Shown here piece after piece: positions 1 to 57,664 of a DNA stretch of 57,664 nt. Origin of the DNA: Desulfobacterales bacterium (GTDB lineage Bacteria > Desulfobacterota > Desulfobacteria > Desulfobacterales > JALSRD01); assembly GCA_026984935.1 (NCBI GenBank), contig JALSRD010000053.1, positions 1 to 57,664 of the forward strand. Reading direction: 5' to 3'. The notes beneath the pieces are model-generated. The model was not told the origin of the DNA. It did not search any database and saw nothing but the letters and a program-made list of their open reading frames with translations. The position numbers and the translations under genes are program-made. Each line of letters begins with the position of its first letter. Positions within the stretch are counted from its first letter, which is position 1.

Positions 1-3000
1 TGGCGGATAGCGCTCCGGCCACGAAATTGTTGTCTTCACACAACTCCCGGAACGCGCGGTTGTTGTTAACCGCGGCAATGTATTCCACGTGGCCATGAAT
101 GGGAAACGGGTATCGGAGCCCTTCCACTGCGATCATGCGCCCGCCGCCCAGTGACGGAACGGGGATCGGTGGCGCCACGAGGTATTCCCCCTGCCGGTGC
201 CATCCCGGAAAGGCCGGAGGAAGTGTGAACGTGGAGACCTTGAACTTGAGCGTTATCGTTGTGCCCCCGGATATGCCGTCTCCCGTGTTTTTCACCGTAA
301 AGTGCAGTCTTTGGCCTTCCTGGCGGCCGGCGATCCGCAGATCGGGATAGGACTTCACGCGATATCTTCGATTGTCAAACGTATTGTCTTTGTCGTTCGA
401 TTCGTCCACTTTACCAAAGGAATCGGCAAAGAGCCGGATGGCGTAAATCCCGCCCCGGGGAACCTTGATGGGAATCTTTCCGGTAGTGGTTTGCTTATCC
501 AGCATGGGAGCCAGGAGAATCCCTCCCTGAACCATTGGGACCCCGCGTTGCGTGGCCTGGAGCGTGACCGTGAAAGGCTTGGTCTCGTAGCCCCCCTTGT
601 TCTCGATGATGACATGGGCCTCGATGATGTAGGGATTTTGCGGGTCCCCCGACAGCTTGTTGGTGAGGGAGACGGCCTTGAAGGTCAGATTGGGCTTGTT
701 GTTGCCGGTGATGGCAAAGTAATCGCTGAGCCCCCAGCCGTCGGCGCTTTGAACCTTGACACGGTAAAGGCCCGCGGCCAGGTTGTTGCCGACGGTCCAA
801 TCCAATGAACGGCCGGGTACGTTGTTATCGATCTGAATGGATGCGTCGGGGTGGTCCTTGGGGATCAGGGTGACGGTAAAGGGCCCCGTGGCATTCCCCG
901 TCCAGGCGATCTGGTAGGTTCGTCCGGCCGCCCAGACCTTGTTTTTGGCCGGGGCGAGGAGCGTTACGGCGTGAACCGTTTTTCCCGAGGCGCCGCCGGA
1001 GGGCAAGGGGTTGCCCCCATGGGAGAGGATGGAATCCTTGGCTGCCAGGGCCTCGCTAAGGGCTTTTTGATGGTTGTCGTTGGCTCGGACGGTGAAACCG
1101 TATTGATATATCGACGTCCAGGTATCGCTTCCCCATGGTTTTACCTTTATGTATAGGGTATGCGGGCCGGTAGAAACATCGGCATGAATCCTGTCGGATC
1201 CGCTCCACCAGCTTTCATAGAGGTACTCGGGAGGCTGGATAAGGAACATATCGTATCTGCCATGGTCGATCCAAGTTGACACCCATCCCCCGCATCTGAC
1301 GCGGTCCGGGGAGACACACTTCATGCGCATCACGAAATGGAACGCGTAGTCCTGTGGAATGGGTTCCGTGGGGAGCCCGTAAACATCAGTCACCTGCATG
1401 GTGGGGGGGATCGGCGTGTGCTGCGGCATGGGCTGTCCCGCCCGGTAGATGTGGAAATGATCAGAAACCCGGTTGTTGGTTTCGTCTAACTCGGCAATCT
1501 CGTTTTCCGGGTCCACGGCCACGGAATAGTTTTTTCTGCCGGTTCCCCCCGAGTAACTCTGCCATTTCTTGGTAAACTCGTGTTTCCATGTGTCCCCGGG
1601 ATGCAGGGACGGCACGTCGTAAACCTTTCTTGCCTGGTCCGTCAGGTCGAAATAGACCTTCGTGGGGGGCGAGTCTATGGTGCCACGATTCTCGACCAGG
1701 ATATGAAAATGCTTTGGGTCAATCGCCAGGACACCGTCGGTGACCTTGTTGATGGTCACGTAAAGGTCCGGAGCGCTTTTTTCGCGGACACGAAAGGTGA
1801 AGGAGCGGGTTGATTCCGGTGTCTCGTCGCCGAGCATGATGTATCGGTGCGTGGTGTCCAGCTCGCAAACCACCCGGTAATCCCCCCGTATCGGGGGCGT
1901 GAAGGCGTATGAAATCCGGGCCGTATGGCCGTTTTTCAGGGCCGTGATCCGGATGGGCGCGCTTTCCGTTACAAATCCGACAGGGGTGGCTGGCCGATGG
2001 GTAAGGTAGTATATCTTGATTTTCGCGTCAAACGGCCGCGAGACATCCCCCCCGTTGTTTATAACATCCGCGTGGATGGTCATGGGCTCGTGCACGAAAA
2101 TCTTGTTCCTGGGAACGGTGCCTGTCCTGAAGACGCCGAAATGCGGTGTGTCGATTTTTATCTCCCGCGAGGTTAGAAGATTTTTCGTGTTTCCCGTCAC
2201 CGCGTATAGCTGGAGGCGGTAGAGATGGCCCGGGGGAACAGCGCCCATATCCCAGGGATATTGCCGGACGGAGGAGGGCAGGTCCCGGGCGATAACAAAC
2301 TCGGGGAACCTTTTGGGATCTGTGATAGAAGACAGGTGAAGCGCCAGGTGCGTGTCGGGACCCGGCTCCGAATTGCCCCAGGCCCAGCGAATCAGGGTGC
2401 GCTGGTTGGGCTGCATGACAGCCCCCCGTTCGGGTTGCAGGAAGCGGGTGACCGGGACGTCATAGGTGGATATTTTTACCTGCTTGGGAAGCGTGACGTG
2501 CTTCCCGGGGGAAAGGACCCTGAAGGTGTCGGGGTTGGGGACCGCGCGCCCATGCGATTTGGCCTGGTTTGCACGGGCGGCATTTTTCGCCAGGGCGGCG
2601 TTGTTGCGCTTCACCGCCGCAAACAGCCGGGGATTGAAGACGTGGCGGGCGACAAACCCTCGGGAGTTTTCGTTGAACGTCGTTGCGGGGTGCGTCGCCG
2701 TCCCGCCGATCCCCGGGATCTTCAGGGTGTTCATCCCCCGGGTCATCCTGAGGGTGGTTTCGAGGTGAACACTCTCATGGGGGCCCAGCGCCCGGACCTT
2801 CAGGCTCTTCCAACCACGGGTGCCGTCCGCCCGCTTGATCTCGATCCTGAACGTCCGGGCCGGCGTGGCCTTCCCGCCGGCGTTTTTGAGCCTGAGGGTC
2901 ACCCGGCTCGCTCCCGGCCTTTGGGCCTGAAGGTCGTCGAAAACAACCTGCTGCACAATGAGAAGGCCTCGGGTTACGGGATGTTTTGTGGACAGGACCC

Positions 3001-3565
3001 TCCGTGCCCCCGCCGCCTGGATTGCCTTCCGGTGGGCGAGGGCCTTGGCGGCCGGGGCCATCACGAAAAATGTTTTTTCAAGGGACTTGCCGTTTACGGT
3101 CACTTTGACGGTGTTGCTACCGGACGAGGACCGAAAACGCCAGTGGCGGGTCGCCGCCTCCCCCGCCTTCAGGGCCTTGACGCTCAGCGCGCCTTTGGCT
3201 TTTGTTTTGTCCCCCCGGATCAGGATAACTGCGGCACGCGTGGCGGGCGAGGTCCCTTTGCCCGTGTTCTTGATGGTAATGACCGCCTCCGCCTGTCCGC
3301 GGCCCTTTTGGGCAAACCGAATTTGTTCCACGGCCAGGTCGGGCCTGAAGGCCGCATGGGAGAGGGCTTTCGCGTAAGGCCGCATGGGGATGCTATGAAA
3401 ACCGCCCGGCCCGGATCTGCCGGGCATATGGGCAAATGTGGTGGTGCCCGCCGGAAGGCGGCCGCTGAAAGCCATCACTAGAACGCATGCCAGGACCAGG
3501 AGCGCTCCCGGCCGTTTACCGCAAAGCCTCGCATGATGGACACAAGATGTGGATGCCGTTTTCAT
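1..3565 (-). CDS. Large exported CARDB/Ig-like multidomain protein (3' end outside window)
   Basis: One minus-strand frame is open from an ATG at 3565 to the window edge, about 1188 residues with no stop seen, so the C-terminus is missing. The start follows AAAGGAGCAGGAG. An N-terminal signal sequence is visible (hydrophobic LVLACVLVMAF near residues 22-33). The rest reads as repeated beta-sandwich modules. CARDB signatures are clear, such as VDPENEIAELDETNN near residue 685 and VKNTGDGISGG and VEQIRFAQKGRGQAE elsewhere. Ig-like segments of the type LLAPAKNKVWAAGRTYQI near residue 860 lie between them. CARDB repeats are known in extracellular adhesins and surface enzymes. I see no catalytic domain in the visible part, so adhesion, matrix or surface binding is an inference. 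It sits alone, divergent from the YbjQ genes. Confidence 0.8.
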   Translation of the reverse strand, partial: MKTASTSCVHHARLCGKRPGALLVLACVLVMAFSGRLPAGTTTFAHMPGRSGPGGFHSIPMRPYAKALSHAAFRPDLAVEQIRFAQKGRGQAEAVITIKNTGKGTSPATRAAVILIRGDKTKAKGALSVKALKAGEAATRHWRFRSSSGSNTVKVTVNGKSLEKTFFVMAPAAKALAHRKAIQAAGARRVLSTKHPVTRGLLIVQQVVFDDLQAQRPGASRVTLRLKNAGGKATPARTFRIEIKRADGTRGWKSLKVRALGPHESVHLETTLRMTRGMNTLKIPGIGGTATHPATTFNENSRGFVARHVFNPRLFAAVKRNNAALAKNAARANQAKSHGRAVPNPDTFRVLSPGKHVTLPKQVKISTYDVPVTRFLQPERGAVMQPNQRTLIRWAWGNSEPGPDTHLALHLSSITDPKRFPEFVIARDLPSSVRQYPWDMGAVPPGHLYRLQLYAVTGNTKNLLTSREIKIDTPHFGVFRTGTVPRNKIFVHEPMTIHADVINNGGDVSRPFDAKIKIYYLTHRPATPVGFVTESAPIRITALKNGHTARISYAFTPPIRGDYRVVCELDTTHRYIMLGDETPESTRSFTFRVREKSAPDLYVTINKVTDGVLAIDPKHFHILVENRGTIDSPPTKVYFDLTDQARKVYDVPSLHPGDTWKHEFTKKWQSYSGGTGRKNYSVAVDPENEIAELDETNNRVSDHFHIYRAGQPMPQHTPIPPTMQVTDVYGLPTEPIPQDYAFHFVMRMKCVSPDRVRCGGWVSTWIDHGRYDMFLIQPPEYLYESWWSGSDRIHADVSTGPHTLYIKVKPWGSDTWTSIYQYGFTVRANDNHQKALSEALAAKDSILSHGGNPLPSGGASGKTVHAVTLLAPAKNKVWAAGRTYQIAWTGNATGPFTVTLIPKDHPDASIQIDNNVPGRSLDWTVGNNLAAGLYRVKVQSADGWGLSDYFAITGNNKPNLTFKAVSLTNKLSGDPQNPYIIEAHVIIENKGGYETKPFTVTLQATQRGVPMVQGGILLAPMLDKQTTTGKIPIKVPRGGIYAIRLFADSFGKVDESNDKDNTFDNRRYRVKSYPDLRIAGRQEGQRLHFTVKNTGDGISGGTTITLKFKVSTFTLPPAFPGWHRQGEYLVAPPIPVPSLGGGRMIAVEGLRYPFPIHGHVEYIAAVNNNRAFRELCEDNNFVAGALSA

Positions 3566-4060
3566 TCTCCTGCTCCTTTCCGCGTCGCTGCGGGCGCTGT
3601 CTTATGGCGATAAATATCCGCTTGCGGGCCCTTTTCGAACCTTCCGCAATTAAGTACCATTTTTCAGCCAAAAGGTTCATGGAGAGGAATTTTTTTATGG
3701 CTCCGCGGGTGCGCGCTATGATTGCGTTTCGATAGGTGTGCCGTAAGGGTTGAGCCATCGCGGCGGGCGGTTTTCCGGCGGCAATCGTCTGGCATTTGAT
3801 TTCACGGAATGGTCAAAATAATGCGTCCTGAAAAATAGCACAATCAATGCCAGAAATCCAGAAATGCTTATCGGCAGGCCAACCGGATATGCTGCGGGCA
3901 GCATTTCCCGCACGGATATGGTCCGGACTCTGGCGCGGATGCTGTCGGCAGGTGCAGGGCCTAAAGTATATCGACCGACCTGTCGATAACAGACCAACAG
4001 ATCAAGATATCGGTGGAAAGCTTCGGTTGTTCAACTATGTGGATGGAGAGGCAGGGAGCC
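3566..4060. other. Divergent intergenic region
   Basis: About 495 bases separate the exported CARDB protein (minus) from the first YbjQ gene (plus). It is AT-richer than the flanks near 3600-3850 and should hold both promoters, but no convincing -35/-10 pair is visible. The only clear structure is the dyad at 3969-3988. Short open frames here look non-coding. Confidence 0.6.
3969..3988. promoter_or_regulatory. Operator-like dyad upstream of the YbjQ gene
   Basis: A perfect inverted repeat TATCGAC-N6-GTCGATA lies about 70 bases before the first YbjQ start. The size and spacing suit a dimeric repressor or activator site. No regulator is encoded beside it, so its function is only inferred. Confidence 0.3.
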
Positions 4061-4720
4061 ATGGCAGATTGTTACACGGTCCTTTTCGAGGGGCGCATCG
4101 CAAACGGACAGGACCTGCCGGCGGTGAAAAGACGCCTGCAGCAACTGATGAAGAAAGATCCGGACCAGGTTGAACACCTGTTCGGTGGCCAAACGGTGGT
4201 TGTCCGCCGCCAGGTCGATGGGTCGACAGCGGAACAGTATCGCCGCGCATTTGCGTCGGCCGGAGCCCTGTGCCGGGTGGTGCCCGCGGAGGCAGGCGGC
4301 GCCGGTGTTCAGGCGCCCGGCATACCGCCCGCAAGCCCGGTTTCGCCGGGGCCGGGGCCAAAACCACATTTCAAGACAGTCAAGACAGGTCCGGAAGGAG
4401 GAAAGATGATTATCACCAATATCGAAAGTGTTCCGGGAAAGACCGTTAAGGAGCATTTCGGGCTGGTTTCGGGAAGTACCATTCGTGCCAAGCACATCGG
4501 CCGGGACCTGATGGCGGGGCTCAAGAACCTTGTGGGCGGAGAGCTCAAGGGGTATACCGAGCTGCTGCAGGAGTCGCGCCGTGAAGCGGTGGACCGCATG
4601 GTGGAGCAGGCCCGGCAGGTGGGAGCCAACGCCATCATCAACGTTCGCTTTTCCACTTCATCCGTTGCTCAGGGGGCGGCTGAGCTTTATGCTTACGGCA
4701 CCGCGGTGCGGGTGCAGTAA
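4061..4720 (+). CDS. YbjQ-family (DUF74) protein with extra N-terminal domain
   Basis: This 219-residue protein ends in a YbjQ/DUF74 domain (residues about 120-219: IITNIESVPGKTV, the IRAKHIGRDLMAG segment, and VGANAIINVRF). That small fold is often labelled heavy-metal-binding, without a firmly known activity. Residues 1-75 form a separate alpha/beta domain (YTVLFEGRIANGQDL..., then AGALCRVVP), joined by a Pro/Gly-rich linker at about 80-110. I chose the ATG at 4061 because GGGAG lies just before it; an in-frame ATG at 4013 would add 16 unlikely residues. It is the first gene of a three-gene plus-strand group with a second YbjQ protein and an M48 protease, which suggests an envelope-stress or membrane quality-control role (inference). 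Confidence 0.8.
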   Translation: MADCYTVLFEGRIANGQDLPAVKRRLQQLMKKDPDQVEHLFGGQTVVVRRQVDGSTAEQYRRAFASAGALCRVVPAEAGGAGVQAPGIPPASPVSPGPGPKPHFKTVKTGPEGGKMIITNIESVPGKTVKEHFGLVSGSTIRAKHIGRDLMAGLKNLVGGELKGYTELLQESRREAVDRMVEQARQVGANAIINVRFSTSSVAQGAAELYAYGTAVRVQ

Positions 4721-4732
4721 AGGGGCCTTGCC

Positions 4733-5182
4733 ATGGATCTGATTTTTCTGCTCATGCTGATCGCATTGGGGTATTTTTCCGGCACTTATGCTGAAAAGCG
4801 GCATTATCGCTCCATCGAACGCCGCGAAGGACAAACTGCACAGCTGCCGGCGGTAAGCTTGAAGACGGTGGACTTTCCCGGACGGAAGGTGCGCTCCGCA
4901 CGCATGGTGCACGGCAGTGCCGTCATATCGGTGGATTATTTCAAACGCATTCTGGCGGGGCTGCGCAATGTCTTCGGTGGCAGGGTGAAATCCTATGAAA
5001 GCCTGCTGGACCGGTCGCGCCGGGAGGCCATGCTGCGCATGAAGGAGATGGCCGGGGGCGCTTCGGTGATCGTCAACGTGCGCATCGAGACGTCCACCAT
5101 CGGCAAAAGCAGCCGCAGAAGGCGGAATGTCAGCTGCCTGGAAACCATGGTTTACGGAACAGCCCTGACGCTGGAGAAATAG
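4733..5182 (+). CDS. Membrane-anchored YbjQ-family protein
   Basis: This 149-residue protein has an N-terminal transmembrane or signal-anchor segment (LIFLLMLIALGYFSGTYA, residues 3-20) followed by a YbjQ/DUF74 domain (about 45-149, with ARMVHGSAVISVDYFKRILAG and ASVIVNVRIETS). It is a paralogue of the gene 12 bases upstream, with a membrane anchor in place of the soluble N-terminal domain. A basic RRRR patch lies near residue 130. Its TAG stop at 5180-5182 is in the same reading frame as the protease that follows, with no frame change between them. Function unknown; pairing with an integral-membrane M48 protease suggests a membrane complex. Confidence 0.8.
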   Translation: MDLIFLLMLIALGYFSGTYAEKRHYRSIERREGQTAQLPAVSLKTVDFPGRKVRSARMVHGSAVISVDYFKRILAGLRNVFGGRVKSYESLLDRSRREAMLRMKEMAGGASVIVNVRIETSTIGKSSRRRRNVSCLETMVYGTALTLEK

Positions 5183-5185
5183 GCG

Positions 5186-6001
5186 CTGAAGCACACCGTC
5201 CGCCACCTGCCGACCAACGTCAACGTGACGCCGACCTCGCCGTTGAAAGAATTTGCGATTCTGGCCGGCGGTCTGCTGGCTATTGTTGTTGGCCTCTATC
5301 TTTTGCTGGGTCTGGCAGTGGACTGGGTGGCCCCACGTATCCCGGTCCAAGTTGAGAAGAAAATTGCCGTCCCTTTTCTGCGTACGATAGGCCCCGCAAA
5401 GGCCGACACCCCCCGGCGGCGCTACCTGCAGAGACTGGTAGACGCCCTGCAGTCGCATTGCGCTCACCTGCCGTACCGAGTGAAAGTTCATATCCTTAAA
5501 GCGCCGGCCGTCAATGCCGTCGCCTTTCCCGGTGGGAACATTGTGGTTTTCAGCGGACTGCTACAGAAGGTGGCATCCGAAAACGAACTCGTGTTCGTGC
5601 TGGCGCATGAGTTGGGGCACTATTCCCACCGTGACCACCTGCGCGCCCTGGGGCGCGGCCTCTTGCTGGTGGCCCTGTCCACGGTGCTGCTGGGATCGGA
5701 CAGCGCCATCGGGAAACTGCTCGTTGACACCCTGGGGTTGACCCAAATGCGGTTTTCCCGTGCCCAGGAGAACCGTGCCGATGCGTATGCCCTGGAAAGC
5801 CTGCAGTGCATCTATGGTCATGTGAGGGGAGCGGTTGGCTTTTTTGCCAGAATTCCCAAATCCCATGATCCGGGCGGACTGGGCCACTTTTTCGCATCCC
5901 ATCCTGGAAACCGCCGCCGCATCGCGCATCTCAAAGCCCTGGCGCAAAAAAAGGGCTTTGTCACCGGCCCGCTGGTGCCGTTGCCTGCAGGCTTTCGGTA
6001 G
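5186..6001 (+). CDS. M48-family membrane zinc metalloprotease, probable CTG start
   Basis: The protein has an N-terminal membrane segment (FAILAGGLLAIVVGLYLLLG), an M48 catalytic motif HELGH near residue 143 inside VLAHELGHYSH, a further hydrophobic stretch (GLLLVALSTVLLG), and the downstream zinc-ligand Glu in QENRADAYAL. At about 270 residues it resembles the compact HtpX/Oma1-like M48 enzymes. The first conventional start is GTG at 5225, but it has no ribosome-binding site. A CTG at 5186 lies nine bases after GGAG (5173-5176) and adds LKHTVRHLPTNVNVTP, which reads like normal protein. I therefore extend to 5186. The stop of the YbjQ gene is directly upstream in the same frame. It probably degrades or clips membrane proteins. 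Confidence 0.75.
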   Translation: MKHTVRHLPTNVNVTPTSPLKEFAILAGGLLAIVVGLYLLLGLAVDWVAPRIPVQVEKKIAVPFLRTIGPAKADTPRRRYLQRLVDALQSHCAHLPYRVKVHILKAPAVNAVAFPGGNIVVFSGLLQKVASENELVFVLAHELGHYSHRDHLRALGRGLLLVALSTVLLGSDSAIGKLLVDTLGLTQMRFSRAQENRADAYALESLQCIYGHVRGAVGFFARIPKSHDPGGLGHFFASHPGNRRRIAHLKALAQKKGFVTGPLVPLPAGFR

Positions 6002-6131
6002 TCGTCCGGGGAGTCAGAGTGTCGTGCACAGGACCGGTGTCGGGGTGTCGCCGACCCGCGGGCCTTCACCGCTGCCTTGCAGCATATGCCAGGCAAGCCG
6101 GCCTTGTGTCGATGCGCGTTGCCGGATGAAT

Positions 6132-6170
6132 CGTGCCCGGTGCCGGTGCGTCGCAGTTGTCCCGGGCACG
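6132..6170. other. Hairpin between convergent genes
   Basis: CGTGCCCGG (6132-6140) and CCGGGCACG (6162-6170) form a 9-bp perfect inverted repeat with a 21-base loop, between the converging protease and methyltransferase genes. There is no T-run on either side, so it is at most a weak or factor-assisted bidirectional terminator. Confidence 0.3.
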
Positions 6171-6187
6171 CCTGTGCCGTGGCCGGC

Positions 6188-7657
6188 TTATCCCTTTTTG
6201 GCCCGGTCCAGGATCTCGCGGCACCCCTCATCCTGCAGGCGCTGTAGTTCTGCCTGCACCTTGTCGTCCAAGGCATCGACCTGGTGGGTTTCGACAATCC
6301 GTTCCAGATCCCGCCTGACGCGGTCTTGCATGTCGGGCCCGCCGGCCGCCAGCCAGGCATCGATGGACTGCTGGTCCAGCAGGCGGGGCAACCAGAGCTC
6401 CTTGCGAAAATTGGCGACGGTGTGCGCATTGGCCAGGAAATTGCCGCCCGGCCCCACACTTTCGATGACCTCGCGCGCCAGGGTTTCGGCGTTGACGGTG
6501 ATACCGTCCACGAAGCGCTTGGCCATGCCAATGATTTCGTTGCCCATCACCAGCTGCTCCAGCGAGCAGGCCATGCCGCCGGCCATGTAGCCGACGTCGT
6601 GAATCAGGTTGATACCGGCCAGGCCCTGGCTCAGGATGGAAAAGGCGCTTTCCAGACCGGCCTGGGCGTCCAGTGTTTTGGCGTCCGTGGCCCCGGCAAG
6701 CCCCCAGGTGGGCAACCCGAAGGACTGCGCCACCTCGGCCTGGGCGGCAAGGGCCAGGCTGTTTTCGGGTGGCCCCATCACCAGCAGTGCCGTCGACATG
6801 TTCAGGATCCCGGCATTGCCGCTCATGCCCACCGGGCAGCCGGGCCTGCGCAGCTGGGCCAGGGTGATGTGGGACAGAGCCTCGGCGGTCATCTGAACGA
6901 CCATGCCGGCCAGGGTCACCGGGCCGGTGGCGCCGCCCTGTACAGTGGATCCCGGAAGCTGGGGCATGAAACGGTCGGCGGCCACGAAAATGCGGTCCAC
7001 CACTTCTGCGGGGAACTGCAGCGGCGCGATGGCTTCGGGGTAAGCGATCACAAAGGGGCGCCGGCGCAGGCGGTCCATGCCGCCGGCGATCACGGCGGCC
7101 ATCTCGTAAACGTACTCGCAGCCCAGCGGGGTGTAGCTGATGAACACCACCGGTTTAGTGGTGTGCGCCGCCACCGCCGGAAACTCGAAAACATCGGCGG
7201 CCTCGCCCGGCACGTCCAGACTGGATCCCATGGGCATGACAAAATCGATATGCCCCAGTGCGTCGGCCACGCGGGCACCGGTGGCGATGTCCTGCAGGCA
7301 GGTGTCACGGTATTCGCCGGTCAGAGCGTCACGGGTTTTGGGGCTGGCCGTGGACGTGCCATAGTAGCTCTTGCGCCCTTCGACTTCCATGGCCCGCCGG
7401 CCGCTGCGGTCGTATATCGTCCAGCCGCGGGGCGTAGTCAGAAGACAGCTCTCCACGATGTGGCGCGGCAGTCGCACAATGGTGTCTTCGATATCGGCCC
7501 CGGCTCTGGCGAGCATTTTTCGGGCGCCGGCATGCAGGCATTTGAAGCCCGCCTTTTCCAGGACATCGAAAGCCGCCCGGCGGATCTCCCACACCTGGTC
7601 GTCGCTCAAAATGCGCATGCTCACCGAGCGTTGCTGAGTCTGTGATGACTGGATCAT
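6188..7657 (-). CDS. MttB-family (trimethylamine methyltransferase-like) protein without pyrrolysine
   Basis: This 489-residue protein belongs to the MttB superfamily, which transfers methyl groups from quaternary or tertiary amines to a corrinoid protein. Typical segments include RKSYYGTSTASPKTRD, the Gly/Met-rich TIM-barrel strands PVGMSGNAGILNMS and PTWGLAGATDAKTLDAQAG, and GYMAGGMACSLEQLV. The frame has no internal TAG, so it is the non-pyrrolysine type. Characterised members of that type include MtgB (glycine betaine) and the MtpB/MtcB enzymes. I chose ATG 7657 because GGGGAGGA lies just before it; longer versions lack support. It is divergent from a Dpp-like transporter that may import its substrate. 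No corrinoid protein or corrinoid:H4folate methyltransferase is in the window. The substrate cannot be read from the sequence. Confidence 0.88.
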   Translation of the reverse strand: MIQSSQTQQRSVSMRILSDDQVWEIRRAAFDVLEKAGFKCLHAGARKMLARAGADIEDTIVRLPRHIVESCLLTTPRGWTIYDRSGRRAMEVEGRKSYYGTSTASPKTRDALTGEYRDTCLQDIATGARVADALGHIDFVMPMGSSLDVPGEAADVFEFPAVAAHTTKPVVFISYTPLGCEYVYEMAAVIAGGMDRLRRRPFVIAYPEAIAPLQFPAEVVDRIFVAADRFMPQLPGSTVQGGATGPVTLAGMVVQMTAEALSHITLAQLRRPGCPVGMSGNAGILNMSTALLVMGPPENSLALAAQAEVAQSFGLPTWGLAGATDAKTLDAQAGLESAFSILSQGLAGINLIHDVGYMAGGMACSLEQLVMGNEIIGMAKRFVDGITVNAETLAREVIESVGPGGNFLANAHTVANFRKELWLPRLLDQQSIDAWLAAGGPDMQDRVRRDLERIVETHQVDALDDKVQAELQRLQDEGCREILDRAKKG

Positions 7658-7747
7658 GCCGTTCCTCCCCGGGTGAAATGAGCCGCTTTGACGGCTGCTA
7701 TGCTGTGCGCAAAGGGCATCTGTTGTGTGCGGTTTACCGCTCCAGCC

Positions 7748-7777
7748 CCTATAGAGCCGCCCAATTCCAAAAGTCAA
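7748..7777 (-). promoter_or_regulatory. Sigma-70-type promoter for the MttB-family gene
   Basis: On the minus strand TTGACT (7777-7772) is followed after 18 bases by TATAGG (7753-7748). It lies about 90 bases before the start codon, in the only spacer between the divergent methyltransferase and transporter genes. Confidence 0.45.
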
Positions 7778-7922
7778 GCAAAAGCATATATCGACAAGCG
7801 AAATAAAATGTGGCATAGGGTAACGGATAGGACTTTCAAACCTACAGTGCAAATTCGTCCGCATCCGGCCGTGGAAAATCCACTGGATGGTTGTTTAATC
7901 CCTGTCAAGGAGGAGGAAAAAA

Positions 7923-9569
7923 ATGAGTAAAGAGATGCACCCGGCAATTCAGGATCTGAAAAGCGATTTAGAAAAGGGCAAGGTGTCCCGGCGCCAGTTC
8001 ATCCGCATGGCCACCCTGCTGGGAGTCTCGGCCGCCGGTGCCGCGCAGATGGCCGGCTTGGCGTTGCCGGCAAAGCTTTTTGCAGCTAAAATCCGGCGCG
8101 GCGGGACCCTGCGCGTGGCCGCCCCTGTGCACAAGGTCACCCACCCGGCCCAGTTTTCCTGGATTTCACCCTCCAACCAGATCCGGCAGATCGCCGAATA
8201 CCTGACTTACACGGACGCAAACAACATCACCCATCCTTACCTGCTGAAGAACTGGCAGGCCAGCGACGACCTGAAAACCTGGACCCTGAACCTGCGCCGC
8301 GGCATCCGGTTCAACAACGGCGACGAGTTTACCACGGACGACGTGGTGTTCACCATGAACCAGTGGTTCGATAAAAAGGTCGGCTCGTCCATAAAAGGGC
8401 TCATGGGCGCGTACCTGAATCCCCAGGGCATTGAAAAGGTAAGCAAGTACCAGATCAAGCTGCATCTGAAAAACCCGGAGATCGCCATTCCCGAGCACCT
8501 TTTCCACTACCCGGCTGTTATTTTGAACCACCGCACTTTCCAGGGCGATTTTATCAAAGCGCCTCACGGCACGGGACCCTATACCCTGGTCAAGTTCCTC
8601 GAGGGCGAGCGCTGCGTGGTCAAGCGCCGCAACGACTACTGGAACAAGGGCGCCGACGGAAAACCCATGCCCTATTTGGACTCGGTGGAATTCGTGGACA
8701 TGGGTACCGAAATGCCGCCCATGATCTCGGCCATGCAGTCAGGTGATGTCGATTTGATCGATTTCGGCGACATCAGCGGCGTGCAGGCCTACGAGGCCCT
8801 TAAAAAGGACGCCCGCGTCAATGTGTATCCCGTGACCACCAACCAGACCCGCATTTTGCGCATGCGCGTGGACATGAAACCCTGGTCGGACAACCGCGTG
8901 CGCACGGCCCTGAAGATCTGCCAGCACCGCGAAAAAATCCTGGGGCTGGCCTATTTCGGCCAGGGCCTGCTGGGACAGGACGTGCATGTCAGTCCCAAAC
9001 ACCCGGAGTACTGCCCCATCGATACCCCCAAGTACGATCCCGAAAAGGCCAAGGCGCTGCTCAAGAAGGCCGGCTATCCCAACGGGCTGGACGTCAACCT
9101 GGCCGTGGGCAGCGGCTGGCCGGAAATCGTGCGCTATGCGGAAATCCTGAAACAGGACGCCGCTCCGGCCGGGTTCCGGATCAAGATCCAGACCATGCCC
9201 AACAGCCAGTACTGGGAAAAATGGACCGAGGTCGACCTGGGGATTACCACCTGGGCGCACCGGCCCATCGGCACCATGGTGCTCAACCTGGCTTACGTGG
9301 CCGACGACAAGGGCAAGCCGGTGGCCTGGAACGAAACCCGCTGGGTGGACAAGGAATTTTCCGCGCTGCTCAAGCAGGCCAATGGCACGCTGGATGTGGA
9401 AAAGCGCCGCAAGATCTTCTGCAAGCTGGAAAAGATCCAACAGGAGCGCGGCTCCATCGGCAACGCCTTTTGGATCAACCTGTGGACCATCACCCGCAAG
9501 CGGGTCCACGATATCGAGGCCAACCCCAGCCAGTACCTGTGGTTGGACCGCGCCTGGGTGGCCGCCTGA
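7923..9569 (+). CDS. Family 5 extracellular solute-binding protein (Dpp/Opp type), Tat-exported
   Basis: This 548-residue protein is the periplasmic binding component of a peptide/nickel/opine-type ABC importer (SBP_bac_5). The N-terminus has a twin-arginine signal (SRRQFIRMATLLGV, then a hydrophobic region up to ALPAKLFAA), so it should be exported folded. Family segments follow: YLLKNWQASDDLKTWTLNLR, FNNGDEFTTDDVVFT, APHGTGPYTLVKF and YDPEKAKALLKKAGYP. The start is decided by AAGGAGGAGG just upstream. It heads the transporter genes, with a strong hairpin right after it. It diverges from the MttB-family gene, so a methylated amine or betaine-like ligand is possible, but peptides remain equally open. 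Confidence 0.9.
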   Translation: MSKEMHPAIQDLKSDLEKGKVSRRQFIRMATLLGVSAAGAAQMAGLALPAKLFAAKIRRGGTLRVAAPVHKVTHPAQFSWISPSNQIRQIAEYLTYTDANNITHPYLLKNWQASDDLKTWTLNLRRGIRFNNGDEFTTDDVVFTMNQWFDKKVGSSIKGLMGAYLNPQGIEKVSKYQIKLHLKNPEIAIPEHLFHYPAVILNHRTFQGDFIKAPHGTGPYTLVKFLEGERCVVKRRNDYWNKGADGKPMPYLDSVEFVDMGTEMPPMISAMQSGDVDLIDFGDISGVQAYEALKKDARVNVYPVTTNQTRILRMRVDMKPWSDNRVRTALKICQHREKILGLAYFGQGLLGQDVHVSPKHPEYCPIDTPKYDPEKAKALLKKAGYPNGLDVNLAVGSGWPEIVRYAEILKQDAAPAGFRIKIQTMPNSQYWEKWTEVDLGITTWAHRPIGTMVLNLAYVADDKGKPVAWNETRWVDKEFSALLKQANGTLDVEKRRKIFCKLEKIQQERGSIGNAFWINLWTITRKRVHDIEANPSQYLWLDRAWVAA

Positions 9570-9581
9570 ACCGATTGGACG

Positions 9582-9607
9582 CGGCGGACCGGCAGACCGG
9601 TCCGCCG
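9582..9607 (+). terminator. Perfect 11-bp hairpin between binding-protein and permease genes
   Basis: CGGCGGACCGG (9582-9592), loop CAGA, then CCGGTCCGCCG (9597-9607). It has no following T-run, so it fits an mRNA-stabilising or partial attenuating hairpin better than a full terminator. It lies 12 bases after the binding-protein stop, where such elements raise binding-protein message over permease message. Confidence 0.6.
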
Positions 9608-9651
9608 GTTGATCGCAACTTGCTCCGCACGTGTGAACCGCCAGGGTGTTT

Positions 9652-10950
9652 ATGGCCAAATTCATCGTTCGACGCTTCCTGCTGCTGCTGTTGACCATGT
9701 TTCTGGTTTCCATCGCCGTTTTCCTGATTTCCGAGGCCTCCCCGGGAAACGTGGCCAAAAACGTTCTGGGCGCCTTTATCACGCCCGAACAGGAGGCCTC
9801 TTTCCTGGCCCAGATGGGTCTGGACAAACCGGTCGCCACCCGCTACCTGTACTGGCTGGTCGGCAGTGACTGGCACGCCCGGCACAAAATCGGCCTGCCG
9901 CTGAAACGCGTGACTACCCCCCGCGGCTTTGAAGAGTGGTGGGCGGTAAACCGACAAGGTGAACTGACACGCTGGATGCTGGACGGTGACAACTTGGTGG
10001 CCATCATCCGCACCGCCGACGGCAAGACCCTCAAGCGCGTGGATAACCGGCGCTGGCATACCGACGCGAAAGGGCGCCAGCGTTTCTGGGGCGTGGATCG
10101 CCAGAATCATGCCGTGCTGTGGGAAAAGGGCAACCGCCGCAAGGTCTGGACCTTCATCGTGGGCGCCGGCTGGAAAAAGACCTCCGGCGGTCCGATTTCT
10201 TATATCCCCCTGAAAAAAGGGTTTCTGCGGGGCGATCCCGGCGTGTCGCTGCGCACGGGCCGGCCGGTGGCCAAGAGTCTTTTCGTACGGCTGCGCAACT
10301 CGCTGGTGCTGGCGGCCATCGCCTTTGTCATTGTCATGCCCCTGGCGCTGCTGCTGGGTGTGATCGCCGGGCTGAAGGAAGGCAGCTTCCAGGACCGCTT
10401 CCTGTCCATCGGCGGCATGATGTTTTCGGTGGTGCCCGAGTTCGTCACCGGCATTTTTCTCATCCTCATCGTGGCCCAGTGGCTCAAGCTGGTGCCGGGG
10501 GCCACGGTTTTCGGCGAGAAAGCGCCCTGGACCCGGCCCGACATGCTGGTGCTGCCCGTTTTGACCCTGACGCTGATCGAACTGGGGTACGTGCTGCGCA
10601 TCACGCGCGCCAGCATGGCCGAGGTCATGCGCACGCCTTATATCCGTACCGCCTTTCTGAAAGGGCTGCCGTACCGCAAGGTGATTTTCGGACACGCGGT
10701 GCGAAACGCTTTGATCGCGCCCATCACCGTCATCATGCTGCATGTCAACTGGCTGCTGGGCGGCATCGTCATCGTGGAGGTGGTTTTCGGCTATCCCGGC
10801 CTGGGGGCCTACCTGCTGGACTCGGCTCTGTACAAGGACGTCAATGCCCTGGAGGCCGGCACCATGATCATGGTGATGATCGCCGTGGGTACCCAGCTGG
10901 CGGCCGACATCATTTACACCTTTCTCAACCCCAGGATTCGTTACTCGTGA
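9652..10950 (+). CDS. DppB-type ABC permease with enlarged periplasmic insert
   Basis: This is the first inner-membrane permease of the importer (BPD_transp_1). It has TM1 at about residues 5-28 (FLLLLLTMFLVSIAVFLISE), the core helices from about residue 215, and a C-terminal EAA-type region (KGLPYRKVIFGHAVRNALI). At 432 residues it is about 100 longer than a usual DppB. The excess lies between TM1 and TM2, about residues 75-205, and is polar, Trp-rich and apparently beta-structured (EEWWAVNRQGELTRWMLDGD, KVWTFIVGAGWKKT). ATG 9652 is preferred, with AGGG five bases before it; GTG 9646 would add two residues. Its stop overlaps the GTG start of the second permease. Confidence 0.88.
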   Translation: MAKFIVRRFLLLLLTMFLVSIAVFLISEASPGNVAKNVLGAFITPEQEASFLAQMGLDKPVATRYLYWLVGSDWHARHKIGLPLKRVTTPRGFEEWWAVNRQGELTRWMLDGDNLVAIIRTADGKTLKRVDNRRWHTDAKGRQRFWGVDRQNHAVLWEKGNRRKVWTFIVGAGWKKTSGGPISYIPLKKGFLRGDPGVSLRTGRPVAKSLFVRLRNSLVLAAIAFVIVMPLALLLGVIAGLKEGSFQDRFLSIGGMMFSVVPEFVTGIFLILIVAQWLKLVPGATVFGEKAPWTRPDMLVLPVLTLTLIELGYVLRITRASMAEVMRTPYIRTAFLKGLPYRKVIFGHAVRNALIAPITVIMLHVNWLLGGIVIVEVVFGYPGLGAYLLDSALYKDVNALEAGTMIMVMIAVGTQLAADIIYTFLNPRIRYS

Positions 10951-11906
10951 TACAGCGCCAGGCAACGAACGAAAACGTTCCGGAATCAGCCGGCAACGGG
11001 GCTGCGGTGAGCCGCTTTCTGGACGGGGGGTGGCGCAAAACCAAGAACGCCGCCGTCCTGCTGTGGGCTTCCAAGACCGCCATGGTCGGGCTGCTGCTGG
11101 TCGTCTTCTGGGTGGGTACGGCGCTGCTGGCGCCTTACGTAACCCGTTACAGTCCCACCGAACAGGACTGGAAAGCCCCCAATCAGGGCCCCTCGATACA
11201 TCACATCCTGGGCACCGACGAACTGGGACGGGACTTGTGGTCGCGGCTGGCCTACGGGGCCCGCATCGTGCTGGTGATCCTGCCGGTAACTGAGAAATTC
11301 TGGATTCCCGGCGGTACCGCCATCTGGGGGGTGTTCGCCTCCCTGCTGCTCGGTGCCGCGCTGGGACTGGTCAGTGGCTACCGCGGAGGCTGGATCGATG
11401 AGATCATCATGCGCGCTCTGGACGCCATGATGTCGATTCCCATCATCCTTTTGTACCTGATCATCGTGGCCGCCATCGGCGCCTCGGCGGTCAACGTGGT
11501 GCTGGCCATCGCCATCGTGGGCACTCCGGGCGTGGCCCGCCTGGTCCGCGGACTGACCCTGGACATCCGCACCCGCGACTATGTACGGGCGGCGGAAACC
11601 CGCGGGGAGGGCATTCTGTACATTCTGTTCGTCGAAATTTTGCCCAATGCCAAGGGGCCCATTATCATCGACGCCATGTTGCGCGTGGGGTATGCCATTT
11701 TCGCCATGGGTACCCTGGGGTTTTTGGGCCTGGGGCTTCCGCCGCCGTCGCCGGACTGGGGCTCCATGGTGGCCAAGGGTCGGGAGTTTATTCTTTCCGG
11801 CAGCCCCTGGGCGGCCCTGTGGCCGGCCGTGGCCATTGCCTCGCTGGTGGTGGGACTGAACCTGCTGGCGGACGGCCTGCGTGAGGAGGCCATGCGGTAC
11901 CAGTAA
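10947..11906 (+). CDS. DppC-type ABC permease
   Basis: The second permease subunit has 319 residues. It has an N-terminal cytoplasmic tail, TM1 (AMVGLLLVVFWVGTALLAPYV), the OppC-type N-terminal motif HILGTDELGRDLWSRL, and a C-terminal permease domain with the EAA loop near RAAETRGEGILYILFVEILPNA. The GTG start at 10947 overlaps the TGA of the first permease (GTGA), so the two are probably translationally coupled and form a heterodimeric channel. The family's usual Gly/Pro-rich loop GTLGFLGLGLPPPSPDWGSM is present near residue 255. Confidence 0.88.
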   Translation: MIQRQATNENVPESAGNGAAVSRFLDGGWRKTKNAAVLLWASKTAMVGLLLVVFWVGTALLAPYVTRYSPTEQDWKAPNQGPSIHHILGTDELGRDLWSRLAYGARIVLVILPVTEKFWIPGGTAIWGVFASLLLGAALGLVSGYRGGWIDEIIMRALDAMMSIPIILLYLIIVAAIGASAVNVVLAIAIVGTPGVARLVRGLTLDIRTRDYVRAAETRGEGILYILFVEILPNAKGPIIIDAMLRVGYAIFAMGTLGFLGLGLPPPSPDWGSMVAKGREFILSGSPWAALWPAVAIASLVVGLNLLADGLREEAMRYQ

Positions 11907-12283
11907 TCCGGCTCTTTTTGCACCGACCCGACTGAGACCGTCCTTTGGGCGGCATAGGGGGCCTTTAACCGGAACGCAAATTGCGGTTGTCGGTGAAGAG
12001 GTGTCAGGATGTGCTGTGGCCCCTTGGACTGGGATATCGGCGAAAGGGGCCATGCGGCAAATGCACTTAAAGCACATGGGTTGTGAAGAGGTGAGCGCCG
12101 ACGCCATGGAATCCGGCCCGGCCGCGTTGCGCAAATGGTTGTGGCCAAACTTTATGGAGATGGTGAACCCAAAAGCGCGCCGCATGCGACAAACCCGCTC
12201 CTTCGCGTTGGCAAGGGGGGCATGCCGGCCGGTGCTGCGCCATTCTTTCTGAAACCTGGACACGGAAACCCCGTGCCGGGATC
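11907..12283. other. Gap inside the transporter locus
   Basis: About 377 bases separate the permease pair from the ATPase gene, unusually long for a single ABC operon. No convincing gene is present. A perfect 8-bp hairpin (GGCCCCTT 12018-12025, AAGGGGCC 12044-12051) is the only clear structure, and there is no T-run. Confidence 0.5.
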
Positions 12284-14470
12284 ATGGGCGAGATCAGCGA
12301 AAGTCTGATTTTGCAGTTCGTTAACAACGGCAAACGCATGCAAAAAGACAACCTCGCAGACAAAGAGACACCGGTCCTGGAGGTTACCGATCTGGCCATC
12401 GCCTACCGGACGCGGAACCGTGAACTGCCGGCCGTACGCGGCGTCAGTTTCACGGTGGGCCGGCAGGAAACCATCGGGCTGGTGGGTGAATCCGGCTGTG
12501 GCAAAAGCACCATCGCCTTCGGTATTCTGGATTTTCTAGGGACCAACGGCCGGGTGATCGGCGGCAGCATCCGTTTCATGGGCCGGGAACTGGTGGGGCG
12601 GCCCAAAAAAGAGCTGCGCAAAATTCGCGGCAACCAGATCTCCATGGTCTACCAGGACCCCATGCAGGCCCTGAACCCCTCGCTGAAAATCGGCCAGCAG
12701 CTGTCCGAGGTGCTCACCACCCACCAGGACATGTCCCGGCAGGAAGCCTGGCGGCACAGCATCCAGATGCTCGAACGGGTCTACATGCCCGACGCGGTCA
12801 ACGTGATGGACCGCTACCCGCACATGATTTCCGGCGGGCAGCAGCAGCGCGTGGTCATTGCCATGGCCATGCTGAACAACCCGGCCCTGCTGATCATGGA
12901 TGAACCCACCACGGCCCTGGATGTCACCGTCGAGGCGGCCGTTTTGGACCTGATCGCCGATCTGAAAAAAGAATTCGACACCGGCATCATCTTCATCACC
13001 CACAACCTGGGGGTCGTGGCGCGGGTCAGTGACCGGCTGTGTGTCATGTACGCCGGTGAAATGGTGGAAAAAGGCACGATCAACGCCGTGTTCGCCAACC
13101 CGGCCCACCCTTATACCCGGGGTCTTTTGTGCTGCATCCCGCGGTTGACCGACGATCTGTCCTACGCCCGGCTGTGGTCCATTCGCGGACGCGTGCCGCA
13201 CCCGGCCGAACGGCCGGACGATGCCTGCGTGTTCGCCCCCCGCTGCGACTGGCGTCAGGAGGATTGCCTGCGCCGCCACCCCCGGCTGGTAGACATCGGC
13301 CCCGAGCACCAGTCCCGCTGCTTTCGCGGCACCGAAACCCTGGCCGTGCCCTGGCACGAGTATGCCCGCGGCAAGAAACGCCGTCTGGCAAACCAGCATG
13401 AAACGGACCGGGAGACCTTGAGTGAAAATCTGGCCAGCATCGAGAACCTGAAAGTTTACTACGAGCAAAGCGACAATTCCCTAAAGAGCCTTTTCGGACT
13501 GGGGCAAAAGCGCTATGTCAAGGCGGTAGACGGGATCAGCCTCAATGTTGCCGGTGGCGGCACCCTGGGAATCGTGGGCGAGTCGGGCTGCGGCAAGAGC
13601 ACGCTGGTCAAGGCCATCGTGGGACTGGAAAAACTCACCGACGGTCGGGTCGAGCTGATGGGGATCGACATCTCCCTGCCCATTGCCCGCCGGGAGCTTG
13701 AAACCATCCGGGAACTGCAGATGGTTTTCCAGAATCCGGATGCCACCTTAAACCCCTCTTTTCCCGTCGGCAAACAGATCGCCCGGCCCATCCGGCGCTT
13801 TAAAACCGTTGCCGCGCACCAGGTGCGTCCGGAGGTCGAGCGCCTGCTGCGGGCCGTCAAGCTGGCCGCATACTACTACGACCGTTTCCCGCGGCAGCTT
13901 TCCGGCGGCGAAAAACAACGGGTGGGCATCGCCCGCGCCCTGGCCAGCCGGCCCAGCATGGTAATCTGCGACGAGCCGGTTTCGGCCCTGGACGTATCCG
14001 TCCAGGCCGCCGTGCTCAATCTGCTCAGCGAAATCCGCGATGAACTGGGCACCACCATGATTTTCATCGCCCACGACCTGAGCGTGGTCCGTTTTATTTC
14101 CGATCACATCGCCGTCATGTACCTGGGACAGATCATGGAATACGGGCCCGTGGAGCGCATCTACCCGCCGCCGTATCACCCGTACACCGAGGCGCTGCTG
14201 TCGGCGGTGCCGGTGCCCGATCCTGCGGCCCGGCGCCGGACCATCCGACTCTCCGGCGATGTACCCAGCGCACTGGATCCGCCGGCGGGCTGCCGTTTTC
14301 ACACCCGCTGTCCCCGGCGCGGCATGGCCCCGGACAATGGAAATTGCTGCGAAACCACACCGCCGCCGTGGCAGCGCGCCGCCGACGGCCACTTTATCTT
14401 ATGCCATATTCCGCTGGAAACGCTGGGCCGTGTCGCAGCGGTGGTTCCCCAGCGGCAAACGGCAGCATGA
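12284..14470 (+). CDS. Fused double ATP-binding protein (DppD-DppF type)
   Basis: Two complete ABC ATPase modules are joined in one 728-residue protein. Module 1 (about 30-340) has Walker A GESGCGKST, signature ISGGQQQRV and Walker B LLIMDEPTTALD. Module 2 (about 385-715) has a second GESGCGKST, signature LSGGEKQRV and Walker B MVICDEPVSALD. Each is followed by the cysteine-containing oligopeptide-transporter tail (CVFAPRCDW and CRFHTRCP). Usually DppD and DppF are separate genes, so this is a fusion that fixes the ATPase heterodimer. ATG 12284 has only a weak GGG upstream; ATG 12338 (MQKDNLADKETP) is the plausible alternative and matches the conserved region better. It energises the permeases encoded upstream. 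Confidence 0.88.
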   Translation: MGEISESLILQFVNNGKRMQKDNLADKETPVLEVTDLAIAYRTRNRELPAVRGVSFTVGRQETIGLVGESGCGKSTIAFGILDFLGTNGRVIGGSIRFMGRELVGRPKKELRKIRGNQISMVYQDPMQALNPSLKIGQQLSEVLTTHQDMSRQEAWRHSIQMLERVYMPDAVNVMDRYPHMISGGQQQRVVIAMAMLNNPALLIMDEPTTALDVTVEAAVLDLIADLKKEFDTGIIFITHNLGVVARVSDRLCVMYAGEMVEKGTINAVFANPAHPYTRGLLCCIPRLTDDLSYARLWSIRGRVPHPAERPDDACVFAPRCDWRQEDCLRRHPRLVDIGPEHQSRCFRGTETLAVPWHEYARGKKRRLANQHETDRETLSENLASIENLKVYYEQSDNSLKSLFGLGQKRYVKAVDGISLNVAGGGTLGIVGESGCGKSTLVKAIVGLEKLTDGRVELMGIDISLPIARRELETIRELQMVFQNPDATLNPSFPVGKQIARPIRRFKTVAAHQVRPEVERLLRAVKLAAYYYDRFPRQLSGGEKQRVGIARALASRPSMVICDEPVSALDVSVQAAVLNLLSEIRDELGTTMIFIAHDLSVVRFISDHIAVMYLGQIMEYGPVERIYPPPYHPYTEALLSAVPVPDPAARRRTIRLSGDVPSALDPPAGCRFHTRCPRRGMAPDNGNCCETTPPPWQRAADGHFILCHIPLETLGRVAAVVPQRQTAA

Positions 14471-14510
14471 TTTTTCGACACTTTGGCAACGGCAAGGGAG
14501 AGGTGCTCTG

Positions 14511-15413
14511 ATGCAACTGGGCCTGCACACCTACAGCTTACACCTGCACGGCATCGGGCAGGCTTGGGCGGATTTCAAACTGCCGTGGCCGCGCCAATTG
14601 AGCACTTTTGAGCTCATTGAATTGGCGGCTGGCCTGGATCTGGAAGGTCTGCATTTGGACGACGGGGTGCTGGAGCGGCTGGATGCGGGCTTTCTTGGCG
14701 AAGTGCGGCAGGCGGCTGAGGCCCACGGACTTTACCTCGAATACAATTTTTCAATGGATTTCGGCAAGTTCGGCATCGGTGTCCAGCACGATCTGGGTGA
14801 AGCCATCACCATCGCACGGGCCCTGGGATCAGACATTGTCAAGGTCAGCATGGATCTGCGCCGGCCTCGGCCGGTTTCCGCCAGCCGCTTCCACCCGCAG
14901 GTGGTGGCTCAGATGAAAGCCTTTGCCGGCCAGCTGAAAGCCGTTGCGCCGGCAGCCGCCGATGCCGGCATCCGCATCGCCGTCGAAAACCACTGCGACA
15001 GCTTTTCCGAGGAGCTTCTCTGGCTGCTAGATATCGTGCACCACCCCGCCGTGGGTGCCTGCATCGACACCGTCAACGCGCTGCACGTCATGGAGGATCC
15101 CATGACGGCCATCGCTAACCTGGCCCCCAGGGCCTTTACCAATCATTTCCGCGACGACCGCATCGTGTTTCAGCGCTGGGGCTTCAAGCTGGTCGGCACG
15201 GCCGTGGGCGAGGGCGATATCGACATGGCCGGTGCGTTGAAACTGTTCCGCCAAAAATCTTCCATGACCCGCATCAACATCGAAACTGAAATGGACATCG
15301 CCCTCGACGACCGGCAGCGCGCCCTGGAAATGGAAATCGACGCCGTACGGCGCAGTGTCCGTTACTGTCGGCAGGTGCTGGGGATCACGAGGGACTCCGG
15401 CGACGGGAGCTGA
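14511..15413 (+). CDS. TIM-barrel sugar-phosphate isomerase/epimerase-like protein
   Basis: This 300-residue protein reads as an AP-endonuclease-2/xylose-isomerase-like TIM barrel. The start QLGLHTYSLHLHG, then LEGLHLDD, the metal-ligand strand IRIAVENHCD (residues about 155-165), VGACIDTVNALHV and the late acidic strand INIETEMDIA follow the family layout with Glu, Asp and His ligands. GGGAGAGG precedes the ATG. It lies 40 bases after the fused ATPase, so it is probably the last gene of the transporter operon and may act on the imported compound. The exact substrate and reaction (isomerase, epimerase or hydrolase) cannot be assigned. Confidence 0.8.
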   Translation: MQLGLHTYSLHLHGIGQAWADFKLPWPRQLSTFELIELAAGLDLEGLHLDDGVLERLDAGFLGEVRQAAEAHGLYLEYNFSMDFGKFGIGVQHDLGEAITIARALGSDIVKVSMDLRRPRPVSASRFHPQVVAQMKAFAGQLKAVAPAAADAGIRIAVENHCDSFSEELLWLLDIVHHPAVGACIDTVNALHVMEDPMTAIANLAPRAFTNHFRDDRIVFQRWGFKLVGTAVGEGDIDMAGALKLFRQKSSMTRINIETEMDIALDDRQRALEMEIDAVRRSVRYCRQVLGITRDSGDGS

Positions 15414-15431
15414 AGCGTGGCCGCCGAAGCG

Positions 15432-16232
15432 TCATTTCGCCGGCTTCAGCCGGTCCAGGCGCAGGCGCTGGCGGCGGTCGAACAAACGCCGGGCCCCCAT
15501 GGACACGGCGGAGAAGGTGCCGAAGCCGGTTCCCGCAGCGATCAGGAACATGATCAGGATCTGGTACTTGACGGCTTCTTCGGGCGGGCTGCCTCCGAGA
15601 ATCTGGCCGGTCATCATGCCGGGCAGGCTGACCAGTCCGGCCACGGTCATGGCGTTGATGATGGGAATCAGACCGCTGCGGATGCTCTCGCGGCGGATGT
15701 CGCCGATGGCCTGCCGCCAGCTCTCGCCGATCATCAGGCGCGCTTCCACCACGTCGCGCTGGTCCCAGGTGGTGGCGATCAGGCGGTCCAGCCCCAGGGC
15801 GATACCGTTCATGGTGTTCCCCAGCATCATGCCCAGCAGCGGAATGGCATAGCGCGGCTCGTACCAGGGGTGGTTGTCGATGATGACGATCAGCGCCAGC
15901 ACGGTGATGACGAAAGAAGAGATGAACATGGAAGAGGATCCCATGCAAAACCCCCACCAGCCGCTGAAGCGCCGTTTCTGACGGCGCATGATTTCCCACC
16001 CGGCCACCGTCAGCATCACCAGACTGATGAATGCCAGGTAGGCCGGGTTGACACGCGCAAACAGGAATTTGAGGATTAAACCGATCAAAAGCAGCTGGAC
16101 GGTGGTGCGGATGGCGGCGACGATCAGCTGCGCAGCCAGTTTCAGACGCATGCGCACCGCAACCAGCGCCAGGGCACCGACCAGCAGTGCGGCCAGCGAC
16201 AGGTCGTAAGCGGAAAGCGGAATAACGTTCAT
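15432..16232 (-). CDS. fetB: FetB-like (UPF0014) ABC permease
   Basis: This 266-residue integral membrane protein matches the UPF0014/FetB family, with the conserved stretches AAIRTTVQLLLIGLIL, MGSSSMFISSFVITV, the GMMLGNTMNGIALGLDRL block and LVSLPGMMTGQILGGSPPEEA. In E. coli FetAB is an ATP-driven iron exporter that helps oxidative-stress resistance, which is the basis for the functional call. The permease follows its ATPase by 15 bases on the same strand. It converges on the TIM-barrel gene, and the two 3' ends share a short dyad (GCTGAAGC/GCTTCAGC, 15409-15450). Metal specificity is inferred from the family only. Confidence 0.85.
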   Translation of the reverse strand: MNVIPLSAYDLSLAALLVGALALVAVRMRLKLAAQLIVAAIRTTVQLLLIGLILKFLFARVNPAYLAFISLVMLTVAGWEIMRRQKRRFSGWWGFCMGSSSMFISSFVITVLALIVIIDNHPWYEPRYAIPLLGMMLGNTMNGIALGLDRLIATTWDQRDVVEARLMIGESWRQAIGDIRRESIRSGLIPIINAMTVAGLVSLPGMMTGQILGGSPPEEAVKYQILIMFLIAAGTGFGTFSAVSMGARRLFDRRQRLRLDRLKPAK

Positions 16233-16247
16233 GGCATCGTTTTGAAG

Positions 16248-16901
16248 TCAGATGGGCGTCAGCCGGTTTTCGTGGAGCAGGAAACGCCGGTCGGCGATGC
16301 GGTCGGATTGTTCGGCATCGTGACTGACCCAGAGCAGCGGAGCGTTTCGTGCGGTTTTGTAGTCCATCAGCAGGCTTTCGACTTTGCGCGTGTTTTCCCT
16401 GTCGAGATTCGCCGTGGGTTCGTCCAGCAGCAGGGCCGCCGGCTGGTTGGATAAAAGCCGCAGCAGCGCCAGACGCTGCTTTTCGCCGCTGGACAGCCGC
16501 CGGACCTCCCAGTCCATAACCGACGGGTCGAGTCCCAGGCGGGTCAGCTGCCCGCGGTCATACCCGTGAAAATGTTCACCCACCCTGTCGTGCCACCAGC
16601 GGCTTTCCGAGGGCAGCAGCGCCACGGTCTTGCGCCAATCCGGCGGCGGCGTCTGATCACAGTTTCGGCCGTTCAGGCAGACCTGTCCGCGGTGCGGCAC
16701 GAGATCGGCCACCGACCGCAGCAGCAGGCTCTTGCCGGTGCCGGACGGGCCGGTCAACACCACGCATTCGCCCGGTGCGATGGCAAGGTCGAACGGCCCG
16801 ATGTGGCGCACCTCCAGACCCGCAATGTTTAAACCCCGCATGTCTGATTTTGGCGAAATTGGAATAATCCCTGAAAATTGGTCTGCAACGCCGGGGCGCA
16901 C
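16248..16901 (-). CDS. fetA: FetA-like ABC ATPase
   Basis: This 217-residue ATPase is the nucleotide-binding partner of the FetB-like permease. It has Walker A GPSGTGKS near residue 51, signature LSSGEKQRL near 138, Walker B ALLLDEPTANLD near 157 and H-loop WVSHD near 194. The GTG at 16901 has AGGG shortly upstream. An internal ATG at 16841 (MRGLNIAGLE) also fits the family's usual N-terminus but lacks a ribosome-binding site, so the first 20 residues are uncertain. The gene directly precedes the permease, and the pair forms a complete two-gene exporter. Confidence 0.83.
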   Translation of the reverse strand: MRPGVADQFSGIIPISPKSDMRGLNIAGLEVRHIGPFDLAIAPGECVVLTGPSGTGKSLLLRSVADLVPHRGQVCLNGRNCDQTPPPDWRKTVALLPSESRWWHDRVGEHFHGYDRGQLTRLGLDPSVMDWEVRRLSSGEKQRLALLRLLSNQPAALLLDEPTANLDRENTRKVESLLMDYKTARNAPLLWVSHDAEQSDRIADRRFLLHENRLTPI

Positions 16902-17437
16902 GGACCCTGTTTCGGCTTAAGCCGCGTCGCCGGTCTCTTTTTGCGGCCGTGGCGTAACGCACGCCGTCTCTGCCGGAAATGCCGGCTTACGAAAATGAAA
17001 TTTATTATTGACCAGGCGCTGAAGTCAATCAATATCGTTTTTTGCCGGCGAAGAGGATGCCAGGGGTGAATTTGGCGATGGGGTTTTGCGGGGAAAACCG
17101 CGTCATGGAAAGCACGGAGCGGGCTGCCGACACCGGCCAGCCGGGGATCGGTGAAAACCGTAAAGGGCACCGTATATCGTAGTCGATGCTGTTCGCGGAG
17201 CCGTGCAGCACGTTTCCGACGGCCTTCCTGGTCCCGTTTTTCGTCGTCCAGCGTCCGTGATTTGGCTTCAGCCTGGCTCTGGCCATGGTTATAGGCATTG
17301 GCCGCCGGAACATTGACAGGCGGGTTGGGGCACCGATGGTATCGGCATGCCGCTAAAGGCGTAAACATCTGTTCAAACCGGTAGTTACGGCGGGAGCGGA
17401 GTGGGCCTCACAACAATGACGGCATGCCGGTGTGTTT
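16902..17437. other. Gene-free stretch before tRNA-Arg
   Basis: About 535 bases lie between the FetA start and the 3' end of the tRNA gene. Open frames here (for example 17029-17313 on the minus strand) show no recognisable domain, no ribosome-binding site and arginine/proline-rich shadow composition. A small palindrome CGGCATGCCG is at 17420-17429. The region should hold the fetAB promoter, but I cannot place it. Confidence 0.5.
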
Positions 17438-17513
17438 TGGTACGCCCGGCTGGATTCGAACCAGCGATCTTCAGCTCCGGAGGCTGACGCCCTATCCACT
17501 GGGCCACGGGCGC
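17438..17513 (-). tRNA. tRNA-Arg (anticodon CCG)
   Basis: The minus strand folds as a complete cloverleaf. The acceptor is GCGCCCG with CGGGCGT (one G-U pair) and discriminator A. The D-arm stem is GCCC/GGGC, and the anticodon stem is TCAGC/GCTGA around loop CTCCGGA (anticodon CCG, reads CGG). The T-arm is GCTGG-TTCGAAT-CCAGC. The 3' CCA is encoded. The 76-nt length is normal. Confidence 0.95.
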
Positions 17514-17525
17514 AAATTTGGGTTT

Positions 17526-17554
17526 GGTCTATGTCATCTACCGGTAGAAGTCAA
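17526..17554 (-). promoter_or_regulatory. Promoter for tRNA-Arg
   Basis: On the minus strand TTGACT (17554-17549) is followed after 17 bases by TAGACC (17531-17526), ending 12 bases before the tRNA 5' end. The -10 is weak. A palindrome CTACCGGTAG fills part of the spacer. Confidence 0.45.
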
Positions 17555-17591
17555 GGCGGAAAACGGATTTTGATAGCCGTGCCGCCGGCCG

Positions 17592-18896
17592 CTAGGCTCT
17601 CCGGCCCCCGGCAACATTGAGATATTGCCGGGCTTCGCCGACAGTGTAGAGGCTGCCGGCCACGCAGACCGCCCCGTGCGGTGCGGCGCTTGTGATGGCA
17701 TGGTGCACGGCATCGGGCACTGCCTCGATAACCGTGGCGGCGGCACCCAGCTTTTTCACCTCCCGCAACAGCAGGCTGGGCGGCAGTGCGCGGTCGATGA
17801 CCGGACGGGTCAGAACGATGCGCCGGCAGAGCGGCACCAGGCAGCGCAGCATGGCCGCATACGGTTTGTCATCCAGAATGCCGGCCACCAGGGTCACGGG
17901 CCTGTCTTTGAGCTCTGCGGCCAGGTAACCGGCCAGGCGGCGGGCGGCGATCAGGTTGTGGGCGCCGTCTAGAATCACCAGCGGATCGGCCCGTACGATT
18001 TCCAGCCTGCCGGGCCAGCGCGTCCGCGCCAGGCCGGTGCGGATGGCCTCCCGCGGCAGACGGTTTCCCGAATTTTTCAGGATTTCGCAGGCCGCCAGGG
18101 TGAGCGCCGCATTTTCGACCTGGTGGCCCCCCTGCAGGGGGGTGTGCATGGCCGGCCAGCGGTGGTGCATGCCGCGGTAGCAAAACGTGCCGTTGCCGGA
18201 TCTGCGGACGCCAAAATGTGTTTTCAGGCGAAAGAGTGGGGCGTCTTTGGCAGCCGCGGTCTTTTCGATGACCGCAATGGCCGCCGGCTGATGCACGGCG
18301 GTGATCACGGGGGTCTGCGGTTTGATGATGCCGGCCTTTTCCGCGGCGATCTGGGCCAGGCGGCTGCCCAGGTAGGCGCGGTGTTCGAGCGCCACATTGG
18401 TGATCACCGTCACGGCCGGGGCGAGGACATTGGTTGCATCCAGGCGGCCGCCCATGCCGGTTTCGATAACGGCCCACTGCACCCGGCGCTGTGCGAAAAG
18501 ATACAGCGCCATGGCTGTGGTGTACTCGAAAAAAGTGGGCTGGCGCTCTCCGGGATCCACCTGTTTGACGGTGCGGTAGGCGGACAGCACTTCTTCATCG
18601 GTCACCTGCCGGCCGTCGATGCAGATGCGCTCGTTGAAACAAACCAGGTGCGGCGATGTATAGAGCCCCGTGCGGTACCCGGCGCTGGTCAATATGGACG
18701 CCAGCGCGGCTGCCACCGAGCCTTTGCCGTTGGTGCCGGCAATGTGCACGGCCGCATACGTTTGCTGCGGGTTGCCCAGCTGCGCGAGCATCCGGCGGAT
18801 CGTGGACAGCTCCAGCTTGATGCCGAAACGCTGTAGGCGGTACAGTTCCCGGAGGGCGGCATGGAATTTATCTGAGATTGCCTCTGAGGCTGCCAT
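17592..18896 (-). CDS. folC: Bifunctional folylpolyglutamate synthase/dihydrofolate synthase
   Basis: This 434-residue Mur-ligase-family enzyme adds glutamate to dihydropteroate and folates in the cytoplasm, using ATP. The P-loop HIAGTNGKGSVAAAL is near residue 52, followed by TSPHLVCFNERICI and FEYTTAMALYLF. The central-domain segment is VIETGMGGRLDATN, then AAEKAGIIK, and the C-terminal domain has WPGRLEIV and LDGAHN. The length matches FolC (about 420-440). ATG 18896 is chosen because an upstream extension would run into the S21 gene and its terminator; the ribosome-binding site is weak. It follows S21 on the same strand, separated by a terminator-like hairpin. Confidence 0.92.
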   Translation of the reverse strand: MAASEAISDKFHAALRELYRLQRFGIKLELSTIRRMLAQLGNPQQTYAAVHIAGTNGKGSVAAALASILTSAGYRTGLYTSPHLVCFNERICIDGRQVTDEEVLSAYRTVKQVDPGERQPTFFEYTTAMALYLFAQRRVQWAVIETGMGGRLDATNVLAPAVTVITNVALEHRAYLGSRLAQIAAEKAGIIKPQTPVITAVHQPAAIAVIEKTAAAKDAPLFRLKTHFGVRRSGNGTFCYRGMHHRWPAMHTPLQGGHQVENAALTLAACEILKNSGNRLPREAIRTGLARTRWPGRLEIVRADPLVILDGAHNLIAARRLAGYLAAELKDRPVTLVAGILDDKPYAAMLRCLVPLCRRIVLTRPVIDRALPPSLLLREVKKLGAAATVIEAVPDAVHHAITSAAPHGAVCVAGSLYTVGEARQYLNVAGGRRA

Positions 18897-18914
18897 CTGA
18901 ATAAACGAACCCGG

Positions 18915-18953
18915 AAAAGGCAAACCCGGCAGAAAGTCCTGATCTGCCGGGCT
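18915..18953 (-). terminator. Hairpin terminator after S21
   Basis: On the minus strand CCCGGCAGA (18951-18943), an 9-base loop and TCTGCCGGG (18933-18925) form a perfect 9-bp stem followed by TTTGCCTTTT. It lies between the S21 stop and the folC start and should limit readthrough into folC. Confidence 0.65.
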
Positions 18954-18972
18954 TTGAGAAACTGGACTTCGG

Positions 18973-19191
18973 CTAACGCCCGTAACGGTATTTGTAACGG
19001 GCCTTGGCCGCAGCGATCCGCTGGCGGCGCAAGGCTTCGCGCTGTTTGCGGCGCCGGTATTCACTGGGCTTTTCATAGCTTTTTTTCAGCTTGAGCCGTT
19101 TAAAAAGGCCATCGTTCTGAATCTTTTTCTTCAGGATGCGCATGGCCTTTTCAAGGTCGTTGTCGATGACCTTGACCTGAATTTCTTTCAA
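18973..19191 (-). CDS. rpsU: Ribosomal protein S21
   Basis: This 72-residue, very basic protein is the small-subunit protein bS21. The sequence KEIQVKVIDNDLEKAMRILK followed by GLFKRLKLKKSYEKPSEYRRR and a basic C-terminal tail (ARYKYRYGR) is typical. The start is most likely TTG at 19191: AAGGGG lies seven bases before it, while the GTG at 19200 would overlap that site. This gives the usual N-terminus (M)KEIQVKV. A good promoter lies about 90 bases upstream and a hairpin terminator follows, so it looks like a single-gene transcript. Confidence 0.93.
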   Translation of the reverse strand: MKEIQVKVIDNDLEKAMRILKKKIQNDGLFKRLKLKKSYEKPSEYRRRKQREALRRQRIAAAKARYKYRYGR

Positions 19192-19274
19192 ATATCTCAC
19201 CCCTTTTCTGCATCGTGCGCCTGTTGCTGCCGCGCACCGATGGTAATTTTTGACCGCTTTTGCAAAACCTAATT

Positions 19275-19303
19275 AACATAATCCGGAATGCACAAATTTG
19301 CAA
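19275..19303 (-). promoter_or_regulatory. rpsU: Promoter for rpsU
   Basis: On the minus strand TTGCAA (19303-19298) is followed after 17 bases by TATGTT (19280-19275). A run of eight Ts just upstream could act as an UP-like element. It is located between the end of the CCA/poly(A) polymerase gene and rpsU. Confidence 0.55.
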
Positions 19304-19317
19304 GAAAAAAAACAGGC

Positions 19318-20763
19318 TCAGACACCTTCGGGCTTCTCGGCTGAAAACGCGATCTTTCTGGCCAGGTCCATGGCCGCCCGGTGGTCCGTAACACTGCCGA
19401 TCAGCCGGGCCTGGTTGACGCCATCCAGAATTATTCGAAACAGCGGGGAAGGGGAAAGGCCCAGTCCGTGGATCAGGTCGCGGCCGGTGATTAGCGGGGC
19501 CTGACGCATGCGGGGAGCGATTTCCGTAAAATAGCGCTGCGCCAGATCAGCCGCAAAGTCCTGGAAATCTCCTGCCGTACGGTACCGGCGGCTGTCTTTG
19601 CCGAAATGGTCGGCAAGGCTCAGCAGCAGAAGTGCAGGCGTGGAGCGGCCGCAGTGCAGGTAGAACCGCGCCAGGGCCCGGTCCGTCAGTTCACGGCGGA
19701 CCTGCAGTAAAAAGAGCTGCAGCGGTCGCATGTGGTTGTCCACAAGAAAGGCGATGCGGCTGCACTCCGCGGCCGAAAAACGCAGGCCGGCCGCAATTTT
19801 CCCGGCAAGCGCGGCGCCTTTGCCGGCATGCCCGAAAAAGTGGACGTTCCGGTCGGCACTGCCGGAGCGTACGGCGGGTTTGGCGATGTCGTGCAGCAGC
19901 AGGCTGAATTTAAGCAGCCAGGCATCCGGGGTACGCTGGACCAGCGCCACGGCGCGCCGCAGGCCCGGCGCCAGGCCGGATGGCGCACTCAGCATGTGCT
20001 CCAGTTCGCGGCATGCGGCCAGCGTGTGCCGCCAAACGTCATACCGGTGGTGGCGGTTCTGCCGACAGCCCACGAGATCCCGAAGTGCGGGAATGATTTC
20101 GAAGACCAGGCCGCTTTGCGCCATTTGGGAGAGGTGGCGGCTGGCACGGGGCGTGCTGAAAAGTTTGCAGAGTTCGTCGCGGATGCGTTCGGCGGCGGCG
20201 GCGGCCATTTTAGATGCGTGCCGGCCGATGGCGGCTGCCGTGCGATGCTCGATGTCAAAGTCCAGCATAGCGGCGATGCGGTAGGCGCGCAGCAGGCGCA
20301 GCGGGTCTTTTTCGAAGGCCGACTCCGAAACCATGCGGATGCAACGCGCCTGCAGGTCCCGCCGGCTGCCGGCAATATCGATGATGCGGCCGCTGCGCAA
20401 TTCGCAGGCCATGGCGTTGACCGTAAAGTCCCTGCGCCGCAGGTCGGCTTCCACGGAAGTACCCACCGCTGCAACCACGTCGAAGGTCCGGTCCGCCGTG
20501 ATGATGCGGTAGACCCTTTTGCCCGGTTTCCCCAGGGCCACCAGATGTCCGCCGGTGCCCGCGGCGACCCTTTCGGCAAAACGCCGCACATGCGCCAGGC
20601 ACACGATGTCGTAATCCTTGGGAGTGCGCTGCAAAAGGAGATCCCGCAGGCATCCGCCCACGATAAAGGCGCCCGGCGCGGGGGGAAGTCCTTCGAAAGC
20701 CGCCGGCGGTATATGTGAAGATTCTGTCATGATCGCTGGATCCGATACATTTTTATTTTGCAT
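19318..20763 (-). CDS. CCA tRNA nucleotidyltransferase/poly(A) polymerase-family protein with HD domain
   Basis: This 481-residue class II nucleotidyltransferase has the catalytic head VGGCLRDLLLQRTPKDYDIV (DYD metal ligands) near residues 35-55, then RRDFTVNAMACEL, the nucleotide-selecting region DPLRLLRAYRIAAMLDF, and the RNA-binding helices. A C-terminal HD phosphohydrolase segment (LLLHDIAKPAVRS, later FLVDNHM) is near residue 300, as in CCA-adding enzymes with 2',3'-cyclic phosphatase activity. It either completes tRNA 3' ends or polyadenylates RNA; sequence alone does not separate the two. ATG 20763 follows GAGG at good spacing; ATG 20730 is the alternative. It lies upstream of rpsU on the same strand. 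Confidence 0.85.
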   Translation of the reverse strand: MQNKNVSDPAIMTESSHIPPAAFEGLPPAPGAFIVGGCLRDLLLQRTPKDYDIVCLAHVRRFAERVAAGTGGHLVALGKPGKRVYRIITADRTFDVVAAVGTSVEADLRRRDFTVNAMACELRSGRIIDIAGSRRDLQARCIRMVSESAFEKDPLRLLRAYRIAAMLDFDIEHRTAAAIGRHASKMAAAAAERIRDELCKLFSTPRASRHLSQMAQSGLVFEIIPALRDLVGCRQNRHHRYDVWRHTLAACRELEHMLSAPSGLAPGLRRAVALVQRTPDAWLLKFSLLLHDIAKPAVRSGSADRNVHFFGHAGKGAALAGKIAAGLRFSAAECSRIAFLVDNHMRPLQLFLLQVRRELTDRALARFYLHCGRSTPALLLLSLADHFGKDSRRYRTAGDFQDFAADLAQRYFTEIAPRMRQAPLITGRDLIHGLGLSPSPLFRIILDGVNQARLIGSVTDHRAAMDLARKIAFSAEKPEGV

Positions 20764-20904
20764 GGCAGGCCTCACGCAGCCTATCCCCTTATCGCGTCCG
20801 GCGGTGAATGGCAAGCCGGCTGCAATTGGCGCACACCGTCCGGAAGCGCCGTTTTGTAACCTCTGTGAAAGTTTTTAAAATGGGCGCACCCGTATGAATT
20901 CTGC

Positions 20905-20933
20905 TTGCCATAGCACCTCTTTCTGGTTTATGA
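20905..20933 (+). promoter_or_regulatory. Candidate promoter for the LysM gene
   Basis: TTGCCA (20905-20910), 17-base spacer, TTATGA (20928-20933), located about 80 bases before the LysM gene start. The match is moderate. Confidence 0.35.
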
Positions 20934-21010
20934 ATCAAAAATCCACAGTGCTTACGCGGTCTTTTCGCAAACGGCCGCAGCAGGTACAGATACAGGTGCA
21001 AGGAGGATTT

Positions 21011-21691
21011 ATGACACCGGAAGATTCCACCGGACCGTTTAAAATCCACGGCGAACCACAGGATGCCGCCAGGGTTGATGACGAATATGGCGATGTGCAT
21101 TTCTCACAGCGCAGGGAAGGCCTTGCGCGCGATGGATTGCCCAGCCGGACGCGCAGCCGGAGCCTGATGATCGCCATTGTGGTGGTCGTTTTGTTTGTGC
21201 TGATTCTGCTTTTCTGGTCAATCCCCAAACCGAAACGGGCGCTCAACGATCCGCGGCTGGCCGCCATGCAGACGCGCATCAACCAGCTCGCAAAGCGCCT
21301 GAATGATGTGGAAGGCACAGTGGCCGGCCTGGCGGACCTCAAAGTCGGGCTTGCAGGCACCCGGGAGCTCGCTGCGCGCCTCGACCACGTGGAGGCCGCC
21401 TATTCCAAGCGCCTTGACGAAGCATCCCGCAAAATTGCCGAACTGGACAAGGCGCTCAAATCCGTGCCCAAAAAAACCGTCGCCCCGAAGGCCGGTCGGG
21501 CGCGGACGCCGACGGCGCACAAAGCCGCCCGGAAAAAGCATGCCATACGGTATCATACCGTGGCCGCCGGAGACACACTTTACAGCCTCTCCAAACGCTA
21601 TGGCCTGACTGTTGCCAGGCTGCGCGCGATCAACAAGCTGGGCGGAAAGTCAACCATCCACCCCGGCCAGAAGCTGCGCGTATCACCTTAA
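21011..21691 (+). CDS. Membrane-anchored coiled-coil protein with C-terminal LysM domain
   Basis: This 226-residue protein has a soluble acidic N-terminus, one transmembrane helix (LMIAIVVVVLFVLILLFW, about residues 52-70), a helical coiled-coil region (about 80-160) and a basic Ala/Lys-rich linker. A single LysM peptidoglycan-binding domain closes it (about 176-226: YHTVAAGDTLYSLSKRYGL ... IHPGQKLRV). The topology should place LysM in the periplasm and the first 50 residues in the cytoplasm. AAGGAGGATTT fixes ATG 21011. It converges with the acyltransferase-hydrolase gene only three bases away. A role linking envelope and peptidoglycan is inferred; the partner is unknown. Confidence 0.82.
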   Translation: MTPEDSTGPFKIHGEPQDAARVDDEYGDVHFSQRREGLARDGLPSRTRSRSLMIAIVVVVLFVLILLFWSIPKPKRALNDPRLAAMQTRINQLAKRLNDVEGTVAGLADLKVGLAGTRELAARLDHVEAAYSKRLDEASRKIAELDKALKSVPKKTVAPKAGRARTPTAHKAARKKHAIRYHTVAAGDTLYSLSKRYGLTVARLRAINKLGGKSTIHPGQKLRVSP

Positions 21692-21694
21692 AGC

Positions 21695-23845
21695 CTACAG
21701 CTGCTCGATAAAAGCCGCAATGGCGCGGTGGACTTTCGGCGCCCCTTCGCCCAGCAGGATGCCGTGCCGCGGAAAGTTGAAGAGCAGGTAGCGCTTGTCT
21801 TCAGAGCCCAGCGTGTCAAAGATGTGCTTGGACCCGCGTTCATCGACCACCGGGTCGCGGTGTGACTGGATGATCATGGCGGGGACCTGAACGCGCGCCA
21901 GTTTTTTCTGCAGGCTGTCCACCAGCCTTTCCAGTTCCCGGATGCCGGAGACCGGGTTGCGGTGGTAGTTGATGTGCGGGTTTTCAGGGGTGTTGTCAAC
22001 AAAATCCTTGCGCGCCTCTTCCAAGTGTATTTTTTCCATCAGGCGGTTCCACACATCCATGGCGGGCACAAATTTGGCGGCGAAATCCTGGAGCTTGAGC
22101 GGCGGTGAAACTGCGAAGACACCCGCCAGATCGTCCACGCGTGTGGCCAGATCCAGGGCCAGGGATGCGCCGTTGGAAAAGCCGCCCACCACGATGCAAC
22201 GGCAGATATTGCTCAAAAGGATGTAACCTTCTTCCACCGATTCGATCCACTCCATGTGGCCGCGGCTGGCCAGGTCCACCGGTGAAGTGCCGTGGCCGCG
22301 GATGCGCGGCACGTATGCCCAGTAACCGCGGTCTCCCAGGAAGTGCGCCAGCTGTGCCATTTCGCGGGGGTCGGCCAGGTAGCCATGCAGCAGCAGCACG
22401 CCTGTATGCCGCCGGCGTGCGCGCACCAGGATCGGACGGCTCAGCACTTTGTCGCGGGATTCGCCGTCCACAAAAAAAGCCGCGTAATCATTATCCAGCT
22501 CCTGTTGCGCGGCCTTGAATAGATGGCGCGCCAGGCGCCGCCGGACGCGCCAGGCGGGCAGACGGGCGACACGCCGCAGGCGTTTGCGGAGTTTAATCAG
22601 CGGTTCGATCTCGTTGACGATTACAGCCAGGGGGTTATCCACCCGGATGCGGTGAAAACCGACCGTTGCTGAAGGCGCATCTTTTTCGAAGACCAGCATG
22701 CCCTCCCGGATCTCGAGGATTCCTTTTTCGGCCAGCAGCGAGACGAAGCCGTCGAAACGGCCGTAGCGGTCGTCGGTGAGCAGGTGGGTCTGTTTTTTGC
22801 GCAGGCTGCTGTGGCGGTAGACACCGCTGCCGGGAACAGACTCGGTGGCGGCCAAAAAGAGCCGCTGTTTAAGGAGCGTGATATCGATCTGCGATGAAGG
22901 ACTCAGGACGATCAGCGAGGCCAGAAGGTGGTCGGGATTGACGGCCGTCATGCGGTAGATGGCCGCCATGTATGTCTGCATCAGATCGTGGGCTTCCTGG
23001 CGCAGCACGGGTATGGAGGCGATTTTGTCGTCGAAATCAAAAGGCACGGTGGATTGAATGTCGGCTGAAACCGGACGGGTGCGCAGGCACTGGCGCACCG
23101 CGATCGGCGGGCCGAAGCGCATGTCCACATCCACGCCGGACAAAAGCATGGTTCCTTCGGTCATGATCTCTTCGACGGCGCGCGGCGAAAGGTCGCCCTT
23201 CAATTTGGCGGCCAGCATGGTGAGCAGGTTTTCTTCGGCCCGCAGGGGATAGTAGGTCATGTTGACCGGAACGATGAACGTTTCCAGACCCAGTGTCTTT
23301 TCAATGTCTTCGATACCGAAAAGATCCGCCAGGCGCCGGGCTTCCTCCGGCTTGCGCTCCAGCATCTTGCGCAGCCGCTGGCGGTAGAACTCCGTGCGCA
23401 GGGCCAGGTTGGCGGCGCCGGTATGCGGGGGGTGTTTCTTGTCCGCCGCACTGATCATGAAACGCCCACGCTGCAGAAGCTTTTTGTTTTTTACCATGCG
23501 GCCTTCGGGATAGATGATCCAGGATGCCTCGCCGGTGAGCAGGGTCTTGACGATCAGCAGGTCGCGGTGGGGGTCTTTGGTGGACACGGCGCCGATGGCG
23601 GTGAGCACACTGTTCAGGTGGCCTTCGAAAAGCGCATAGTCCGCCAGTGACCAGACCGGCTGTTTGGTAATCTCGAAAATGCGCGCGGGCAGCAGCAGGG
23701 TTTCAATGCGGGTAAAGTGGTTGATGACATAGATGACGGCGCCCTGCGGGATGTTCCGCCGGCCGTGGACGACAATGTTGGCCCGCGAAAGCGCCGAAAG
23801 CGCCTTGATGGCAAAACCGGTGGTACGGTAGGCGAACGGATTCAT
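21695..23845 (-). CDS. Acyltransferase-alpha/beta hydrolase fusion protein
   Basis: This 716-residue protein has two recognisable enzyme domains. The N-terminal part (about 1-230) resembles PlsB/PlsC glycerolipid acyltransferases. It has VINHFTRIETLLLP, where the usual HX4D is HX4E, and IIYPEGRMVKNKKLL as the phosphate-binding block. A middle region of about 250 residues is unassigned. The C-terminal part (about 490-716) is an alpha/beta hydrolase: LLLHGYLADPREM (oxyanion HG), nucleophile elbow GGFSNGAS, Asp in SHRDPVVDE and His in PRHGILLGEG. Together they could make and cleave, or remodel, acyl esters at the inner membrane. ATG 23845 begins the conserved region; a TTG at 23878 is possible. 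The gene stands alone. Confidence 0.82.
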   Translation of the reverse strand: MNPFAYRTTGFAIKALSALSRANIVVHGRRNIPQGAVIYVINHFTRIETLLLPARIFEITKQPVWSLADYALFEGHLNSVLTAIGAVSTKDPHRDLLIVKTLLTGEASWIIYPEGRMVKNKKLLQRGRFMISAADKKHPPHTGAANLALRTEFYRQRLRKMLERKPEEARRLADLFGIEDIEKTLGLETFIVPVNMTYYPLRAEENLLTMLAAKLKGDLSPRAVEEIMTEGTMLLSGVDVDMRFGPPIAVRQCLRTRPVSADIQSTVPFDFDDKIASIPVLRQEAHDLMQTYMAAIYRMTAVNPDHLLASLIVLSPSSQIDITLLKQRLFLAATESVPGSGVYRHSSLRKKQTHLLTDDRYGRFDGFVSLLAEKGILEIREGMLVFEKDAPSATVGFHRIRVDNPLAVIVNEIEPLIKLRKRLRRVARLPAWRVRRRLARHLFKAAQQELDNDYAAFFVDGESRDKVLSRPILVRARRRHTGVLLLHGYLADPREMAQLAHFLGDRGYWAYVPRIRGHGTSPVDLASRGHMEWIESVEEGYILLSNICRCIVVGGFSNGASLALDLATRVDDLAGVFAVSPPLKLQDFAAKFVPAMDVWNRLMEKIHLEEARKDFVDNTPENPHINYHRNPVSGIRELERLVDSLQKKLARVQVPAMIIQSHRDPVVDERGSKHIFDTLGSEDKRYLLFNFPRHGILLGEGAPKVHRAIAAFIEQL

Positions 23846-23907
23846 ACCTGTATCTTTGGGTGGACAACCCGGGGGCAACCTCTGCCGGGAGCCGTTTCCG
23901 GTTCGTA

Positions 23908-23936
23908 TTGACAGACCGGCTTTAAGCGGTTAAGTT
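23908..23936 (+). promoter_or_regulatory. Promoter for the NIL-ferredoxin/mnmA group
   Basis: TTGACA (23908-23913), a 17-base spacer and TAAGTT (23931-23936), ending 44 bases before the GTG start of the NIL ferredoxin. The -35 is a full consensus match. Confidence 0.55.
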
Positions 23937-23980
23937 AAAACGATTTAAGAGAAAAATAAAGTGATTTTTGGAGGCGGCAG

Positions 23981-24409
23981 GTGTACGCGAAAATTTTAAT
24001 TCTACGCTTCCCGCAGACGGAAGTGCAAAAACCGATTGTCTGCTACCTGGCAAGAGACTATAATCTGACTTTCAATATCTTGAACGCTGCCGTTCTGCCA
24101 CGCCGGGAAGGGGTTATGGTGCTGGAGCTTTCCGGCGAACGCAGGGACTTCAAAAAGGGCGTCAGCTACCTCAAGAGCCAGGGTGTGGATGTACAAAACG
24201 CCTCACAGGAGGTTGAGCGCAACAACGACAAGTGCACCCACTGCGGCGCCTGCACGGCGGTTTGCCCCACTGCTGCGCTGCATATTTGCCGGCCCCGGAT
24301 GAATGTTGAATTCGACAAGGAGAAGTGTTCCGTGTGCGAGCTGTGCGTCACCGCTTGTCCCACACGGGCCATGCTGGTGCGTCCGGCGGCCCAGGTCTTT
24401 TTTGAGTAA
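23981..24409 (+). CDS. NIL-domain 2[4Fe-4S] ferredoxin
   Basis: This 142-residue protein has an N-terminal NIL domain (about 1-75, the ACT-like domain also found at the C-terminus of MetN transporters) and a bacterial 2[4Fe-4S] ferredoxin domain. The cluster motifs are CTHCGACTAVCP and CSVCELCVTACP. NIL ferredoxins in anaerobes have been linked to homocysteine/methionine sulfur metabolism. The GTG at 23981 follows GGAGGCGGCAG. Its TAA overlaps the ATG of mnmA by one base (TAATG), so the two are almost certainly translationally coupled. This suggests electron or sulfur delivery for tRNA thiolation (inference). Confidence 0.88.
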   Translation: MYAKILILRFPQTEVQKPIVCYLARDYNLTFNILNAAVLPRREGVMVLELSGERRDFKKGVSYLKSQGVDVQNASQEVERNNDKCTHCGACTAVCPTAALHICRPRMNVEFDKEKCSVCELCVTACPTRAMLVRPAAQVFFE

Positions 24410-25509
24410 TGCCGCCGATCGCCGTGGCGCTGTCCGGCGGCGTGGACTCCCTGGTGGCCGCTTATTTGCTGAAAGGCCAGGGGCACGAACTGACCGGATT
24501 TCACTTTCTGACCGGATTCGAGTCCCCCCGACACCTCTTGCCGGACGTTCCCGGCTGCAGCCCTCCCAGCACGATGCCGCTTTTGTATGCCGGCGACGTG
24601 ACGCAGCGGATTGCGGCCCTTGGGCGGCAGCTGGGCATCCCAGTCCACGTGCTCGACTGTTCCAAGGCCTTTGAAGAGCGGGTGGTGGGTTATTTCAGGC
24701 GCACCTATCTGGCCGGCATGACCCCCAACCCGTGCCTGGTGTGCAATGCCGCCATCAAATTCGGGACGCTGCTGGATGCGGCGCGCCGCACCGGCGCCCG
24801 TTGCCTGGCAACCGGCCATTACGCACGCGTGCAGCGGGACGCGGGCGGAAACTTTCGCCTCCTGCGCGGCCGGGATACGTCCAAGGACCAGTCCTATTTT
24901 CTGGCGCGTCTGAGCCCGGCACAGCTTTCGGCCGCCTGTTTCCCTCTGGGGGAGATGACCAAAGAGCAGGTGCGCGCCCTGGCGCGCGCCAAAGGGCTAC
25001 AACCGCTGGCGCCTTCCGAGAGCCAGGACGCCTGTTTCGTGGCGGAAAAGCGCTACACGGAGTTTCTGGCCCGCCAGGGGGTCGGCGACCGACGCGGACC
25101 CATTGAAAATCTGGCCGGTGAAGTCATCGGGCAGCACCACGGGCTGCATCGCTTTACCGTGGGCCAACGGCGCGGCATCAACTGCCCGGCCCCGGAACCC
25201 TACTATGTGGTGAAAATCGATCCGCATAGAAACCGTCTCATTGTAGGGGCCCGGTTCGACCTGATGGCCAGCCGCTGCCGGGTGACAGACATTAACTGGC
25301 TCCAGCCGGTGGGAAAAGAACCGCTGGCCTGTCAGGTGAAAGTCCGTTATCGCCATGTTGCCGCCGCCGCCGTGCTGACGCCGCTGGGCGGCAGTGAGGC
25401 ACTGCTCGAATTCGATGCGCCCCAGTCGGCGCTGACTCCCGGACAAGGCGCGGTTTTCTATGATCGGGATACGGTGATAGGTGGCGGCTGGATCGCCGCC
25501 ACCCGCTGA
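24409..25509 (+). CDS. mnmA: tRNA-specific 2-thiouridylase MnmA
   Basis: This 366-residue enzyme thiolates U34 of tRNA-Lys/Glu/Gln using ATP. The PP-loop SGGVDS is near residue 8. The first catalytic cysteine is in MTPNPCLVCNAAIKF near residue 108, and the second is in SESQDACFV near residue 208. The C-terminal beta-barrel begins at about residue 240 (FTVGQRRGI, then YYVVKIDP). The N-terminal half carries a Pro/Cys-rich stretch (ESPRHLLPDVPGCSPPS) instead of the usual MnmA insert. The ATG overlaps the stop of the NIL ferredoxin. A methylthiotransferase gene follows, making a tRNA-sulfur group. Confidence 0.9.
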   Translation: MPPIAVALSGGVDSLVAAYLLKGQGHELTGFHFLTGFESPRHLLPDVPGCSPPSTMPLLYAGDVTQRIAALGRQLGIPVHVLDCSKAFEERVVGYFRRTYLAGMTPNPCLVCNAAIKFGTLLDAARRTGARCLATGHYARVQRDAGGNFRLLRGRDTSKDQSYFLARLSPAQLSAACFPLGEMTKEQVRALARAKGLQPLAPSESQDACFVAEKRYTEFLARQGVGDRRGPIENLAGEVIGQHHGLHRFTVGQRRGINCPAPEPYYVVKIDPHRNRLIVGARFDLMASRCRVTDINWLQPVGKEPLACQVKVRYRHVAAAAVLTPLGGSEALLEFDAPQSALTPGQGAVFYDRDTVIGGGWIAATR

Positions 25510-25586
25510 TTGTTGCCCGGACAACGAAAAGGCCGGCTGCGGCGACCATACCGGCGGCCGCTGAGGACCACTGCAGAAAGGCAACC

Positions 25587-26951
25587 ATGGTGCAGCAGAC
25601 ATGTAAGCCAAAAACCTTTCGCATCACTACACTGGGGTGCAAGGTCAACCAGTTTGAGTCCGCCTGCCTGGTTCAGGATCTGACCGCCCGCGGCTGGCAG
25701 CCGGCAGACCCGGGGCAGTCCGCTGACCTGCACATCGTCAACACCTGCGCCGTTACCGGCAGAGCCTCCATGCAGTCGCGTCAGGCGGTGCGCCGCGCCA
25801 CGCGCCGCGACCCGGAGGCACGCATCGTCGCCACGGGCTGCTACGCCCAGACCCGGCCGCAGGATCTGCAAAAAATCGGCGGTCTGCAGGCCATTGTGGG
25901 CCATGCCGGCAAATTCAATCTGGCGCATACGGCAGATGCGTTTCTGTCGCCGCAGAGCCCCCTTCCCACCGTCAGCGGTACCGAGGGTGTGGACGCACGG
26001 CCCTTTGCGCACCCGACGCTGAAACACTTCAACCGGCGGACGCGTCCCTTTTTGAAAATCCAGGACGGCTGCAACGCCTTCTGCACGTACTGCATCGTGC
26101 CCTATGCCCGCGGCCGCAGCTGCAGCATGCCGCCGGACAAGGTGCTGTCGTCCCTGCAAAGCTATGCCGATGCCGGCTACCACGAGGTGGTCTTAAGTGG
26201 CATACACCTGGGCGCCTACGGGCTCGACTTGAACCCGCCTACGACGCTGCCGGACCTGCTGCGGCGCATCGCGCACGAAGCGCGGGTGGCGCGCGTACGG
26301 CTGAGCTCCATCGAACCCCACGAGCTGACGCCCGGGATGCTAGATCTTGTCGCCGACGGCACACGGTTCTGCGCACATGTGCATATCCCGCTGCAAAGTG
26401 GTGATGACGGCATCCTGGAGCGCATGCGGCGCCCCTACGACCGGCGCTTTTTCCAATCACTGGTGCATGATATCCACCGCCGCATGCCGCATGCGGCCAT
26501 CGGCGTGGATGTGCTGGTCGGCTTTCCTGGAGAAAGCCCGGCGGCCTTTGAAAACACGCGGGCACTGATCGAGGCCCTGCCGGTCAGCTACCTGCACGTC
26601 TTTCCCTTTTCAGCGCGTCCGGGCACTGCGGCCTACCATTTTGCCGACCACATCGATGCCGCCGAGATCAAGGCACGCTGCAGCGAGATGCGCAAACTGG
26701 GCCTGCGCAAACGCATGGCACTCTATCAGTCCATTCTGGGCCGCAGCGTGGAAATCCTCGTGGAACAGGAGCGCGATGCGCGGACCGGTTTTCTGAAGGG
26801 GCTGACTTCCAATTACGTTCCCGTGCTGGTGGACGGGCCGGACAAGTTGAAAAACCGACTCGTCCGGGTTGCGGCTCAGACACTGATCGGGCAGCGCGCG
26901 GTGGCCGGGCGACTCGATTCCCCGACCGGCGGCCTTCACCCCCTCGATTGA
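25587..26951 (+). CDS. mtaB: MtaB-type tRNA methylthiotransferase (ms2t6A)
   Basis: This 454-residue radical SAM enzyme methylthiolates t6A37 in tRNA. The N-terminal UPF0004 domain begins with TLGCKVNQFESA (the LGCKVN form typical of MtaB) and has cysteines in NTCAVTG and ATGCYAQ. The radical SAM cluster CNAFCTYCIVPYARG is near residue 160. HVHIPLQSGDDGIL and GVDVLVGFPGES are conserved core segments. A C-terminal extension of about 70 residues (VEILVEQ ... YVPVLV) is in the TRAM-domain position. It starts 77 bases after mnmA on the same strand, with AAAGG before the ATG. Both modifications need Fe-S or sulfur chemistry. Confidence 0.9.
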   Translation: MVQQTCKPKTFRITTLGCKVNQFESACLVQDLTARGWQPADPGQSADLHIVNTCAVTGRASMQSRQAVRRATRRDPEARIVATGCYAQTRPQDLQKIGGLQAIVGHAGKFNLAHTADAFLSPQSPLPTVSGTEGVDARPFAHPTLKHFNRRTRPFLKIQDGCNAFCTYCIVPYARGRSCSMPPDKVLSSLQSYADAGYHEVVLSGIHLGAYGLDLNPPTTLPDLLRRIAHEARVARVRLSSIEPHELTPGMLDLVADGTRFCAHVHIPLQSGDDGILERMRRPYDRRFFQSLVHDIHRRMPHAAIGVDVLVGFPGESPAAFENTRALIEALPVSYLHVFPFSARPGTAAYHFADHIDAAEIKARCSEMRKLGLRKRMALYQSILGRSVEILVEQERDARTGFLKGLTSNYVPVLVDGPDKLKNRLVRVAAQTLIGQRAVAGRLDSPTGGLHPLD

Positions 26952-27077
26952 CGCCGCCGCCATCGTCGTTATGTTATGTTGGGCGCCATAAGGCGGCAGT
27001 TCAGACGTCCGCCTGTAAGGATATGCCCCGGCAGGGGACTAATCACCAAAAAAACGATTGCCTATCAGGAGGAAGAT

Positions 27078-27707
27078 ATGGCCAAGCTACTTTGTATCCA
27101 GGCGTCGCCACGCGGCGAACGCTCTTTTTCGACTGCTGTGGCCGATGCTTTTGTGTCGACGTACCGGCAGACCCACGGCGCCGATGAAGTTCTCGTGCGC
27201 AACCTCTTTGACTGGCGCTTACCGGAATTCGACGGCTTGGCATTACAGGCCAAGTATGCCATTTTGCATCAAAAGGAGCACAGTGAAGCAGAGCGGGCCG
27301 CCTGGCAGGCGGTGACGGAGGTGACCGATGAATTCAAGTCGGCGGATAAATACCTTTTCGCGGTGCCCATGTGGAATTTTCATCTGCCCTATCGCCTGAA
27401 ACACTACATCGATATCCTGGTGCAGCCGACACTGACTTTCAGCTTTGACCCGCAAACCGGCTACCAGGGGCTGGTTACCGGCAAGCCGGCGGTGGTGGTC
27501 TATGCCCGTGGCGGCGAATACGCCGCCGGCACACCAGCCGAAGCCATGGATTTTCAGAGCAAGTACCTCGAAAGTGTGCTGACTTTCATCGGGTTTACGG
27601 ATATCCGCAGATTGGTGGTGGAGCCGACACTCTCGGAGCCCGAAGCCGTGGCCCGCACGAAGCAGCAGGTTATGGAAGAAGCCGCCCGCCTGGCGGGCGA
27701 ATTTTAG
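27078..27707 (+). CDS. azoR: FMN-dependent NADH:quinone/azo reductase (AzoR type)
   Basis: This 209-residue flavodoxin-fold protein matches the AzoR family. It has the N-terminal FMN phosphate loop IQASPRGERSFST, the isoalloxazine-binding segment VPMWNFHLPYRLKHYIDI near residue 97, LTFSFDPQTGYQGL and a second FMN loop VYARGGEY. Members reduce quinones and azo compounds by two electrons with NADH, protecting against electrophiles. AGGAGGAAG fixes the start at 27078. It follows mtaB and precedes the DUF547 gene by 57 bases, possibly as a separate unit. The physiological substrate is not readable from the sequence. Confidence 0.87.
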   Translation: MAKLLCIQASPRGERSFSTAVADAFVSTYRQTHGADEVLVRNLFDWRLPEFDGLALQAKYAILHQKEHSEAERAAWQAVTEVTDEFKSADKYLFAVPMWNFHLPYRLKHYIDILVQPTLTFSFDPQTGYQGLVTGKPAVVVYARGGEYAAGTPAEAMDFQSKYLESVLTFIGFTDIRRLVVEPTLSEPEAVARTKQQVMEEAARLAGEF

Positions 27708-27764
27708 GGCCCCCGTTTCCCGGCCCTGTGCCGCAGTATGTACCGCTGCCGAAGGGAACTCGAT

Positions 27765-28526
27765 ATGATGAACAGAAGCAGACACGCAACCGTTTGGCTG
27801 CTGCTGCCGGCCGCACTGCTGCTGTTTGCGGCAGTCGCCGCAGCCGACGCGGCAGCCGTTGACAACAGCGTCTATGCCGATCTTTTGCAAAAGTACGTTC
27901 ACAACGGGGTCGTCGATTACCGCGGCCTGAAGGGCGACGAGGCGCTGCTCGACCGCTACCTCAAGGTGCTGGAACAAGTGCCGGTCACCGAACTGTCGCG
28001 CAAGGCGCAGTTTGCGTTTTACATCAACGCCTACAATGCCTGGACGCTGAAGCTGATTCTAAGCGGCTACCCGGGTGTGAAATCCATCAAAGACCTGGGC
28101 AGTTTCTTCCAAAGCCCCTGGAAGAAAAAACTGGTGCGCATCCAGGGCAAGGTGCTGACCTTAGACGCGCTGGAACACGGCATCCTGCGGCCGCGCTTCA
28201 AAGACCCGCGGGTGCACTTCGCCATCGTATGCGCTTCCAAGAGCTGTCCGCCGCTGATATCCGTACCCTACCGTGCGGACACTCTCGATGTGCAGCTGGA
28301 TGCAGCTGCAGGCAATTTTATCAATAACCCCCAGGCCACCTATCTGAAAGGCGATACCCTGTATGTGAGCAAGATATTCAAGTGGTTTGCCGACGATTTC
28401 GGTGGGGACGTGCCGGGTTTCGTGGCCCGCTATGCCCGGCCGGATTTCAAAAAGCAACTGGCGGCGCGCGGCAAGCGCCTCAAGATCGCCTATCTCGATT
28501 ACGACTGGAGTCTGAACGGTAGGTAA
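27765..28526 (+). CDS. Exported DUF547-family protein
   Basis: This 253-residue protein begins with a cleavable signal peptide (VWLLLPAALLLFAAVAAADA) and consists of a DUF547 domain. Family marks include VDYRGLK near the start, FYINAYNAWTLKLIL, LDALEHGILRPRFKDPRVHF, and the cysteine motif CASKSCPPL. DUF547 proteins are widespread in proteobacterial envelopes; they have a papain-like layout but no proven activity. The paired ATGs at 27765/27768 follow AAGGGA. It stands between azoR and the pentose-phosphate genes, 80 bases before gnd. Function unknown. Confidence 0.85.
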   Translation: MMNRSRHATVWLLLPAALLLFAAVAAADAAAVDNSVYADLLQKYVHNGVVDYRGLKGDEALLDRYLKVLEQVPVTELSRKAQFAFYINAYNAWTLKLILSGYPGVKSIKDLGSFFQSPWKKKLVRIQGKVLTLDALEHGILRPRFKDPRVHFAIVCASKSCPPLISVPYRADTLDVQLDAAAGNFINNPQATYLKGDTLYVSKIFKWFADDFGGDVPGFVARYARPDFKKQLAARGKRLKIAYLDYDWSLNGR

Positions 28527-28605
28527 ATTTGCCGGCCTGGCGGGGGCGTGCTTTAGATGTGCCGGGACCATTCCCGCGCAGGCCACTGACGAGGAAGGAG
28601 CGTTC

Positions 28606-29532
28606 ATGAAAGTCGCCATGATCGGCCTGGGACGTATGGGAATGAATATGGCCCGCCGCCTGCTCAGGGGCGGGCATCAGGTGGTGGCCTACAACCGCAC
28701 GGCGCAAAAAACCCGTGAACTGATGGCCGAAGGCGCCGAAGGCGCTTTTTCCATGGAGGAAGTCGTCGGCAAGCTCGATGCGCCGCGCATCGTGTGGCTG
28801 ATGCTGCCGGCCGGCAGCGTGGTCGATGCGCATATCGGGCAACTCGGCGGTCTGCTGGCCGCCGGGGACATCGTCGTGGAGGGCGGCAACTCATACTACC
28901 GCGACGATCTGCGGCGCGCCGCGGCGCTTTCCGAACGCGGCATCCGGTACATGGACGTGGGCGTATCCGGCGGCATCTGGGGGCTTGAAAAAGGCTACTG
29001 CATGATGATGGGCGGCGCGAAAGAAACCTTTGCCGTGTTAGAGCCGGTTTTCCGGGTGCTGGCGCCGCCTGAAGGCTACCTGCACTGCGGTCCGGCGGGG
29101 GCCGGACACTTTGTCAAAATGGTGCACAACGGAATCGAGTACGGCCTGATGCAGGCCTACGGCGAGGGGTTCGAACTGCTGCAGGCATCGGACTATGCCC
29201 CGGACTTCGATTACGCCCGCATCGCGCATCTCTGGAACCAGGGCAGCGTAATTCGCTCCTGGCTGCTCGAACTGGCCGAGGATGCCTTCTCCAAAAATGC
29301 CGCCCTGGACGACATCCGGGGCCAGGTAGCGGACTCTGGCGAAGGGCGCTGGACGGTGCAGCAGGCCATCGACACCGCCGTGCCGGCAGAGGTCATCACA
29401 CTGGCGCTGCTGCGACGCTTTCGCTCGCGCCAGCCGGATGCATTCAGCGATAGAGTTGTGGCGGCGCTGCGGCGCGAGTTCGGCGGCCACCCCGTGGTGG
29501 CATCCGGTACGCCTCCGGACGCGGCGCAATAG
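28606..29532 (+). CDS. gnd: 6-phosphogluconate dehydrogenase, short (GndA/YqeC-like) type
   Basis: This 308-residue enzyme oxidatively decarboxylates 6-phosphogluconate to ribulose 5-phosphate. The Rossmann motif GLGRMGMNMA starts the protein, followed by VEGGNSYYRDD, the substrate loop DVGVSGGIWGLEKGY and the catalytic Lys region GHFVKMVHNGIEYG near residue 170. It is the short tetrameric type of about 300 residues, as in many anaerobes, not the 470-residue dimeric type. The cofactor preference cannot be fixed from sequence. GAGGAAGGAG precedes the ATG. It opens the oxidative pentose-phosphate operon, with zwf only 9 bases downstream. Confidence 0.9.
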   Translation: MKVAMIGLGRMGMNMARRLLRGGHQVVAYNRTAQKTRELMAEGAEGAFSMEEVVGKLDAPRIVWLMLPAGSVVDAHIGQLGGLLAAGDIVVEGGNSYYRDDLRRAAALSERGIRYMDVGVSGGIWGLEKGYCMMMGGAKETFAVLEPVFRVLAPPEGYLHCGPAGAGHFVKMVHNGIEYGLMQAYGEGFELLQASDYAPDFDYARIAHLWNQGSVIRSWLLELAEDAFSKNAALDDIRGQVADSGEGRWTVQQAIDTAVPAEVITLALLRRFRSRQPDAFSDRVVAALRREFGGHPVVASGTPPDAAQ

Positions 29533-29541
29533 GCATTGGTG

Positions 29542-31155
29542 ATGAACACTCAGACCCAGCCCCCAGGCGCCCGCGCCAGCACCCGCAGCGTGCCGTCGCA
29601 AAGCCCCGGCGAATTCTGCAGCACCGAGCTTCCCCGCGACCCCTGCAGCATCATCATCCTGGGGGCCACCGGGGATCTGACCGCCCGCAAACTGCTGCCG
29701 GCACTGTACGATCTTTTCCGGCTGGATTTTCTGCCCGACCCCTTCCTGATCGTGGGATGCGGCCGCACCAGCTGGGACGATGAGACCTTCCGTCACCGGA
29801 TGCGGGCCGCCGTGGAAAACAAGGGGCCGCTGGATGGGCGGAAATGGGAGCGCTTTGCATCCCGGCTGTTCTACCAGCCGGTGGACTACCGCTTGCCGGA
29901 ATCTTTTGCCAGGCTTGCGCACGCACTGCGGGAACTGGACCGCCGCCACGGCACGGGCGGTAACCGTATTTTCTACGTGGCCCTGCCGCCCGGCCTCTAC
30001 CTGCCGGTGGCCAGCGGCATCGGTGCCGCCGGGCTGGCCGCTGAAAGGGAAAACGGCAACGGCTGGATCCGTTTCGTGGTGGAGAAGCCCTTCGGGCGTG
30101 ACCTGGCATCGGCCGAGGCGCTGGATCGCGGGCTGCACGTGCATTTCAAGGAACGCCAGATCTTTCGCATCGACCACTATCTGGCCAAGGAGACCGTGCA
30201 GAACGTGCTGGTTTTCCGCTTTGCCAACGCCATCTTCGAGCCCATTTGGAACCGACGCTACATCGACCACGTGGTCATTACGGCCGCCGAGACGCTGGGG
30301 GTGGAGCATCGTGCCGGCTATTACGAACAGGCCGGCGTGCTGCGGGACATGTTCCAGAACCACATGATGCAGTTGCTGGCCCTCACCGCCATGGAGCCCC
30401 CCTCGATCTTCGAGCCCGACCGCGTGCGGGACGAGCGCGGCAAGGTGTTTCGTTCGCTGCGGCCTTTCGATATCGGCAGCCTGGATCGGCATCTCGTGCT
30501 GGGCCAGTACGCGGCGGGCGGGCTGGCCGGCCGGCCGGTGCCGGGCTATCGCCAGGAGCCCGGCGTGGCGCCGGATTCCGTCGTGCCCACCTTCGCCATG
30601 ATGAAAACCTATGTGGAGAACTGGCGCTGGCAGGGAGTTCCCTTTTACCTGGCTTCGGGAAAGCGCCTGGCGCGCAAGATCACCGAAATCGCCATCCAGT
30701 TCAAGGCCGTGCCGCTGTCCATGTTCCGCCACAGCCTGGGTGCGCACATCCCGCCCAACCGGCTCACCCTGAGCGTGTATCCCGAGGAGAGGATCACACT
30801 GACCTTTCAGACCAAGGACCCCGGCGCCAGGGTCTGCCTGCGCTCGGTGACCATGGATTTCAACTACCAGCAGAATGGTCATGGTCCGGTGTTGGATGCC
30901 TACGAAAAGGTGCTGCTGGACTGTATGACGGGTGACCAGATGCTCTTCTGGCGGCAGGACGGCGTGGAAGCCTGCTGGGCCTATCTGACACCGATCCTGG
31001 AGCGCTGCGAAGCCTGCGGCGATCGCGGGAACGGCCTGCACTTCTATGCCGCCGGCAGCTGGGGGCCCGAAGTGTTGCAGGACCTGCTCTCGGAGCGCAG
31101 CGTGCACACGAACCAAATTCCATGGGGCACCCCACAGCGGAAGGACATACCATGA
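29542..31155 (+). CDS. zwf: Glucose-6-phosphate dehydrogenase
   Basis: This 537-residue enzyme oxidises glucose 6-phosphate to 6-phosphogluconolactone. It has the NADP-binding ILGATGDLTARKLLPAL near residue 35, VEKPFGRDLASA, the active-site segment FRIDHYLAKETVQN near residue 210, and FEPIWNRRYIDHV. The usual DHYLGKE reads DHYLAKE here, a conservative Gly-to-Ala change. It is about 40 residues longer than E. coli Zwf, partly through a Pro/Ser-rich N-terminus (residues 1-30) that may not be structured. ATG 29542 follows AGG; GTG and TTG just upstream are alternatives. The stop overlaps the next start as ATGA, so downstream expression is coupled. Confidence 0.92.
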   Translation: MNTQTQPPGARASTRSVPSQSPGEFCSTELPRDPCSIIILGATGDLTARKLLPALYDLFRLDFLPDPFLIVGCGRTSWDDETFRHRMRAAVENKGPLDGRKWERFASRLFYQPVDYRLPESFARLAHALRELDRRHGTGGNRIFYVALPPGLYLPVASGIGAAGLAAERENGNGWIRFVVEKPFGRDLASAEALDRGLHVHFKERQIFRIDHYLAKETVQNVLVFRFANAIFEPIWNRRYIDHVVITAAETLGVEHRAGYYEQAGVLRDMFQNHMMQLLALTAMEPPSIFEPDRVRDERGKVFRSLRPFDIGSLDRHLVLGQYAAGGLAGRPVPGYRQEPGVAPDSVVPTFAMMKTYVENWRWQGVPFYLASGKRLARKITEIAIQFKAVPLSMFRHSLGAHIPPNRLTLSVYPEERITLTFQTKDPGARVCLRSVTMDFNYQQNGHGPVLDAYEKVLLDCMTGDQMLFWRQDGVEACWAYLTPILERCEACGDRGNGLHFYAAGSWGPEVLQDLLSERSVHTNQIPWGTPQRKDIP

Positions 31156-31889
31156 GTGCCCGCACACTGCAGCGCATTGGCATCGTGGCGGCCATCATCG
31201 CCGGCATCGTGCTGTTCAAAGTCCTGGGCCTCGATCGCTACCTGTCGCTGTCCTACCTGAAGGCTTCGCGCGAATCCTTCGCACAGCTCTATGCGCTGCA
31301 TCCGGTGGCGGTCATCGGCGCCTACGCGCTGATTTATGTCGTCGTGACGGCGCTGTCGCTTCCCGGGGCGGCGGTGCTGACCCTGGCCGGCGGGGCGCTG
31401 TTCGGCCTGCTGATCGGCACCGTGGTGATTTCCTTTGCCAGCACCATCGGGGCCACGCTGGCCTGTTTCATCGCGCGTTTTCTGCTGCGCGACTGGGTGC
31501 AGCGGCGCTTCGGCGACAAGCTTAAAACCATCGACCGCGGCATCCGGGAAGAGGGGGCCTTTTACCTTTTTAGCATGCGCCTGATCCCGGCTTTTCCTTT
31601 TTTCGTGATCAACCTGGCCATGGGGCTCACCGAAATGCCGCTGCGCACTTTTTATTGGGTGTCCCAGCTCGGCATGCTGGCGGGTACGATCGTCTACGTC
31701 AACGCCGGCAAGGAACTGGCCAAAATCGATTCCCTGAGCGGTATCCTATCCCCCAGCCTACTGATATCCTTCGTTATTCTGGGGTTGTTTCCGCTGGGCG
31801 TGAAAAAGGCCATGGCCTGGTACCGCAGAAAAAGCGGGCGGCAGACCGGCACGGAGACCGAAGGCAGACCGGAGAGCAAAGACGAATGA
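31152..31889 (+). CDS. VTT-domain (TVP38/DedA-like) membrane protein
   Basis: This 245-residue inner-membrane protein has about five hydrophobic segments and a VTT/SNARE-associated domain. The marks are TALSLPGAAVLTLAGGALFG, GATLACFIARFLLRDW and RLIPAFPFFVINLAMGL. Relatives are implicated in lipid scrambling and envelope homeostasis. It overlaps zwf by four bases upstream and pgl by four bases downstream (both ATGA), with AAGGA before its ATG. It is thus fully embedded in the pentose-phosphate operon, although no link between the two functions is established. The tail after residue 215 is charged and cytoplasmic. Confidence 0.87.
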   Translation: MSARTLQRIGIVAAIIAGIVLFKVLGLDRYLSLSYLKASRESFAQLYALHPVAVIGAYALIYVVVTALSLPGAAVLTLAGGALFGLLIGTVVISFASTIGATLACFIARFLLRDWVQRRFGDKLKTIDRGIREEGAFYLFSMRLIPAFPFFVINLAMGLTEMPLRTFYWVSQLGMLAGTIVYVNAGKELAKIDSLSGILSPSLLISFVILGLFPLGVKKAMAWYRRKSGRQTGTETEGRPESKDE

Positions 31890-32680
31890 AAACCGAAAAC
31901 CGGCGGCCGGCGCTTTGGATCGCTCCCACGGCGCAGGCTCTGGCACGCCGGGCGGCCGAAATGCTGTGCCGTGCGGCCGTGCATGACTGCCGGCAGCAAG
32001 GATACTGCTGCATGGCCCTTTCGGGCGGCACGACGCCGCGTGCCCTGTTTGCCCTGCTGACGGCCCAGCCGCGGGCGGCGGTTTTCCCCTGGCGCCGCAG
32101 CCATTTTTTCTGGGTCGACGAGCGCATGCTGGCTTACGACCACGAGCAGAGCAACTTCGGTGCGGCCAGACGCCTGCTTTTCGACCACGTTGAAGTGCCG
32201 CAAAGCAACCTGAACCCCATGCCCGTCGAGGTCGTTGCCCGGCGGGCAGCCGCGAAATACGAAAAGCGGCTGCGCGTTTTTTTCCGTGCCCGCGGCCGGA
32301 AGGAGCCGGTTTTCGATGTTGTGCTGCTGGGGCTGGGCGCCGACGGGCACACCGCCTCGCTGTTTCCGGGAGCATCCGGGAAGGGCGCCTCCGGCCGCTG
32401 GGTGCGTGCGGTGCAGGGCGGCGAGCCGGCGGTGGCACGCCTGACATTGACCGAAACAGTGCTGAATCAGGCCCGCCGGGTGCTCTTCCTGGTATCGGGC
32501 AGCGCCAAGGCGCCGATGGTCAAAAGCATCCTGGAGTCCGGCCGAACGGATCTGCCGGCGGGACGTATCCGGCCGCAGAGCGGCGATGTGACCTGGCTGC
32601 TGGATTACCGGGCTGCGGCGCTTTTAGATGAAAAAACCGTTGCAGCAATGCGGCCGCCGGCGGACGCTGAAGGCGGCTAA
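31886..32680 (+). CDS. pgl: 6-phosphogluconolactonase
   Basis: This 264-residue protein is of the NagB/SOL/DevB-type 6-phosphogluconolactonase family, which hydrolyses 6-phosphogluconolactone. Conserved segments are ALSGGTTPRALFALL near residue 45, the catalytic-region motif FFWVDERML near 74, DHEQSNFGAAR, and LLGLGADGHTASLFPG near 150. GGAGAG precedes the start, which overlaps the VTT gene stop. Metabolically it works between Zwf and Gnd, so this operon supplies the complete oxidative branch from glucose 6-phosphate to ribulose 5-phosphate. The C-terminal 15 residues are poorly conserved. Confidence 0.9.
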   Translation: MKTENRRPALWIAPTAQALARRAAEMLCRAAVHDCRQQGYCCMALSGGTTPRALFALLTAQPRAAVFPWRRSHFFWVDERMLAYDHEQSNFGAARRLLFDHVEVPQSNLNPMPVEVVARRAAAKYEKRLRVFFRARGRKEPVFDVVLLGLGADGHTASLFPGASGKGASGRWVRAVQGGEPAVARLTLTETVLNQARRVLFLVSGSAKAPMVKSILESGRTDLPAGRIRPQSGDVTWLLDYRAAALLDEKTVAAMRPPADAEGG

Positions 32681-32743
32681 ATCAAAAACGCCGGGACCGG
32701 GAGCGGCTGCAGTCTTGTGAAAACCTTTTATAAGGAAAATGAC

Positions 32744-33865
32744 ATGAACAATATCCAGGCACTGAATCAATTGGGGCAATCGGTGTGGTTCGATTATATC
32801 CGCCGCTCGTTCATCACTTCCGGTAAACTGCAATCCTGGATCGACAAAGGGGTTTCCGGTGTGACATCCAACCCGGCGATTTTCGAAAAGGCCATTTCCG
32901 GCAGCGATGACTACGACCGCGATCTGAAACGCCTGGCACGTGCGAACCTCCCGCTGGCAGAGGTCTATGAAACGCTTGCGCTGGAAGATATCGCCCTGGC
33001 CGCCGACACGCTGCGATCGGTATACGACGGCAGCCACGGGCGCGACGGCTATGTCAGCCTGGAGGTCAACCCGCTGTTGGCCGGCGATACGGATGGGACC
33101 GTGGACGAGGCCAAACGGCTGTTTAGCACCCTTGGGCGGTCCAACGTGATGATCAAGGTGCCGGCCACGGCAGCCGGCATTCCGGCCATTGCCGAGCTGA
33201 TCGGCAGCGGCGTCAACGTGAACGTCACCCTGATCTTCTCGCTGGCCAACTACGAGCAGGTGACCGGCGCATACCTCAGCGGTTTGGAGAGGCTGTCGCA
33301 GAAAGGGCCCACCGTCACCGGCGGGCATCCGGTCGACCGCGTGGCTTCAGTGGCCTCTTTTTTCGTCAGCCGCGTGGACAGCGCCGTCGACAAAGCCCTG
33401 GCCGGCAGCGGCGCGGAAGAGCTGGCCGGCAGGATCGCGATTTCTAATTCCAAAGTGGTTTACCGGCGTTTCGGGCAGATTTTCAGCGGCGCGCGCTGGG
33501 AAGCGCTGGCGGCTAAAGGCGCCGGGGTTCAGCGGGTCCTGTGGGCCAGCACCAGCACCAAGAACCCCGACTACCCCGACACCCTTTACGTGGACGAACT
33601 GATCGGCCCGCATACCGTCAACACCATCCCGCCGGCCACCTTGGACGCCTTTATGGACCATGGCAAAGTCGCCGAAACCCTGATGCGCGGCGTTGATGAG
33701 GCGCACCGCAACCTGGAAAGGCTGGCGGCCCAGGGGATCGACCTGGAACGTATCACCGATATCCTGCAGGTCGAGGGCGTGGCGGCTTTTGCCAAGCCTT
33801 TTGAAAAGCTGATGCAGCGCATCGCAGTCAAGCTGCAGGCGTTCCAACAGCCGCCACCGCAATGA
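32744..33865 (+). CDS. tal: Transaldolase
   Basis: This 373-residue enzyme transfers dihydroxyacetone units between sugar phosphates in the non-oxidative pentose-phosphate branch. It is the long type (about 370 residues, as in actinobacteria and cyanobacteria). The start is SVWFDYIRRSFI, followed by VTSNPAIFEKAI, the Schiff-base lysine in NVMIKVPATAAGI near residue 141, NVTLIFSLANYEQV, and LWASTSTKNPDY. AAGGA precedes the ATG. It follows pgl after 63 bases and is the last gene of the operon; the terminator beyond it serves the opposite strand. Confidence 0.92.
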   Translation: MNNIQALNQLGQSVWFDYIRRSFITSGKLQSWIDKGVSGVTSNPAIFEKAISGSDDYDRDLKRLARANLPLAEVYETLALEDIALAADTLRSVYDGSHGRDGYVSLEVNPLLAGDTDGTVDEAKRLFSTLGRSNVMIKVPATAAGIPAIAELIGSGVNVNVTLIFSLANYEQVTGAYLSGLERLSQKGPTVTGGHPVDRVASVASFFVSRVDSAVDKALAGSGAEELAGRIAISNSKVVYRRFGQIFSGARWEALAAKGAGVQRVLWASTSTKNPDYPDTLYVDELIGPHTVNTIPPATLDAFMDHGKVAETLMRGVDEAHRNLERLAAQGIDLERITDILQVEGVAAFAKPFEKLMQRIAVKLQAFQQPPPQ

Positions 33866-33886
33866 CACTGCACTCCCGCACGGGCC

Positions 33887-33928
33887 GAAAAAACGCCCCG
33901 CAGGCCGAAAAGGACGCATGCGGGGCGT
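33887..33928 (-). terminator. Intrinsic terminator of the solenoid-repeat gene
   Basis: On the minus strand ACGCCCCGC (33928-33920), an 18-base loop and GCGGGGCGT (33901-33893) form a perfect 9-bp stem directly followed by TTTTTT. It lies about 25 bases after the minus-strand stop. There is no T-run on the plus side. Confidence 0.8.
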
Positions 33929-33952
33929 ATAAAAGAAGATGGCGGACCGGCC

Positions 33953-35980
33953 TTAGCGGGCGGCGGCCATTTTCGCGCGGATGCGCGATATCCACTGGCA
34001 ATCGTTCAACGTATCCGCCAGGCTGGCGCGCAGTAGATACAGCAGGCCGCCGGCATCGGGCGACTGTTCGGCCTTGGTGTAGACCTGCCGGCTCCAGTCC
34101 TTGTCGGAAAACTGGCGCGCGATGGTTTCCGCCAGGTCAATCAGGTCGGCGGCGGCCGTGAGCTTTTGTTCGGCGCGCGTGTAAACCTGGCGCAGCAGGT
34201 CCATGTCGCCGGTTTTGGCGAGCACCTGGGCAGCCAGCAGTTCAAAATCGGCGCGGCTGCTGCAGAGGTCCAGCGCCTTGCGGTACAGGGACGCCGCCCA
34301 TTGCGAATCCTCGAAAGTGTCGTGTACGGCGGCAGCGGTGCAGAGGGCGCCGGCCAGATCCGTGCTCTTCTCCTCGGCCGTGGTCATCAGGTCGCGTGCC
34401 CACTTCTCGTCGTTGAACTTGGCAAGTACGGTCTGGGCCAGCCGGGCGTAGTCGGCCTCCTGGCGGCAGGCTTTTTGCCGCTCGGCGTAAAGTCTACGCG
34501 CCCATTTTTCGTCTTTCAGGGTTTCCAGGATGCCCTCGGCCAGGGTGTTGATCTGGTGCGCATCCGGGTTCTTCTTTTCCAGGTCGGCGTAGATCTGGCG
34601 GGCCCACTCTTCATCGCCCAGATCGGCGTGGATTTTGGCCGCGACGGTCAGGTATTCGCTGAAATAGCGGCACAATTCCTCCGCCTTGCGGTAGAGTTTG
34701 CGCGTGTACGGCGCATCCTCGGTGGCCGCCATGACTTCGTGCGCCAGATTGGCCATGGCGATGGCTGTGGTGCATTCCTGTTCCTGCTTGACGAATTCTT
34801 TGTAACGCTCCGGCTGGGCTTCGCGCTTTTCCAGCTGCAACTTGACCTCGGCGGTCCAATCCCCCTCGTCCGCATATTTCAGGATGGCATCGGCGACCTT
34901 TTTAAATTCGGCGACGGTTTTGACCGCCGCTTCGGCCTGTCTGAGAACTTCCAGGGCGCCGGACTTGTCGCCGATGTCGTCGGCCAGAGCTGCGGCCACG
35001 CTGACCAGTTGGTCGGCGTCGGGGCCGGTGGTCGCCGCCTGGCGGTAAAGCTGGCCGGCAAAATCAGCATCGCCGGTATCCTTGAGCACGGCCTTGGCCA
35101 GCTTGATGTATTCGGCATACTTGGAAAACCGGTCACCGGCACTGCGGTAGATGTCCAGCACCAGGGACTTGTCGGCGAGCTTGCCCATTACCGAGGCGGC
35201 CAGTTTCATCAGCTCATCGCCGCTTTCCAGTTTTGCGCGTGCAGCCTGGTAGAGCGTGGCGGCATAGGCCTTGTCCTTGAGGTCGGTCACCGCCGACTCG
35301 GCCAGCTTCATCAACTCGGTACCGGAATCAAGGGTTTCCTGGGCTTTGGCATAAATGGCTTTGGCGCCTTTTTTGTCGGAAAGCACTTCCATGACGCCCT
35401 TGGCCGTAGCGGCGTAATCGTCGCCCTTCTTGCAGATTTCCAGCGCTTGGCCAAAGATGGCTTTGGCCCATTTTTTGTCGTTGAAGACTTCTATGACACT
35501 CTTGGCAAAGCCGGCATAGTCGGCTGGCTTGCTGCATTTTGCCAGGGCCTTGTCGGCGGTCTCCTTGGCCAGTGCTTCGTCTTTGAGGACTTCGGAAACC
35601 GATTGGCTCAGGCTGAGAAAGTCCTGGACCTTGACGCATTTTGCCTGGGCGGCCACAAAGATCTCACGCGCACTGTCGCTATCGCCCATGTCCGTGCAGG
35701 CCTTGGCCAGGTTGACGAAATCCTGGACGTTCATGCAGTAGTCTTTGGCCTGGCCCAGGTACTGCTTGGCGCGTTCGGCATCTTCGAGGGCTTCCTTGAC
35801 ACCACCGGCCAGCATGACGAAGTCGTCGGCGGTTTCGGCCCAGTCGGCGCCCTCATCGAAAAGGTCCGAAGCCCACTTTTTGTCAGACAGCTTCGCGACC
35901 ACTTCTTTGGCCAGCTGGACATACTCCTCGGTGGACTGACAAGCCTCTTCTTTTTCCTGCAGCTCTTCTTTTGCTCCCAT
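33953..35980 (-). CDS. Helical solenoid protein of about nineteen 34-residue repeats
   Basis: Nearly the whole 675-residue protein is a tandem repeat with a period of 34 residues (one is 33). The consensus is roughly D-[YFL]-x-x-L-A-x-x-V-x-x-x-L-x-D-K-x-W-A-x-x-[IL]-Y-x-x-A-x-x-x-C. Clear examples are ADYAGFAKSVIEVFNDKKWA and ADYARLAQTVLAKFNDEKWA. I count about nineteen units, with one longer, disturbed unit near the middle (around residues 375-410). The period and helix-pair pattern are TPR-like, but the Asp-Lys-x-Trp-Ala core and frequent terminal Cys are unlike standard TPR. There is no signal peptide or membrane segment, so it is cytoplasmic. A near-consensus promoter precedes it and a strong terminator follows. 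It is probably a scaffold; no partner is identifiable. Confidence 0.85.
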   Translation of the reverse strand: MGAKEELQEKEEACQSTEEYVQLAKEVVAKLSDKKWASDLFDEGADWAETADDFVMLAGGVKEALEDAERAKQYLGQAKDYCMNVQDFVNLAKACTDMGDSDSAREIFVAAQAKCVKVQDFLSLSQSVSEVLKDEALAKETADKALAKCSKPADYAGFAKSVIEVFNDKKWAKAIFGQALEICKKGDDYAATAKGVMEVLSDKKGAKAIYAKAQETLDSGTELMKLAESAVTDLKDKAYAATLYQAARAKLESGDELMKLAASVMGKLADKSLVLDIYRSAGDRFSKYAEYIKLAKAVLKDTGDADFAGQLYRQAATTGPDADQLVSVAAALADDIGDKSGALEVLRQAEAAVKTVAEFKKVADAILKYADEGDWTAEVKLQLEKREAQPERYKEFVKQEQECTTAIAMANLAHEVMAATEDAPYTRKLYRKAEELCRYFSEYLTVAAKIHADLGDEEWARQIYADLEKKNPDAHQINTLAEGILETLKDEKWARRLYAERQKACRQEADYARLAQTVLAKFNDEKWARDLMTTAEEKSTDLAGALCTAAAVHDTFEDSQWAASLYRKALDLCSSRADFELLAAQVLAKTGDMDLLRQVYTRAEQKLTAAADLIDLAETIARQFSDKDWSRQVYTKAEQSPDAGGLLYLLRASLADTLNDCQWISRIRAKMAAAR

Positions 35981-36337
35981 TTTCGGCTCCTTGTGGTCAT
36001 GCGGTGTCTAAAGATCCAGTGCCGGCGCAGGCCGGGCCTTGGGCAGCACTTACATACTCTTTATACACCTAATATCATTGCCAATGTAGTCTGCCACTAT
36101 ATGATAAGCAGGGCCTAGTGTCAACAGTTAATCGATGACTTTTTCGGTGCGCGCGCATTGAACGCATGCCTTGGCCGCGGTGCGGCTGAAAAGACGCCCT
36201 GTGCCCGCGCCGCCGGGACCGCCGTGCAAACCGGGTATTGTAAAAATCGTTGCCACGGCGATTTGTTGTGTGGTACCCCCGGGGTCGGAAGGTCCGCCTG
36301 TATTGAAGCCGTGTTGCCCAGCTTGAAAGCCGAACCC
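35981..36337. other. Divergent promoter region
   Basis: About 357 bases lie between the solenoid-repeat gene (minus) and the SpoIIE phosphatase (plus). It holds the near-consensus minus-strand promoter at 36096-36124 and an AT-rich leader of about 110 bases. No coding potential is visible apart from possible N-terminal extensions of the phosphatase. Confidence 0.6.
36096..36124 (-). promoter_or_regulatory. Near-consensus sigma-70 promoter of the solenoid-repeat gene
   Basis: On the minus strand TTGACA (36124-36119) and TATAGT (36101-36096) are separated by exactly 17 bases. It is the best promoter match I found in the window and predicts high constitutive transcription of the repeat protein, with a leader of about 110 bases. 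Confidence 0.75.
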
Positions 36338-38410
36338 ATGCCATCACCTCCGCCAACACCATCCGGACATACCCGGCGCCGTGTTTCCATGCGACAAAGT
36401 CTGCTGGCCAACCTGCTGATCATGACCGTCGTACTCAGCGCCGCCCTGGTGGTTGCCGCCACCTATGCAAATCGTATGGCGGTCAAAACGCTTTCGGCCG
36501 TTGTACTTCGCCAGACGAGCCAGCACGTCCGGAGCGAGCTCAACCGCTTCTTCGGTCCGGTGGCGGCGCATCTGCGCATGGTCGCCAGCTGGGGCGCCGG
36601 CGGGCTGTTGAACGTAACCGATCGCGAAGGATTAAACCGCCTTTTCGCGCCGGTGTTGGCGCAATATCCGCAGATCACCTCGGCACTTTTGGCCGATGTC
36701 CACGGTCATGAGTATCTGCTGTTGCACGACGGCCACGAGTGGCTGAACCGCGAAACGCGGCGCGGCGAATGGGGTGGCCGCTCGCGGCTGTGGCACTGGA
36801 GCGACCGTCAGCCGGATCCTGTCGTCAGTTGGCAGAAGCTGGGCTACGATCCACGGGAGCGCCCCTGGTACCGGCAGGCCCTGCAGAGCCTGCACGCGGA
36901 TTCCAAGCACGTGAAAGCAGTTTCGAAAGCCGTTTATTACAGCGAACCGTACAATTTTTTTACCACCGGCGAACCGGGCATCACCGCCTCGATGGCTTTT
37001 TGCGGGAAGGACGGACAGGTTCGGATCGCTGCCTTTGACGTGCGCTTGAAAGATATTTCCGCTTTTACCACCGGTCTTGCCGTCAGCCGGCACGGCATGG
37101 CGCTGATCCTGTCCGATACGCATCTCCGGGTCATCGGGCTTCCCCGCGGCCGGCATTTCAGCAGGGCGACCGACTATCGGCGGGCGCTGCTCCAAACCCC
37201 GGACCAGCTGAAGCTGCCCGTGCTGTCCGCCGCACTGCGGGTCTATCGCGAGGAATTCGGGGAGGAATCCGAAAAAATTTTTCGATTCCGCAGCGGCGGG
37301 GCGCTTTGGTGGGCCGGCGTGAGCTCCTACCCCATCGATACATCCCGCGCGGCGCACATCGTTGTCATGGTGCCGCAGGCGGACCTGATGGGCAGCCTGA
37401 AGTACATGCGGCTTTATATCCTGGCCATCATCTGTATTGTCCTGCTGCTGGCGGTTTTGCGCGTATTTGTGCTGACGGGGCGCTACAGCCGGCCTGTCGA
37501 GGCCCTGGTTCAGGACAGCCGTCGCATCAGCCGCGGGGACCTTGAGCCAGCGGAGCGCATTTCATCGCCTGTATGGGAATTTCAGCGGCTGGCGGAGGCG
37601 CATGACGAGATGCGCAGCGGGCTGCGGGTGCTGATGAAGCTCGAAAGGGACGTCCAGCTGGCGCGCCGCATTCAGCAGGACACCTTCCCGCGCCGGCTGC
37701 CGGCACTTACCGGCTATGAAATCACGGCCTGGAGCCAGCCGGCCGAAGGTGCCGGCGGAGACACCTTCGATGTGATCGGACTGAGCCAGACGGGTGACGG
37801 GCGCTATGGCATCTCGGAGGATCGGGCCGATGCGGCCGTGTTTCTGCTGGCCGATGCCGCCGGTCACGGCATCGGACCGGCGCTGGCCGTGACCCAGGTG
37901 CGTGCCATGCTCAGGATGGCGGTGCGGTCGGGTCAGGTGCTGCCGGTGATCATCACCCAGATGAATGCACAGCTGTGCGAGGATCTTCAAGAGGGCCGTT
38001 TCATCACCGCCTGGTTCGGCAGGCTGGATACGGCTTCCCATCGCCTGACCAGTTTCAGCGCAGGCCAGGCGCCGCTGTTTCACTACCGTGCAGTCGACAG
38101 CCGCTGCCGGACGCTGGTGGCCCAGGTGCCGCCCTTCGGCATCACGGAGGATATCGCCGTGGAACTGCCGGACCCCGTCATTTTGGAGCCGGGCGATCTT
38201 TTCGTGGTGTTTTCGGACGGCCTCATCGAGCCCACGGATGCCGGCGGCCGCATTTTCGGCAGCCGGCGCGTGGCCGAGGTGATCACAGCCTGCCATGCCA
38301 TGCCGACCAATGACCTGCTGGCGACATTGCGTGAGGAGCTGGGCCGCTACACGAAGGGGGCACCCGCCGAAGACGACCAGACCGCCGTAATCATCAAACG
38401 CCTCCGGTGA
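36338..38410 (+). CDS. Sensor with periplasmic domain and SpoIIE (PP2C) phosphatase output
   Basis: The 690-residue protein has TM1 at about 22-45 (LANLLIMTVVLSAALVV), a large periplasmic Cache-like sensor region (about 50-350), TM2 at about 357-378 (LYILAIICIVLLLAVL), a HAMP-like linker, and a C-terminal SpoIIE/PP2C phosphatase. The phosphatase has LARRIQQDTFPRRLP near 440, metal-binding GGDTFD near 473, ADAAGHGIGPAL near 508, and DDQTAVII at the end. Such proteins dephosphorylate Ser/Thr anti-anti-sigma factors in partner switches. No STAS or kinase partner gene is adjacent. ATG 36338 has no strong ribosome-binding site; ATG 36389 or longer forms are possible. It diverges from the solenoid-repeat gene. 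Confidence 0.87.
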   Translation: MPSPPPTPSGHTRRRVSMRQSLLANLLIMTVVLSAALVVAATYANRMAVKTLSAVVLRQTSQHVRSELNRFFGPVAAHLRMVASWGAGGLLNVTDREGLNRLFAPVLAQYPQITSALLADVHGHEYLLLHDGHEWLNRETRRGEWGGRSRLWHWSDRQPDPVVSWQKLGYDPRERPWYRQALQSLHADSKHVKAVSKAVYYSEPYNFFTTGEPGITASMAFCGKDGQVRIAAFDVRLKDISAFTTGLAVSRHGMALILSDTHLRVIGLPRGRHFSRATDYRRALLQTPDQLKLPVLSAALRVYREEFGEESEKIFRFRSGGALWWAGVSSYPIDTSRAAHIVVMVPQADLMGSLKYMRLYILAIICIVLLLAVLRVFVLTGRYSRPVEALVQDSRRISRGDLEPAERISSPVWEFQRLAEAHDEMRSGLRVLMKLERDVQLARRIQQDTFPRRLPALTGYEITAWSQPAEGAGGDTFDVIGLSQTGDGRYGISEDRADAAVFLLADAAGHGIGPALAVTQVRAMLRMAVRSGQVLPVIITQMNAQLCEDLQEGRFITAWFGRLDTASHRLTSFSAGQAPLFHYRAVDSRCRTLVAQVPPFGITEDIAVELPDPVILEPGDLFVVFSDGLIEPTDAGGRIFGSRRVAEVITACHAMPTNDLLATLREELGRYTKGAPAEDDQTAVIIKRLR

Positions 38411-38432
38411 CCGGGCATTCAGAGACTGGTGA

Positions 38433-39713
38433 TCAGTCCAGCCAGTGCTGTTCGGAGATCATGTGCCGCAGCAGGTTGCGCAGCACGCCGTAGGAGTAGT
38501 ACTTTTTCGCCAGTGCGTAGTTGTGCTCCACCATTTCCCGCCGTGCTTTGGCGTCCTTCAGGATCCTGCGGGCCTGTGAGATGGCCTGCGGGGTCACGTA
38601 GCCGTCCATTTCGATGACTGCAAATCCCTTGGGCCGGATATCTTTGGCATAGATCGAGTAGGTATTGACCACGATGGGTTTGCGGAAGTAGATCGCCTCC
38701 AGAAAGGCGTTGCCGAAGCCCTCGAAGGTCGAGGGGTAGGTGATCAGGTCGGCATGCGGGTAGATGTCCTCCAGCGTGTACACTTTTCTGCCGTCGGGCA
38801 GTCTGCCGCGGCGCTCGTTGATGATGTCCGAGACGAAAAGCGTGTCCACCTGCATCAGCTTCGAGTAGTCCCGCAGGCGGTTTTCATAGTCGTGGCCCTC
38901 ATCGCCGGAGGCGTGCGAGATGACCAGCTTGGCTTTTTTGCCCAGGCGGTGGACCAGTTCGATGGCATGCTCGATGCCCTTGCGTTTGACGACCCGTGTG
39001 GGCTGCAGCACGAACAGTTCGTCGTCCTTCAGCCCCAGTGCCCGGCGCACATCGGCGGCATAGTCGTCGGGCGGCGGCGGCGGATTTTCGAAGTCCATCA
39101 CGTTGGGGATGATGCGGGCCGAGATCCCGGTTCTGAAGCTGAGCTGTTCATCGGCAAAAGAGTTGATCACGGTGTGGATGACCGACGGCAGTTCGGGCGG
39201 AAAGGCCATCTTCAGGTAGTCGGAGACCGCGTTTAAAATAAACCGGTCGCGCTCCCAGTAAAAGTCGTGGTGGTGGGCCACCGTGGGAATGGCGGTTTCG
39301 GCGATCAGCTCGGTCAAGGCAACACCCAGGGGGATGTTCATGGGGATGGCCAATGCATTTTCGGGAATCAGCAGGCCGATGTCGAATTTTTTGATGAACT
39401 TGTAAAGATGCTTTTTCAAAAGGTTCGAAAGGCGGTGAATTTCGTCGGTCACCGTGCAGTCCCGCTCGGTGACGCCGAAAAACTTTTCATGCAGGGCCTT
39501 GACCGCCGGATGCCGGAAGTGCGCTTCTTTGACCAGGTAGGAACGTGCCTTGGGGCGTTCCAGCTCGCCGGCAAAGTAAAAGCACCGTGCACCCTCTTTT
39601 TCCAGTACGTTGACCCACTTTTCCGATTCCAGCGAAACGCCGTCGGTGCCGGCAAGGCGGGTTGAAATGACGCCGACATTTCTGACATTCCAGTCCTGCT
39701 TGTGACAGATCAT
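38433..39713 (-). CDS. GT4-family glycosyltransferase
   Basis: This 426-residue GT-B protein has a Rossmann N-terminal domain (VGVISTRLAGTDGVSLE; PTVAHHHDFYWER near 145) and a C-terminal nucleotide-sugar domain. The C-terminal marks are LQPTRVVKRKGIEHAIEL near 240, VSDIINERR, YPHADLITYPSTFEGFGN near 325 and the E-x7-E-like FLEAIYFRKPIVV. The acceptor and sugar donor cannot be read. AGGAG precedes the ATG. The gene is convergent with the phosphatase and 177 bases after the Mla/Pqi-type operon on the same strand, so it may be separate. There is no membrane segment; it is cytoplasmic or peripheral. Confidence 0.87.
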   Translation of the reverse strand: MICHKQDWNVRNVGVISTRLAGTDGVSLESEKWVNVLEKEGARCFYFAGELERPKARSYLVKEAHFRHPAVKALHEKFFGVTERDCTVTDEIHRLSNLLKKHLYKFIKKFDIGLLIPENALAIPMNIPLGVALTELIAETAIPTVAHHHDFYWERDRFILNAVSDYLKMAFPPELPSVIHTVINSFADEQLSFRTGISARIIPNVMDFENPPPPPDDYAADVRRALGLKDDELFVLQPTRVVKRKGIEHAIELVHRLGKKAKLVISHASGDEGHDYENRLRDYSKLMQVDTLFVSDIINERRGRLPDGRKVYTLEDIYPHADLITYPSTFEGFGNAFLEAIYFRKPIVVNTYSIYAKDIRPKGFAVIEMDGYVTPQAISQARRILKDAKARREMVEHNYALAKKYYSYGVLRNLLRHMISEQHWLD

Positions 39714-39889
39714 GGCAGACTCCTGTAACTTGATTTTCCAGGCTTTCGGGCTTCAGTGCCGCAAAGCAAAACGCCGGCCACAGTGCACTCTTCGCCGCCA
39801 GGGTGATGGCAGCGGGCTTGGGCGCCTGCCGCTGGCACCGCAGATCAACCGGCCGGCAATGTGCTGCCCGCACATTTTCGAAACAGCCC

Positions 39890-40507
39890 CTACCCGCTTT
39901 TCGTCAGCCTTTTGAGCGCCTCTGCGATCTCGCGGCTGAGGTCCGCCAGCGCTTTGCTCTGGGCTGACGCCAACGCGGTGTAGGTGCTGCCCTTCACGGG
40001 CTTGCTGATGGTTGCCCGTTTGGCCAAAAGCGTTTTTTTCCGGGCGTTGAACAGGAACCAGCGGGCGTTCAGCGTGACGCTTTCTCCCAGGCGCCCGTCA
40101 AAGCGCATCACGTTGACTGTGGCCTGATACCGCACGGGCACGCTTTTGCCCCAGGGATAGGTGGCAATTCGGTTCGTGGGCAGCAGGACCGCAAGGTTCT
40201 CGACCAGCACGCGGGTAAAGGTGTTACGCAATTCACCGGCCCAGTGGTGGTCATCGGAGATCGCGATGACGTTTTGCCCCTTGCGGGTGACGATCTGGGG
40301 GCGGTTCAGGTAGTCCGGCAGTACTACCGGCCCCACGCCAATAATCGGGCCTGTGGTGCCGTGTTCTGCGGGCGCGGGCGATGGCGGCGCAGGCAGGGGG
40401 CTCAAGGTGTAGAATCGAACCGGCGCATTGCCCGCACAGGCACAGAGCACCAGCAGGATGCCGGCTAACATACCGCGGGCGGCATATCGGTAAGCGTTGG
40501 GTTGCAT
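39890..40507 (-). CDS. PqiC-like lipoprotein of a lipid transport system
   Basis: This 205-residue lipoprotein has a signal with lipobox-like LVLCAC-AG (lipidated Cys about residue 24) followed by the ABC-type transport auxiliary lipoprotein (PqiC/DUF330) domain: VRFYTLSPL, IGVGPVVLPDYLNRPQIVTR, and HHWAGELRNTFTRVLVENLA. PqiC-like proteins are outer-membrane partners of MCE (mammalian cell entry) lipid-transfer systems. It starts one base after the MCE gene stop and is the last gene of the operon. Its presence in the place of a soluble MlaC suggests a Pqi/Mce-type arrangement in which lipid passes through an MCE bridge (inference). Confidence 0.85.
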   Translation of the reverse strand: MQPNAYRYAARGMLAGILLVLCACAGNAPVRFYTLSPLPAPPSPAPAEHGTTGPIIGVGPVVLPDYLNRPQIVTRKGQNVIAISDDHHWAGELRNTFTRVLVENLAVLLPTNRIATYPWGKSVPVRYQATVNVMRFDGRLGESVTLNARWFLFNARKKTLLAKRATISKPVKGSTYTALASAQSKALADLSREIAEALKRLTKSG

Positions 40508-40508
40508 T

Positions 40509-41582
40509 TTACCGTCCTTCTGGGCGTAGGCGCCCCCGGATCAGGGCATTGGGGTTGCGGTTCAGGTAATCCGCCAGAAAGCGGATGGCGCGCGATGCTT
40601 CGGAAAGCTCTTGCAACGCATCGTGCAGGTCGTTCAGCATAGGGGCGTCCGGATCGAAAAGCGCGCCCATGTCGGCCACCGTGCGCCGGATCTGTTCCAG
40701 ACTGGTCTGGAGGCTCTCGAAACTCTTTGCAAGCGCCGGCTTCAGCGACCGGGTCTGGGCGTTGAGCTCACGGGCCAGTTGGCGGACCTCGGCCAGGGTT
40801 TGGTCGATGCTGCTGCTCAATCTGTCCAGCCGGCCGTTGGCGTTGCCGGCCAGTGTGTTGAACGCATTCAAAGCACTGCGGGCATCGTTGCCCAGCGGTC
40901 CGACCTGGGCGTCGAGATGTTCGCTGAGCCGGCGGATGCCCTCGAGGGCGGCATTGAGCGAAGACGGAATCCTGGCGGTCTCCGGCGAGCTTATCAGGCG
41001 CTCGAATCCGTCGACGGCCGAATTGATCTTTTTGGCCATTTTCTTGAGGTCCAGCTTCTTTAAGGTCTGAAAGAACAGTTCGAAGTTGGAGGGCACGGTG
41101 GGCAGTTCCGGAATTTGCGGGAGACCCTTGACTCGGCTGGCGGCGCCGGACAGGTGGATGGGGGTCTTGGGATAAAAGCCGAACTCGATCATCAGCTTGC
41201 CGGTCACCGGGCTCAGAAGTTGCAGCTGGGCCCTGAGCCCCCGCCGGATCAACTGCTTAAGCTCTTCATCAGACGTTTCCTGCTCGTTGTCGGCCATGCG
41301 GATGCGGTCGGGTTCGATTTCGATGATCACCGGGATGCGCAGCGTCAGTTTCTGCAGGTCGGCGACCAGAAAGACGTCCCTCACCGACCCGATCTTGACG
41401 CCCTGGAAAACCACCGGTGCACCGGCGGTGAGCCCCTTGACGGATTCATTGAAGTAGAGCACAAACTGCCGGCGGGTTTTGAAGAGCTTCCCGCTGCCCA
41501 GCACCAGCACGGCGGCCACGGCCAGCGCCAGCGCACCGACTACGAAAGCTCCGATCATGGTCTTGTTGACCGGTTTAGACAT
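40509..41582 (-). CDS. MCE-domain (MlaD/PqiB-type) substrate-binding protein
   Basis: This 357-residue protein has an N-terminal membrane anchor (TMIGAFVVGALALAVAAVLVLG, residues 8-30), one MCE domain (about 38-120: VLYFNESVKGLTAGAPVVFQ, VKIGSVRDV), and a long alpha-helical C-terminal region (about 170-330) like the tunnel-forming helices of longer MCE proteins. It forms the periplasmic lipid-conducting ring of the ABC system. ATG 41582 overlaps the ATPase stop and has GAGGTG upstream; a GTG at 41591 is less likely. One MCE domain and a long helix distinguish it from E. coli MlaD (about 180 residues). Confidence 0.88.
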   Translation of the reverse strand: MSKPVNKTMIGAFVVGALALAVAAVLVLGSGKLFKTRRQFVLYFNESVKGLTAGAPVVFQGVKIGSVRDVFLVADLQKLTLRIPVIIEIEPDRIRMADNEQETSDEELKQLIRRGLRAQLQLLSPVTGKLMIEFGFYPKTPIHLSGAASRVKGLPQIPELPTVPSNFELFFQTLKKLDLKKMAKKINSAVDGFERLISSPETARIPSSLNAALEGIRRLSEHLDAQVGPLGNDARSALNAFNTLAGNANGRLDRLSSSIDQTLAEVRQLARELNAQTRSLKPALAKSFESLQTSLEQIRRTVADMGALFDPDAPMLNDLHDALQELSEASRAIRFLADYLNRNPNALIRGRLRPEGR

Positions 41583-42333
41583 TTTTTTCACCTCGGGTCA
41601 GGAAAAGCCGCACCTTGGAATTGGTGGACTCCGCCAGCAGGCGGTGGGGGTCTCCGCTGGCGATCATGGTGCGGCTGTCCGGATCCAGGAAAACAGAGTT
41701 CGTGGCAATGGCGAAGATGCTGGGCAATTCGTGGGTCACCAGCACCACCGTGGTGCCCAGGCTCTCGCGGATTTCCAGGATCAAGTCGTCCAGGCTGCGG
41801 GAGCTGATGGGATCCAGCCCGGCCGAAGGTTCGTCGAAAAAAACGATTTCGGGGTCCAGCGCGATGGCGCGCGCCAGCCCCGCGCGTTTGCGCATGCCGC
41901 CGCTGATTTCGGCCGGGTAGTAATCTTCAAATCCCGCCAACCCTACCAGGGACAGTTTGTACGAAACCAGTTCGTGGATCTGGCGGGCCGAAAGCGTCGT
42001 ATGTTCCTCCAGCGGCAGGGCCACGTTTTCCGCCAGGGTCATGGCGCTCCACAAGGCACCGTTCTGGTAGGTGACGCCGATGTGCTTCATAATGTCGCTG
42101 CGCCGGCTTTCATCCAGCCGCCAGAAATTGACATCATCGATAAAAACCTCGCCGGCGGCCGGCGGTTTGAGGCCGATGAGGATCTTCATCAGCGTGCTCT
42201 TGCCGCAGCCGCTGCCGCCCATGATGACGAAAATATCGCCGTGGTTGATGTCGAAGTTCAGACCGCGCATCAACACGAAACCGCCGTAGGCCATGGTGAG
42301 ACCGCGCACGCGGATGTGGGCTTTGGCGTTCAT
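41575..42333 (-). CDS. MlaF-type ABC ATPase
   Basis: This 252-residue ATPase powers the MCE lipid transporter. It has Walker A MGGSGCGKST near residue 38, the Mla-typical Q-loop VTYQNGALWSAMTLAENVALP, signature ISGGMRKRAGLARAIA near 140, Walker B IVFFDEPSAGLDP near 163 and H-loop VTHE. The ATG at 42333 overlaps the permease stop (ATGA) and the 3' end overlaps the MCE gene, so permease, ATPase and MCE protein are translationally coupled. Confidence 0.9.
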   Translation of the reverse strand: MNAKAHIRVRGLTMAYGGFVLMRGLNFDINHGDIFVIMGGSGCGKSTLMKILIGLKPPAAGEVFIDDVNFWRLDESRRSDIMKHIGVTYQNGALWSAMTLAENVALPLEEHTTLSARQIHELVSYKLSLVGLAGFEDYYPAEISGGMRKRAGLARAIALDPEIVFFDEPSAGLDPISSRSLDDLILEIRESLGTTVVLVTHELPSIFAIATNSVFLDPDSRTMIASGDPHRLLAESTNSKVRLFLTRGEKNV

Positions 42334-43514
42334 CCCAGTCCGATCATGTTGCAACTGATGGTGATGACCGCCGTGGCGATGATGATGGCCACGATGCCGG
42401 TCACCACCGCCGACGTGGTGGCCCGTCCGACGGCCGCCGAGTCGCGGCCGCACTGCATACCCCGCAGACATCCGGCCAGCGACACCAGTACACCGAAAAC
42501 AGCGGCGGTGAAAAGGCCCACCCAGAAGTCCACCAGGCGCACCGCGTGGTGGGTCTGGTCGAGGTAGGTCGTCAGGTTGATGTCCAGCATGCCCACCCCC
42601 ACCACCAGGCCGCCGAGAATGCCCAGAAGATCCGCGTAAACGGCCAGCAACGGCATCATCAGTGCCAGCGCCAGCATTCTGGGAAGAACCAGGTATTCGA
42701 CGGGCGAAATGCCCAGAGTCTGCAGGGCGTCAATCTCTTCGTTGATCTGCATGCTGCCCAGCTGGGCGGCAAACGCGGCGCCCGTGCGGCCCGCCATGAT
42801 GATGCCGGCCATAACGGCGCCCATCACGCGCACCATGGCGATGCCCACCAGGTCGGCCACGTAGATCTGCGCGCCGAAGAGGGATAGCTGCACGGCACCC
42901 ACAAAAGCCAGGATCAGTCCGACCAGCAGGCTGATCAGCGAAACGATGGGCAGCGCCTGGGCGCCGCATTGCAGGATGAAAAAACCCAGATCGTGGGATC
43001 GGAAACGCGCCCGGCCGCGGAGCAGGCGCATTAGGGCCGCACATACCTCGCCGATGAAAGTGAGCGTCTCGCGGGCGGATTGGAAAAAGAGGGACGTCTT
43101 ATCGCCCACCCGGTAAAAAAGGCCGTACCGGCGGCTTTCCTGCCGGGCATCCTTTTTGGCCGGCACCGCCGTGGCCAGGGCCAGAAGCCGGCGCACGCCG
43201 CCCGGCAGCCCGCCGCTGTCCATGTGGATGCCGTTTCGGCGGCACGATTCATCCGCTTTGAGCAGAAAGGCCAGCAGGACGCTGTCCCAGCCGGTGAGAT
43301 CGCGTGCATCGAACGTCAGGCGCCGGGCAGCGGTTTCGCCGGCCAGCTTTTCCATTTGGCTGAAATCCGGCAGCCGGCGTCCCATTTTCCAGGTGCCGGA
43401 GATCTGCACGCGCAATACGCCATCGTCCGCCGGCCGGCCGGTGATGGCCGGGTCAGGGGCGCTGTGACCGGATTCAGGCAGTCCGGTAGCGGCTGTGGGC
43501 GGGGTCTTGGACAT
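42330..43514 (-). CDS. STAS-MlaE fusion permease
   Basis: This 394-residue protein joins an N-terminal STAS-like domain (about 33-125: LRVQISGTWKMG, RRLTFDARDLTGWDS) to an MlaE permease domain (about 150-394). The permease part has FFILQCGAQALPIVSLISLL, MVRVMGAVMAGIIMAGRTGA, QLGSMQINEEIDALQTLGIS and PVEYLVLPR. In E. coli the STAS protein MlaB is separate and stabilises the ATPase; here it is covalently attached to the permease. It is the first gene of the minus-strand operon, followed by the ATPase, MCE protein and PqiC-like lipoprotein. A long acidic Pro-rich N-terminus (1-30) looks unstructured. Confidence 0.88.
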   Translation of the reverse strand: MSKTPPTAATGLPESGHSAPDPAITGRPADDGVLRVQISGTWKMGRRLPDFSQMEKLAGETAARRLTFDARDLTGWDSVLLAFLLKADESCRRNGIHMDSGGLPGGVRRLLALATAVPAKKDARQESRRYGLFYRVGDKTSLFFQSARETLTFIGEVCAALMRLLRGRARFRSHDLGFFILQCGAQALPIVSLISLLVGLILAFVGAVQLSLFGAQIYVADLVGIAMVRVMGAVMAGIIMAGRTGAAFAAQLGSMQINEEIDALQTLGISPVEYLVLPRMLALALMMPLLAVYADLLGILGGLVVGVGMLDINLTTYLDQTHHAVRLVDFWVGLFTAAVFGVLVSLAGCLRGMQCGRDSAAVGRATTSAVVTGIVAIIIATAVITISCNMIGLG

Positions 43515-43942
43515 ACCAAAGTCTTAAATTGCCGGAAGTGCCCGGCATGCTGCCCTGCAGAAGAGGCCACGGCCCTTGAGTGTGCCATCTTCTTGTGTTA
43601 ACGTACCGATGTTGCGGGTGGATCAGGCCCTGCGAAACTAACAGGATCAAAAGCGCATGTCAAACGTAAAGCCGGTGGATAAAACATAGTGGCAGGCGTT
43701 TCAGGCGGGCCATGCGACGCGTTGTTTGGCGCTCCGCCGGCCGGCTTGTCGGTGACCGCGCCGCCGGTGACAGGCGGCTTTGGACGGGGATATGCTGCCA
43801 AGTGCAGCCGGCCGGGTTCCGTGCGCACAACACGGTATAAGGCTTTTCTTCGGCCGGAGGCGTTGCGGAAAAATGTTCGCCGGGGCCGTGCAAGCATGCC
43901 GGACCGAGCGTGCCCAAAACCATGGATGGAAAAAATCCTCCG
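43515..43942. other. Divergent intergenic region
   Basis: About 428 bases separate the Mla-type operon (minus) from the potassium channel gene (plus). Overlapping open frames on both strands give low-complexity Arg/Pro/Ala-rich products with no domain, so I see no gene. Promoters for both operons should lie here, but none is convincing. Confidence 0.5.
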
Positions 43943-44629
43943 ATGAAAATATTTCGCAAAAACCGGCGCTCTCCGTTTTTGCTGGCCGCCTTGTTGACCT
44001 ACATTCTAATCACTCCGGCGCTGGAAAACCGTGTCAGCCTAAAACTCCTGCTGGACATTTTCATGACCGTGATTCTGTTCAGCGGTATTTACGCGGTCTG
44101 CGAGAAAAAATGGCACTTTTTCGTCGCCGGCGGGTTGGGGCTGCCCGCCATCGGGCTGATCTGGCTGAACCATCTAATCGCTGCAAAAGGGATGTTCGTG
44201 GCGGGCAACCTGCTGCTGATCGCCTATTTGGCCTTTGTCGCTGGCCGGGCTCTGACCGTCATCATCCACACCAAGCGCGTGACGGTCAACGTAATCAGCG
44301 CCGCCCTGGTGGTCTACCTGGTGCTGGGCATTATCTGGGCGCTGGCCTACGGATTGCTGGAAAGTTGGCACCCCGGTTCCGTGAGCCTGAAGTCAGGCGG
44401 CGGCAGCATTCAGCGCTTCGATTACCTCTATTTCAGTTTTACGACGTTAACGACCCTGGGATACGGCGATATCACGCCCCTTACGGACCGTGCTTATGCG
44501 CTGACCATTGTAGAGGCGGTCATCGGACAGTTCTATCTGGCCGTGCTGATCGCATCGCTGGTGGGCCGCTTCATCGCCCAGGAGAGGAGTGTGCCGCCAA
44601 CCGACGGGCACCGGGAAAGCCGGGAATGA
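43943..44629 (+). CDS. Potassium-channel-like membrane protein
   Basis: This 228-residue protein has about six hydrophobic segments. They start with FLLAALLTYILITPAL (residues 11-26) and end in a pore loop and last helix. The selectivity filter TLTTLGYGDITP near residue 168 is the canonical K+ filter, followed by TIVEAVIGQFYLAVLIASLVG. The S4-like arginines of voltage-gated channels are not evident, and no RCK/TrkA domain follows. ATG 43943 begins the basic-hydrophobic N-terminus; upstream GTG 43910 or ATG 43922 are possible and ribosome-binding sites are weak. The stop overlaps the lytic transglycosylase start (ATGA), indicating translational coupling. Confidence 0.85.
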   Translation: MKIFRKNRRSPFLLAALLTYILITPALENRVSLKLLLDIFMTVILFSGIYAVCEKKWHFFVAGGLGLPAIGLIWLNHLIAAKGMFVAGNLLLIAYLAFVAGRALTVIIHTKRVTVNVISAALVVYLVLGIIWALAYGLLESWHPGSVSLKSGGGSIQRFDYLYFSFTTLTTLGYGDITPLTDRAYALTIVEAVIGQFYLAVLIASLVGRFIAQERSVPPTDGHRESRE

Positions 44630-46416
44630 ATGCAATTCAGCGACGATTGAAAAACACCCTGCTATGGTTCTGCGGCCTTGTACTGCTGATGGGCGCCGCC
44701 GGTGCCGCCACGCAGAGGGCCGGCGCTGCCGATAGGGAAGGCAAGCCGCTCAGCCACCAACTGCTGAAACATATCCGGCAGGCCTTTAGAGGCGACCTGC
44801 CGGCGCTGCAGAAGAAACGCCGCATCCGTGTGCTGGTCAGCTATTCCAGGACCAACTTTTTTTTCGATATGGCAAAGCCCGTGGGGTTCGAATACGAACT
44901 GTTGCACGGTTATGAAAACTTCCTGAACCGCAACGTCAAGAACCGCACCCGCCGTACGCATCTGATTTTCATCCCCACGTCTTTCGACCGCCTGCTCAAA
45001 GATCTGGCTGCCGGCCGCGGCGACATCGCCGCCGCCGGCCTGACCATCACCAAAACGCGCCGGCGGCTGGTCAGCTTCACCGCGCCCTATCTCACCGGGG
45101 TCAGCGAAATCGTGGTGACCAACCGCAAAGTCAAGCAGCTGCATGCACTAAAAGACCTCTGCGGCCAAAAGATTTACGTGCGCCGCGGGTCGAGCTATAT
45201 TGCGCACCTTGAGGAACTGAACCACCAATTCAAAGCCGCCGGCTGCAAAGGCGTGGGCATCGCACCGGCCGAAAGCCATCTGGCCACCGAGGATATTCTG
45301 GAAATGGTGAATGCCGGTGTTGTCGGAATTACCGTCGTCGACAGCCATATCGCCGGCCTGTGGGCCCAGGTGCTGCCCGATATCGTGGTTTATAAGAACC
45401 TGGCTGTGCATACCGGCGGGCGCATTGCCTGGGCCGTCAGGAAAAACAATCCCAAACTGCGCGCCAGCCTGGATGCCTATGTCCGCAAAAATAAAAAGGG
45501 CACGCTGTTGGGCAATATGCTCTTTAAACGCTACTACCGCAACACCAACTGGGTGAAAAACCCGCTGAATCGAAAGGACCGGCGCCGGCTGCAGCAGATG
45601 ACGGCGCTGTTTAAGAAATATGGACAGCGTTACGGGTTCGATTGGCTGGCCATCGCCGCTCAGGCTTACCAGGAATCAGGGCTCCAACAGACCAAAAGGA
45701 GTCCGGCCGGCGCCATCGGGGTCATGCAGATCAAACCCCGGACCGCGGCCGACAAGACCGTCAATATCCGGCATATCGAGCGCCTGGAAAACAACATTCA
45801 TGCCGGGGTGAAATATCTGAACTACCTGCGCCACAGCTATTTCAACGACCCTGCCATTACTCCGGTCGACCGCGTGTATTTTTCCTGGGCGGCTTACAAT
45901 GCCGGCCCGGCTAGGATATCCCGGCTGCGGCGCCAAGGAGCGCGTATGGGCGTTGACCCGAACAGGTGGTTTTTCAATGTGGAAAACGTGGCCGCGCGCT
46001 ACATCGGCCGCGAAACCGTGGATTACGTGGCCAACATCAACAAGTACTACGTGGCATACAAGCTGGCGGCTGAGCTGCAGCGTGACGGTGAAGGGCGGAA
46101 GCAAAAGGCGGGGGCCGCGGCGGCAGGAAGCGCTGCCAAGGGGAGAAGCGAAACGCGGGACGAGGCGCCTGCCGTGCTTTCCGAAAAGCCCGCAAAACGG
46201 GCAACACGGCGGGGTGCTGATGCACCGCACCCCAAAAGATCCCTGAAAAAGGCCACACGGAAAAAGACCGTGCACTATCATACGGTGCGGCGCGGCGAGA
46301 CCCTTTACGGACTTGCACGGCGGTACGGCATTTCGGTGGATACGCTGCGGCGCCTGAACGGCATGTCCCTAAAAACAGTGCTCAAACCCGGCGCCAGGCT
46401 GCGCGTGAGCCGGTGA
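44626..46416 (+). CDS. MltF-type lytic transglycosylase with C-terminal LysM
   Basis: This 596-residue periplasmic enzyme cleaves peptidoglycan glycan strands. It has a signal sequence (LLWFCGLVLLMGAAGAA, residues 12-28) and an SBP_bac_3-like domain (about 65-300: IRVLVSYSRTNFFFD, LAAGRGDIAAAGLTIT). The SLT catalytic domain (about 335-480) has Glu in AAQAYQESGLQQ, then GAIGVMQIKP and AAYNAGPARI. A basic Ala-rich linker and one LysM domain (about 547-596: HTVRRGETLYGLARRYGI) follow. E. coli MltF has no LysM, so this is an extended form with its own wall anchor. It overlaps the potassium channel gene by four bases. Confidence 0.9.
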   Translation: MNAIQRRLKNTLLWFCGLVLLMGAAGAATQRAGAADREGKPLSHQLLKHIRQAFRGDLPALQKKRRIRVLVSYSRTNFFFDMAKPVGFEYELLHGYENFLNRNVKNRTRRTHLIFIPTSFDRLLKDLAAGRGDIAAAGLTITKTRRRLVSFTAPYLTGVSEIVVTNRKVKQLHALKDLCGQKIYVRRGSSYIAHLEELNHQFKAAGCKGVGIAPAESHLATEDILEMVNAGVVGITVVDSHIAGLWAQVLPDIVVYKNLAVHTGGRIAWAVRKNNPKLRASLDAYVRKNKKGTLLGNMLFKRYYRNTNWVKNPLNRKDRRRLQQMTALFKKYGQRYGFDWLAIAAQAYQESGLQQTKRSPAGAIGVMQIKPRTAADKTVNIRHIERLENNIHAGVKYLNYLRHSYFNDPAITPVDRVYFSWAAYNAGPARISRLRRQGARMGVDPNRWFFNVENVAARYIGRETVDYVANINKYYVAYKLAAELQRDGEGRKQKAGAAAAGSAAKGRSETRDEAPAVLSEKPAKRATRRGADAPHPKRSLKKATRKKTVHYHTVRRGETLYGLARRYGISVDTLRRLNGMSLKTVLKPGARLRVSR

Positions 46417-46444
46417 AAGGGCGTTACAAAAAGGAGGAGAGATC

Positions 46445-46969
46445 TTGAAAAAGCTGATCACGGCAATACTGGTCGCAGCCGGCCCGCTGGCGTGGGGATG
46501 CGCCGTGCAGGCCCCTAAGATCTGGCACAGCACACCGCCGGCGCAGCATCTGGCCAAAACCGCATACGAGATTGAGCTGCAGCCCGTCAAAGGCGGAAAG
46601 CATTACTATACGGCCTTCCGCCTGACGGTGAAAAACAAGAGCGGCATGCCGCTTACCATCGACTGGCAGAAAACCCGCTACTTACTGGGCGGCCGCGTCA
46701 ACGGCGGTTTCATGTTTGCCGGCCTGGACCCCAAAATGCTCAATGCCCCGCCTGCCGACACCATCACCCCCGGCGGTGTGCTGACCAAGGAGATCTGGCC
46801 GGTCAAACTGATCGCTTATGCACCCTACCGTGAAAAAAGCGTGCCGGCCGGAAAGAGCGGCTTTTCGCTGGGCGTCATGCCGCTGGGCCCCAACGGCATC
46901 GCCCTGGTGCTCAGGCAGGGCGCCAAAGTCCGGCGTGAAGCCCTCAGCGTCACGATCTCCCGGCAATAA
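46445..46969 (+). CDS. Small exported, probably lipidated protein (TTG start)
   Basis: This 174-residue protein of unknown function begins with a short basic N-terminus, a hydrophobic stretch and a candidate lipidation Cys (LITAILVAAGPLAWGCA; Cys about residue 19, imperfect lipobox). The mature part looks like a beta-sandwich (YTAFRLTVKNKSGMPLTIDW, FSLGVMPLGPNGIAL). The start is TTG at 46445: AAAAGGAGGAGAG ends six bases before it, and no ATG or GTG lies nearby. It is 28 bases after the lytic transglycosylase on the same strand, so it is probably co-transcribed. A wall- or outer-membrane-associated role is inferred. Confidence 0.75.
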   Translation: MKKLITAILVAAGPLAWGCAVQAPKIWHSTPPAQHLAKTAYEIELQPVKGGKHYYTAFRLTVKNKSGMPLTIDWQKTRYLLGGRVNGGFMFAGLDPKMLNAPPADTITPGGVLTKEIWPVKLIAYAPYREKSVPAGKSGFSLGVMPLGPNGIALVLRQGAKVRREALSVTISRQ

Positions 46970-47131
46970 CGCGGCCCGGCAAAACCGGTCTTCCGGGACA
47001 ATGCGCCCGCAGGCGGCGGGTGCTGTAGCGGGGAAACACATCCCTGCATCCGCGGTTTCCGGGGCTCCTGCGGCGGCGGACCCATTGATCGCGGGTGTGG
47101 GGACTGGGGTGAAAGGTTCCCGGCTACCTGA

Positions 47132-47470
47132 TTATGCGCTGAGGTTGAATTTATCTTCTTGCAAGAGACCCCAGAAGCCGTAATATGGAAACACCTTAAT
47201 CCCTATGTAATAGGCCAATATTACGATCAGAATTCCAGGGATATAAACAAGGATTAAATCTAGTCCCCAATCGATAGTGGCATATGAACCCCATGCTTCA
47301 AGGTTGGCTATCCTTTTCAACAAACTCGCTATACCCAGCAGGCCGAGAATACGATACATGTTGCCTCGAAAATGCCAGACCATAAAAGCAAAGAAAATGC
47401 TGATAAATGAGACTATGATACTCAAAGGTATCATATATAATGAAATGCTGCCAAGTATACCGGCCGCCAA
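47132..47470 (-). CDS. Hydrophobic ORF fused in frame to a decayed IS3 orfA
   Basis: A 112-residue frame of unknown function has two or three membrane-spanning stretches (LYMIPLSIIVSFISIFFAFMV and DLILVYIPGILIVILAYYI). It lies in a visibly AT-richer island than its neighbours. The only start in this frame is TTG at 47470, without a ribosome-binding site. Upstream, the frame continues without interruption into the tail of an IS3-type transposase OrfA remnant (47501-47725). It may be a fragment of a foreign membrane protein stranded by the insertion rather than a working gene. I recognise no family. Confidence 0.4.
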   Translation of the reverse strand: MAAGILGSISLYMIPLSIIVSFISIFFAFMVWHFRGNMYRILGLLGIASLLKRIANLEAWGSYATIDWGLDLILVYIPGILIVILAYYIGIKVFPYYGFWGLLQEDKFNLSA

Positions 47471-47500
47471 AATAAGCTTAATCGCTGATACTAAAACATA

Positions 47501-47725
47501 TCGATACAGGCGCTCTTTTCCCGCTTCATGGACATGGCTATCACGGTCGCGGTTATGGGCAAATATTTCGGATGATTCCTTGATCAGCTTTTTATCTCAC
47601 TGACCAATCTGGTTCGGGTGGACTCCGTATTCTTTCGCCAGCTCATTGACAGTTTTCTGGCCTTTCAGGGCGTCAAGCACCACGTTTGCTTTGAAGTCTT
47701 TGCGGTATCTTTTTCTCTTGCTCAT
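47501..47725 (-). pseudogene. IS3-family transposase orfA remnant with premature TGA
   Basis: On the minus strand an ATG at 47725, after AAAAAGGAGGAG, begins a typical IS3 OrfA helix-turn-helix: SKRKRYRKDFKANVVLDALK, then TVNELAKEYGVHPNQIGQ. It stops at TGA (47599-47597), exactly where relatives have Trp (the ...QISQW position). OrfA-like sequence resumes in the same frame (KKLIKESSEIFAHNRD, HEAGKERLYR) to about 47501. It then changes abruptly into a hydrophobic reading frame. OrfB (the DDE integrase half) is missing, and I cannot define terminal repeats. This is a dead IS fragment. Confidence 0.8.
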
Positions 47726-47953
47726 CGGCTCCTCCTTTTTGCTCAGAGTATACCTTAACGCATCGTTCCATTTTTGGGTCTGCTATAGCTGGCCTGCCTT
47801 GGCCCTGCGGCTGTGTTCCGGCACATGGATTCAAGGCTTGCATTGCCCGGTTATCGGTGATAGGGAAATCCTCTTTTGCAGGACAGAGGCGCCCCTCCGG
47901 CCGGGGATTGCCGACCGGGCCTGGCGGTTTTTTTTCATCTGGGGAGGTGCGTA

Positions 47954-49633
47954 ATGCAGTTACCGGAATTCGAAGTGGGGCGGACAACCATCGGACAGCT
48001 TGTGGACATCGTGGCGCAGCAGTTCGGCGACCGTCCGGCCGTCAGATACCACCGGCTCGGGATCGACCACAGCTATCGCCGGTTCCGGGATATCTGCAAC
48101 CAGGTGGCCAAAGGATACATGGCCCTGGGGATCGAAAAGGGCGACAAGGTGGCCATCTGGTCGAATAATGTCCCCGAGTGGCTCTACACGCAGTTCGGCA
48201 CCGGCAAGATGGGGGCCGTCATGGTGACGGTGAACACGGCCTACCGCAGCTTCGAACTGGAATACCTGATGAAGCAGTCCGAGGCCGAAACCCTGGTGAT
48301 GATCGGCGGTGTCCGGGAGCCGGACGAGTATATCCGGGTGATCGAGGATGTGTGCCCGGAGCTGAAAGACTGCCCACCGGGCAGGCTGGTGTCCGCAAAA
48401 CTTCCCCGGCTGAAAAATGTCATTCTCATCGGCAGGGAAAAGCGGCCCGGCATGTACAGCTGGGATGATGTCATGAAAATGGGCGCCGGGATTACGGACG
48501 AGGCCCTGATGCAGCGGCAGAACACGCTGCAGCCCAATGACACCATCAACATGCAGTACACTTCCGGCACAACCGGGTTTCCCAAGGGCGTGATGCTCAG
48601 CCACACCAACATTATCGGCAACGCGAAGAGCATCGGCGCCTGCATGAAGCTGTCCCCCAAGGACAATCTCTGTATTCCGGTCCCGTTCTTTCACTGTTTC
48701 GGATGCGTGCTGGGAACACTGACCTGCGTGGTTTCGGCGGCCGCCATGTCACCGGTGGTCGCCTTCCGGGCCGATGACGTGCTGGAAACGGTGCAAGCCT
48801 CGAAGTGTACGGCCCTGCATGGCGTGCCGACCATGTTTATCGCCGAACTGGAGGAGATGAAAAACAACCATTACGACACCTCCACGCTGCGCACCGGGAT
48901 CATGGCCGGGTCGCCCTGTCCCATAGAAGTCATGAAACAGGTGGTCGGTAAAATGGGTGCTTCCGAGATGACCATTGCCTACGGCCAGACCGAGGCGTCA
49001 CCCGTTATCACCCAGACGCGGCCGGAAGACTCGCTGGAACTGCGGGTGACGACGGTGGGCCGGGCGCTGGCCGGTGTCGAGGTGAAAATCGTGGACCCGG
49101 AAAGCGGCCAAGAGCTGCCGCGCGGCGTGCAGGGCGAACTCTGCAGCCGGGGCTACCATATCATGAAAGGTTACTTCAACATGCCCGGGGAAACGGCCAG
49201 CGCCATCGATGGCGACGGCTGGCTGCATACCGGCGATCTGGCCGTCATGGATGAAAACGGCTACTGCAAAATTACCGGCCGTATCAAGGACATGATCATC
49301 CGGGGTGGTGAAAACATATATCCCCGTGAGATCGAGGAGTTCCTGTACACGCATCCCAAGATCCGGGACGTGCAGGTCGTGGGCGTCCCCAGCGAAAAGT
49401 ACGGTGAAGAAGTGGCCGCCTACATCCAGTTGAAGCCGGGGGCGTCATCCTCGGACGAGGAATTGCGGGCCTTTTGCAAAGACAGGATCGCCTACCACAA
49501 GATCCCCGCGTTCTTCCTGTTTACCGACGAATATCCATCCACGGCCAGCGGAAAGATCCAGAAATACAAGCTGCGCGAACAGGCCATCCGCGAACTGGGG
49601 CGCGAGGCCGCGGCGTACATCGAAACGGCCTGA
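47954..49633 (+). CDS. AMP-forming acyl-CoA ligase (fatty-acid/aromatic-acid type)
   Basis: This 559-residue ANL-superfamily enzyme activates a carboxylic acid with ATP and CoA. The P-loop MQYTSGTTGFPKGVM is near residue 196, followed by PFFHCFGCVLGTL, AYGQTEASPVITQ near 340, WLHTGDLAVMDENGY near 422, GRIKDMIIRGGENIYPREIEE near 442, and the C-terminal catalytic Lys in STASGKIQKYKLRE near 540. It resembles medium/long-chain ligases of the FadD/YngI group; the acid cannot be fixed from sequence. GGGGAGG fixes the start. It lies between the IS remnant and CooT, apparently as a single gene. Confidence 0.9.
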   Translation: MQLPEFEVGRTTIGQLVDIVAQQFGDRPAVRYHRLGIDHSYRRFRDICNQVAKGYMALGIEKGDKVAIWSNNVPEWLYTQFGTGKMGAVMVTVNTAYRSFELEYLMKQSEAETLVMIGGVREPDEYIRVIEDVCPELKDCPPGRLVSAKLPRLKNVILIGREKRPGMYSWDDVMKMGAGITDEALMQRQNTLQPNDTINMQYTSGTTGFPKGVMLSHTNIIGNAKSIGACMKLSPKDNLCIPVPFFHCFGCVLGTLTCVVSAAAMSPVVAFRADDVLETVQASKCTALHGVPTMFIAELEEMKNNHYDTSTLRTGIMAGSPCPIEVMKQVVGKMGASEMTIAYGQTEASPVITQTRPEDSLELRVTTVGRALAGVEVKIVDPESGQELPRGVQGELCSRGYHIMKGYFNMPGETASAIDGDGWLHTGDLAVMDENGYCKITGRIKDMIIRGGENIYPREIEEFLYTHPKIRDVQVVGVPSEKYGEEVAAYIQLKPGASSSDEELRAFCKDRIAYHKIPAFFLFTDEYPSTASGKIQKYKLREQAIRELGREAAAYIETA

Positions 49634-49698
49634 CCAGGCAAAGGCCGTTTTAAACGGCACAGGACGGAAAAGGCGCCCGTCAATCTGCTCGGTGGCGG

Positions 49699-49887
49699 CT
49701 AGTGCGCCTTGAGCACCACGCGGCTGTCGTTCAGGTAGAGCGAGTGGATGCCGGCATCGATGAATTTCTGCTCACCGAAGATGTTGGTCAGCACCAGGCC
49801 GTCGCCCTCCGGTTTTACGGTATCCACCGATTCCATGACCAGTTTTTCGCCATCGGGTTCGATCAGGTAGACATTCTGTTCACACAT
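49699..49887 (-). CDS. cooT: CooT-family nickel-binding protein
   Basis: This 62-residue protein matches the CooT family throughout: MCEQNVYLI, then the body VDTVKPEGDGLVLTNIFGEQ and a basic C-terminal strand. The N-terminal Cys2 is the nickel-binding residue in characterised CooT, which assists nickel insertion into carbon monoxide dehydrogenase. AAGGAG precedes the ATG. No cooS, cooC, cooJ or other nickel-enzyme gene is in the window, so this copy is an orphan and may serve a distant CODH or a different nickel or metal role. It is convergent with the acyl-CoA ligase and downstream of the M1 peptidase on the same strand, with its own promoter candidate. Confidence 0.88.
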   Translation of the reverse strand: MCEQNVYLIEPDGEKLVMESVDTVKPEGDGLVLTNIFGEQKFIDAGIHSLYLNDSRVVLKAH

Positions 49888-50048
49888 GCTCAGTCACACT
49901 CCTTAAAAAGCTGCCGTACCGCAGCCTGCCGCCGGCCCCGCGGCCCTGCATTTCGGGTGGAAGGCAATCCGGCCTCGCATCTGCGCGGTTCCGGGTGGTG
50001 GGCCTGTATGGCAGCAGGTACACGGTTTTCTGCTCCTGTCCACAGCGC

Positions 50049-50076
50049 ATAATAATCATGCTGCCGCACAGGTCAA
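50049..50076 (-). promoter_or_regulatory. cooT: Promoter candidate for cooT
   Basis: On the minus strand TTGACC (50076-50071), a 16-base spacer and TATTAT (50054-50049) lie between the M1 peptidase stop and cooT. The implied leader is about 155 bases, longer than usual, so a leader-based control is possible but no structure is clear. Confidence 0.5.
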
Positions 50077-50088
50077 GCGGTTGTCAGG

Positions 50089-52572
50089 CTATCGGCAGCG
50101 GTTGCGCAGCGCCAGATTGATCTCCATTTTTTCCAGCGACAGCTTAATGACATCTTCGGCCTGGGGGTGCGTTTCCATGTACTGCGTGAAGAACTCCCGG
50201 ACCGCATCCGGGGCTTCCAGCCCAGCGACGGGCACGATAGCGGCGATGACACGCTCGAAAAACATGGGGTGGAATTTTTCGAAGTCGCCCAGGCGCGCCA
50301 CGAACCACTCCCACAGGCCGGGCACCGCCTCCGGGTTGGATGCCAGGGACACCACCGGGATGAATTTGTTGCGTGCCGGCACCTTTTCCAGGATGAAATC
50401 TTTCAGCGCTGCGATGCAGTCCGGCTGGCGGAAGCAGCCCAGGGCCGCCAGAATATTGAGGCGTTCGTGTTCGCTGTCCGTGGTTTCCATGCGCCGGACG
50501 AACCATGCATAGGTGTCCATGTCCCCGCAGGCGGCGGCGATCTGCATCACGCCCTTCATGATGTCCGCTGCGATACCATGGCCCTGGCGCAGCTTCTCGA
50601 ACAGCTCCTGTCCGGCGTCGGCCGCAGTGCCCGAGCCGAAAACCACGGCCGGCCACAGCAGTGGGTCGCGCAGCAGTGAAGTTCCGTAGGGTTCGTCCGG
50701 GTGCGGCTGAAAGCCGATTTGCGCCAGCACGCCGTCGATCAGCGGCCCGGCGATTTTGCAAACCTCGCCGCGGCGGTGGGGGACGACCAGAAAGATTTCC
50801 AGCAGGTGAAAGACCATGCTCACCATGGGCAGGTAGGCGCGTTCCCCGCGGTAGTGGCCCAGAAATTCAAGGTAATTTGCAAGGGACCGGTCGCCGCGTT
50901 TGAGCAATGCGAAAAGGTCGTTTTCGAGTCCCCAGCGATCCGGGCTGCCCAGGTTCCCGCCGGCGGAAAGTTTTCCCAGCGCCTCGAGGTTCCGGTGGTC
51001 CAGGTAGCTGACCCGGTAAAATCCGGTCTGTTCCGGGTTCACCTTGTAGGCGGCGACATTTTCACCGATGTCGATTTCGGCCTGCCGGCCTTCCATGAGC
51101 AGCGCGCGGGTCTGCCGCTTGCCCTTGGCATCGAAAAACGCTACCTGCAGCGGGATCGGCCAGACCGACTCGCATGCCGTCGGCAGGTAGGTGAAACGCT
51201 GCTGGGTCAGAAGCAGTTTGCCGCCCTTTCGCCGAACCTCGACCAGCGGGAATCCGGGCTGGGACACCCAGCGTTTCATCATGGATGCCACCGGCTGGTC
51301 GGACGTCTGCTCCAGCGCCTGCCAGAGATCCTGGCTGGCGGCGTTTCCGTAGGCATGGGTTTCGAGATAGCGCTGCAGGCCTTTGCGAAAGTTCTGCGGC
51401 CCGATATGGCCCTCGATCTGTCTCAGAATGCTGCCGCCCTTGCTGTAGATGATCGGTGCGGTGCTGGTGTTGATCACCACGTGTTCGCCGCCCGGGATTT
51501 CGATGGCGAAAGTTTCGTTCAGGCCGTCGCGAACCATGGCGCTGGCCGTCTGGCTCAGCAGAAACTGCTCCCAGGTAAGCCATTGGGGGAAGTAGTGATG
51601 AACCGTGCCGTATCCGAAGTAGGTGGCGAAGCTTTCGTTAAGCCACAGAAATTTCCAGTCGGCGGGCGTGACCAGGTTGCCGAACCACTGGTGGGTGATT
51701 TCGTGCGCCACCACCTCGAAAATACGCGTCTTGCCGGTCAGAGAGGTTACGCCCGGGTAATCCAGCAGGAGGTTTTCGCGAAAAGTGACGGCCCCCCAGT
51801 TCTCCATCGCTCCGAAGGCAAAATCGGGGATCGCCAGCAGGTCCATTTTCGGCAGGGGGTAGTCGATGCCGAAGTAGTCTTCGCAGAACGCCAGCGCCTT
51901 GCGCCCGAAATCCAGGCCGCTTTCGGCATAAGCGATTCGGCCCGGTACGGTGGCCACGCGCACGCGCCGGTCTTTACGGTCGGTGGTGAAATCAAACCGT
52001 CCGACGCCCATGAACACCAGGTAGGTGGACATTTTCGGCGTGCGCCGGAAAGTGACCCGGCGCTTTCCGTTGCCGGCGGATTTTGCGGCCGCAACATCCA
52101 TGTTCGATACGGCGGTGAGGCCCTCATCGATGTGCAGGGTGATATCGAAAGTGGCCTTTTGGGCCGGGTGGTCGAAGCAAGGAAATACGCGGCGTGCATC
52201 GCTTTCCTGGAACTGGGTGACGGCGATGTGTTCGCTGCGCCCGTCGTGCGGATAGGCGCTGCGGTAAAATCCGGCCATCTTGTCGTTGATTTTCCCGCTG
52301 TAACGGATGCGCACGGTCAGTTTCCCGCTGACATCGCGCGGCAATAAAAGGTTCAGTGTCTCATCGGACGGGTCTACCTGGAAGGCGCATGTAAACCGGT
52401 CAGCGCCTTGCTGCGCCTCGCAATGCCATACGGCGATATCCAGAATATTCAGCCGGATGCGCCGGGCCGGCTGCGGGCAATGGATTTCGATGAAAACCTC
52501 GCCTGCAAAATCAAAGGCCTGCAGATCGGGCTCGATTCGGATGGTGTAGCTGACGGGCCGGGGTGTTTGCAT
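50089..52572 (-). CDS. M1-family zinc aminopeptidase
   Basis: This 827-residue gluzincin removes N-terminal residues from peptides. It has the exopeptidase motif GAMENWGAVTFRE near residue 256, the zinc site HEITHQWFGN near 290 with the second Glu in NESFATYFGY near 311, and an ERAP1-like C-terminal helical domain (about 540-827). Its layout is closer to archaeal tricorn-interacting and eukaryotic M1 enzymes than to E. coli PepN. Glu-rich or signal sequences are absent, so it is cytoplasmic. The ATG at 52572 follows GGAGGAG; an upstream ATG at 52650 would add residues overlapping the promoter. Confidence 0.92.
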   Translation of the reverse strand: MQTPRPVSYTIRIEPDLQAFDFAGEVFIEIHCPQPARRIRLNILDIAVWHCEAQQGADRFTCAFQVDPSDETLNLLLPRDVSGKLTVRIRYSGKINDKMAGFYRSAYPHDGRSEHIAVTQFQESDARRVFPCFDHPAQKATFDITLHIDEGLTAVSNMDVAAAKSAGNGKRRVTFRRTPKMSTYLVFMGVGRFDFTTDRKDRRVRVATVPGRIAYAESGLDFGRKALAFCEDYFGIDYPLPKMDLLAIPDFAFGAMENWGAVTFRENLLLDYPGVTSLTGKTRIFEVVAHEITHQWFGNLVTPADWKFLWLNESFATYFGYGTVHHYFPQWLTWEQFLLSQTASAMVRDGLNETFAIEIPGGEHVVINTSTAPIIYSKGGSILRQIEGHIGPQNFRKGLQRYLETHAYGNAASQDLWQALEQTSDQPVASMMKRWVSQPGFPLVEVRRKGGKLLLTQQRFTYLPTACESVWPIPLQVAFFDAKGKRQTRALLMEGRQAEIDIGENVAAYKVNPEQTGFYRVSYLDHRNLEALGKLSAGGNLGSPDRWGLENDLFALLKRGDRSLANYLEFLGHYRGERAYLPMVSMVFHLLEIFLVVPHRRGEVCKIAGPLIDGVLAQIGFQPHPDEPYGTSLLRDPLLWPAVVFGSGTAADAGQELFEKLRQGHGIAADIMKGVMQIAAACGDMDTYAWFVRRMETTDSEHERLNILAALGCFRQPDCIAALKDFILEKVPARNKFIPVVSLASNPEAVPGLWEWFVARLGDFEKFHPMFFERVIAAIVPVAGLEAPDAVREFFTQYMETHPQAEDVIKLSLEKMEINLALRNRCR

Positions 52573-52621
52573 GGCTCCTCCGGTAGAGACGGCAAAGAAA
52601 TTGGTGTAATTGACGGATTTG

Positions 52622-52650
52622 AGCATATACTTTTTCCCTTTGGCTGCCAA
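52622..52650 (-). promoter_or_regulatory. Promoter candidate for the M1 aminopeptidase
   Basis: On the minus strand TTGGCA (52650-52645), a 17-base spacer and TATGCT (52627-52622), about 50 bases before the start codon. Confidence 0.5.
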
Positions 52651-52697
52651 CTGTTTTCATCCCTTTATGACCGCCGGCAACGGTTATCGTGCGGTGG

Positions 52698-52726
52698 TTG
52701 ACCTTAGAATGCATAGATGCTATTTT
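52698..52726 (+). promoter_or_regulatory. Promoter for the liv operon
   Basis: TTGACC (52698-52703), 17 bases, TATTTT (52721-52726). It is the only good plus-strand match before livG and gives a leader of about 100 bases. Confidence 0.6.
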
Positions 52727-52829
52727 CCGCGCCAGTTTTTGCCAGTTTTTTAAATCCCGGCTAACGGGAATGGCGTTGGCCGGTTGTGCGCATCGGCTGT
52801 TACCATGGGGGCCTAGGAGGCTGATCGCA

Positions 52830-53600
52830 GTGGGGACTGATTTTCTGCTGAAAATTGATGCACTGTCCGTTTCTTTCGGTGGGGTGAAGGCGCTTGAAAA
52901 TTACCGGCTCAACCTCGAAGCGTCGCGTATTCTGGGGATCATCGGGCCCAATGGGGCCGGCAAAACCACGCTTTTCAACCTGATTACAGGCTTCATCCGA
53001 CCCGATACAGGGCGTGTTTTTTTCAATGGCCGGAATATTACGCGCTGGGAACCCTACCGGATTGCCAGGCAGGGGATCACCCGTTCGTTTCAGAATATCT
53101 GTCTTTTTGGCCGGCTCTCTGTGCTGGACAATGTCGTTGCCGGCTGCCAGATTCGCCGCCGCCCCTCATTTGCATCCACGCTTTTCAGGACGCGCGCATT
53201 CCTGAGGGACGAGAAAAAGCTGCAGGACCGCGCCCGGCATCTGTTGTCCGTATTCGGCCTGGAACAGCAGGCCGAACGGCGGGCCATGAATCTGGCCTAT
53301 GGTGATCAGCGCCGGCTGGAGATTGCCAGGGCCCTTGCCGCCGGGCCCAGGCTGCTGATGATCGACGAGCCGGCCGCCGGGATGAATCCCAAGGAAACCC
53401 AGGACCTTTTGGACCTCATCCTGGAGCTGAAAGCCCGGTTCAGTCTGACCATCATCCTGATCGAGCACAACATGAACCTGGTGATGCCCTTGTGTGAAAC
53501 CGTGCAGGTGCTGAACTACGGGAGGCTGGTGGCAGAGGGTACGCCCGCTCAAATTCAGCGCAACCCGGAAGTCATCGATGCCTATCTGGGGGACCGGTAA
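52830..53600 (+). CDS. livG: Branched-chain amino-acid ABC ATPase LivG
   Basis: This 256-residue ATPase is of the LivG type: Walker A GPNGAGKTT near residue 40, Q-loop RSFQNICLFG, signature LAYGDQRRLEIARAL near 150, Walker B LLMIDEPAAGMNP near 173, H-loop IEHNM and the LivG-type ending VIDAYLG. The start is GTG at 52830, with AGGAGG nine bases upstream; longer ATG-started versions add Arg/Pro-rich residues unlike LivG. It opens the operon, one base before livF. The operon order G-F-H-M-J puts ATPases first and the binding protein last, the reverse of the classical E. coli order. Confidence 0.9.
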   Translation: MGTDFLLKIDALSVSFGGVKALENYRLNLEASRILGIIGPNGAGKTTLFNLITGFIRPDTGRVFFNGRNITRWEPYRIARQGITRSFQNICLFGRLSVLDNVVAGCQIRRRPSFASTLFRTRAFLRDEKKLQDRARHLLSVFGLEQQAERRAMNLAYGDQRRLEIARALAAGPRLLMIDEPAAGMNPKETQDLLDLILELKARFSLTIILIEHNMNLVMPLCETVQVLNYGRLVAEGTPAQIQRNPEVIDAYLGDR

Positions 53601-53601
53601 A

Positions 53602-54306
53602 ATGCTGCAGGTTACGGGCCTCGAGGTGTTTTACGGCAATATCCAGGCGCTGCACGGCGTCAGCTTCAGGGTGGCAGCGGGTGAGACGGTCACCATCATC
53701 GGGTCCAACGGCGCCGGCAAATCCACCACGCTGATGGCCATCGCCGGCCTGCTGAAACCCAGGAAAGGGCAGATAAAATATTGCGGCAGGCAGGTGGAGA
53801 AGCTTTCGGCTTACCAGACGGTGCGGCTGGGGATCTCGCTGTGCCCAGAGGGACGGCGGATCTTTGCCAGCCTTTCGGTACATGAAAACCTGACCATGGG
53901 CGCGGTGCAACGGCGTGACCGCAAAGCGGTCCGGGCGGACATTGATTGGGTGCTCTCCCTTTTCCCGGACCTGAAAAGCCGCCTGGAGCAGTCGGGCGGT
54001 ACATTAAGCGGCGGGCAGCAGCAGATGCTGGCCATCGGCCGTGCGCTGATGAGCCGGCCGAAACTGCTCATCCTCGATGAACCCTCGCTGGGCCTTGCAC
54101 CGGTGCTGGTGAATCAGATTTTCAACGTCATTGCCGCCCTTAAAAACGAAAACACCACGGTGCTGCTGGTGGAACAGAACGCGCGCCGCGCACTGGAGAT
54201 CGCCGACAGGGGGTACGTGATCGAAACCGGCAGGATCACGCTGGAGGGTCCGAGTGCGGCCCTGAAGAATAACGAGCGCGTGAAAAACGCATATCTGGGA
54301 GGCTGA
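53602..54306 (+). CDS. livF: Branched-chain amino-acid ABC ATPase LivF
   Basis: This 234-residue ATPase is the partner of LivG. It has Walker A GSNGAGKST near residue 35, the LivF-typical SLCPEGRRIFASLSVHENL, signature LSGGQQQMLAIGRAL near 135, Walker B LLILDEPSLGLAP near 155, and the ending KNAYLGG. The start ATG 53602 follows the livG stop by one base, and its own stop abuts livH. Together LivG and LivF drive import of leucine/isoleucine/valine or related ligands such as amides and urea; the family does not distinguish these. Confidence 0.9.
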   Translation: MLQVTGLEVFYGNIQALHGVSFRVAAGETVTIIGSNGAGKSTTLMAIAGLLKPRKGQIKYCGRQVEKLSAYQTVRLGISLCPEGRRIFASLSVHENLTMGAVQRRDRKAVRADIDWVLSLFPDLKSRLEQSGGTLSGGQQQMLAIGRALMSRPKLLILDEPSLGLAPVLVNQIFNVIAALKNENTTVLLVEQNARRALEIADRGYVIETGRITLEGPSAALKNNERVKNAYLGG

Positions 54307-55206
54307 ATGTCGCCGACAGCCTATTTTTTTCAACAATTTTTAAATGCGCTGAGCCTGGGAAGCATTTACGCGCTGGTGACCATCGGCCTGGCCATGGTGT
54401 TCAGCATCCTGCGCCTGATCAATTTCGCCCACGGCGATTTGATGATGATCGGATCCTACGCCATTCTGATGATATGGGACGCCGGCGCGCCTGGTTGGGT
54501 GGCGATTCTGGCGGGTGTGGCCATCAGCGGTGTTGCCGGCATTATCATGGAACGGGTATGCTACCGGCCGCTGCGGGGCAGTGCGGAAATGACCACCCTG
54601 CTGACTTCCTTTGCCGTGGTGGTGCTGCTGGAAAATGGTGCCATCCTGCTCTTCGGCCCCAACACCCGCCCCTTCGGCATTTTAAATTTCAGCCATCCCA
54701 CCTTCAGCATCTATTCCACACTGATCAGCAAGATTGATGTTGTTACGGTGATTTTGACCCTCACCATCCTCCTGCTGACGGCCTTGTTCATCAAAAGAAC
54801 CACCATGGGAATCGCCATGCGGGCCGTGGCCGACGACCTGACGGCCAGCCACCTGGTGGGCATCCACCTCAACCGGGTGATCGTCAGCGCCTTTTTTATC
54901 GGCTCGCTGTTCGCCGGGCTGGCCGGCCTCCTGTGGAGTGCACGGGCCGGGAAAATCTACCCGCTGATGGGATTTATCCCGGTGGTCAAGGCCTTCGTGG
55001 CGGCCGTGATCGGTGGTTTCGGCAGTATTCCCGGGGCGGTCATCGGTGGTTATGTGTTGGGATTCGCGGAGGTGTTTCTCATAGCGCTGCTGCCGCCGGA
55101 CTTTCAGGGATACCGGGATGCCTTCGTGTTCGTGCTGCTGATTTTTATCCTGCTCATCCGGCCGCAGGGCATACTGGGTGCAAAAGCCATGGAGAGGAGA
55201 ATCTGA
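54307..55206 (+). CDS. livH: Branched-chain amino-acid ABC permease LivH
   Basis: This 299-residue inner-membrane permease has about eight hydrophobic segments. Family marks are LSLGSIYALVTIGLAMVFSI at the start, LINFAHGDLMMIGSY, the coupling region MGIAMRAVADDLTASHLVGI near 165, and VVKAFVAAVIGGFGSIPGAVIGGY near 225. The start ATG 54307 directly follows the livF TGA with GGGAGG just upstream. It pairs with LivM encoded next. Confidence 0.9.
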   Translation: MSPTAYFFQQFLNALSLGSIYALVTIGLAMVFSILRLINFAHGDLMMIGSYAILMIWDAGAPGWVAILAGVAISGVAGIIMERVCYRPLRGSAEMTTLLTSFAVVVLLENGAILLFGPNTRPFGILNFSHPTFSIYSTLISKIDVVTVILTLTILLLTALFIKRTTMGIAMRAVADDLTASHLVGIHLNRVIVSAFFIGSLFAGLAGLLWSARAGKIYPLMGFIPVVKAFVAAVIGGFGSIPGAVIGGYVLGFAEVFLIALLPPDFQGYRDAFVFVLLIFILLIRPQGILGAKAMERRI

Positions 55207-55207
55207 A

Positions 55208-56224
55208 ATGCGTCCGGAAAGGCGATCATTTTATACGCTTGCGGCCATCGGGCTGTTTTTTCTCGGCATCTGCCTGCTGGAGATGTACGGCAGCCACTAC
55301 GATCGCCGCGTGGCCAACCTGATGATGATCTATGTCATCTTGACGGTTAGCCTGAACCTCTCCAACGGGATCATGGGGATTTCCTCTCTGGGACAGATCG
55401 GATTCATGTCCATCGGGGCGTACGTTGCCGCGGTTCTGACGCTGCCGGCCGGACTCAAAGAGCGCTGGCTGACGGGATTGCCCCACTGGCTGAGCACCAT
55501 ACAGGCCGGATTGCTGCCGGCCATGGTCCTGGCCGGCGTCCTGGCCGCCGTGGTCGCCTTTCTGGTCGGCATCGTCATCCTCAGGCTGCAGGGCGTATTT
55601 GCGGCCGTCGCCACACTAGGCTTTTTGATCATCGTCAAGGTGATCGCCGAAAACTGGATGTCGGTGACCCGGGGCGGACGGGGTATCTCCGCGCTTCCGG
55701 CATATACCAACTTATGGTGGACGGGGGCGGCGGCGCTGGTGACGATTTGCGTGGTTTTGCGGATCGTGAAATCACCGCACGGCAGGAGCATGCTGGCCGT
55801 GCGGGAACATGATCTGGCCGCTCAGAGTATCGGTATCAACGCCCCGCGCATCCGCTTGCTGGCCTTCGTGGTCAGCGCCTTTTTTACCGGTATCGCCGGT
55901 TCCCTGTGGGCCAATCTGATCGGTGTGGTGTCGCCCGGCAGCTTTTACCTGTGGCTGACCCTGCTCATCATCATCATGATGGTCGTGGGCGGTATGGGCA
56001 GTGTAACGGGCTCCGTTATCTCCGCTGCCGGTTTTACCATACTGCTGGAGCTCTTGCGGGGTTTTGAAAACAGAATTGCAGTCTACGGCATCAGCTATAT
56101 CCTCTTTGCCGCTGTGTTCATGCTGGTGATCATATTCCGACCTGATGGCGTCATGGGAGACAGGGAATTCAGTTGGACTCTGCTGCAGCGTGCGGCCGCT
56201 TTCTCCCGCCGAAAATCCCCGTGA
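55208..56224 (+). CDS. livM: Branched-chain amino-acid ABC permease LivM
   Basis: This 338-residue permease has about ten hydrophobic segments with the LivM marks LNLSNGIMGISSLGQIGFMSIGAY (in two conserved blocks), FAAVATLGFLIIVKV, the coupling loop AVREHDLAAQSIGINAPRIR near 205, and MVVGGMGSVTGSVISAAGF. GAGGAG precedes ATG 55208, one base after livH. LivH and LivM form the heterodimeric channel. A 146-base gap follows before the binding protein. Confidence 0.9.
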   Translation: MRPERRSFYTLAAIGLFFLGICLLEMYGSHYDRRVANLMMIYVILTVSLNLSNGIMGISSLGQIGFMSIGAYVAAVLTLPAGLKERWLTGLPHWLSTIQAGLLPAMVLAGVLAAVVAFLVGIVILRLQGVFAAVATLGFLIIVKVIAENWMSVTRGGRGISALPAYTNLWWTGAAALVTICVVLRIVKSPHGRSMLAVREHDLAAQSIGINAPRIRLLAFVVSAFFTGIAGSLWANLIGVVSPGSFYLWLTLLIIIMMVVGGMGSVTGSVISAAGFTILLELLRGFENRIAVYGISYILFAAVFMLVIIFRPDGVMGDREFSWTLLQRAAAFSRRKSP

Positions 56225-56370
56225 GCGGACCCCGGAAAGACCTGAGGGGAGGTGATGCCGGACAGGTTCAAGCGGCAGATGACTAAATCCAAGACCACCA
56301 GTGCATCCCCGGGCATTCTGCTGCGATGCAGCCGGAGGGCAATGTTCATCCAACCCAAAAGGAGGAAATT

Positions 56371-57531
56371 ATGCGCAAAGGGATCAGCTTTTTCACAATG
56401 GCCTTGGCTATGGCCGGCCTGTTTTTGTTCACCGCCGTCGCCGGCGCCGACACCGTCAAGATTGGGGTCGTCGAGAACCTGACGGGTTCGCAGGCATCTC
56501 TGGACCAACCCTCTTTAAACGGCGTCAAACTGGCCCTGAAAGAGATCAATGACGCCGGCGGGGTGCTGGGAAAGAAGGTCGAGATTATTGTCAGAGACGG
56601 CAAATCCGATCCGGCCACCCTGGCAACGGTTACAGAGGAGATTCTGGGCAAGGGGGTCAGCGCCCTTACCGGGCTGTCCGATACCACCATGGTGCTGGCG
56701 GCAGCACCGGCCGCCCAGCGTGCCGGCGTGGCCTTCGTCTCATCCGGCGCAACATCTCCCGCCCTGCCCAACGAGGTGGGTAATTGTCTGTTCCTCGAGC
56801 CTTTCGGCGACAATGTGCAGGCCGCCGCCGCCGCGGAGTATGCCTACAACGACCTGCGGGCACGCTCCGTCTGGGTGCTGTACGACAAGGCCATGGACTA
56901 CACTTACCTGCTGCAGCGTTATTTCTGCGACCGCTTTGGTGGATTGGGGGGGGCCATCATCTCCAAGGCCACCTATCAGACCGGCGATACGGACTTCAGG
57001 GCGCAGATCACCAGTTTGAAATCCAAAAAAGCGCTGCCCGATATTCTGTTTATATCGTCGGGACCCGATGATATCGGCACTATCGTGAAACAGGTGCGCG
57101 ACATGGGCATTAAAACACCCATCGTTGGCGGAGACGGTTATGACACCCCGCTGCTGGCAAAGGTCGCCGGTCCGGCCGCCGCCACAGATGTCTATTTCAC
57201 CACGCATGTGGCGCTGGACTCCCAGGGTGCGCGGCCTTTTGTGAACAGTTACAAGAAAATGTTCGGCCACGGACCTGAAAACGGGTTCGCCGCCCTGGGC
57301 TATGACGCCTTCAAACTGATTGTCAATGCAGTGAAAAACGCCGGCACGGCCGATCCCCAGGCGGTGAGAAAGGCGCTTGCGGCGACCAAGGGTTTCAAAG
57401 GCGTCACCGGCACCATCAACTACCCCAAGGGTATCCGGGTTCCCCAGAAGTCGGTCACCATCATCGAAGTCGAAAAGGGAAAGTTCATCTTCGTGAAACA
57501 GGTCATGCCGTCCGAGATCCCGGCACCTTAA
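56371..57531 (+). CDS. livJ: Branched-chain amino-acid-type periplasmic binding protein
   Basis: This 386-residue type I binding protein (Peripla_BP_6) has a Sec signal (FFTMALAMAGLFLFTAVAGA, residues 6-25). It then shows DTVKIGVVENLTGSQASLDQ, the hinge segment ALKEINDAGGVLGKKVEI, AVTEEILG-type helix residues, and AFVSSGATSPALP in the ligand pocket. Strong AAAGGAGGAAATT fixes ATG 56371. The ligand class (branched-chain amino acids, amides, aromatic acids) is uncertain. It is the last recognised liv gene here and is followed by a long hairpin and the start of another gene. Confidence 0.9.
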   Translation: MRKGISFFTMALAMAGLFLFTAVAGADTVKIGVVENLTGSQASLDQPSLNGVKLALKEINDAGGVLGKKVEIIVRDGKSDPATLATVTEEILGKGVSALTGLSDTTMVLAAAPAAQRAGVAFVSSGATSPALPNEVGNCLFLEPFGDNVQAAAAAEYAYNDLRARSVWVLYDKAMDYTYLLQRYFCDRFGGLGGAIISKATYQTGDTDFRAQITSLKSKKALPDILFISSGPDDIGTIVKQVRDMGIKTPIVGGDGYDTPLLAKVAGPAAATDVYFTTHVALDSQGARPFVNSYKKMFGHGPENGFAALGYDAFKLIVNAVKNAGTADPQAVRKALAATKGFKGVTGTINYPKGIRVPQKSVTIIEVEKGKFIFVKQVMPSEIPAP

Positions 57532-57548
57532 TATTCGAACCCTGTGCC

Positions 57549-57586
57549 GTGCCGGCCGGCTGAGCCATCTGCATGCCGACCGGCAC
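57549..57586 (+). terminator. Hairpin after the binding-protein gene
   Basis: GTGCCGGCCGGC (57549-57560) and GCCGACCGGCAC (57575-57586) pair over 12 bases with one mismatch and a 14-base loop. No T-run follows. It is probably an mRNA-stabilising or attenuating element between livJ and the next gene, like the hairpin at 9582-9607. Confidence 0.5.
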
Positions 57587-57616
57587 CGGCGCATCTCAAT
57601 TTGCGAGGTTTGCAAG

Positions 57617-57664
57617 ATGAAAAAAATCAAGCTCGAAGAATTCACCCAGCGTGCTTTTCAGGAG
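57617..57664 (+). CDS. Start of an unidentified gene (cut by window edge)
   Basis: An ATG at 57617, preceded by GAGG, opens a frame of 16 residues (KKIKLEEFTQRAF) to the window end. It is too short to identify. Its position suggests a further gene of the liv transcript. Confidence 0.5.
   Translation, partial: MKKIKLEEFTQRAFQE

Follow-up and report, generated by a model that had tools for sequence, protein, structure and literature searches.

The window analysed here, a stretch of 57,664 nucleotides from a Desulfobacterales bacterium, contains a gene for a protein made of 34-residue repeats. The question that this locus raises is what kind of repeat protein is encoded and what it could do for the cell. 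The protein is a real, old, and lineage-restricted alpha-solenoid, two-armed as modelled, with its own variety of repeat, and it is probably abundant.

The gene and its repeat unit

The open reading frame at 33953-35980 (-) encodes 675 amino acids, in agreement with the position given for it in the preliminary description, and can be annotated as a nineteen-hairpin alpha-solenoid. Its start codon and N-terminus are kept among the aligned relatives, and the organism's own genome carries one copy. A plus-strand ORF at 34166-36118 (650 amino acids) covers much of the same stretch. It is read as a codon-usage shadow, antisense to the repeat gene, because the minus frame encodes a protein that is conserved across 41 aligned relatives and because mutually similar antisense frames at other loci overlap the repeat gene (except for one window ORF that was joined to their cluster). 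In-frame stops were reported in six orthologues, the sixth being G367. In the five that were examined (L003, L006, L007, L014, and L019), the stop is the true gene end, passed by aligner read-through.

The protein was proposed to be cytoplasmic, and this is borne out. It has no membrane-like segment (maximum KD19 of 1.02) and a pI of 4.9, and the pI lies between 4.45 and 5.10 in 42 of 42 family members. Most of its units do not match a family of known function with confidence. Pfam gave no model above its curated cut-off, PHROGs gave nothing below E 0.07, and the one NCBIfam match covers 18 residues; no catalytic domain was found above cut-off in Pfam or NCBIfam. Rfam gave nothing above gathering score between 32000 and 40000. 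No paper on the repeat protein was found among titles and abstract openings, and the passages available from PMC11887813 do not mention it. An origin from a mobile element or phage was also considered and rejected. No tblastn match was found among 72,556 plasmid and 50,697 phage records, and viral contigs gave no confirmed match in a single-sequence search.

The 34-residue period had been claimed from the sequence, and it is clear in self-comparison, with maxima at offset 34 (z 19.7) and offset 68 (z 15.6) against 200 shuffles. Unit statistics were drawn from 647 distinct regular units at 17 positions in 42 family members (the window protein and 41 others), and the commonest letters are DYVKLAKAVLEDLGDKEWAKEIYKKAEEKCTTAD. 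The Asp at position 15 is present in 92% of these units, followed by A6 (72%), A26 (70%), A19 (68%), L5 (66%), L13 (57%), and Y23 (52%). The core of the unit is this Asp with small packing residues, and the Lys and Trp vary. An invariant-looking D-K-x-W-A core had been described at the helix turn. The Asp and Ala of that description are upheld, but only the Asp is near-invariant; K16 is found in 35% of the units and W18 in 31%, and the final Cys (C30) in 38%. An Asp at each hairpin turn, together with the Ala and Leu packing positions, would hold the stack together, as their conservation suggests.

The turn Asp residues run from 33 to 338 and from 422 to 660 in 34-residue steps, apart from one first-arm step of 33. 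The gap from 338 to 422 is 84 residues, or two steps plus 16, and marks a phase break. With a unit profile built without the window and two of the relatives (L051 and L052), 17 units of the window protein are recovered at 18-32 bits. The central junction (residues 356-403) scores -0.3 bits.

Predicted structure and relation to other repeat families

A structure was predicted with AlphaFold from an alignment of the 42 family members. The model of the window protein has a mean pLDDT of 92.2 and a pTM of 0.59, and the arrangement of its arms is uncertain because of this pTM. It contains 40 helices, which are a cap, 19 hairpins, and one unpaired helix at residues 390-402, so that the estimate of about nineteen repeats made from the sequence corresponds to exactly 19 modelled hairpins. 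The N-terminal cap helix (residues 2-13, the KEELxEKxExC region; 35942-35977, -) is the most conserved part of the protein. It is followed by an N-terminal arm of hairpins 1-11 (residues 17-388; 34817-35932, -). The central junction (residues 356-403; 34772-34915, -), assigned from the model and from conservation, comprises an irregular hairpin 11 and the unpaired helix. The C-terminal arm contains hairpins 12-19 (residues 406-674; 33959-34765, -), and its last units are the least conserved. As modelled, the nineteen hairpins would stack as a coil, and the odd helix, placed between hairpin 11 and hairpin 12, would break the phase to give two arms of 11 and 8 hairpins. The Desulfobacter latus form was predicted with a mean pLDDT of 91.9, and the 637-residue form is modelled with 38 helices against 40, exactly two fewer.

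The closest comparison is with the TPR solenoids. Like them, the protein has a 34-residue helix-turn-helix unit, Ala-rich packing of helix B, and a stacked alpha-solenoid; a TPR array is structurally a stack of 34-residue antiparallel helix pairs, and the period of 34 and the 19 predicted hairpins agree with this. It is reasonable to ask if this is an ordinary diverged TPR protein without particular novelty. In addition to the hairpins themselves, hhalign aligned the unit with a small TPR profile at 72% probability over 24 columns, and some members give weak TPR matches at E <= 0.01, to TPR_14, TPR_8, and TPR_7 in Pfam (5, 4, and 2 of 42 members) and to the TPR-type NCBIfam models PilW, PrsT, and LapB (5, 3, and 2 of 42). 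A six-copy consensus also passes the TPR_2 and TPR_8 cut-offs, as it does those of RPN7 and of unrelated models such as DUF3642. However, the best Pfam TPR model in the window protein, TPR_7, reaches 15.1 bits, where the cut-off is 27.9. The small TPR profile (13 units, of which one protein supplied 11) scores 6.4 bits at best, a designed-TPR profile scores -0.1 bits, and the hhalign register is off by one residue. The core of the family, L-A-x-x-V...L-x-D...A...Y-x-x-A, is likewise shifted by one residue relative to TPR, and a two-unit profile is confined to the repeat-protein family in the genomes searched. Since the leave-out profile recovers 17 units and the TPR profile no more than 6.4 bits with a shifted alignment, the unit is TPR-like yet a distinct kind, in line with the earlier view of a TPR-length unit with a differing core. 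An ordinary TPR protein is considered unlikely.

Another class of helical-hairpin solenoid, the HAT proteins (CstF-77, Rna14, Prp39, and spliceosomal proteins), is frequent among the structural matches, with Z of about 9-11.6. The (A/V)R-x-I-Y-x-x-A pattern of the repeat unit is one that we take to resemble HAT helix B. HAT_PRP39_C gives weak matches, with a best E of 6.6e-5, in 6 of 42 members and is not listed for the window protein. These likenesses could point to an RNA-binding solenoid of the HAT or PPR type. Against this, the HAT proteins are eukaryotic RNA-processing factors, whereas the repeat protein is bacterial and acidic in every member, and the best structural Z is 12.7, below the value of about 13 under which, as the tool cautions, a match may reflect just a common repeat arrangement. 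RNA binding by such a solenoid is regarded as extremely improbable. That best match is a designed circular repeat protein, and the structural searches gave nothing that rises above unrelated repeat proteins. The profile matches in the PDB are also headed by designed helical repeats. The absence of a standout structural match does not demonstrate a new fold.

Two other models deserve mention. Talin_R4 falls below its Pfam cut-off in the window protein (24.6 bits against 27) and is found in 15 of 42 members at E <= 0.01, with a best value of 3.2e-9. These matches are read as generic helix similarity. The NCBIfam model FimV_Cterm (TIGR03504) passes its cut-off at residues 90-107 of the window protein (34.7 against 30.65 bits), and it matches this one member of the 42. 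FimV/HubP proteins possess an N-terminal LysM, a membrane segment, and a conserved C-terminal domain. The likeness to that C-terminal domain is limited to 18 residues that pass the cut-off. Unlike FimV/HubP, the window protein has no LysM (Pfam, E up to 10) and no membrane-like segment, and the match does not sit at the C-terminus. Automatic annotation may nevertheless misname the repeat protein FimV/HubP as a result of this score. The family is thus one for which no Pfam or NCBIfam model matches across members beyond chance-like levels.

Distribution and conservation of the family

Within the order, 389 genomes were searched and 65 had a match. Three weak matches (G089, G143, and G175) and one short partial relative (G269) were set aside, leaving 61 genomes in 22 genera. 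In a draw of 395 genomes from the phylum, a search at E 1e-5 gave the window's own genome and one weak partial match, and the two-unit profile at E 1e-6 gave the window gene and no other protein. Among 58 relatives the same profile matched 10 at E 1e-5, each time within the repeat ORF alone. Where two matches are listed for a genome, their coordinates indicate either fragments of a single ORF or a gene that is divided between contigs. The genome collection supplied 57 loci, and among the carriers with a name are Desulfobacter, Desulfobacula, Desulfotignum, Desulfosarcina, Desulfofustis, Desulforhopalus, and Desulfobulbus. The protein is probably abundant in marine sulfate reducers, namely the first three of these and relatives of Desulfosarcina.

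The tree of 42 rows has two main parts, the Desulfobulbales-type copies (6 of 42) and the rest. The copies from two metagenome-assembled genomes labelled SAR324 (L067 and L104) are counted among these six because they group with the Desulfobulbales-type copies, possibly through mislabelling or a binning error. The length of the orthologues is nearly fixed. The exception is the Desulfobacter/Desulfobacula/Desulfotignum clade, which is exactly one unit short and lacks residues ~196-229 (34 residues; 35294-35395, -) as a gap in the alignment. This form of 637-641 residues accounts for 17 of the 42 rows and is a single change on the tree (100/100). Under the midpoint root, it appears as a loss.

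The repeats had been called diverged, old, and maintained, and comparison of the window protein with the 41 others agrees with this. Units at the same position are 44% identical and units at different positions 22%, and for 514 of 663 units the best match in the window protein is at their own position. These values indicate that the array is old, with each unit kept in place. Short relatives of the unit are also present in other Desulfobacterota, at L110:4784-5251 (156 amino acids) and L114:3237-3878 (214 amino acids). These short ORFs have no Pfam match, and the one in L114 is near transposase-like and primase-like ORFs, as named by eye.

Conservation is uneven along the protein. Residues 1-16 are the most conserved of 21 segments (3.46 bits), followed by 17-50 (3.20) and 356-388 (3.01), and residues 576-675 are among the least conserved at 1.98-2.45 bits. 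Invariant residues outside the repeat consensus are clustered at the N-terminus (E5, E6, L7, and E9, within residues 5-9) and in the junction (F359, W375, Q382, R386, Y393, and E400), and others are found outside both clusters (W47, K114, L346, W459, and S653). From this pattern we infer that the two clusters could be contact or hinge sites. The invariant cap and junction residues would be the likeliest contacts for a conserved partner. A search for the partner could start from these two candidate sites and from the one unit by which one clade differs.

Expression, neighbours, and possible roles

The signals around the gene are those of a single-gene unit. A putative sigma-70-type promoter, TTGACA-17-TATAGT, is present at 36096-36124 (-), where a near-consensus promoter had been noted. 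It matches the consensus at 11 of 12 bases, is the best of 4 promoter-like sites found against 0.9 expected, and has a score that none of 60 shuffles of its region reached. In L051, the nearest relative, the promoter-like sequence is TTGACA-17-TATAGG. Among 51 upstream regions, TTGACA occurs within 300 bases in 19, against 4.5 expected and a maximum of 10 in 40 shuffles, and the mean two-box score is slightly over chance (9.06 against 8.44). A ribosome-binding site, AAGGAG, can be read from the sequence at 35987-35992 (-), and a loose pattern, used without a control, finds a purine-rich site in all 51 upstream regions. An intrinsic terminator at 33887-33928 (-), also noted earlier, combines a long G+C-rich hairpin with a run of six U after it. 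The RNA fold of 33880-33952 has an energy of -32 kcal/mol (z -3.4), which 0 of 200 shuffles equal. The pattern scan, with its loop limit of 8, omits this terminator, whose folded loop is 10, and the 4 terminator-like sites that it does report equal the 4.0 expected.

Codon adaptation to the ribosomal cluster was examined in eight genomes, of which seven were usable (G001 has no L2 match). In all seven, the repeat gene comes close to the ribosomal-cluster median or exceeds it. Its rank among nearby ORFs that were chosen mechanically is 1-3 in six genomes, and in the window it is 6 of 36. G256, G280, G244, and G111 show a clear contrast with the neighbouring ORFs; the contrast is weak or absent in G000, G054, and G063, where the signal says little because codon usage barely separates ribosomal from other ORFs. 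Taken together, the promoter, the terminator, and codon usage make high expression of the repeat gene likely. Of the earlier proposal of a highly expressed single-gene unit, the single-gene part is confirmed, and the high expression is indicated by the TTGACA excess and by codon usage.

What could such a protein do? The reading that we hold to be a little better than even is an abundant cytoplasmic stand-alone alpha-solenoid that binds other proteins as a scaffold or adaptor, in the manner of TPR proteins that lack an enzymatic domain. It follows from the solenoid predicted with high pLDDT for both the window protein and the Desulfobacter latus form; from the single copy, the near-fixed length, and the orthology of individual units that extends from Desulfobacterales to Desulfobulbales-type genomes; and from the two-unit profile that finds the repeat ORF alone. 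It follows also from the high codon adaptation with an own promoter and terminator, from the clustering of invariant non-repeat residues at 5-9 and 359-400, and from an acidic sequence with neither a membrane-like segment nor a catalytic domain above cut-off. Counted against it are that a scaffold is the default for any solenoid, that no neighbour is shared across lineages, that the codon signal is uninformative in three genomes, that the pTM is 0.59, and that some invariant residues lie outside the two sites. Probable abundance and a repeat solenoid with a well-conserved N-terminal cap would also suit a filament-forming structural protein whose molecules join end to end. Against this, conservation is lowest in the C-terminal units, with the bit scores given above for 576-675 against 1-16, which is unlike a conserved end-to-end contact, and filaments are judged very unlikely.

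A more specific role may be sought among the neighbours. No neighbour is conserved across lineages in the loci compared, and neighbours vary by lineage. The recurring low-copy neighbour is feoB, which lies within 3 kb in 9 of 61 genomes (G063, G166, G199, G251, G302, G319, G322, G369, and G383) and in 3 of the 22 carrying genera. By a conservative count, 0.2 genera are expected (P 0.0007), for a family and distance picked post hoc. The two genes point away from each other in two of these genera and towards each other in the third, and feoB is 2.2 kb from the repeat gene in L067. In Desulfobacter vibrioformis (L095:1796-5776), a putative transporter gene, feoA, and feoB, named by eye, adjoin the repeat gene divergently, and in L073 it is flanked on both sides by ORFs that by eye resemble TonB-dependent receptors. 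A scaffold or sensor dedicated to the uptake and homeostasis of ferrous iron, working with Feo transporters, is one role that these neighbours could suggest. This seems quite unlikely. The feoB family and distance were selected after the data were inspected, so the proximity is a lead and not a result. The neighbour is absent in 19 of 22 genera, in 6 of 7 Desulfobulbales-type genomes, and in the window, and within the Desulfobacter-type genus g82 it is nearby in 6 of 16 genomes. The best Fur-like box in the window is at chance (11 of 19 bases, p 0.29).

Fur regulation was also considered, across 55 upstream regions with a 19-base Fur-like consensus, and rejected. L056 gave p 0.01, L102 gave p 0.035, and the rest were at 0.07 or above; two of 55 under 0.05 is what chance gives. 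A broader proposal is offered as a long shot: the repeat would be a separate helical-hairpin class that arose in the Desulfobacterota and serves in a single protein, a two-armed hub with one gene copy and strong expression. Such a hub would organise a conserved cytoplasmic complex in sulfate reducers and might be linked to the supply of ferrous iron for their iron-rich respiratory enzymes. The general scaffold or adaptor remains the preferred reading.

The other multi-locus neighbour clusters are generic (sensor kinases and ABC proteins, by eye) or belong to a single clade. In the window, the repeat gene is isolated, with the end of a pentose-phosphate set on one side and a divergent SpoIIE-domain gene on the other. 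The set, at 28606-33865 (+), encodes 6-phosphogluconate dehydrogenase, glucose-6-phosphate dehydrogenase, a VTT-domain membrane protein, 6-phosphogluconolactonase, and transaldolase. Further along, at 39890-41591 (-), genes for an ABC-type auxiliary lipoprotein (ABC_trans_aux) and an MlaD-domain protein are present, perhaps as an Mla-like transport set.
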